The translations under genes were made by a program, and so were the position numbers. From positions 1 to 29,297 of IMG/VR virus record IMGVR_UViG_3300042293_000805: 29,297 nt of DNA. One strand, given 5' to 3'. Below the pieces are notes generated by a model. It was given only the letters and a program-made list of their open reading frames with translations. It searched no databases and was not told the DNA's origin. The stretch comes from a virus. Of this stretch, positions 1-29,297 are shown in pieces. Numbering within the stretch: position 1 is the first letter of the stretch; the number at the start of each line of letters is the position of its first letter.

Positions 1-2
1 TT

Positions 3-209
3 CGTTTGTATGATGCAAGCAACAACAATGAACTATTGAATGATACTGTCACTCTGTCCTCCTACGGTACATGGCAGTATTCGACAGATGGAACTAATTG
101 GAGTTCTTGGAATGCGGCACAGGATACGGTAGGAAATTATATTCGCTACACAGCAACTAGTTTTGGATATAGTGGAGTAACCGTTCGCGCACTTCTTACA
201 CAGGCATAA
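3..209 (+). CDS. C-terminal end of a tail fibre/structural protein (5' partial)
   Basis: The reading frame is open from the left edge and ends at TAA 207-209, so the start lies outside the window. The visible ~68 residues are rich in Thr, Ser, Asn and Tyr (STDGTNWSSWNAAQDTVGNYIRYTAT), a beta-strand-rich composition like Ig-like or adhesin tips of phage fibres. The next gene starts one base after the stop, which puts this in the same rightward fibre cluster. The TTG at position 6 could be mistaken for a start, but the frame continues upstream of it. Structural function is inferred from composition and neighbours; no specific family is recognised. Confidence 0.6.
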   Translation, partial: RLYDASNNNELLNDTVTLSSYGTWQYSTDGTNWSSWNAAQDTVGNYIRYTATSFGYSGVTVRALLTQA

Positions 210-210
210 T

Positions 211-351
211 ATGGATGATATCATTTTCTATAGCGCATACTTTTTTCTTGATATGCCAATACAAGAGATTGGAACTGTATCTAAGTTAGAACCAGACGGG
301 TCTTGGTTTGAGTTGAGATTGGCTTTACCTGAACGAATCAGCATTGGATGA
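211..351 (+). CDS. Small 46-residue hypothetical protein in the fibre cluster
   Basis: A 46-codon ORF from ATG 211 to TGA 349-351, starting one base after the stop of the preceding fibre gene. The product starts MDDIIFYSAYFFLDMPIQE and is rich in aromatic and acidic residues, with no signal peptide or membrane span. Tight packing on the upstream gene suggests translational coupling, since there is no clear Shine-Dalgarno of its own. I do not recognise a family. It may be a small fibre accessory protein or chaperone, but that rests on position only. A chance ORF remains possible. Confidence 0.45.
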   Translation: MDDIIFYSAYFFLDMPIQEIGTVSKLEPDGSWFELRLALPERISIG

Positions 352-371
352 TGTTTGATACTTAAATCTGA

Positions 372-379
372 CATAAATA
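372..379 (+). promoter_or_regulatory. T4-type late promoter (CATAAATA)
   Basis: CATAAATA differs from the T4 late promoter TATAAATA only at its first base. It lies 7 nt before the ATG of the fibre gene at 387, so the transcript would start at or within a few bases of the start codon. The same octamer occurs before the RuvC-like gene and the holin-like gene. This assumes the phage uses a gp55-like late sigma factor, which is not in the window. Confidence 0.5.
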
Positions 380-386
380 TTAACAC

Positions 387-1769
387 ATGGCACTAGATTT
401 CCCTACATCACCAACACTAAATGACATTTACACATATGAGGGTCGTTCATGGCAATGGAACGGCACTGCATGGGATGTTTATAGCACTGTAAATGGTAAT
501 GTTGTAACAAAACTTAATGGTTTAACTGGTGGCGTAACTCTTGCTGCTGGATCAAATATTACACTTACTCCAGTTGGTAATACTATTACTATTGCATCTT
601 CTGGTGGTGGTGCTACTGCATCTGTTTTTGATACTGATCTTATTGCTGCCTTTGGATCTGGAAAGTTTTTTGGTAAATATGTGCAAGGAGATGTGATTCC
701 TGCAATTGGAAAAACCGCAGTAGAAGTAATTAAAGATGCTCTCGTTGCTGCTCTTGCTCCTACAGTTTCATTGACTAGTTCGACTACTATACCATTTAAT
801 CAAACAGCAATAAGCAATGCATTGAATTTTTCTTATGTTATAAACAGTCTTGGTGCAACAGTAAGTGGTGTTACTTTAGATTGGAGAAGAAACGGTGTTG
901 GCAGTTATACTACCCTTTCTACAAATACAGGAATTACTGGTTTTACTCATAGCTTAACAGACAGTGCTTTTAATTCTCAAGCATTCAATTATCGTTATCG
1001 TGTAACAGATAGTGTTGGTGCCACCGGCGAAGCGACTCTGAATATAACTCCAACTGCATATGTTGCACCAACACGAACAATTACACTCACCGGAACAAAT
1101 ACTAGTAGCCCAGAAACCTCAACAAGTAGAGAAAAGGGAAATATTACATCTACTATTAGTGCTGTCATAACTCGAAATAGTCCAAATGTTGCTATTACAA
1201 GTTGGCAGAGACAAGTTCGAGAAAATGGAGGTGGGTTTACTGGTATTGAAAGTGCAACTGGTATTACAGCAAATCCATCATCAATATCTACTGGATCAGT
1301 AAATCATTCAACTGCAAATACAGTTTCTTCTGCTGCGTATCGTATAAAAGTTACAGACGCATATCAGGACTCAATTGCCAGTTCTGTTACTACTGATTCT
1401 AGTACCATAAATTATTATAATTATATTTTCTATGGTGCAACTGCATCTGCCCCAACCACTTCTGCAAATATTCGTTCTCTTCCTTCTAGGTCATTAAATA
1501 TAAGTATATCAAATCCTAGCAATCCATTTATTTTGAATACTGGATCTGTGTATAACGACTTTACCGTTGCTCTTCCATCAACACTAACTCTTAGTTCTGT
1601 TTTTGATATTGATGCATCCAATGCAAATATCACAACTCAATATATTTTGAATACTGGGTTAACTGGAATCGCAGATTATGCCGGAATTACATCCTCATAT
1701 AATGTATATACGATGTCTCCTGCAATAGCTTATACTGCAAATCATCAACATTCGGTAACAAGAGCATAA
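387..1769 (+). CDS. Tail fibre/adhesin protein with Ig-like repeats
   Basis: A 460-residue virion protein, probably a fibre subunit or receptor-binding component. The N-terminus (about residues 1-35, MALDFPTSPTLNDIYTYEGR then WQWNGTAWDV) is the short attachment module seen on many aquatic T4-like fibre proteins. A NGLTGGV motif (about residue 44) is shared with the genes at 1771 and 4734. From about residue 125 there are Ig/FN3-like repeats, visible as two matched strands, YRYRVTDSVGATGEA and YRIKVTDAYQDSIASS. Composition is Ser/Thr/Asn-rich with few charged residues. The start is set by the ATG just after the late promoter; there is no strong Shine-Dalgarno. Receptor binding is inferred, not shown. 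Confidence 0.82.
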   Translation: MALDFPTSPTLNDIYTYEGRSWQWNGTAWDVYSTVNGNVVTKLNGLTGGVTLAAGSNITLTPVGNTITIASSGGGATASVFDTDLIAAFGSGKFFGKYVQGDVIPAIGKTAVEVIKDALVAALAPTVSLTSSTTIPFNQTAISNALNFSYVINSLGATVSGVTLDWRRNGVGSYTTLSTNTGITGFTHSLTDSAFNSQAFNYRYRVTDSVGATGEATLNITPTAYVAPTRTITLTGTNTSSPETSTSREKGNITSTISAVITRNSPNVAITSWQRQVRENGGGFTGIESATGITANPSSISTGSVNHSTANTVSSAAYRIKVTDAYQDSIASSVTTDSSTINYYNYIFYGATASAPTTSANIRSLPSRSLNISISNPSNPFILNTGSVYNDFTVALPSTLTLSSVFDIDASNANITTQYILNTGLTGIADYAGITSSYNVYTMSPAIAYTANHQHSVTRA

Positions 1770-1770
1770 C

Positions 1771-2283
1771 ATGCCAATTAATCCAGGCTTTGAACTTCCC
1801 TTTGGTATACAACCAACAAACCCAGTACCAGTAGATGCTTGGTCTGGTCCATTTACAGCAGGATCTCTTGTTGCGGGTATTTCTGCAGCAAATGCAGCAA
1901 TCCCAAGTGCTGTTCGTTTTCAGTCGATGGAAGTTAGGTTAATCGTTGGCGGGGAATCATACAAATACTGGTATGGTAATGGTATTGCTGATATTGATCT
2001 TGTTGCTTTTAATGCCACACCAACAAATTATGTAATATCTTTCAACGGGCTAACTGGTGCAGTAACTGGTGTAACTACAGGAGTTTCTAATTTATTTGCA
2101 CCAATACAAAGTTTTTTGGGTGGTATTAGCGTATCCGGTGCAACTTTTTCTAGTAATGTTCAAATTATTGGAGATTTGATCGTAACTGGTAGAATAATAA
2201 CAGAAACTGGAATGTTTGGAGCAACTTATAATGCGGCAATAGAAGTTGTGGATAATTTAAGTATGGATGGCGGAGAGTTCTAA
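1771..2283 (+). CDS. Tail fibre-associated protein with C-terminal DGG tag
   Basis: A 170-residue virion protein starting one base after the stop of the preceding fibre gene. The N-terminus is Pro-rich (MPINPGFELPFGIQPTNPVP). The middle has the FNGLTGAVTGV motif shared with neighbours (about residues 90-100), and then short hydrophobic repeats (ISVSGATFSSNVQIIGDLIVTGRI) resembling beta-helical fibre repeats. It ends in MDGGEF, one of three consecutive genes with this type of C-terminal tag. Probably a short fibre or fibre-attachment protein. The family is not recognised beyond its resemblance to aquatic T4-like fibre clusters. Confidence 0.75.
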   Translation: MPINPGFELPFGIQPTNPVPVDAWSGPFTAGSLVAGISAANAAIPSAVRFQSMEVRLIVGGESYKYWYGNGIADIDLVAFNATPTNYVISFNGLTGAVTGVTTGVSNLFAPIQSFLGGISVSGATFSSNVQIIGDLIVTGRIITETGMFGATYNAAIEVVDNLSMDGGEF

Positions 2284-2315
2284 AAGACTAAATAGCATTA
2301 GGAGAATTGCTTAAA

Positions 2316-4475
2316 ATGGCATCTAAAATTACAATCAAACGCTCGACTACCGCATTACCACCCGCTGGACTTTCATTCGGTGAAATGGCATTTGTGCAGG
2401 GTACCGGTCTTACCGCAGATCAACTCTATATTGGTATTTCTGGTGGTAGTCCAGTCTGGATTGGCGCAGAAATTGGAACTACTGGAACATGGACAGATAC
2501 CGCTGCAAGAACATCTCTTGCAACACAATATGCCATTGATCAAAGAATTACTACTCAGATCTCTGGTAGTAATGTAATTACCACTGCAGCGGATAATACA
2601 AATGCAACCAAATATTTAGTATTCACTAGTGGTGCTGGTGCAGGTGTTACTCTTGGTGTTGATACCTCTGGGCCTTTAACTTACAATCCGTTATTTTCTA
2701 CATTAACAATGACAGGAGATTTGGATGTTAATGGTGGGGATATTAATACTAGTTCTGCTAATGCCACAATATTCAATGCAACAGCAACTGCTTTAAGCAT
2801 AGGCTCCGCAGCCACTGGTATCACTATGGGTGCTGTTACTGGTAACTTTGGAATACGAAATCCATCGCTAACAGTCGGTAGTTCTGGTGTTACTGCTACA
2901 ATTTTTGCAGATGATGGAAATCTTATACTTACTACCAAGAATTATAGTGGTGCTGGTGTTGGAGGAGATTCTTCTGCACAAATTGTTATTAATGATAATA
3001 TCGGTGTAGGATTTGTCAATATTGAAGGTGGAGATTTGCGTCTTGGTGTTAAAACTACTAGCAGTACTGTTGCTGGTGTTGATATAGTATTCGAAGGTAC
3101 AACGGATAATACTAATGAATTAAAATTAACTGCTGGTGATCCTGCAGCAGATTATACTGTAACACTTCCACATGCAACAGATACTCTTGTTGGTAAAGCA
3201 ACTAGTGATATATTCACTAACAAGACTTTTGACACTGCAGGAACAGGAAACGTATTCAGAATCGCTGGAGTAACTCTAACTGCAAATACTGGTACTGGTA
3301 GTAATGTTCTTGCAACAAGCCCAACCTTAGTTACTCCCACCCTTGGGGTAGCTTCTGCAACCACTATTAATAAAGTAACTCTTACTGCTCCAGCGACTGG
3401 ATCTACGATCACAGTCGCCGATGGAAAAACTCTGACTGCTAGTAATACTCTTACTTTTACAGGTACTGATGCATCTTCCGTGGCATTTGGTGCTGGTGGA
3501 ACAGTTCTTTACACTGGTAATCTAGGTACAAATGTAGCTACATTCCTGGCAACTCCTTCGAGTGCAAATCTTGCATCAGCACTTACGGATGAAACTGGTA
3601 GTGGTAGTGGTGGTGTACTAGTATTCGGAACAAGTCCAACCATTACAACAAGTCTTCTTACTGCAAGTTCAAGTTTTGATCTTCTTAATACTACTGCGAC
3701 TACTATTAACTTCGCAGGTGGTGCATCAACTGCATTAAATATCGGTAATGCCTCTAGTACTGCAACTTTTGCTGGTAATGTTACAGTAACCGGGGACTTG
3801 ACAGTCAATGGTACTACTACTACATTAAATACCACAACACTCAATGTTGAAGATTTTAATATCACAATGGGTCTGACTTTAACAAGTGCTACTCAATGTA
3901 CTGGTGCTGGTATTGGAATCGGCGTAGGAACAGGAATCACATTTGCATATAATCATGCCACAAGTCAAGGTTGGCAGTCTTCAGTTAATATTGATCTTGC
4001 AACAGGCAAAGTATATGAAATTGGTGGAACCTCTGTATTAAGTTCATCTGCTCTTGGTAGTGGTGTAACAGGATCTTCTCTCACACAAGTTGGTACAATT
4101 ACTAGTGGTACTTGGAACGGTACTGCTATTACTGACACATACCTTGCTACAATAGCAACTGCTGGTAAAGTTTCCAATTCTGCAACTACTGCTACAGCTT
4201 TTGCTGGTAATAGTACTATAGTTGCAAGAGACGGAACTGGTAATTTTGCAGCAGGAGTAATTACTGCAAATCTTTTAGGAACTGCATCAGTTGCAACAAC
4301 TGCCACCAATATAGTTGCAACAGAACAGACATCAGGAACAATATTCCTTGTTGGTGTTGCAGGAGCTTCTGCAAGTACAGGACTACTAGTTAACGCAACT
4401 CCAGCAACTGCACTAACATATGATGTTACATCTGGAGAACTCTCTGCAACCTTAATCGATGGTGGATCTTTCTAA
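2316..4475 (+). CDS. Large repetitive tail fibre protein
   Basis: A 719-residue fibre protein. The start is ATG 2316, preceded by a good Shine-Dalgarno (AGGAG at 2300-2304); an in-frame TTG at 2307 is less likely. The N-terminal 50 residues (SKITIKRSTT, then GLSFGEMAF, then QLYIGISGG) match the same module in the gene at 4734, probably the virion-attachment part. The body is made of Thr/Ala/Gly-rich beta-helical repeats, including VTGDLTVNGTTTTLNTTTL and a NVATFLATPSSANLASAL block familiar from marine phage fibres. It ends in LIDGGSF. Large out-of-frame ORFs on the other strand are by-products of the repetitive composition. Confidence 0.85.
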   Translation: MASKITIKRSTTALPPAGLSFGEMAFVQGTGLTADQLYIGISGGSPVWIGAEIGTTGTWTDTAARTSLATQYAIDQRITTQISGSNVITTAADNTNATKYLVFTSGAGAGVTLGVDTSGPLTYNPLFSTLTMTGDLDVNGGDINTSSANATIFNATATALSIGSAATGITMGAVTGNFGIRNPSLTVGSSGVTATIFADDGNLILTTKNYSGAGVGGDSSAQIVINDNIGVGFVNIEGGDLRLGVKTTSSTVAGVDIVFEGTTDNTNELKLTAGDPAADYTVTLPHATDTLVGKATSDIFTNKTFDTAGTGNVFRIAGVTLTANTGTGSNVLATSPTLVTPTLGVASATTINKVTLTAPATGSTITVADGKTLTASNTLTFTGTDASSVAFGAGGTVLYTGNLGTNVATFLATPSSANLASALTDETGSGSGGVLVFGTSPTITTSLLTASSSFDLLNTTATTINFAGGASTALNIGNASSTATFAGNVTVTGDLTVNGTTTTLNTTTLNVEDFNITMGLTLTSATQCTGAGIGIGVGTGITFAYNHATSQGWQSSVNIDLATGKVYEIGGTSVLSSSALGSGVTGSSLTQVGTITSGTWNGTAITDTYLATIATAGKVSNSATTATAFAGNSTIVARDGTGNFAAGVITANLLGTASVATTATNIVATEQTSGTIFLVGVAGASASTGLLVNATPATALTYDVTSGELSATLIDGGSF

Positions 4476-4484
4476 AGGAAAAGT

Positions 4485-4691
4485 ATGAGTGAACCAAATT
4501 ATAATGAGACTATAGTTATTCCTTTGTTACAGAATAAATTTAGAGACTTAACAAATACTAATCTAATATTAGAGGCAAATTTGTTAATTGAGAGAGCAAA
4601 GAATGCTGATCTTACAGAGAAGTATAATATCCTACTAAATAAGTTAGACAAGAAAAAAAAGAATGAAAAGTTGGATGGCGATACATTCTAA
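4485..4691 (+). CDS. Small coiled-coil protein with C-terminal DGD tag
   Basis: A 68-residue, highly charged, mostly helical protein. Hydrophobic positions repeat every 3-4 residues from about residue 12 to 52 (LLQNKFRDLTNTNLILEANL and onward), predicting a coiled coil, followed by a Lys-rich stretch (KKKKNEK). It ends in LDGDTF, like the C-termini of the two preceding but otherwise unrelated fibre genes. A Shine-Dalgarno (AAGGAAAAG) sits 3-11 nt before the ATG. Lying between two fibre genes, it could be a fibre trimerisation or assembly factor or a minor virion component. That role is inferred from position and shape only. Confidence 0.65.
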   Translation: MSEPNYNETIVIPLLQNKFRDLTNTNLILEANLLIERAKNADLTEKYNILLNKLDKKKKNEKLDGDTF

Positions 4692-4714
4692 ATAAAATAC
4701 ATTGATGTTTATCA

Positions 4715-4722
4715 TGTAAATA
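4715..4722 (+). promoter_or_regulatory. Possible late promoter (TGTAAATA)
   Basis: TGTAAATA has one mismatch to TATAAATA and lies in the 42-nt gap before the fibre gene at 4734, 11 nt upstream of its ATG. A second near match, TCTAAATA at 4687-4694, overlaps the end of the preceding gene. Either could start late transcription of the 4734-7976 genes. Both are weak calls in AT-rich DNA. Confidence 0.3.
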
Positions 4723-4733
4723 AAGTGAGTTAA

Positions 4734-5243
4734 ATGACGACTATTAAGATAAAAAAAGGTGCAGGTACTCCCTCCGGATTAACATTCGGAGAACTTGCAT
4801 ACGATACTACAAACAAAAAACTTTTTATCGGAATCACTGGCGGAAATGCTTTATTAACAAATACTGACGGTGGTGTTGCATCATTCAACGGACTCACAGG
4901 TGCTGTTCTTGCCGATGCTGTTCCTTGGTCAGTCATTACTGCAGATCAAACCGCAGTAATCAATAAAGGATATTTTGCCAACAAAGGAACGCTTCTTACT
5001 ATTACTCTGCCAACTACAGCAGCCGTTGGTTCTGTTATTCGTGTGAGTGGAATGAACGCCGGATTATGGAAGATTGCACAAAATGCATCTGAAGTAATTC
5101 ACTTCGGAAAAACTGATACCACAGTAGGTACTGGTGGGTACATTCAAAGTACCTTGGCAAGAGATTCTGTTGAATTGATTTGCTGTGTTGCAGACAATGA
5201 ATGGAATGTTGTTAGTTCAGTAGGAAATATAACAATCGCATGA
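4734..5243 (+). CDS. Tail fibre protein with shared N-terminal attachment module
   Basis: A 169-residue virion protein. Residues 1-40 (TIKIKKGAGTPSGLTFGELA, then KLFIGITGG) repeat the N-terminal module of the large fibre protein at 2316, and FNGLTGAV (about residues 50-57) is shared with the genes at 387 and 1771. The rest is a compact beta-rich domain with strands such as GTLLTITLPTTAAVGSVIRVSG and a C-terminal ELICCVADNEWNVVSS, like small fibre tip domains. Its last four bases overlap the next gene (ATGA at 5240-5243), implying coupled translation with the lectin-like protein and perhaps a shared fibre. Confidence 0.78.
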   Translation: MTTIKIKKGAGTPSGLTFGELAYDTTNKKLFIGITGGNALLTNTDGGVASFNGLTGAVLADAVPWSVITADQTAVINKGYFANKGTLLTITLPTTAAVGSVIRVSGMNAGLWKIAQNASEVIHFGKTDTTVGTGGYIQSTLARDSVELICCVADNEWNVVSSVGNITIA

Positions 5244-5974
5244 GTGTCTTTACAGGACTATCTTCAATGACGGGTGTGAGTACCATTAGCAACAATAGCA
5301 TTGTCTCATCTGGTTTAGCCTTGCATCTTGATGCAGGAAATGCTGCAAGTTATCCTGGATCGGGAACTACTTGGACAGACTTGAGTGGCAATGGAAAAAA
5401 CTTTACTTGGGTATCTTCACCTACTTTTACAAGTGGTTCAAGACCTTATTTTTCAACACTAGGAAATAGATGTACAGGACCAGCATCAGATTCATTTGGT
5501 ATAACTAACACAAGTGGATATACGATATTTCTCATTTGTGAGCAAAATGCACTCGCTGTTTCTTCCGCATTTAAGTTTTATACTTCTACTACTGGTAGAG
5601 GAATTTTTACACACTGCACTTGGTCTGATGATGTTGTTTATTTTGACCAGGCTGGTTGTTGCGGAAGTGATACAAGAACAAATGTAGCAAGTGGTGGTTC
5701 TCAAACTTGGAATATTTGGACTTTTAGGAGATTTACTAGTAGTTCTACAAGGTCTATTAGTAAAAATGGAACCACTTTAGTCACAAATACTGCTGCTGCT
5801 ACTGATATAAATCTTTCCTCTACTGCTGTTGATTTGGGAAGTAGTAACGAATATGGTGGCAATAGTTCTTCCTGGAATGCTAAACTTGGTGGATTTATTG
5901 TCTATAATAGAGGATTGAGTGATGGTGAAATCACACAAAACTTCAACGCCCTTCGTGGTCGATACGGACTATAA
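5240..5974 (+). CDS. LamG/ConA-like lectin-fold fibre protein
   Basis: A 244-residue protein with the layout of a concanavalin A-like (LamG-type) jelly-roll domain. It has an N-terminal strand GLALHLDAGNAASYPGSGTT followed by WTDLSGNGKNFTW (about residues 25-58), and a closing strand GGFIVYNRGLSDGEITQNF near the C-terminus. Both are hallmarks of LamG-3-type domains in marine phage and bacterial surface proteins. A pair of adjacent cysteines (AGCCGSD) is unusual for a virion surface protein. It overlaps the upstream fibre gene by four bases. Likely role: binding a host surface glycan as a receptor-binding tip. The fold assignment is by pattern, so the glycan is unknown. Confidence 0.75.
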   Translation: MSVFTGLSSMTGVSTISNNSIVSSGLALHLDAGNAASYPGSGTTWTDLSGNGKNFTWVSSPTFTSGSRPYFSTLGNRCTGPASDSFGITNTSGYTIFLICEQNALAVSSAFKFYTSTTGRGIFTHCTWSDDVVYFDQAGCCGSDTRTNVASGGSQTWNIWTFRRFTSSSTRSISKNGTTLVTNTAAATDINLSSTAVDLGSSNEYGGNSSSWNAKLGGFIVYNRGLSDGEITQNFNALRGRYGL

Positions 5975-5977
5975 ATA
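5970..5977 (+). promoter_or_regulatory. T4-type late promoter (exact TATAAATA)
   Basis: An exact match to the T4 late promoter octamer. It overlaps the stop codon (5972-5974) of the lectin-like gene and lies 12 nt before the ATG at 5990. The transcript would start near 5983-5985 and have a leader of only about 5-7 nt. It likely drives the three genes 5990-7976. Confidence 0.6.
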
Positions 5978-5989
5978 TAGGTAGTACAT

Positions 5990-6772
5990 ATGGCAAAGCA
6001 ATCATCAGTCAATCTTGATATTACGAACAATGCAGATGGATTTGACATCTCAGGTGGTACTACAGTTAGAAAACTGGGTATTACTGGTGGAGATGTAACC
6101 ATTGCAGGTTCGGGTTCTGCCACCGTTACCTTTCCCACGACTTCAACGACTATTGCTGGTCTTGGTATTGCACAAACATTTACTGCGCTACAATCATTCT
6201 CGGCGGGGATTAGTGCTGCTGGTGGTGTGACTCTTGCAGGTGACATTGCTGTTCAGGGTGGTGATATTACTACTACAAGTGCCACTGCAACACTTTACAA
6301 CACCAATGCAACTACTGTAAATATTGGTAATGCTGCTAGTACAGTAGGTGTAATGGGTGCAACAGCAGGTGCTAGATTGAACATTGGATCTAATTCTTAT
6401 GTTAAAACTGGTTCCAAAACGACAACCACTACAGCAAAACAAGAGATTTTTAGATATACTTCTGCTACCGGCACCATATATGTTGCAGACACATTTTTTG
6501 CTGACTTAATTATTACTGCTAACTTTTATGTTACTGGTACTAATTCTAATTCACAAATTACAAAAATGTTAGTTGTTAGTAATGCTGGTGGAAGCATAAA
6601 CCACACAGAATATGGAAATGTTAATACTGCTGGAAATTTAGCAACATACACTGCGGAATTATCTGGTCTTGATGTAATCATCTACGCAACACCAACTGGT
6701 GGATTCACAACGGTATTTAATACTTATGCTACTCTTATAAAAGGATCCTATGGTGCTAACACCGAGGAATAA
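5990..6772 (+). CDS. Tail fibre protein with beta-helical repeats
   Basis: A 260-residue virion protein. The N-terminal half is repetitive and Thr/Gly/Ala-rich. ATLYNTNATTVNIGNAASTV (about residues 99-118) parallels ATIFNATATALSIGSAATGI and STALNIGNASSTATFAGN in the 719-residue fibre, so these share a repeat module. The C-terminal half (from about residue 140) is a distinct folded domain with aromatic strands (YVADTFFADLIITANFYVTG), possibly the receptor-binding tip. It starts just after an exact TATAAATA late promoter and is followed after 2 nt by the next fibre gene. Function is inferred from neighbours and repeats. Confidence 0.78.
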   Translation: MAKQSSVNLDITNNADGFDISGGTTVRKLGITGGDVTIAGSGSATVTFPTTSTTIAGLGIAQTFTALQSFSAGISAAGGVTLAGDIAVQGGDITTTSATATLYNTNATTVNIGNAASTVGVMGATAGARLNIGSNSYVKTGSKTTTTTAKQEIFRYTSATGTIYVADTFFADLIITANFYVTGTNSNSQITKMLVVSNAGGSINHTEYGNVNTAGNLATYTAELSGLDVIIYATPTGGFTTVFNTYATLIKGSYGANTEE

Positions 6773-6774
6773 TA

Positions 6775-7575
6775 ATGGCTATACAAAGATTTAATGCCGT
6801 AGGTGGATACTCAACAGGAATCACTGGAACTGCTGTGATTGATGCCATTGGCAATATTACTGGTGTTGGTGCAACATTCTCAGGTAATGTGACAGCTCAA
6901 AGTACATTGTATACTGATAATATACAAGCCATAGGAAATCAAATAAATATTGCTAACGCAGCAAGTGGTAGAGTTGCTTTTGGTGACTTCGATAGTAATG
7001 GCAACTCTACTTTTATGTTTATAAGAGACGGTACATCTACTCTATATATTTCAAACCCATATGGGGATGTAATAATTGGTGATCCTAATACTGTAGACAG
7101 TGGATATGCCATACTCTATAATGCTGCTGCTGGATACTTAGACGGTAATAATTCTTCTCTTACTAATTTTGGTAATGGAGATTTCAATGGTCGTCTTGAT
7201 ATGAATGGGGGATACTCCGAAGCGGGTGCCACTGCTTCACAGGCAACAAACACCATAACATTCGATGCTACTTTAGGAAACACACAGAAGTTTGTTCCTA
7301 GTGCGGTGGTCAACACCGTTAATTTTACTAATATAAACACCACCTCAACACAATGCACATCCGCAACTCTAATATTCCTGCACGGTGCAACTCCTTACGG
7401 ACTTACTTCGGGAACATTCTCTGTACAAGTATCGGGAGTAGCCAAAACTGTGAAGTGGTCTGGCGGATCTGCACCAACGCTAACAAATACTGCAAACAAA
7501 ACAGATATTCTTAACTTCCTGACATATGATGGTGGAACTACTTGGCTTGGATTTGTTGGAGGTCTGAATTTCTAA
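6775..7575 (+). CDS. Tail fibre/adhesin protein
   Basis: A 266-residue virion protein with Shine-Dalgarno GAGG at 6764-6767. N-terminal repeats (DAIGNITGVGATFSGNVTAQ) resemble fibre shaft modules. A middle segment, FGDFDSNGNSTFMFIRDGTS, looks like a beta-strand domain. The last ~90 residues form a compact domain often found at the end of marine phage fibres (NTITFDATLGNTQKF, then SGVAKTVKWSGGSAPTLT, then TYDGGTTWLGFVGG). It ends in GGLNF, only loosely like the DGG-type tags upstream. Its stop overlaps the next start (TAATG), indicating coupling. Confidence 0.78.
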   Translation: MAIQRFNAVGGYSTGITGTAVIDAIGNITGVGATFSGNVTAQSTLYTDNIQAIGNQINIANAASGRVAFGDFDSNGNSTFMFIRDGTSTLYISNPYGDVIIGDPNTVDSGYAILYNAAAGYLDGNNSSLTNFGNGDFNGRLDMNGGYSEAGATASQATNTITFDATLGNTQKFVPSAVVNTVNFTNINTTSTQCTSATLIFLHGATPYGLTSGTFSVQVSGVAKTVKWSGGSAPTLTNTANKTDILNFLTYDGGTTWLGFVGGLNF

Positions 7576-7976
7576 TGTTTCCATCAAAGATAGGTTTTCA
7601 CTCCTCTATTCTTACTCCGAGGCTGACCAGTACTCTTGGGAATTTGAGCAGAGGCGTAGGCAATTACGGTACGATGGGGTATGTTCTCATGGGTAACATA
7701 AACAAGCGTGAAAGATTTTTCGTAACAACAACGAATGCTAACATTACAGTTCAAATAGAAACTACAAGCACATCAGCAAATCCTTTTTTTGTGATTACAG
7801 GAACAAATGCGTTTGCTACTCCTATTGAATTAAAAATCAACAATGGAGAGTATATTCATATTGGTATGAAGGGATCCGTTGTAGGTACTGGAACTTTATC
7901 CTTGCGTTCAAATAGTTCTACAGGAACAATTTTGGCAAGCGTTGCATACCAAGTTATCAGTGGTGGCAGAGGCTAA
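7575..7976 (+). CDS. Small virion-associated protein, end of fibre cluster
   Basis: A 133-residue protein whose ATG shares its A with the stop of the preceding fibre gene (TAATG at 7573-7577). Initiation further upstream would extend back into the fibre gene and is unlikely. The product begins MFPSKIGFHSSILTPRLTST and continues with alternating beta-type strands (RFFVTTTNANITVQIETTST; PIELKINNGEYIHIGMKGS), suggesting a small jelly-roll or tip protein. It is the last late gene before the early operon. No family is recognised. Confidence 0.68.
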   Translation: MFPSKIGFHSSILTPRLTSTLGNLSRGVGNYGTMGYVLMGNINKRERFFVTTTNANITVQIETTSTSANPFFVITGTNAFATPIELKINNGEYIHIGMKGSVVGTGTLSLRSNSSTGTILASVAYQVISGGRG

Positions 7977-8003
7977 ACCAAATACTCAAGGTAATAATTT
8001 AAC

Positions 8004-8031
8004 TTGACTATAATTTGATCTGTGTTATAAT
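8004..8031 (+). promoter_or_regulatory. Sigma-70 type early promoter with extended -10, leaderless geometry
   Basis: TTGACT at 8004-8009, a 16-bp spacer, then TATAAT at 8026-8031 preceded by TGT (extended -10). This is close to perfect for the host housekeeping sigma factor. Only six bases separate the -10 from the dUTPase ATG at 8038, so the expected start point (about 7 nt after the -10) falls on the A of the ATG. It should drive the early replication operon 8038-17678. Confidence 0.8.
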
Positions 8032-8037
8032 GTTGAT

Positions 8038-8475
8038 ATGTTAAAAGTTTATAAACTAAATGATAAAGCAACACTTCCTAAGTTTGCCACAGAACAATCT
8101 GCATGTTTTGATATTGCATCTTCTGAGTCATACATTATAGCTCCCGGTGGAACTATGGCTATTTCTACAGGATTGATTTTTGACATTCCTCTTGGCTATT
8201 CCATCAGACTACATCCACGATCTGGTCTTGCATTAAAACATGGAATCACTATGAAGAATGCAGAAGGAGTCATCGATTCTGATTATACCAACGAACTCAA
8301 GGTACTTGTGTGGAATACACAAATATGCACATTCTTTGAGATAAATCCGGGTGATCGTATTGCTCAGGGAGAATTAGTAAAAAATCTTGACTATACTATA
8401 GAAGAGTGTTATACTGCTCCCGTGCAGAAAACTAACCGTGTTGGTGGGTTTGGTAGCACAGGAATAGGATCTTAA
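8038..8475 (+). CDS. dut: Trimeric dUTPase
   Basis: Hydrolyses dUTP to dUMP and PPi, keeping uracil out of phage DNA and feeding dUMP to the ThyX encoded downstream. At 145 residues it has normal family length, and all five conserved motifs are visible: SACFDIAS (21-28), HPRSGLALKHGI (59-70, with the PRSG loop), GVIDSDYTNELKV (78-90, with catalytic-site Asp), GDRIAQGEL (105-113) and VGGFGSTG (135-142). Motif 5 has RVGGFG rather than the usual RG.GGFG. There is no Shine-Dalgarno, and the promoter sits directly against the ATG, so the first gene of this early operon appears to be translated from a leaderless mRNA. Confidence 0.95.
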   Translation: MLKVYKLNDKATLPKFATEQSACFDIASSESYIIAPGGTMAISTGLIFDIPLGYSIRLHPRSGLALKHGITMKNAEGVIDSDYTNELKVLVWNTQICTFFEINPGDRIAQGELVKNLDYTIEECYTAPVQKTNRVGGFGSTGIGS

Positions 8476-8478
8476 TTT

Positions 8479-8805
8479 ATGGAAAATAGCAACGCTCGTC
8501 AGAAATTATTCGATCATCATAAGAAACTGACTCAACAGGCATTTGATATATTAGTAGCTAAAAATAATGACTACGCATCTGGCAATGATCCATTTGCAAA
8601 CTTTAGAAAGGGCGAGATCTTTAATCTGTGCTCAACCGAAGCTGGAATTCTTCTCCGAATTACAGATAAGCTATCTCGTCTAGCTACATTTACTAATGAT
8701 GGCAAATTGGCAGTAGAGAATGAAAGCCACGAAGATGCAGTTCTAGACATAATTAACTATTGCATTCTATTCTCTGCTTATGTACAATCAAAATCTAATA
8801 AATGA
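8479..8805 (+). CDS. DUF1599-like (Nmad1-like) nucleotide-metabolism protein
   Basis: A 108-residue helical protein. KNNDYASGNDPFANFRKGE (about 28-46) followed by GILLRITDKLSRLATF (56-71) and ES.EDAVLDIINYC (80-93) fits the DUF1599 / nucleotide-modification-associated domain 1 family, which resembles all-alpha NTP pyrophosphatases (MazG/dUTPase-like). The acidic EDAVLD helix would bind metal. It follows the dUTPase by 3 nt and overlaps the polymerase start by four bases (ATGA at 8802-8805), so all three are one unit. Likely role: hydrolysing or sanitising a nucleotide, possibly one connected with modified bases. The exact substrate is unknown. Confidence 0.7.
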   Translation: MENSNARQKLFDHHKKLTQQAFDILVAKNNDYASGNDPFANFRKGEIFNLCSTEAGILLRITDKLSRLATFTNDGKLAVENESHEDAVLDIINYCILFSAYVQSKSNK

Positions 8806-11357
8806 ATTTCTACACAAATGCATTTGTCTGCGGAAACAATATTCTTGTTCGTGAGATAAGCAATGGCAGCAGGGTGTCTCATAGGATTCCCTACAAACCA
8901 AAACTTTACATCAAGTCAGGAAACAATCCAACACATACTACACTAATGGGTGTTCCCGTTTCTGAGATAGATTTTTCGTCTATGTCTGAAGCACGAGAAT
9001 TCTCAAAGGAGTATGATGATGTTTCTAACTTTGATGTTTTTGGAAACATGGATTTTGTGTATCCGTTTTTGGCAGAACAATATCCTGGCACAGTTGATTA
9101 CGACTACAGTAAGTTGAAAGTCGCAATCATTGATATTGAGACAGAATGTGAGTCCGGATTTCCTAACATGGATGATCCGGTGGAGCGGGTGAACGCAATC
9201 ACAATTTTATGTGATGACAAGTATTTTACTTTTGGATTGAATACATTTACCAAAGCTTTTCCAAATCATCATGTTAAATGTTATGATGACGAAGGGGAAC
9301 TTCTTACAGACTTTCTTAATTTCTGGCAAGCACTAGCACCTGATATAGTCACCGGGTGGAATATTCGATTCTTTGATATTCCATATCTGTTTTCTCGTAT
9401 CTCTAAGGTTCTTGGAGAAAAGGAAGCAAAGAAACTTTCCTTTTGGAATATTGTACATCAGAAGACTGTAAATCGCAGAAACAAAGATCATCTTGTTTAT
9501 GAACTCGCAGGAATTGCGACACTAGATTATTATGAATTGTATCTGACTTTTACATACACAAATCAAGATTCATATCGACTTGATAATATTGCAAACATAG
9601 AACTTGGTGAAGGTAAGCTTTCATACTCTGAGTTCGAAAGTATTCATGACTTCTACAAAAAGGACTTTCAGAAGTTCATTGAATACAATGTACACGATGT
9701 TACTCTAATCAAAAAGCTAGAAGATAAACTGCGACTCATGGAACTCGCAGTTGCTTTGGCATATTCTGCTAAAGTAAATCTCATGGATATCTTTAGTCAA
9801 GTCAGAACTTGGGATGCTATAGTCTTTCATCATTTGCATGATAAAGGTATAGTCATTCCCCCGAAGAAACTGAACAGCAAAGATCGGCAGTATGCAGGTG
9901 CTTATGTCAAGGAACCAGTTCCCGGTCTGTATAATTGGGTGGTTTCTCTAGATTTGAATAGTCTATATCCGCATTTGATTATGCAATATAACATTTCTCC
10001 TGAGACTAAAACTTCATACGGAAAGCCTGGAACTCTATCTCCTGATATAATTTTTGATCGAGAAGACGGAAAACCCGTGACTGCGTTTCTTGATTGTGTG
10101 CAAGTATTTAAGGATGCTAAAGAGAGAAAAGAAACAGTTGCTGCCAATGGTGTGACTTTTCGAAAAGATGTTCAGGGTGTATTCCCTGCTCTCATGGAGA
10201 AGATGTATAAGGAGCGTAAGCACTTCAAGAATCTAATGATTGAAGCAGAGAAGAAACGAGAAGTCTGCACAGACGATGCTGAAAAGATTCGTCTAGATTA
10301 TGAGATATCTAAGTACAATAACTTTCAGCTAGTTCGTAAGATTCAGCTGAATTCCGCTTATGGTGCATTGGGAAATGAATACTTCAGACACTATGACACT
10401 GATCTGGCTGAAGCAATTACTCTATCTGGTCAGCTGAGTATTCGTTGGATTGAACGATCTCTCAATAAATATTTGAATGAAACTCTTAGCACCGATGGTG
10501 TTGATTATATTATTGCAAGCGATACAGATTCTATTTACATCTGTCTTGAATCCCTAGTAAAGAAAGTATTAAAGAATGAAAAAGATGATATTAAAATTGT
10601 GGAATTTCTTGATAAGTCTGTCAGTAAGATAATAGAACCTTTCATCGATTCCAAGTATAAAGAATTAGCAAATCTAATGAATGCATCTGTGAATCAAATG
10701 CATATGAAGCGCGAAGTAATAGCAAGTAAAGGAATTTGGACTGCCAAGAAGCGTTACATGCTAAATGTGTGGGATAGCGAGGGAGTTCGTTATGGTGCTG
10801 CAAAATTGAAGATAAAGGGTATTGAGACTTCTCGTAGTTCTACTCCACAGATTGTGCGAGATAAGCTGAAGAAGTCTATTGATATCATTATGAATGGTGA
10901 TCAAGAAACTCTCATAAATTTCATTGCGGAGTTCAAGAGTGTATTTTACTCACTTCCGGTTGAAGACATTGCATTTCCCCGTGGCGTTAATGGGCTAAAG
11001 ATATATCATCATCCCACCACAATCTATTGCAAATCTACGCCAATTGCAGTCAAGGGAGCATTGCTTCACAATCACCACATTCGTAAATTAAAATTGGAAA
11101 AGAAATACAAACTCATCACAGATGGTGATAAGATCAAGTTTGTATATCTAAAGGCTCCCAATCCAATATGTGGTCCTAGTGGTAAAGATATGGTAATTAC
11201 ATTTCATAATTCTTTACCAATTGAGCTTGATTTGAATAAATATGTTAACTATGATATGCAGTTTGAGAAGACATTTCTAGATCCTCTCATGAATATTCTT
11301 ACTGTGATTGGTTGGGATGCGGAAAAACACAACACACTCGAAAGCTTTTTTACATAA
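8802..11357 (+). CDS. 43: Family B replicative DNA polymerase (T4 gp43-like)
   Basis: The phage replicase, 851 residues against about 900 for T4 gp43. A 3'-5' proofreading exonuclease occupies roughly residues 105-330: ExoI IIDIETE (D111, E113), ExoII TGWNIRFFDIPYL and ExoIII YNVHDVTL. The polymerase half shows motif A LDLNSLYPHLIM (about 382), motif B KIQLNSAYGALGN (about 512), motif C SDTDSIY (about 572, with the two metal-binding Asp) and the KKRY element TAKKRYML. The C-terminus probably contacts a sliding clamp not in this window. The start overlaps the upstream stop (ATGA). No intein or intron is present, although family B polymerase genes often carry them. Confidence 0.97.
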   Translation: MNFYTNAFVCGNNILVREISNGSRVSHRIPYKPKLYIKSGNNPTHTTLMGVPVSEIDFSSMSEAREFSKEYDDVSNFDVFGNMDFVYPFLAEQYPGTVDYDYSKLKVAIIDIETECESGFPNMDDPVERVNAITILCDDKYFTFGLNTFTKAFPNHHVKCYDDEGELLTDFLNFWQALAPDIVTGWNIRFFDIPYLFSRISKVLGEKEAKKLSFWNIVHQKTVNRRNKDHLVYELAGIATLDYYELYLTFTYTNQDSYRLDNIANIELGEGKLSYSEFESIHDFYKKDFQKFIEYNVHDVTLIKKLEDKLRLMELAVALAYSAKVNLMDIFSQVRTWDAIVFHHLHDKGIVIPPKKLNSKDRQYAGAYVKEPVPGLYNWVVSLDLNSLYPHLIMQYNISPETKTSYGKPGTLSPDIIFDREDGKPVTAFLDCVQVFKDAKERKETVAANGVTFRKDVQGVFPALMEKMYKERKHFKNLMIEAEKKREVCTDDAEKIRLDYEISKYNNFQLVRKIQLNSAYGALGNEYFRHYDTDLAEAITLSGQLSIRWIERSLNKYLNETLSTDGVDYIIASDTDSIYICLESLVKKVLKNEKDDIKIVEFLDKSVSKIIEPFIDSKYKELANLMNASVNQMHMKREVIASKGIWTAKKRYMLNVWDSEGVRYGAAKLKIKGIETSRSSTPQIVRDKLKKSIDIIMNGDQETLINFIAEFKSVFYSLPVEDIAFPRGVNGLKIYHHPTTIYCKSTPIAVKGALLHNHHIRKLKLEKKYKLITDGDKIKFVYLKAPNPICGPSGKDMVITFHNSLPIELDLNKYVNYDMQFEKTFLDPLMNILTVIGWDAEKHNTLESFFT

Positions 11358-11365
11358 GGAACTAT

Positions 11366-12376
11366 ATGAATATTAAATCACTACTAAAAACTACTGGGAA
11401 TGCGGAAGCATTCATCGCTGCGGAAAGTCAAGACACTACAACCTTTATTGATACTGGCTCATATTCTTTGAATGCCCTTCTCAGTGGAAGTATATACGGA
11501 GGATTGGCAGATAATAGAATCACTTGCTTGGCAGGAGAGCAAGCAACAGGAAAGACTTTCTTTGCTCTTGGTGTGTGTAAGAATTTTCTAGACAGCAATA
11601 AAGATGCAATGGTATTATACTTTGATGCAGAAAATGCAATCACTAGTGATATGTTAGAAGGTCGTGGTATTGATATTACTCGTCTGGCAATTGTTCCAGT
11701 TCTTACTATCGAAGAATTCAAGACACAAGCTCTGAAGATTGTTAATTCATATCTTGCAGAAGAAGAAGGCAAACGTAAGCCTCTTCTTATGGTTCTAGAT
11801 TCTCTCGGAATGCTTTCAACAGAGAAAGAGATGAATGATACTGCAGAAGGAAAGAATGTGCGAGATATGACTAAAGCACAGTTGGTGAAGGGTGCCTTCC
11901 GAGTTCTTACTGCTAAGCTAGGCAAAGCTAAGATTCCTATGCTAGTAACCAATCACACATATCAAGTCATTGGCGCATATGTTCCAACCAAGGATTTGTC
12001 CGGTGGTAGCGGTGTTAAGTATGCTGCCAGTACCATTCTCTTTCTCAGCAAAAAGAAAGATAAGACTGATGATGGCATCGTTGGTAATTTTGTAACTTGT
12101 TTGAATTACAAGAATCGATTTGCCAAAGAGAACATGAAAGTAGAGACACGATTGAACTACGATAGCGGTCTGAGTCGTTATCATGGATTGGCTGATCTTG
12201 CAGTTGAATATGGAATATTCAAGAGTGTTTCTACTCGCATCGAACTTCCAGATGGCTCAAAGGTGTTCATGAAGAATATCAACGATGAGCCAGAGAAGTA
12301 TTTGACTGATGAAGTTCTAAAGCAACTCGATGAAAGAATTCAAAAGGAATTTAAATATGGAAAACTCGATAGCTAA
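11366..12376 (+). CDS. uvsX: UvsX/RecA-like recombinase
   Basis: An ATP-dependent strand-exchange protein for recombination-dependent replication and repair, 336 residues, a little shorter than T4 UvsX. Walker A is GEQATGKT (about residues 54-61 from this start) and Walker B is LLMVLDSLGML. A RecA-like L2-type region follows around TNHTYQVIGAYVPTKDLSGG. The start is ATG 11366, with AAGGA at 11356-11360 and only 8 nt after the polymerase stop; an earlier in-frame start lies inside the polymerase gene and is rejected. The order polymerase, uvsX, 40-position gene, helicase, primase copies the T4 map. Confidence 0.93.
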   Translation: MNIKSLLKTTGNAEAFIAAESQDTTTFIDTGSYSLNALLSGSIYGGLADNRITCLAGEQATGKTFFALGVCKNFLDSNKDAMVLYFDAENAITSDMLEGRGIDITRLAIVPVLTIEEFKTQALKIVNSYLAEEEGKRKPLLMVLDSLGMLSTEKEMNDTAEGKNVRDMTKAQLVKGAFRVLTAKLGKAKIPMLVTNHTYQVIGAYVPTKDLSGGSGVKYAASTILFLSKKKDKTDDGIVGNFVTCLNYKNRFAKENMKVETRLNYDSGLSRYHGLADLAVEYGIFKSVSTRIELPDGSKVFMKNINDEPEKYLTDEVLKQLDERIQKEFKYGKLDS

Positions 12377-12719
12377 AATATACGAATACACAGAAAAGAC
12401 ACATAATGGCTATGTTGTAATTAGAATTAAACATGGTGAGTATGAAGGAGTAGAATACACCTACGAGAAGTTATCTGTGGATGAAGGCATTGATAAGAAA
12501 TCAGCCAGATTAAACTTCAATATCAATCTTGTGGAAAACCCAAAAGAGGTTATAATTGGGGAAGAATTTTACATGCTTGCAGGTGATATTGTTATAGAAC
12601 TTTTAGATAATTGGTTAGAAGAAAGTGCTAATGAGTCAGAGAATAGAACGGACGATATTACGGACATTGATGACAAACGAAGATTTTTGTCGCAAGGTGA
12701 TCCCATTTCTGAAATCTGA
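12357..12719 (+). CDS. Hypothetical protein in T4 gene 40 position
   Basis: A 120-residue acidic protein, starting at ATG 12357 inside the last codons of uvsX and overlapping the helicase start by 89 nt. The core (residues 8-90) looks like a single beta-rich domain (NGYVVIRIKHGEYEGVEYTY; SARLNFNINLVENPKEVIIG) ending in an acidic helix (LAGDIVIELLDNWLEES). The last 30 residues are encoded in the overlap. In T4 the gene between uvsX and 41 is gene 40, of similar length, described as a head-vertex assembly factor. That equivalence is by position only; I see no sequence evidence for it. Confidence 0.7.
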   Translation: MENSIAKIYEYTEKTHNGYVVIRIKHGEYEGVEYTYEKLSVDEGIDKKSARLNFNINLVENPKEVIIGEEFYMLAGDIVIELLDNWLEESANESENRTDDITDIDDKRRFLSQGDPISEI

Positions 12720-14040
12720 ATACTTCCACGACAAGTGTGAGAAGTTAATCTTTCAAGACATCGAAGACTTCTTTATGAAATATAACACCGTCCCCTCAAA
12801 GGAGGCGGTGATTATTTCATTGGATAAACTAAAGAGTGTATCAGAGACTGAGTTTACTCAATGTTTAGAATTAGTAGAAAGCTTTGACTTTGCAGAGAAA
12901 GTAAATGTCGAATGGATAGTTGTAGAGACTGAGAATTTCTGCAAAGATAAAGCAATCTACAATTCAATCATGGAATCAATTCAGATCATTGATGGTAAGG
13001 ATAAAGGCAGAAACAAGACTGCCATTCCAGAATTGCTGTCAAATGCTCTTGCTGTTTCTTTTGATGCTCATGTAGGACACGACTACACACAAGATGCGGA
13101 ACAGAGATTTGAGTTCTATCACATCAAGGAAAAGAAACTTCCATTTGATATTGAATACCTCAATACCATCACAGCTGGTGGAACCCCAACCAAAACTTTA
13201 AATGTTGTAATGGCTGGCACTGGCGTAGGCAAATCTTTGTTTCTGTGTCATCATGCAGCCAATTGTCTAGTACAGAATTACAATGTTCTGTATATTACCT
13301 GCGAGATGGCAGAAGAAAGAATCGCAGAACGAATTGATGCCAATCTTTTAGATATTACAATGGATGATCTCAAAGATCTAACACATTCATCTTACATGAA
13401 GAAGATGAATACTGTCTGTAGTAATATCACATCTAAGTTGATTATCAAAGAATACCCCACATCAAGTGCAGGTTCAACACATTTCCGCGCATTGCTTGAT
13501 GAGTTGGTAATCAAGAAGGGATTCAAGCCAGATGTTATTTTCATTGACTACCTGAACATCTGTTCTTCTTCTAGAATCAAGATGAATGGATCAGCAAACT
13601 CATACACTATTATCAAAGCTATCGCAGAAGAACTACGAGCATTGGCAGTAGAAAAAGATATTCCAATTTGGACAGCGACTCAGACAAATCGAGAAGGATA
13701 TACAAACACTGATGTCGGATTGGAGAATACATCAGAATCATTCGGTCTTCCTGCCACAACAGATTTTATGATTGCGCTAATCTCAACAGAAGAATTAGAA
13801 CAAGCAAATCAAATCATGATCAAGCAGTTGAAGAATCGATACAACAATGGAATGACTAACAAGAAATTTGTTGTGGGATTGAATCGTGCCAAGATGAAAT
13901 TGTTTGATGTTGCGCCAGCTGCTCAGCCAATGTTGAGTCTTGGAAACAAAACTAACGATCAAGAAGCAGGATCTGGCTATGACATGCGAGATAGTTTTAA
14001 GAAGTTGAAAACTAATTCTTCCGGGGAGTGGAAATTCTGA
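12631..14040 (+). CDS. 41: Replicative DNA helicase, DnaB family (T4 gp41-like)
   Basis: A 5'-3' hexameric helicase that unwinds the fork and works with the primase encoded just downstream. At 469 residues it is normal for T4 gp41. The N-terminal helical domain spans about 1-150. The RecA-like motor has Walker A AGTGVGKSLFLCHHAA (about 195), a DnaB-type ITCEMAEERIAERIDANLL stretch, Walker B VIFIDYLNICSS and the H4/sensor region WTATQTNREGYTN. ATG 12631 follows GAAGAAAG; a GTG two codons earlier is a weaker choice. Its stop overlaps the primase start (TGATG, 14038-14042). Confidence 0.94.
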   Translation: MSQRIERTILRTLMTNEDFCRKVIPFLKSEYFHDKCEKLIFQDIEDFFMKYNTVPSKEAVIISLDKLKSVSETEFTQCLELVESFDFAEKVNVEWIVVETENFCKDKAIYNSIMESIQIIDGKDKGRNKTAIPELLSNALAVSFDAHVGHDYTQDAEQRFEFYHIKEKKLPFDIEYLNTITAGGTPTKTLNVVMAGTGVGKSLFLCHHAANCLVQNYNVLYITCEMAEERIAERIDANLLDITMDDLKDLTHSSYMKKMNTVCSNITSKLIIKEYPTSSAGSTHFRALLDELVIKKGFKPDVIFIDYLNICSSSRIKMNGSANSYTIIKAIAEELRALAVEKDIPIWTATQTNREGYTNTDVGLENTSESFGLPATTDFMIALISTEELEQANQIMIKQLKNRYNNGMTNKKFVVGLNRAKMKLFDVAPAAQPMLSLGNKTNDQEAGSGYDMRDSFKKLKTNSSGEWKF

Positions 14041-15056
14041 TGTCAACATACATTGATAAAATGTTCATTAATATAATTTCAAGTAAGCTTCAGAAGTTTG
14101 CTTGGAAGAAAGACAATCTAGCCAATTGCAGATGCCCTATTTGTGGAGATTCTACTAAGCACAAGAATAAAGCAAGAGGATTCTTCTTTCAAAAGAATAA
14201 TGACTTTTTCTTCAAGTGCCACAACTGTGGATTCAGCAGTAACTTGTATAATCTACTTGAAAAGGTAGATCCTAACATATGCAAAGAGTATGCCCTTCAG
14301 CGTTGGAAGAATGGAGAAAATGGTAAATCCAATTTCAAGAAACCAGTTATTCATTTTGAAAAACCAGTATTTGCAAAGAAGAAAGAACTAGCGAATTGTG
14401 TTTCTTTGAGATCTCTAGACGATTCTCATGAGTGCAAGAAATATGTTCTTTCTCGAAAGATTCCTGATACAGCTCTAGATCTATTGTATTACACAGAAGA
14501 CTTTTCTTCTGTTGCTGTTTCAATCAATCCAGACAACACAGGATTAGTAAAAGAAAAGCGATTAGTAATACCAATCTATGACTCATCTGGCTCTTTGATT
14601 GGAGTACAGGGAAGATATCTTGGTACTAGTAAAAAAGCAATTAGATATATCACCATAAAAACTAAAAAAGAATCTCGTCTTTGGTATGGATTGGAAAGAG
14701 TCAAAGATGAGCCGATTTATGTTGTTGAAGGTCCACTAGATTCTTTGTTTCTACCAAATGGTGTTGCTACTCTTGGTATGGATGACTCTATGGAGTTACC
14801 TGATACCTTCGATGGAAAGCGTGTAGTCTTTGTCATTGACAATCAACCAAGAAATAAAGATGTTGTAAATAATATTCAAGGTCTTATTGACAACAAGTTT
14901 AATGTAGTGATATGGCCTAAGGTTGTTAAAGAAAAAGATATTAACGACATAATCCTATCAGGAAAAACATCAGAGCAAGTAGTTGCACTTCTAAATGCAA
15001 ATACCTATAATGGATTACAAGCACAATTAAAGTTAAATGATTGGAAGAAAGTATGA
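14040..15056 (+). CDS. 61: DNA primase, zinc-finger plus TOPRIM (T4 gp61-like)
   Basis: Makes RNA primers for lagging-strand synthesis in complex with the helicase. 338 residues, close to T4 gp61 (342). The N-terminal zinc finger shows CRCPICGDS (about 29-37) and KCHNCGFSS (about 60-68), the usual C..C..C..C arrangement. The TOPRIM core shows YVVEGPLDSLFLPNG (catalytic Glu) and VVFVIDNQPRNKD (acidic pair replaced in part by DNQ, as in gp61-type primases). The ATG uses the last A of the helicase stop, with GGGGAGTGG upstream. The last four bases overlap thyX. Confidence 0.93.
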   Translation: MSTYIDKMFINIISSKLQKFAWKKDNLANCRCPICGDSTKHKNKARGFFFQKNNDFFFKCHNCGFSSNLYNLLEKVDPNICKEYALQRWKNGENGKSNFKKPVIHFEKPVFAKKKELANCVSLRSLDDSHECKKYVLSRKIPDTALDLLYYTEDFSSVAVSINPDNTGLVKEKRLVIPIYDSSGSLIGVQGRYLGTSKKAIRYITIKTKKESRLWYGLERVKDEPIYVVEGPLDSLFLPNGVATLGMDDSMELPDTFDGKRVVFVIDNQPRNKDVVNNIQGLIDNKFNVVIWPKVVKEKDINDIILSGKTSEQVVALLNANTYNGLQAQLKLNDWKKV

Positions 15057-15727
15057 CAGAAAAGATATCAGTATTAAATACAGGTCATGTTGAATATGTT
15101 TCTCATATGGGAGATGATCTCACGGTAGTGAATGCTGCTCGTGTTTCATTTAATGTAGAAAGTACAGAGTTCAAAGATCGTGATGCTAAATTAATAAATT
15201 ACTTAGCAAAACATAAACATTGGACTCCTTTCGCACATCCTCAGATTACCTTGAGAATCAAAGCTCCAATATTTGTTCGCACACAATTGTTTAAACATAA
15301 AGTGGGATTTGTAGAGAACGAAGTATCACGCAGATATGTTACACATTTGCCAGAAGTATATTATCCACAATGGAGAAATGCACCAACCGATGGAGCAAAG
15401 CAAGGATCTTCTGGATTCAAAGCATATGATGATTCATTTAGTGATTGTAATCGGGCATATATGATGGCAGCTCAAGAATGTCTAATAGTATATCAAATGC
15501 TATTGGATAAGGGAGTTGCTCCTGAACAGGCAAGATCTGTTTTGCCACAAGGAACATATACTGAGTGGTGGTGGACAGGATCTTTGATTGGATATTCTAG
15601 AGTATTCCATCAACGCAGCGATACTCATGCACAGTGGGAAGTTCAACAGTATGCATTAGCAATCGGAGAGATCATTCAAAAATTGTACCCACAATCATGG
15701 CAAGCACTGTGCCCTGTTACTACATAA
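15053..15727 (+). CDS. thyX: Flavin-dependent thymidylate synthase ThyX
   Basis: Converts dUMP to dTMP using FAD, NADPH and methylene-tetrahydrofolate; it uses the dUMP made by the dUTPase upstream. 224 residues, normal family length. The ThyX signature region reads FKHKVGFVENEVSRRY, where the common family form is RHRxxSxNExSxRY; both flanking Arg of RHR are Lys here. Other conserved parts are visible: KHWTPFAHPQITLRIKAPIF near residue 60, and the C-terminal EQARSVLPQGTYTEWWWTGS with the substrate-binding Arg. ATG 15053 overlaps the primase stop (ATGA). Confidence 0.94.
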   Translation: MTEKISVLNTGHVEYVSHMGDDLTVVNAARVSFNVESTEFKDRDAKLINYLAKHKHWTPFAHPQITLRIKAPIFVRTQLFKHKVGFVENEVSRRYVTHLPEVYYPQWRNAPTDGAKQGSSGFKAYDDSFSDCNRAYMMAAQECLIVYQMLLDKGVAPEQARSVLPQGTYTEWWWTGSLIGYSRVFHQRSDTHAQWEVQQYALAIGEIIQKLYPQSWQALCPVTT

Positions 15728-15755
15728 ATCACCCACTAAGTTTAGGAACATTATT

Positions 15756-17678
15756 ATGAGTTTACCAAATCTATATCAAGACTTTATTCACCTTTCGCGC
15801 TACTCACGATGGATTGAGAGCGAAAACCGCCGCGAGACATGGGAAGAAACCGTTAAGCGATACTTTGATTTTTTTGAGAATAAATTAAAGGAAAATAATA
15901 AGTTTATACTTTCCGGAAGTCTTCGCAAAGAATTAGAGACTGCAGTTTTAACTTTAGAAATCATGCCTTCAATGAGATCATTGATGACATCCGGTGAAGC
16001 TTTAGAGCGCGACAACACCGCCGGATATAATTGTTCTTATGTTGCTGTTAATAGAGTTCGGGCATTTGATGAGATTCTCTATATACTCATGTGTGGAACC
16101 GGCGTCGGATTCTCTGTCGAAAGACAATATGTTGAAAAGTTACCAACTATCGCAGAGGAATTCACAAACAGTGAGACCACTATTGTTGTTCAAGATAGCA
16201 AAGCTGGTTGGGCTAAAGCATATAGGGAGCTTGTATCTCTACTTATTGGTGGTCAAATTCCCAAGTGGGATGTCTCAAAGGTTCGTCCTTCTGGCGCCCG
16301 ACTCAAAACCTTTGGTGGGCGTGCTAGTGGCCCGGGGCCGCTTGAAGATCTCTTTAGATTTACTGTTGATACTTTTAAGAAAGGTGCAGGCCGCAAACTC
16401 ACTTCCCTTGAGTGTCACGATATCGTATGTAAAGTTGCAGAAGTTGTCGTGGTGGGAGGTGTGCGCCGATCCGCACTTATTTCTCTCAGCAATCTCACTG
16501 ATGAGAGAATGCGGGATGCCAAATCTGGAGCATGGTGGAATGAAAATCCGCAGCGTGCTCTTGCCAACAATTCCGTTGTCTACAAAGAAAAGCCAGACAT
16601 TGGTGTCTTTATGGAAGAATGGGTGTCTTTATATAAGAGCAAGAGTGGCGAACGTGGCATCTTTAATCGTGAAGCCTGCAAGAAAACCGTAGCAAAACTG
16701 GGTGATCGTAGAGACGCAACATACGAGTTTGGAACCAATCCTTGCTCGGAGATCATCCTACGCGACAGACAGTTCTGTAACCTCTCAGAAGTCATTGTAC
16801 GCGCTTCTGACACCGCTGAGGATCTTGCTCGTAAGGTTCGCTTAGCGACGATCCTAGGTACATTCCAAGCGTCTTTGACAGACTTCCCATACCTATCCAG
16901 TGAATGGAAGAAGAACTGTGAAGAAGAGGCATTGTTGGGTGTATCTCTAACTGGCATTCTTGACAATGAGAATATGGCAAATGATGTCATCAATCTGGAG
17001 AAGGGGTTGATCCAGCTCAGAGAACTAGCCATTAAGACAAACAAGGATTTTGCTAAGAAGCTTGGAATCAATCCAGCTGCAGCAATTACTTGTGTGAAAC
17101 CAAGTGGCACAGTCTCACAATTGGTCGATGCTGCTTCTGGTATTCATCCTCGTCACAGCGAATACTACATTCGTACTGTTCGAGCAGATCAGAAAGATCC
17201 TCTTTGCAATATGATGATCGATATGGGATTTCCGCACGAGAAGTGCGTGATGAAACCAGATTCGGTCATGGTGTTCTCATTCCCAACTAAGTCGCCAGAT
17301 GGATGTTTAACTCGTAATGATCTTTCTGCGCTTGATCATCTGAGTCTTTGGCTAACATATCAAAGATTCTGGTGTGAGCATAAACCAAGCATCACCGTAA
17401 CTGTTCGTGAGAACGAATGGATGGAAGTTGGTGCATGGGTGTATAAGCACTTCGATGAGATCAGTGGTATTTCTTTCTTACCACACAGCGATCATAGTTA
17501 TCGTCAAGCACCATATCAAGAATGTTCTAAAGAAGAGTTTGAAGCATTGACTGAGAAGATGCCCAAGAATGTGAATTGGTCAGATCTACACAAGTATGAG
17601 AAGGAAGACAAGACTACAGGAACTCAACAGTTTGCATGTAGTGGAGACAAGTGTGAGTTAGTAGATCTTACTAGTTAA
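15756..17678 (+). CDS. nrdJ: Class II (adenosylcobalamin-dependent) ribonucleotide reductase
   Basis: Reduces ribonucleotides to deoxyribonucleotides with a B12-derived radical, supplying dNTPs for phage replication. 640 residues, in the monomeric Lactobacillus leichmannii-type family (about 740). All key residues can be placed: redox pair C93 (AGYNCSYV) and C341, the N328-C330-E332 catalytic triad in NPCSEI (C330 and C341 are 11 apart, as in the reference enzyme), PSGTVSQLVDAASG binding loop, and C-terminal shuttle cysteines C628 and C633 (CSGDKC). The gene is visibly more GC-rich in its first half than its neighbours. Dependence on cobalamin implies the host makes or imports B12. Confidence 0.94.
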   Translation: MSLPNLYQDFIHLSRYSRWIESENRRETWEETVKRYFDFFENKLKENNKFILSGSLRKELETAVLTLEIMPSMRSLMTSGEALERDNTAGYNCSYVAVNRVRAFDEILYILMCGTGVGFSVERQYVEKLPTIAEEFTNSETTIVVQDSKAGWAKAYRELVSLLIGGQIPKWDVSKVRPSGARLKTFGGRASGPGPLEDLFRFTVDTFKKGAGRKLTSLECHDIVCKVAEVVVVGGVRRSALISLSNLTDERMRDAKSGAWWNENPQRALANNSVVYKEKPDIGVFMEEWVSLYKSKSGERGIFNREACKKTVAKLGDRRDATYEFGTNPCSEIILRDRQFCNLSEVIVRASDTAEDLARKVRLATILGTFQASLTDFPYLSSEWKKNCEEEALLGVSLTGILDNENMANDVINLEKGLIQLRELAIKTNKDFAKKLGINPAAAITCVKPSGTVSQLVDAASGIHPRHSEYYIRTVRADQKDPLCNMMIDMGFPHEKCVMKPDSVMVFSFPTKSPDGCLTRNDLSALDHLSLWLTYQRFWCEHKPSITVTVRENEWMEVGAWVYKHFDEISGISFLPHSDHSYRQAPYQECSKEEFEALTEKMPKNVNWSDLHKYEKEDKTTGTQQFACSGDKCELVDLTS

Positions 17679-17689
17679 TATCATAAAAG

Positions 17690-17702
17690 TGGCATAATGC
17701 CA
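17690..17702 (+). promoter_or_regulatory. Short perfect palindrome before the protease gene
   Basis: TGGCAT and ATGCCA flank a single A in the 40-nt gap between the RNR stop and the protease start. The gap also contains CATAAT within the palindrome and TATTAT at 17709-17714 as possible -10 boxes, but no convincing -35. It could be an operator for a repressor. This is a weak call based on symmetry alone. Confidence 0.25.
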
Positions 17703-17718
17703 TATACATATTATTGGT

Positions 17719-18489
17719 ATGAAGAGAGGAGTTTTAAATTCTCTTCGGATATTTCTTGTACTTGTCTTGCTTCAAGCATGTACACCAAACGTCACTACCG
17801 ATGCGCCTAGCGCACCCCCACCTAAGTGTGGGGAACTTGAACCAATAGCAGAAGCCCCGCAAGAGACACCATTATTCTTGCGGGGCTTTATGCTGTTGGA
17901 GGAAACTCAAGACCCAGCTATTGGATTCTTAGCAACCGATTCTGGAAACCTTATAGGTTCTGCTGTTCTCATTCATCCAAACATTGCAATTACCGCAGGG
18001 CATTGTTTAGATGGACAACAAGCAAAATGGTTCATTGCTGGCGGAATGTTAAACGAAGTGGAAAGTTTTGTTCTACACCCAATGTATAAAATTGGAGATG
18101 TATTAGTAATAGACGTTGGTTTAATTCTATTAAAGTATCCTTCTACAATTACTCCACTACAACTAGTACCTAAAACTTATACCTACACAAAATTGCAATC
18201 TATTTGTGCAATTGGTTATGGTGGTGGAGTCAAGAAGAAAAGCAATCCCGACACCTTTTCTTATTTTGGCACCACAATAGAAGAACCTTGGTCTTTTAAA
18301 ATGTTACCAATATTTGGTAGTGTGTGGTTTGGAGATTCTGGTGGTGCAATAGTAGATGAGAATGGATTACTAATTGGCATCATATCTTCTCTTTTAGTTT
18401 ATCGTGAACGCTTGTATGAAAATAATGTAATCAGACTTCCGGAATTGATTGATTGGATAGAAAAAACAGAGGAGATTATATGCAATTAA
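17719..18489 (+). CDS. Trypsin-like serine protease, secreted lipoprotein
   Basis: A 256-residue S1-family protease with a full triad: His95 in TAGHC, Asp132 in DVGLILL, Ser207 in GDSGGA. The N-terminus is a lipoprotein signal (KR, hydrophobic stretch, then LLQAC with lipidated Cys21). Thr rather than Asp follows Cys21, which favours outer-membrane sorting in enterobacterial-type systems. A Pro-rich linker (residues 22-45) precedes the protease domain. It should act in the periplasm or at the cell surface of the infected host rather than in the virion. It lies alone between nucleotide-metabolism genes and a RuvC-like gene. No clear Shine-Dalgarno precedes the ATG. The linker DNA carries a strong hairpin (see 17852-17888). 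Confidence 0.9.
   Translation: MKRGVLNSLRIFLVLVLLQACTPNVTTDAPSAPPPKCGELEPIAEAPQETPLFLRGFMLLEETQDPAIGFLATDSGNLIGSAVLIHPNIAITAGHCLDGQQAKWFIAGGMLNEVESFVLHPMYKIGDVLVIDVGLILLKYPSTITPLQLVPKTYTYTKLQSICAIGYGGGVKKKSNPDTFSYFGTTIEEPWSFKMLPIFGSVWFGDSGGAIVDENGLLIGIISSLLVYRERLYENNVIRLPELIDWIEKTEEIICN
17852..17888 (+). terminator. Terminator-like hairpin inside the protease coding region
   Basis: AAGCCCCGCAAGA (17852-17864) and TCTTGCGGGGCTT (17876-17888) are perfectly complementary over 13 bp with an 11-nt loop, and TTTAT overlaps the 3' side. A smaller hairpin, CCCCAC/GTGGGG (17816-17821 with 17828-17833), lies just upstream. It is shaped like a rho-independent terminator with a short U tract, but it sits in codons 45-57 of the protease. 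It could attenuate protease expression or end read-through transcripts from the RNR operon. Termination efficiency cannot be judged by eye. Confidence 0.5.
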
Positions 18490-18566
18490 ACAAAATACAG
18501 CGTGGATTAGTAGCTGCTTGTGGTTTTTTGATTGGAATCATTTTAGCCAGAATCATTGGAATATAA
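18480..18566 (+). CDS. 28-residue single-span membrane peptide
   Basis: A tiny ORF, ATG 18480 to TAA 18566, overlapping the last 10 bases of the protease gene. It has one of the best Shine-Dalgarno sites in the window (AGAGGAG about 6 nt before the ATG). The product has a basic N-terminus (MQLNKIQRG) and one hydrophobic segment of about 17 residues (LVAACGFLIGIILARIIG), fitting a membrane peptide. Its coupling to the secreted protease suggests a joint role, for example regulating the protease or affecting the host membrane. It does not match a family I know. Confidence 0.6.
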   Translation: MQLNKIQRGLVAACGFLIGIILARIIGI

Positions 18567-18581
18567 ACCTAACACATTACC

Positions 18582-18589
18582 CATAAATA
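18582..18589 (+). promoter_or_regulatory. T4-type late promoter (CATAAATA)
   Basis: CATAAATA five bases before the ATG (18595) of the RuvC-like gene. Transcription would start at or near the start codon, again giving almost no leader. Late expression of a Holliday junction enzyme fits its role in DNA packaging. Confidence 0.5.
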
Positions 18590-18594
18590 CCTGT

Positions 18595-19155
18595 ATGATA
18601 ATAGCAGGTGTAGATTACAGTTTAACTTCACCTAGCATTTGCATATACAACTCTGCATCTGGTAAATTTATATTTGAACATTGTATGATATATTTTCTTT
18701 CTGATGTAAAGAAAATGCATACTTTGTTTCTAGGAAATGTTCGCGGAGAACCTTTTGAGGATTATGATCACGAATGCAAAAGATACGACACAATTTCGGA
18801 TTGGGCGATGCAGTACCTAATAGGTTGCACGATGGTTGGCATAGAAGACTACGCTTACGCAGCCAAGGGCCGCGTGTTCCATATAGCGGAGAACACGGGT
18901 ATTCTCAAATACAAACTGTATCAACAAATGATACCAATAGAGACATTCCCACCAACAGTAGTGAAGAAGAACGCAACGGGCAAGGGGAACGCGGACAAGA
19001 CGAAGATGTACGAGTCTTTTGTATTAGAAACTGGCGTGATGCTGAAAGACATCGTTAGTCCCAATAAAAAAGATGTCGGAAACCCCGTTTCCGACATCGT
19101 AGACTCTTATTACATCTGCAAGAGCCTTTGGCAGAAGATTTCTGCCTCAAACTAG
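18595..19155 (+). CDS. RuvC-like Holliday junction resolvase (RNase H fold)
   Basis: A junction-resolving endonuclease, 186 residues. It has the RuvC/RNase H-fold acidic residues: D7 in IIAGVDYSLTSP, E84 in VGIEDYAYAAKG, and D167/D170 in VSDIVDSYYIC. The basic loop VVKKNATGKGNADK is also typical of RuvC relatives in phages. It probably trims branched replicating DNA before packaging, the job done by endonuclease VII (gp49) in T4. The start is ATG 18595; an in-frame TTG at 18556 would add 13 residues ahead of the conserved IIAGVDYS strand and overlaps the upstream peptide. Its last 30 codons contain a strong hairpin that reads as a terminator on the other strand. Confidence 0.88.
   Translation: MIIAGVDYSLTSPSICIYNSASGKFIFEHCMIYFLSDVKKMHTLFLGNVRGEPFEDYDHECKRYDTISDWAMQYLIGCTMVGIEDYAYAAKGRVFHIAENTGILKYKLYQQMIPIETFPPTVVKKNATGKGNADKTKMYESFVLETGVMLKDIVSPNKKDVGNPVSDIVDSYYICKSLWQKISASN
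19072..19098 (-). terminator. Rho-independent terminator for leftward transcription, inside the RuvC-like gene
   Basis: A perfect 12-bp stem (GATGTCGGAAAC, 19072-19083, with GTTTCCGACATC, 19087-19098) and a 3-nt loop. Read on the minus strand it is followed by TTTTTTATT, a textbook terminator. It encodes codons 160-168 of the RuvC-like protein, including the start of its catalytic VSDIVD motif. A second 7-bp hairpin (GGCAGAA/TTCTGCC, 19130-19146) lies just beyond. It should stop the leftward late operon that converges here. Confidence 0.8.
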
Positions 19156-19169
19156 TATGATTTGTTTAT

Positions 19170-19397
19170 TCAAACTGCGTAATGTATAAATACCTTACCA
19201 ACAGTTGAATTGGGATTGACCTTATCAGCTCCTCTCATTCGAGGATTTACCCAAAGTGTCGTGGCTGGATCACCTCCTTGTAATAGGGGTCCCCTTTGGA
19301 AAAGTTCACATTGAGGGTGCATCGGTAAAATCATTTTAGTCCTTTTTCGCATGATCCCTTTCTCTGTAATATCTCGTACCCGCGAGAGCAAACTCAT
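19170..19397 (-). CDS. Small hypothetical protein at the convergence point (uncertain)
   Basis: An ORF of 75 residues from ATG 19397, or 60 residues from ATG 19352, where AGAAAGGG makes a better Shine-Dalgarno. The C-terminal two thirds look protein-like and Pro/Gly-rich (QRGPLLQGGDPATTLWVNPR). The codons for QGGDPA contain the 16S-complementary sequence. Some codons (CGG, AGG, CCC) are unlike those used by neighbours. A near match to the late promoter (TATAAACA, 19424-19417) lies just upstream on this strand. No family is recognised. The same DNA could instead be a template for a plus-strand RNA. Confidence 0.45.
   Translation of the reverse strand: MSLLSRVRDITEKGIMRKRTKMILPMHPQCELFQRGPLLQGGDPATTLWVNPRMRGADKVNPNSTVGKVFIHYAV
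19185..19192 (+). promoter_or_regulatory. Orphan T4-type late promoter (exact TATAAATA)
   Basis: An exact late promoter octamer on the plus strand, 30 nt beyond the last rightward gene. No rightward coding gene follows it. A transcript would start near 19198, run antisense to the small leftward ORF, contain the 16S-like segment, and reach a hairpin plus T-tract at 19395-19420. Confidence 0.5.
19263..19279 (+). other. 17-base identity to the 3' end of bacterial 16S rRNA (anti-Shine-Dalgarno)
   Basis: The plus strand reads GGCTGGATCACCTCCTT, identical to the 3'-terminal segment of 16S rRNA in many bacteria, including the anti-Shine-Dalgarno CCTCC (E. coli differs by one base, GGTTGG). The identity does not extend upstream. 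Read on the minus strand it is a 17-base full complement of that end, an extreme Shine-Dalgarno inside the small ORF. Flanking CCAAAG (19251-19256) and CTTTGG (19294-19299) can pair to enclose it, and TCCTC/GAGGA (19230-19245) forms a small hairpin before it. Confidence 0.6.
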
Positions 19398-19420
19398 ACC
19401 GTCACTGGTATGTTTTTGTT
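19395..19420 (+). terminator. Possible rightward terminator (hairpin plus T-tract)
   Basis: CATACC (19395-19400) and GGTATG (19407-19412) form a 6-bp stem with a 6-nt loop, followed directly by TTTTTGTTT. The stem is short, so termination may be partial. It would end an RNA started at the orphan late promoter after about 215 nt and protect the leftward lysis-like genes from antisense transcription. Confidence 0.4.
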
Positions 19421-19707
19421 TATACTGGCTGATCTGGTTTTACTACTGGTTCATCTTTGTGTTGACCATCTTCACACAACAAAGGTCTGCGAACAAATTC
19501 TCTATATGCCCATAGTGCAGTTATAACTGCGATGGGAGCATACCACAAAACCCAACCATATGAAGCTTTTACTCCACCCGCTTGTGCGATCTGGTCTTTT
19601 AGTTGCATCATAACTACACTGTCGCCACTCATGTCTGGAACAATAGTTGGAGAAACATTACAACCAAATAGGAGTAATGATATGCCGATTAGTAAAATAA
19701 TTCTCAT
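19420..19707 (-). CDS. Lipoprotein with C-terminal membrane segment (spanin-like)
   Basis: A 95-residue protein. Lipobox LLFGC gives lipidated Cys16; Asn17 at +2 leaves outer-membrane sorting possible. A short periplasmic part (17-50) is followed by a membrane span at about 51-68 (GWVLWYAPIAVITALWAY), then a charged tail with REFVRR after the span. This lipoprotein-plus-TM order is that of unimolecular spanins such as T1 gp11, which fuse inner and outer membranes at lysis. The periplasmic part (about 34 residues) is shorter than expected for crossing the periplasm. It follows the holin-like gene by 9 nt. Spanin is a plausible but unproven call. Confidence 0.6.
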   Translation of the reverse strand: MRIILLIGISLLLFGCNVSPTIVPDMSGDSVVMMQLKDQIAQAGGVKASYGWVLWYAPIAVITALWAYREFVRRPLLCEDGQHKDEPVVKPDQPV

Positions 19708-19716
19708 GGATACTCC

Positions 19717-20154
19717 TTATGATTTGTTGGTTGCAGCAGCTGAACCGAAGTAGAAACCTACTATGCTCAGCAAGATTTGACGATTTTCAGATGCCCAGAG
19801 AAATCCATTAATTTCTACAAAGAACTTCTTACTGGTCTGTGGAAACAAACCAAACAATCCTTCTGGGCTGGTAGTGTCAACTTCTACGAAAGTTGGTACA
19901 CCAAAGAAGGGAAGAATAAAGGGTGCTGCAAAAGCACCAAACAGTATTGTAAGTACGATGATCTGACGAACAGCTTTGCCAGAATCAATTGATACTCTTG
20001 CAACTGCTTTGTCTTGATTATCTGTGGTTTGCTTGTTTGCTTGAATGAGCTGACTGAACATCTCTTTTTGGTCTTGACTCTTCTGAGCAAGAAAACGAAA
20101 AAGAAACCCAGTAGCACCACCAGCAATCATGCTAATCAATTCGGGTGAAAACAT
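19717..20154 (-). CDS. Holin-like protein with three membrane segments
   Basis: A 145-residue inner-membrane protein with hydrophobic segments at about 5-24 (ELISMIAGGATGFLFRFLAQ), 65-86 (IIVLTILFGAFAAPFILPFF) and 126-141 (QILLSIVGFYFGSAAA). A charged helical stretch (25-60, SQDQKEMFSQLIQANKQTT) lies between the first two. The start MFSPELISMIAGGATGF and the overall plan resemble the three-TM holin family described for gene transfer agents and found in T4-like aquatic phages. It has a good Shine-Dalgarno (GGAGG) and a CATAAATA late promoter upstream. Probably forms the lysis pore, but no endolysin gene is in the window to confirm a cassette. Confidence 0.6.
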   Translation of the reverse strand: MFSPELISMIAGGATGFLFRFLAQKSQDQKEMFSQLIQANKQTTDNQDKAVARVSIDSGKAVRQIIVLTILFGAFAAPFILPFFGVPTFVEVDTTSPEGLFGLFPQTSKKFFVEINGFLWASENRQILLSIVGFYFGSAAATNKS

Positions 20155-20172
20155 AATAACCTCCGTTGTAAG

Positions 20173-20180
20173 TATTTATG
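20173..20180 (-). promoter_or_regulatory. T4-type late promoter (CATAAATA)
   Basis: On the minus strand CATAAATA overlaps the stop codon (TAA) of the upstream KxDG gene and lies 18 nt before the holin-like ATG at 20154, with GGAGG between them. It would give the lysis-like pair its own late transcript. The placement over a stop codon mirrors the TATAAATA at 5970. Confidence 0.55.
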
Positions 20181-21825
20181 ACGTAGTAGCGCCAGGACCG
20201 AATCTTTTTGCGGCATTTTCTGTGTTCTTAGCTGGGAATCCACCAGGACCCTCTCGCACAAATTTGGCTTGAGTTTCTGATACTCCCGGTTTTCCCATAG
20301 AAGACACAAAGCCTTCATGTTCTTCTTCTGCGTGAGTTTTTAAGCCTGGAAACTGATCGGAGTGTGTTTTAAACTGATCTAGTATTGCATGTTTGGCATT
20401 ATTGATATGTGCATGTGCTTGAAATAAACCACCAATAGATGATCCGTGTTGATCTATTGTAGAATGAAATGAATCTGTCATTGTTTTCTTGGTTTTGTCA
20501 GACAATCCTTTTTGTGAGGATTTTGCCATATGAACAGGAATGAACTCTCTCAACCCTTGAGTTGTTCGTTCTCCGGTTGTTCTTGCTGCATGATTTGAAT
20601 ACTCCTGAACCATTCTATGGAACTTTGTATCACTTGGTAAAGTCTTTGCAAACTTTGCTATATCTTTATTTGCTAGAATTTTCTTTGCAGCAGCGATAGA
20701 TGAAGAAACAGTTTTATGTAATTTTGGATGAAGACCTAATTTGGTCTGTTTGGTAATTGCCAAATCGGGAATCCAAGCACCAGAGACTTTCAATCCAGAC
20801 GTATCTGGATGACTAGAAACTTTACGAAGATTTAAGCCATCTGTTGTATATTCTGAGTGTGGAGCAAATCCAAATGATGCGTCAGCTGGTGCATGATAAT
20901 GAATGGCATTTGGTTGTATTCTGCCAGGATGAGCTTGAGTAAACATCAAATCGCCCTGGATGGCTCTTCCCGGTTTTATCGAAGATCTTCTGGTAAAGTC
21001 TAGAGCTGGAATTAGTTCTTTGATTAGATGGGCTTTTCCAGTTGCATGAATTTGTTCCGGAGTAGTATATTCAGCAGCTCCTGACTTATATGCCACAGCT
21101 GCAGTTCCATCCTTATGTCGTTTAAGAACAATACTCATACCACCATCTGCTTTTAACGACATCTTATGGTTAGGTGTTGATGCTCCGGTGCTAAAACGTC
21201 TGTGGACAGCTTCTAGGTGCTTTATAGCGTGATCTGGAGCACCATAGTAGAGAAAGTCACCAAGATGCGTCATATGTCCTGTAGTCTCTACAACGCGACC
21301 TTTTGCTTCTGCTAGCAGTTCTTCAAACATGCGTCTTCGTCTAGGACCAGATTTCTTATACTTTGCTGCCGATTTGGGAGACACCACAACATTCCCAGCA
21401 TTCTCTGGTTCAGCATCCAAGTTACTAATATTACTCACACCAGCCAATCCACCACCACCCACTGACATGCCATCTTCGAAGATGTATGACACATTATCAA
21501 GAAACTGTTGACCATTCCCACCAAACGATTCTACTTCTTCTGCTAGTGCATTAAGAGCTGCGGTGGGATTTGTTACAGTATAGCGAACAACCGGATCAGC
21601 TGATGTTAACAGAGCACGTTTTAGTATGACAACTAATCTATTAAAAGCACTACCAGCTGTTCTCTCTCGAACAGTTTCATAGTCTTTTGGTTCCTTTAGA
21701 AATTTACCACGAGCATCAATGATTCCTACTCTGTAAATATCCATCTGATTGAATGGTTTTGCCAGTTGTGACAAGAATTCCCAGACGGTGAAACTAGTTA
21801 CGATTTCGGAAAAAGATAGATTCAT
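20176..21825 (-). CDS. KxDG ligase-like/DUF6267-like virion protein fused to an N-terminal phage domain
   Basis: A 549-residue protein with two parts. Residues about 10-110 (FTVWEFLSQLAKPFNQMDIY, then RVGIIDARGKFLKEPKDYE) resemble a small domain I recall as a separate protein in other T4-like phages. From about 165 there is MFEELLAEAKG, like a capsid-targeting peptide, then a domain with GHMTHLGDFLYYG, MSLKADGGMSIVL (K225-A-D227-G228) and GRAIQGDLMFT (about 287-296). KxDG and a later acidic motif are the layout of covalent nucleotidyltransferases (DNA/RNA ligases), and the pattern matches what I recall as DUF6267. It could be a packaged ligase-like enzyme, or an inactive fold kept for structure; a complete ligase motif set is not visible. 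Confidence 0.7.
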   Translation of the reverse strand: MNLSFSEIVTSFTVWEFLSQLAKPFNQMDIYRVGIIDARGKFLKEPKDYETVRERTAGSAFNRLVVILKRALLTSADPVVRYTVTNPTAALNALAEEVESFGGNGQQFLDNVSYIFEDGMSVGGGGLAGVSNISNLDAEPENAGNVVVSPKSAAKYKKSGPRRRRMFEELLAEAKGRVVETTGHMTHLGDFLYYGAPDHAIKHLEAVHRRFSTGASTPNHKMSLKADGGMSIVLKRHKDGTAAVAYKSGAAEYTTPEQIHATGKAHLIKELIPALDFTRRSSIKPGRAIQGDLMFTQAHPGRIQPNAIHYHAPADASFGFAPHSEYTTDGLNLRKVSSHPDTSGLKVSGAWIPDLAITKQTKLGLHPKLHKTVSSSIAAAKKILANKDIAKFAKTLPSDTKFHRMVQEYSNHAARTTGERTTQGLREFIPVHMAKSSQKGLSDKTKKTMTDSFHSTIDQHGSSIGGLFQAHAHINNAKHAILDQFKTHSDQFPGLKTHAEEEHEGFVSSMGKPGVSETQAKFVREGPGGFPAKNTENAAKRFGPGATTS

Positions 21826-22202
21826 TTTAGCTCATTTAAAATTGTTGTTATCCTATGGTCACTTGGAGTTTTATTCAAATCGACTTCAGGAATTCTTCGT
21901 GGTAGTATCTGTAAATAATCTAAAAAAGATCTCAAGTATGGATGTAAATGTGGACAAACTTTATAAAACAAGATTCTAGAGCAAGCTTCATTACCAAATA
22001 CATTATTCAATATAATTATGTGGTTTAAAATCAATCTTTCTTTTAGAATCTTTTTCTTATCGTATCGATTTAGGAGCCTTTTAACATACTTTATACGATT
22101 GATGTCTTCATTGAATTCTGCTAATCCCTTACAGAAAGGATTGTCATATTCCTTCATGGCATACATCGTGAAGGTTTCATCATTTAAAGGTCCAAAAATC
22201 AT
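21822..22202 (-). CDS. Conserved T4-like phage protein of unknown function
   Basis: A 126-residue, mostly helical basic protein (MYAMKEYDNPFCKGLAEFNE; IKYVKRLLNRYDKKK; LKERLILNHIIILNNVFGNE). I recall closely similar short proteins in many T4-like aquatic phages, where this hydrophobic core is strongly conserved, but no function is known to me. It overlaps the following gene by four bases and starts 6 nt after the gene upstream, so it belongs to the leftward head-protein block. A structural or packaging role is likely from context only. Confidence 0.7.
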   Translation of the reverse strand: MIFGPLNDETFTMYAMKEYDNPFCKGLAEFNEDINRIKYVKRLLNRYDKKKILKERLILNHIIILNNVFGNEACSRILFYKVCPHLHPYLRSFLDYLQILPRRIPEVDLNKTPSDHRITTILNELK

Positions 22203-22208
22203 TAATAA

Positions 22209-22691
22209 TTAAACTTCTTCTATGTGAGCATTAATCATAAACACACCAGACTTATTGCCATCTGTTGGGGCGGTAACCGTGCATTTCAGTACAAAATTCT
22301 TACCATTAAATCCATTGGTAACCTCAAAACCATTTTTCAAATCATGGCTAGGAGATGTTCCAAATGTACCACCATATCGCTTGAGTGGGAATTGATATTG
22401 AGTGTCTAAAGATAACTCACTTGCTCTATTGAGATCAAAATCAATACCTGTTAGATTCAGTTTTGCTCGGAGGAGATACAAAGCAGATCGTGGATCGATG
22501 TACGATTTGGCACAAAAAGCAGTAATGAATGCATTCATCGCATGCATACCAAACTCATCATCGTAGCTTACTGGTTTAACATCCGGATTTGCTGATCTTC
22601 CTTTTGATTTCAGGACTGGATCATAACCAAATCCACCACCTTCTGAGTTTTCTTCTGTAATTTCGGATCGTAGTTCTTTAAATCGTTTCAT
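22209..22691 (-). CDS. Probable head-associated protein with capsid-targeting-like N-terminus
   Basis: A 160-residue protein. The first 14 residues, MKRFKELRSEITEE, resemble T4 capsid-targeting peptides (MKTYQEFIAEA type), with ITE as a possible cut site for a gp21-like prohead protease. A glycine-rich linker (NSEGGGFGYD) is followed by a folded domain (residues 45-160) with DEFGMHAMNAFITAFCAKSY and beta strands such as FVLKCTVTAPTD. It overlaps the upstream small gene by four bases. Probably packaged in, or attached to, the head. The family is not recognised. Confidence 0.62.
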   Translation of the reverse strand: MKRFKELRSEITEENSEGGGFGYDPVLKSKGRSANPDVKPVSYDDEFGMHAMNAFITAFCAKSYIDPRSALYLLRAKLNLTGIDFDLNRASELSLDTQYQFPLKRYGGTFGTSPSHDLKNGFEVTNGFNGKNFVLKCTVTAPTDGNKSGVFMINAHIEEV

Positions 22692-22918
22692 GGGTTCCTC
22701 TTATCTCTATTTAGGTTTAATTTGGTCTGATCTGGAAAGTGCTTAGCTCTAAAGTCAGACAACATGTCTCGTATTTCAGCACCGGATGGTATCTCATTAC
22801 CTTTTCTTCTAGCTTCTTGTTGTTGAGCTAATGCTTTTTTGATGTGTTTTTCCTCTGCTTCGTAGTCATGCGGTGGTTCATCATCCTCTTCTTTGATGAA
22901 TTTAGTAAAAGATATCAT
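22688..22918 (-). CDS. Small charged protein with capsid-targeting-like N-terminus
   Basis: A 76-residue, highly charged, largely disordered or helical protein. It begins MISFTKFIKEEDDE, close in pattern to the T4 internal-protein leader (MKTYQEFIAEA), with IKE as a possible prohead protease site. The rest (KHIKKALAQQQEARRKGNEI, then IRDMLSDFRAKHFPDQTKLN) is basic and could bind DNA. It is joined to both neighbours by four-base overlaps. Probably a small internal head protein; no specific family is known to me. Confidence 0.6.
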   Translation of the reverse strand: MISFTKFIKEEDDEPPHDYEAEEKHIKKALAQQQEARRKGNEIPSGAEIRDMLSDFRAKHFPDQTKLNLNRDKRNP

Positions 22919-23607
22919 TCTTTATCTTTCTTTGCTTTCTTCTTTTTACCACTCTTTACTGGTTTTTCCTTCTTACCACCACGTTTTCTCAACTCAATGT
23001 AAGTTGCCAATCTATACTTAGCATTTTCCGCTGTGTCACCCTTTTTAATAGGATTGGCTTTAACCTTCTTAGCAATTTTGTCTCTGCTGGTTATTTCCTT
23101 CTTAGACATGGTTCCCGCATGCTCTTTATTGACAATTTCTTCTTTGACTAACAAATTTTCTTTAATTATCGTCTTCATCTTAGATTTTAACTTAGCAACA
23201 CGTTTAGTTTTGTTGACAATTAACTTTGGTAGTTTTCGTTGTTTAGATGGGCTTTTAAATTCTCTGAGCATTCCTTCGCTCATGTACTTTAATGAAACCA
23301 CATTGTCTAATTTTATTGGAATACTGGTTTCTCCAGAAACAACTTCAATATCATAACCTTCTCGCAATGATTTATTTGATGCTATACGAACAATTCCTTT
23401 GACATAGTTCAGCTTTCCATCTTCTTTGATGTATTGAACAATTGCTTTTTTATTGAGTGATGTGTTGTCTACTTTTTCTAATATTATCTTTTTCATACTA
23501 CAAGAGTACCTTTCTGTCATGCTTTTTGGTTTTAGTGTTTTGCCAGCAAATTTTACAATCTTCTTGACTGTGTGTTTGCAGTTGCAACCTTCGTTGATTT
23601 GTTTCAT
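22915..23607 (-). CDS. Lysine-rich, probably DNA-associated internal protein
   Basis: A 230-residue, strongly basic protein ending in a run of KKKAKKDKE. It may be built from several pieces. There is an N-terminal Cys-containing segment (NEGCNCKH, then YSCS), a small beta domain (about 65-115), and a second leader-like start MKTIIKENLLVKEE (about 144) followed by HAGTMSKKEITSRDKIAKK and GDTAENAKYRLATYIELRKR. I recall the last pattern from short proteins in T4-like aquatic phages. The charge suggests DNA binding inside the head. The internal leader-like peptide suggests a gene fusion or a proteolytic site. Confidence 0.6.
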   Translation of the reverse strand: MKQINEGCNCKHTVKKIVKFAGKTLKPKSMTERYSCSMKKIILEKVDNTSLNKKAIVQYIKEDGKLNYVKGIVRIASNKSLREGYDIEVVSGETSIPIKLDNVVSLKYMSEGMLREFKSPSKQRKLPKLIVNKTKRVAKLKSKMKTIIKENLLVKEEIVNKEHAGTMSKKEITSRDKIAKKVKANPIKKGDTAENAKYRLATYIELRKRGGKKEKPVKSGKKKKAKKDKE

Positions 23608-23608
23608 A

Positions 23609-24235
23609 TTAATATCCCTTTTCTTGGTTACTTAGCTGAACTTCTATTGAATCTCTTGCATCTCTAATGTGACATGATGCCATTTGTTTATTTACAGCAT
23701 CGAGTTCTTTTTCATCACACCACTGAATGAGCAAGAAGGCAGTAATAACACCTTTTACTTTTATTGGCAATATCGACAATCCTTGAACATTATTTTCTTC
23801 TAGGAATTGTTTTGAGTATGAATGTATTAGATCATTTATATGAAAAGGAGTTCCATCTGTTTTTAACATAATAGACAACAAAGGAACAAACATAGAACAC
23901 AATAGCCCTGTCATTCTTCTTGAGTCTGCTGAGACTCCTTTGACAAGAGACTCATGAGTTAATGTGAATTTACGCATGGATACCCCATCCATGAAATACT
24001 CTCCATTATGAAATTGTAATACTTGAGTTCTATCAGAGTTAGTTTGAATTCTCAGCTCAGTCAAAGTTTCATGTATTCCGGTATGAACACGAATAAATCC
24101 AATATGTTCTTTTTCATTGTCTGGTTTTTTCGCAAACATTTTTATAGATGCTGCAATGACTCCAACAATTACTCCGGAAATTATTGTAATGGTTTCAAAC
24201 CACGATACATTACTTGCGCTTGACATATTTAACAT
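23609..24235 (-). CDS. Membrane-anchored GAF-like sensory domain protein
   Basis: A 208-residue protein with one N-terminal membrane segment (about 15-34, TIISGVIVGVIAASIKMF) and a soluble domain. The stretch GIHETLTELRIQTNSDRTQV followed by LQFHNGEYF is the opening of GAF-like domains, which bind small molecules. Later strands (VQGLSILPIKVKGVITAFLL) fit the end of a GAF fold. There is no attached kinase, phosphodiesterase or HTH. The ligand and output are unknown. It overlaps the end of the 1098-residue gene by 26 nt; a second ATG at 24226 is also possible. Its place inside a block of head proteins is odd for a membrane sensor. Confidence 0.62.
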   Translation of the reverse strand: MLNMSSASNVSWFETITIISGVIVGVIAASIKMFAKKPDNEKEHIGFIRVHTGIHETLTELRIQTNSDRTQVLQFHNGEYFMDGVSMRKFTLTHESLVKGVSADSRRMTGLLCSMFVPLLSIMLKTDGTPFHINDLIHSYSKQFLEENNVQGLSILPIKVKGVITAFLLIQWCDEKELDAVNKQMASCHIRDARDSIEVQLSNQEKGY

Positions 24236-27200
24236 CTTTTGTTGAATTTACTGCGAATGGGGTATCTTTTATGTATTTTAGTAATAAAGCTTTAGTTCCT
24301 ACTTCTCCAGCACCGTGTTCTTCATGCATAGCACGATTTTTACTCTTAGACAATACTCTCAAATTGCCATTGGAGTTGTTTTGTGGATTTCCATCTTTAT
24401 GATCTACATCTTTTCCATCACCTTTTTTAACTCGACCAGTTTTCATCAACTTGCGTCTAGCTAAAACTCTTTTACTACGATTTGCTCTTTGCTCCGCAGT
24501 ACCATGATACTCTTTATATTCTTTTTTATAGTTACGAGCTTCTTCTATGAAGCTCTCAAACAGTTCTGGTCTAATCACGCTGTTTTCCCACATCTCATGA
24601 AGCAGATCTATTGCATTAACTTTTTCGACATTCTTTATAATTGTCTCGTATGAAACCAAGCCAGACGAAAGAATAAAATCAACTGCGTCTTGATCGTTCA
24701 TGTTCTCAACTAAGAAATCATTTATAAAGTCATACGCTTCTGACATTTCTTCTTTACCAGAAGTATCGAATTGAGAATAGTCTACAACAGGTATTGCAAC
24801 TTCTGTTTCCCCATCTATTGTGATAATGTTATAGTCTCTTGCAGCACTATCGATATAGTCAGACATGTCAAGTGCATTTGATGTTATGAATTCAGGTTCA
24901 ATACCAATATAATTCATTAAACCAACAACATCATCTCCAATGTCTTTTAAATCTTGATCAACCTGCGCCGATGATCCGGGATTAATTATTGATGTATTTA
25001 CTTGTTGCTGTTGTTGTTGCTGATTATCAGTTTCGAACTCTTCATTCAAATCAATGTTCAGTACAGTTGATAATCCTCTGATCTTATTTGCACCCGAACC
25101 TTTAGATCTTCCTTTGAAACCACCTCTAAAGCTAAGATCTTTCATCAGTTTCTTAATCAAAGATTCTGATATTTGTTCCATCTTTACATCCGTGCCATCT
25201 TTGCTCAATGCTAAAACATGACTGGCAGTTTGTGGTGCCTTTCCACCAAACTTCATACTACCACTCATACTCTCAAGGCAGAATCCCATTTTGAATTCGT
25301 CGCTTGAGTCAAATATTTCTATTAGCTTAGCTCCTGCTTTTTTATGCAATAGTTCTTGTTCTTCGATAAGAACCTTCGATGCTTGAAATTGTTTATCTCT
25401 TGGTTCTTGACCATCGGCAACCATTCTTTTTATGGTTTTTGTGTCCCATTGTCCCAGTTCTGCAGATTTTACAAATTGACTAACCATTTTCTTCAGTTCA
25501 GTCACTAGTTTGGAGACTTTTGGACTTTTAGCAGCAATATTTCCTGCATATTCCATTGCTGCTTCAATTGTGGCAGTAGCTTCTCCCGATTCTGCGTTTA
25601 GAATTCTAGCTTGTCCGCATTTGACACTAGCTCTAATGCATTTATTCATATCAATTTTTGAAATATCTCCTTTAGATTTTTCCCAAAGATCTTTTGGTAT
25701 GAATATTACATCAGTCTTTGATGTTCCATTCGTAGCTCCAGCTTTCTTCCACAACTCAGAAACTCTTCCCTTGTTCTTTCCCATATGAAAAGAAACTGTT
25801 TCTCCAATTTGGTTGAATATTAAATTTGCTGCTCGTTCAGCTGAAGCATATAGAGTCTGACTATTCTGCAGTTTTGCAATAGTACCTTCGTTCTCTGTTC
25901 CAGTCTTAACTCCCAACATTTGATTCATAACAATTGGAATTGCTTCTTCGAGATCCGTTGCTTTATGATTCCAATCGGGGAATGTGGATCCTTTGCTAAT
26001 AGCTTTTCCGTGTGGGGGAGTTTCAGGAAGTTGTGGAAGAATTGTTCTTGGATTTTCCTGAGTCACAGTTGGAGCAGGAGCTTCTTCTGCTTTCTTCTTT
26101 TTCTTCTTCTTTGGTTCTTCTTTTTTGTTTCCCTTTTTCTTACCTTCTTGTTTTCTTGCCCACTCAGGAAATAGTTTCTTAGATGATGGAGTTATGGCAA
26201 AGCTGGAATCGTCAAGATATTTTGCAGCTTTGCCTCTGTCAAAATGTTGGGGATCAACAAGAACCTGAGAACTGCCAATATCAGCTTTGTCTACAATTTT
26301 GGTTTTACCACCCTTTGTGGCTACAACAGCAAACTGAGCTTTTTTCCCTTTGCGCTCCTCTTGCTTTCGGATTGTATCCTTCTTCTTTGGATTTCCTGCG
26401 CTGCGAACTTCTGTTCTAACATTCGCTCTCACCTTAGAAGGAGATGCTACTGATTTCTTTTTCATTTTGGTAGCTTCATTCAACGATTCTTCTTTGACTT
26501 CTCGCGATACTTCTTGCGACACTTTGTCGCGAGCATCTTTACGATTAGCCAATTTCTTCAATATAGCATTAGCACTTTGTGTGCTCATACCCACTCTTAT
26601 AGCTGCTTTTTTTCCTAGTATAATAGAAGAACCTATTGCTTTGCTTTCTTCTAGCATATTCACAAATGATTCTATGGATTCAGGCGAGAAATATTCAGTT
26701 ATATTTTTCTTCTTTGCTGCATTTCTAGTTCTAGCCATAGCATTTCTTTCTACTCTTCTCTTTTCTTCTGCTCCGGGAACGACATCGGTAAACTGCTTAC
26801 GAAGCATGGTTGCATATTGTTTTGTACCTTTAGCTTTGTGTATGGATTCTGGCATAAAGGCACTAGCCAATTCATCATCTCCTGCTAGAATTGCTTTTCT
26901 CATTCTACCAGCTTTTGCATGTTCTACTGGGATTCTTCCATTCACAACTAGCTTTTTAAGTTGATCTGCAGTCAGATCTTCTTCGTTTCGTTTTGATGCT
27001 AACGGATGAAAGTCGATCTTAGTTTTATGAATAGTCTTACCATCGGATCCTACCACTCCACCATACTTTTTGACATGAGCTTCTATCTGAGTTTTTAGTG
27101 TTGGTTTACCAGTACTAGTACCAAATTGATCTGGACCAACAGCTACAGTTATATGCTTATGTCCTCCCTTTTCAATCAGATGTACAATATGATGAAAAGG

Positions 27201-27506
27201 ACTAACTGATGATTTTTGTGGTATTGTTCCAAATTTTAATTTAGTACCAGGCATGCTATCTTTAATATACGCATGCGATCCCTGTATTAGTTTTTCTTTT
27301 TGTTTGAATGCTAATGGTGCATCCGGAGCATTCTCTGAAGCACCAAGTCCATGATAGAAGTGACTATACCCAGTAGAAGCAGCATGAGCAGCTGCAGCTT
27401 GAGCAATTTCCTCGTGTCCCCGTGTGTATGGATTGAATGCGCCAGTTACAAGGAAGGCAGATCCAACCGATTTTGCTTCTGTCATTAAATTGAGTAGTTT
27501 GTTCAT
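24210..27506 (-). CDS. Giant nucleotidylyltransferase-HNH endonuclease fusion, probable internal virion protein
   Basis: 1098 residues. After a leader-like MNKLLNLMTEAK comes a nucleotidylyltransferase domain (about 14-235). LVTGAFNPYTRGHEEIA carries the HxGH-type motif (T28-R-G-H31), and AKAGRMRKAILAGDD corresponds to the ISSTxxR-type C-terminal motif. The middle (about 270-990) is Lys/Glu/Pro-rich linker and unrecognised domains, with a basic run near 470 and a Q7 tract. The C-terminus (about 990-1060) is an HNH nuclease: EYHGTAEQRANRSKRV, then DVDHKDGNPQNNSNGNLRVL. Related giant cytidylyltransferase-like proteins occur in T4-like cyanophages. A packaged or injected enzyme is a reasonable inference; substrates are unknown. 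No Shine-Dalgarno or clear promoter is visible. Confidence 0.75.
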   Translation of the reverse strand: MNKLLNLMTEAKSVGSAFLVTGAFNPYTRGHEEIAQAAAAHAASTGYSHFYHGLGASENAPDAPLAFKQKEKLIQGSHAYIKDSMPGTKLKFGTIPQKSSVSPFHHIVHLIEKGGHKHITVAVGPDQFGTSTGKPTLKTQIEAHVKKYGGVVGSDGKTIHKTKIDFHPLASKRNEEDLTADQLKKLVVNGRIPVEHAKAGRMRKAILAGDDELASAFMPESIHKAKGTKQYATMLRKQFTDVVPGAEEKRRVERNAMARTRNAAKKKNITEYFSPESIESFVNMLEESKAIGSSIILGKKAAIRVGMSTQSANAILKKLANRKDARDKVSQEVSREVKEESLNEATKMKKKSVASPSKVRANVRTEVRSAGNPKKKDTIRKQEERKGKKAQFAVVATKGGKTKIVDKADIGSSQVLVDPQHFDRGKAAKYLDDSSFAITPSSKKLFPEWARKQEGKKKGNKKEEPKKKKKKKAEEAPAPTVTQENPRTILPQLPETPPHGKAISKGSTFPDWNHKATDLEEAIPIVMNQMLGVKTGTENEGTIAKLQNSQTLYASAERAANLIFNQIGETVSFHMGKNKGRVSELWKKAGATNGTSKTDVIFIPKDLWEKSKGDISKIDMNKCIRASVKCGQARILNAESGEATATIEAAMEYAGNIAAKSPKVSKLVTELKKMVSQFVKSAELGQWDTKTIKRMVADGQEPRDKQFQASKVLIEEQELLHKKAGAKLIEIFDSSDEFKMGFCLESMSGSMKFGGKAPQTASHVLALSKDGTDVKMEQISESLIKKLMKDLSFRGGFKGRSKGSGANKIRGLSTVLNIDLNEEFETDNQQQQQQQVNTSIINPGSSAQVDQDLKDIGDDVVGLMNYIGIEPEFITSNALDMSDYIDSAARDYNIITIDGETEVAIPVVDYSQFDTSGKEEMSEAYDFINDFLVENMNDQDAVDFILSSGLVSYETIIKNVEKVNAIDLLHEMWENSVIRPELFESFIEEARNYKKEYKEYHGTAEQRANRSKRVLARRKLMKTGRVKKGDGKDVDHKDGNPQNNSNGNLRVLSKSKNRAMHEEHGAGEVGTKALLLKYIKDTPFAVNSTKDVKYVKRK
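25002..25022 (-). repeat. Glutamine-codon microsatellite (Q7)
   Basis: Seven in-frame CAA/CAG codons on the minus strand inside the 1098-residue gene, encoding seven glutamines in an unstructured linker. Such tracts can change length by slippage. Confidence 0.7.
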
Positions 27507-27556
27507 GTATTACATTTTCGGAAAGTGTTAACCCAGTAGAGTATGTAGAAAAAGAA

Positions 27557-27576
27557 AGCCGAGCACTTGCTCGGCT
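27557..27576 (-). terminator. Rho-independent terminator after the exonuclease/HTH unit
   Basis: AGCCGAGCA (27557-27565) and TGCTCGGCT (27568-27576) form a perfect inverted repeat. On the minus strand it is followed by TTTCTTTTTCT. It lies 32 nt after the stop of the HTH gene. A second hairpin (27583-27606) precedes it. It separates the two-gene early unit from the giant fusion gene. Confidence 0.8.
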
Positions 27577-27582
27577 ATTAGT

Positions 27583-27606
27583 ACACCCGGAGAGTATTTT
27601 GGGTGT
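27583..27606 (-). other. Second hairpin between HTH stop codon and terminator
   Basis: ACACCC (27583-27588) and GGGTGT (27601-27606) pair over 6 bp with a 12-nt loop, starting two bases after the stop codon (27608-27610 on the minus strand). There is no T-tract after it. It may stabilise the 3' end or strengthen termination at the next hairpin. Confidence 0.4.
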
Positions 27607-27607
27607 C

Positions 27608-27949
27608 TTAAATGAGTTTTTCTACCTTGATGAATCCTTTGTGGCTTTTGCGCTTACCATTCATCAGTTCATACATGGCAGATTTCGATAGATCGTGTAT
27701 TCGGCAGAACTCCATGAAGTTTTGCACGAGAAAGGATGTTCCAGTAGAGCTGGTAAACATCCAAAGTTTTGTTGGAGTTTGTTCTGTTTCTTCCGCTTTT
27801 TCGTCCCATTTCCATGCAGATCCTGTCTTTATGAACCTACCACCATACTTTTCTACAAAGGCAGATCTATATCTGTGAGAAAATGCAGTTTCGTTGGCTT
27901 TTACCCATTCTCTACTGTTTTTTATGTTAATCAGTTGTGTGCTATTCAT
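27608..27949 (-). CDS. Small protein with NUMOD-like helix-turn-helix
   Basis: A 113-residue protein. The C-terminal segment (about 77-108: FMEFCRIHDLSKSAMYELMN, then GKRKSHKGFIKV) matches the HTH-like DNA-binding modules (NUMOD1 type) found with homing endonucleases and as small stand-alone phage proteins. The N-terminal half (about 13-50, basic, with YGGRFIKTGSAWKW) is a separate small fold, and no nuclease motif is present. It overlaps the upstream exonuclease gene by eight bases and is followed by a strong terminator. It probably binds DNA, perhaps as a regulator or a remnant of a mobile endonuclease. Confidence 0.65.
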   Translation of the reverse strand: MNSTQLINIKNSREWVKANETAFSHRYRSAFVEKYGGRFIKTGSAWKWDEKAEETEQTPTKLWMFTSSTGTSFLVQNFMEFCRIHDLSKSAMYELMNGKRKSHKGFIKVEKLI

Positions 27950-28595
27950 GATGATCTTTCCTAAAAGTATCTATTGCTTTTTTGAGTTTACGAACATAAT
28001 TAACAGGATTTCTTTCAAACACTTGAACCTCTCCTGTTTCGCATGTGATGATTATACAAATATTTGTTATGGGAATTCCAAACAATTCTTGCCACATTAT
28101 TGCATACGCAGTTGTCTGTGTAAAATAATTCTCAATGTGTTCTTCTGTCTTTAATCTAGTGCTTCCTTTGAAGTCTATTACTGACAATTTTCCATTGAAT
28201 TCTGCAATGCAATCGATTCTTCCTGCTAGTTTTAAGTTCTTGCTGAACAGCGGAGCTTCTATTGCATGAATGTTATCAATTTGATCTAGGATAGGCTTTG
28301 TCTGGAGGAAAAGATCCAGTACATCCGGCATGATCTCTTTCGATTTGAGATCTTGGTTTAAGAGGTATCTTTCGATGATGGAGTGCAGGTTTGTCCCTCT
28401 TTTTATTACCCGCTTTGATTCTGCTTGATTGTTTTTTCGCCATTGTGCAAAAAATATACGTTTTTCCCAACCAGTTACTGTTGTTACGGAAGGATAATGC
28501 ACACCTTCGCAAAGATATCTGCGACCGTTAATCTCATCTTCGACGGATTCGATAGATGCGAAGGTGTGTGGAATGTGGGTAAATTGTTTGTTCAC
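27942..28595 (-). CDS. PD-(D/E)XK exonuclease (RecB/Cas4/MGME1-like)
   Basis: A single-domain 217-residue nuclease. YPSVTTVTGW (about 34-43) is the family's N-terminal signature. H71 in GTNLHSIIERY, E113, D128 (AGRIDCIAEF), D141-F-K143 (SVIDFKGS) and Q160..YA (QTTAYAIMW) give the complete active-site set. It probably degrades or processes DNA ends in recombination, or host DNA. The start must be GTG 28595: an in-frame TGA lies two codons upstream and there is no other Met codon before the conserved motifs. A sigma-70 promoter ends only seven bases before it, implying leaderless translation from GTG. Confidence 0.9.
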   Translation of the reverse strand: MNKQFTHIPHTFASIESVEDEINGRRYLCEGVHYPSVTTVTGWEKRIFFAQWRKNNQAESKRVIKRGTNLHSIIERYLLNQDLKSKEIMPDVLDLFLQTKPILDQIDNIHAIEAPLFSKNLKLAGRIDCIAEFNGKLSVIDFKGSTRLKTEEHIENYFTQTTAYAIMWQELFGIPITNICIIITCETGEVQVFERNPVNYVRKLKKAIDTFRKDHHE

Positions 28596-28602
28596 TAGTC
28601 AC

Positions 28603-28631
28603 AGTATACATCATGAATACGCTGTAGTCAA
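28603..28631 (-). promoter_or_regulatory. Sigma-70 type promoter with leaderless geometry for the exonuclease
   Basis: On the minus strand TTGACT (28631-28626), a 17-bp spacer, and TATACT (28608-28603). Seven bases separate the -10 from the GTG start at 28595. The expected start point falls at or next to the G of GTG. The -35 directly adjoins the stop codon of the upstream gene (28632-28634). Confidence 0.75.
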
Positions 28632-29297
28632 TTACTTTTTAGGTGCAGTTCTAAACTGGCTAGTAACGTCATGATTTTTTTCATCATAGACTTTGAAGTT
28701 ACTTTTGCCACTAACAATACGCATTACACCTTTATGAGAAACAGCTGTTCCTTTTTTCTTCATGCCTTTATCCGTGAAACTAATCTTGAATAGCTTTTTC
28801 TTGTGCTTTACTATAGATTCTTGCAGTTGTGGACGTGCAACTTCTTGTTCAGCCTGTCTTTGGGTCATCATTTGGATACCATATGAATCTGTGGTAAGAG
28901 TTCCACCATAGTTTGGGGTCTCAGTTGTTTTATTTTTCTTTTTCTTTTTGGAAATGTTTTCGGGATCTGTTGTGTCTGTTGTGTCTGTAAGGGGAGCAGG
29001 AATAGTTGCAGTCGGAGGTGGGGGCGGCATAGTAGGGGGAGCAGCTTCGCCTAGCGTCTTTTTTTCAATCCTACCATTTTCTCCTACTTCTTTTTCTTCT
29101 TTCTCTCCTAATCGTCCAAGTCTTCTTCCAACTTCATTTCCAGCCGCAGTAGCTGCTGCTCTAGTTCCAGCTCTCAATGCCATTGCTCCTAATCCCCTAG
29201 CAGCAGCACCGCCAACAGCAGCAGCAGCAGGAGTAGCTATAGTAGCAGCAGCTGTGGTAGCAGCAGCGCCAGCAGCAGCACCGCCAGCAGCAGCACC
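28632..29297 (-). CDS. Ala/Gly-rich low-complexity protein (5' partial)
   Basis: The frame is open to the right edge of the window with no stop, so the start lies beyond 29297; ATG 29183 is internal. The visible part begins with an Ala/Gly tract (GAAAGGAAAGAAATTAAAT) and then a charged stretch. A Pro/Thr-rich linker follows (PPTMPPPPPTATIPAPLTDT), then a poly-Lys run. The C-terminal ~65 residues form a basic small domain (HKKKLFKISFTDKGMKKKGT; VSGKSNFKVYDEKNHDVTSQ). No family is recognised. The first part may be an amphipathic or membrane-active region of a virion protein. Confidence 0.65.
   Translation of the reverse strand, partial: GAAAGGAAAGAAATTAAATIATPAAAAVGGAAARGLGAMALRAGTRAAATAAGNEVGRRLGRLGEKEEKEVGENGRIEKKTLGEAAPPTMPPPPPTATIPAPLTDTTDTTDPENISKKKKKNKTTETPNYGGTLTTDSYGIQMMTQRQAEQEVARPQLQESIVKHKKKLFKISFTDKGMKKKGTAVSHKGVMRIVSGKSNFKVYDEKNHDVTSQFRTAPKK
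29196..29297 (-). repeat. GCT/GCA trinucleotide repeat region encoding Ala/Gly tract
   Basis: Interspersed GCT GCT GCT and GGC GGT units on the minus strand, seen as repeated gcagcagca on the plus strand up to the window edge. They encode AAAG-type repeats and may be prone to length change or assembly error. Confidence 0.6.

Follow-up and report, generated by a model that had tools for sequence, protein, structure and literature searches.

The cI mRNA of phage lambda is leaderless. Leaderless initiation in lambda is also mentioned in a survey of bacterial and archaeal genes (PMC3160421), the accessible part of which describes bacterial leaderless genes with a TANNNT or Pribnow box centred on a distance of about 12 bp upstream of the start codon, puts their share above one fifth of the genes of Actinobacteria and Deinococcus-Thermus, and names Deinococcus-Thermus, Aquificae and Actinobacteria as the bacterial groups with the highest shares. 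For mycobacterial leaderless transcripts, initiation needs no more than an ATG or GTG at the RNA 5′ end, according to the available text of PMC4633059. The idea of leaderless phage messages is in general not new, since the available text of the AR9 paper (PMC5312081) remarks that transcripts of phages frequently lack a leader. For Melnitz, a marine T4-like phage, 31 early promoters are predicted, and the part of its description at hand does not mention leaderless placement (PMC9004378). Judged by titles and abstract openings, we found no literature report of a group-wide leaderless promoter design in T4-like phages.

We analyzed a 29,297-nt stretch of viral DNA (the window; IMG/VR record IMGVR_UViG_3300042293_000805, positions 1 to 29,297) in which a promoter-like site ends directly before an exonuclease gene. 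We consider it quite probable that this site is a sigma-70-type promoter whose RNA starts on or one base before the GTG start codon, that the message is leaderless, and that the site is one case of a group-wide design. Taken by themselves, the leaderless reading of the exonuclease promoter is likely and a leaderless strategy at the level of the phage group is well supported, both as predictions from sequence.

As in the bacterial leaderless genes surveyed in PMC3160421 (accessible part), the first T of the −10 lies 12–13 bp before the start in these phages and the exonuclease lacks a Shine-Dalgarno (SD) sequence; the genes here differ in belonging to phages and in having a strong −35 and a TATAAT-like core. 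The trait shared with the mycobacterial transcripts, a start codon at the RNA 5′ end, is predicted here from sequence, and unlike in mycobacterial systems there is no match to WhiB in the eight phage contigs described below. With lambda cI, the likeness is a phage mRNA predicted to start at its start codon, but cI is a single repressor gene, whereas here many genes of a lytic-type genome are concerned. The hexamers are of the host sigma-70 type, as in the early promoters of T4 and Kyanoviridae, and T4-type late boxes also occur in this group.

The putative exonuclease promoter and its dUTPase companion

The features of the two sites in the window are as follows.

28632..29297, minus strand: upstream gene, cut by the window edge; contig G003 conserves its C-terminus, which there too stands directly before the exonuclease promoter
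28626..28631, minus strand: candidate −35 hexamer TTGACT, 5 of 6 to TTGACA, abutting the TAA of the upstream gene
28609..28625, minus strand: 17-nt spacer between TTGACT and TATACT
28603..28608, minus strand: candidate −10 hexamer TATACT, 5 of 6 to TATAAT
28596..28602, minus strand: 7-nt gap GTGACTA between TATACT and the exonuclease GTG
27942..28595, minus strand: PD-(D/E)XK exonuclease gene, 217 aa, GTG start (phrog_298, PF12705, N-terminus alignment)
8004..8009, plus strand: companion −35 TTGACT, upstream of dUTPase
8026..8031, plus strand: companion −10 TATAAT, 6 nt before the dUTPase ATG
8038..8475, plus strand: dUTPase gene in leaderless-type arrangement, two genes ahead of DNA polymerase B; its relative in contig G002 matches the phrog_135 dUTPase

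The first-pass annotation had read TTGACT, 17 bp, TATACT, seven bases and a GTG, which is exact at 28631–28593 on the minus strand. The hexamers of the putative promoter are of sigma-70 type, with 10 of 12 positions matching and a spacing of 17 nt, inside the 16–18 nt range that we used. The distance of 7 nt from the −10 to the start codon (28595–28593, minus strand) lies within the range of about 6–7 nt taken as leaderless, and inspection of the upstream sequence found no SD-like tetramer before the GTG. Because the upstream gene, on the same strand as the exonuclease, ends at 28632 (TAA at 28634–28632), the 36-nt intergenic gap is occupied entirely by the putative promoter.

The exonuclease matches phrog_298 (E 2.2e-62) and PF12705 (35.8 bits, cut-off 22), profiles of the T4-superfamily exonuclease with its PD-(D/E)XK core. 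Its GTG had been held to be fixed by an in-frame TGA two codons upstream; that TGA is present (28601–28599), followed by CTA (28598–28596), and the next in-frame start is a GTG at codon 32, one codon before the conserved HYPSVTTVTGW motif. We regard the start as sound because residues 1–31 align with the G003 protein (69% identical) and the best matches among named cyanophages start at query residue 4 (residue 5 of the protein).

The companion site (8004–8040, plus strand) reads TTGACT-16-TATAAT-6-ATG. It had been described as lying on the opposite strand with the same geometry; the strands are indeed opposite, but the geometry agrees only approximately, since the spacer is 16 rather than 17 nt and the gap 6 rather than 7 nt.

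In the window, hexamers alone are no commoner than chance, and placement before a start codon is what matters. Promoter-like sites with at least 9 of 12 matches were not enriched (42 found versus 56.9 expected from shuffles, 10–29.3 kb). Fifteen sites matched at 10 or more positions, and 2 of these 15 ended 6–7 nt before an ATG or GTG opening at least 60 codons. A simple Poisson estimate with 33 window genes, hand-picked from the ORF list, gave an expectation of about 0.017 sites so placed and a P(≥2) of about 1.4e-4; none of 8 Markov simulations contained one. Against the main reading, the exonuclease hexamers match at 10 of 12 positions only, and hexamers of that quality arise by chance.

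We then compared the exonuclease upstream region in 27 loci, leaving out L027, which starts inside the gene. Both hexamers, the 7-nt gap and the GTG are retained in three close relatives (L001 and L002, each 97% identical over 6.3 kb, and L003, 92%), with one spacer base changed in L002 and L003. In G003 (exonuclease 69% identical in protein) the site reads CTGACT-17-TATACT-5-ATG, with the same upstream gene in front, and in G002 (52%) it reads TTGATT-17-TACAAT-6-ATG. The promoter was absent in G001 and G005/G006, as well as in the 20 more distant loci L007–L026, where upstream sequences were read by eye. In the annotation of three named cyanophages, the exonuclease gene overlaps or closely follows PhoH.

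The dUTPase comparison covered 32 loci, 29 of them with a start to examine. A promoter with 10–11 of 12 matches ended 6 or 7 nt before the ATG in 23 of these 29 loci, which represent 16 different upstream sequences. When five other offset ranges were scored as controls, no locus among the 29 rose above 9 of 12. The loci with no promoter at 6–7 nt were L044, L046, L055, L057, L058 and L059. L032 and L033 (98% identical in protein) have another upstream sequence and, at an unchanged distance, another promoter.

Placement of leaderless-type promoters across the phage group

Because the window record is only 29 kb, the genome-wide scan was run on larger relatives. We searched eight contigs of the phage group (G000–G007, 570 kb), which are not a random sample because they were chosen for holding an exonuclease or dUTPase relative, for TTGA-N18..20-TANAMT-N6..7-ATG, with an offset of N26..27 as control. 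GTG starts are not in the pattern, so the window exonuclease is uncounted. The pattern occurred 52 times at 6–7 nt and 5 times at 26–27 nt. Counts for G000 to G007 were 1, 10, 12, 2, 1, 7, 14 and 5, versus 0, 2, 2, 0, 0, 0, 0 and 1 at the control offset. Eight of the 52 sites repeat sites in sister contigs, as each of the 7 G005 sites is found again in G006 and the single G004 site corresponds to the one in the window. The annotation had proposed leaderless initiation as an early-gene strategy of this phage. As a general strategy it is supported by the larger relatives, two of which (157 and 154 kb) hold 12 and 10 sites, versus 2 each at the control offset, so that the cases are not just two. 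A histogram of distances over ATG and GTG frames in the larger contigs peaked at 6–7 nt. The 13 named, cultured T4-superfamily phages that we scanned (2.36 Mb) differ from the group in having no excess at this placement (13 sites versus 22 at the control offset).

A rough gene caller, with coverage of 0.56–0.90 that was poor on short contigs and with both window genes missed, was kept out of the main counts. With its calls, the excess was clear in G002 (15 versus 1–4), weak in G001 (13 versus 3–11) and absent in G003 (3 versus 0–6). Among the 44 genes that it called as leaderless, counting the overlap of G005 and G006, none had an SD, a result partly forced by the geometry.

At T4-like PolB loci of the genome collection (28 of 80 loci used), 20 sites were found versus 11 and 9 at two control offsets, a weak excess. 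Six whole genomes were reached via these loci; the pattern outnumbered its reversed control chiefly in one of them (43 versus 13), and several of the pattern sites lay on contigs also holding a T4-like PolB. For the exact pattern, with 120 loci scored at a 6-nt gap and 112 at the 26-nt control, a frame of 60 or more codons followed the ATG in 79 of 121 versus 89 of 118 among the matches listed, which show no excess. Three IMG/VR contigs fetched by pattern alone (L195, L252 and L253) each hold two or three exact copies of TTGACA-17-TATAAT-6-ATG; the design may therefore reach beyond the phage group.

Position of the RNA start and competing readings

Bacterial initiators lead one to expect a pyrimidine at −1 when transcription starts at the A of the ATG. 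We observed a pyrimidine at −1 in 39 of 47 nonredundant 6–7 nt sites, compared with 89 of 177 SD-led genes (Fisher p 5e-5) and 196 of 385 other genes (p 2e-5), the control genes being taken from the rough gene caller. The window dUTPase fits this expectation with a T at −1. The window exonuclease has an A at −1 and belongs to the 8 of the 47 sites that lack a pyrimidine. From promoter geometry and the pyrimidine test, we infer that its RNA starts at A28596, in a T-A step, or at G28595, for a leader of 1 or 0 nt; the one-base leader seems likelier because there is no pyrimidine at −1 and the T-A step falls at 28597–28596.

The exonuclease could instead be translated from a longer read-through mRNA of the upstream gene, by coupling that needs no SD, and the promoter-like site would then be incidental. 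The upstream gene does run on the same strand and stops 36 nt before the GTG, the exonuclease gene lies within a co-directional row in named cyanophages, and about half of the genes found by the rough caller have no clear SD. Nevertheless, the promoter geometry is kept while the sequence diverges, and many unrelated genes share this placement, so we regard read-through as unlikely.

It is also conceivable, and in our estimate distinctly improbable, that the promoter is real and its RNA starts inside the gap, with a leader of several nucleotides and a 6–7 nt spacing that reflects genome compaction. Distances show a sharp peak at 6–7 nt rather than a broad spread of short values, and the −1 pyrimidine excess argues in the same direction, even though gaps of 5 and 8 nt do occur (5 of 52 nonredundant sites in the gap 5–8 set) and the window exonuclease itself has no pyrimidine at −1. 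A true start elsewhere, such as codon 32, would turn the promoter into one with an ordinary leader, and the annotated start of the P-HM1 exonuclease does lie downstream of the point where its match begins; the N-terminal alignment with G003 and the cyanophage matches from residue 5 make such a start very improbable.

Under the leaderless reading, a host-type RNA polymerase would use the compact promoter abutting the exonuclease start codon, the RNA would begin at that codon or one base earlier (leader 0–1 nt), and the ribosome would initiate with no SD, presumably by 70S-type initiation. Across the group, genes or gene rows would each carry a promoter of ~36 nt directly against the start codon, a design that would serve dUTPase, DNA polymerase, exonucleases and many small genes with no known function. 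If this is true, an uncultured T4-like phage group depends on leaderless translation for its DNA-replication genes, its hosts are predicted to have ribosomes accepting leaderless mRNA, the signature can be used to call gene starts and promoters of these phages, and many natural phage genes become available for studying leaderless initiation.

Genes served, timing and host

We scanned 10 of the 12 G002 genes with 6–7 nt gaps for families. They included dUTPase, both halves of a split DNA polymerase, an exonuclease (phrog_107) and a gp33-like late regulator; two more fell in families of unknown function and three had no family. Many of the G006 genes with leaderless-type promoters are short frames. 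DNA polymerase B is split into two genes in G002 (L071:13553-20000 with L072:1-621) and G007 (L095), with tRNA genes between the halves, and is intact in the window, where it matches phrog_262. Both G002 halves carry leaderless-type promoters.

The replication and nucleotide-metabolism functions of some of these genes, and the presence of separate T4-type late boxes, suggest early timing. The late boxes (TATAAATA) occur separately from leaderless-type promoters. G002 has 8 of them 14–19 nt ahead of an ATG; of its 14 boxes that are followed by an ATG within 60 nt, 9 come with an SD. Boxes 4–7 nt before an ATG were found 7 times in G001 and 5 times in HTVC008M (L098, 100 kb examined), and late genes may therefore be leaderless in some phages. 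A translational split, with replication genes as leaderless mRNAs on intact 70S ribosomes and late genes, in some phages such as G002, behind T4-type boxes about 14–18 nt upstream and an SD leader, strikes us as unlikely; if true, the phage would switch its use of host ribosomes between phases, or early synthesis would survive blocked host initiation.

The suggestion in the annotation that the GTG is deliberately low in efficiency found no support. The GTG penalty depends on the host, leaderless GTG having less than 10% activity in E. coli and activity comparable to leadered ATG in mycobacteria (PMC4633059, available text), and G002 and G003 have an ATG in the leaderless position at the exonuclease.

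Neither Photo_RC (psbA), whose absence is weak evidence as the contigs are fragments, nor CsgG was found in the eight contigs. PolB relatives in the genome collection reached no more than 47% identity and were spread across bins unrelated to each other. Among named phages, the window PolB is closest to that of S-SSM4 (50% identity), which is filed under Kyanoviridae. In Actinobacteriota, 29 of 149 genomes matched the G002 tmRNA, over only about 26–38 nt of its 3′ end. A permuted tmRNA (RF04321) is present in G006 (L093:6247-6437) and an ordinary tmRNA in another relative (L074:14357-14752).

Elsewhere in the window, a trypsin-like serine protease gene (PF00089, 17719–18489) lies between the ribonucleotide reductase and RuvC-like resolvase genes, and 24210–27506 encodes a 1098-aa protein with lysine-rich and glutamine-rich stretches and a C-terminal HNH_3 endonuclease domain.
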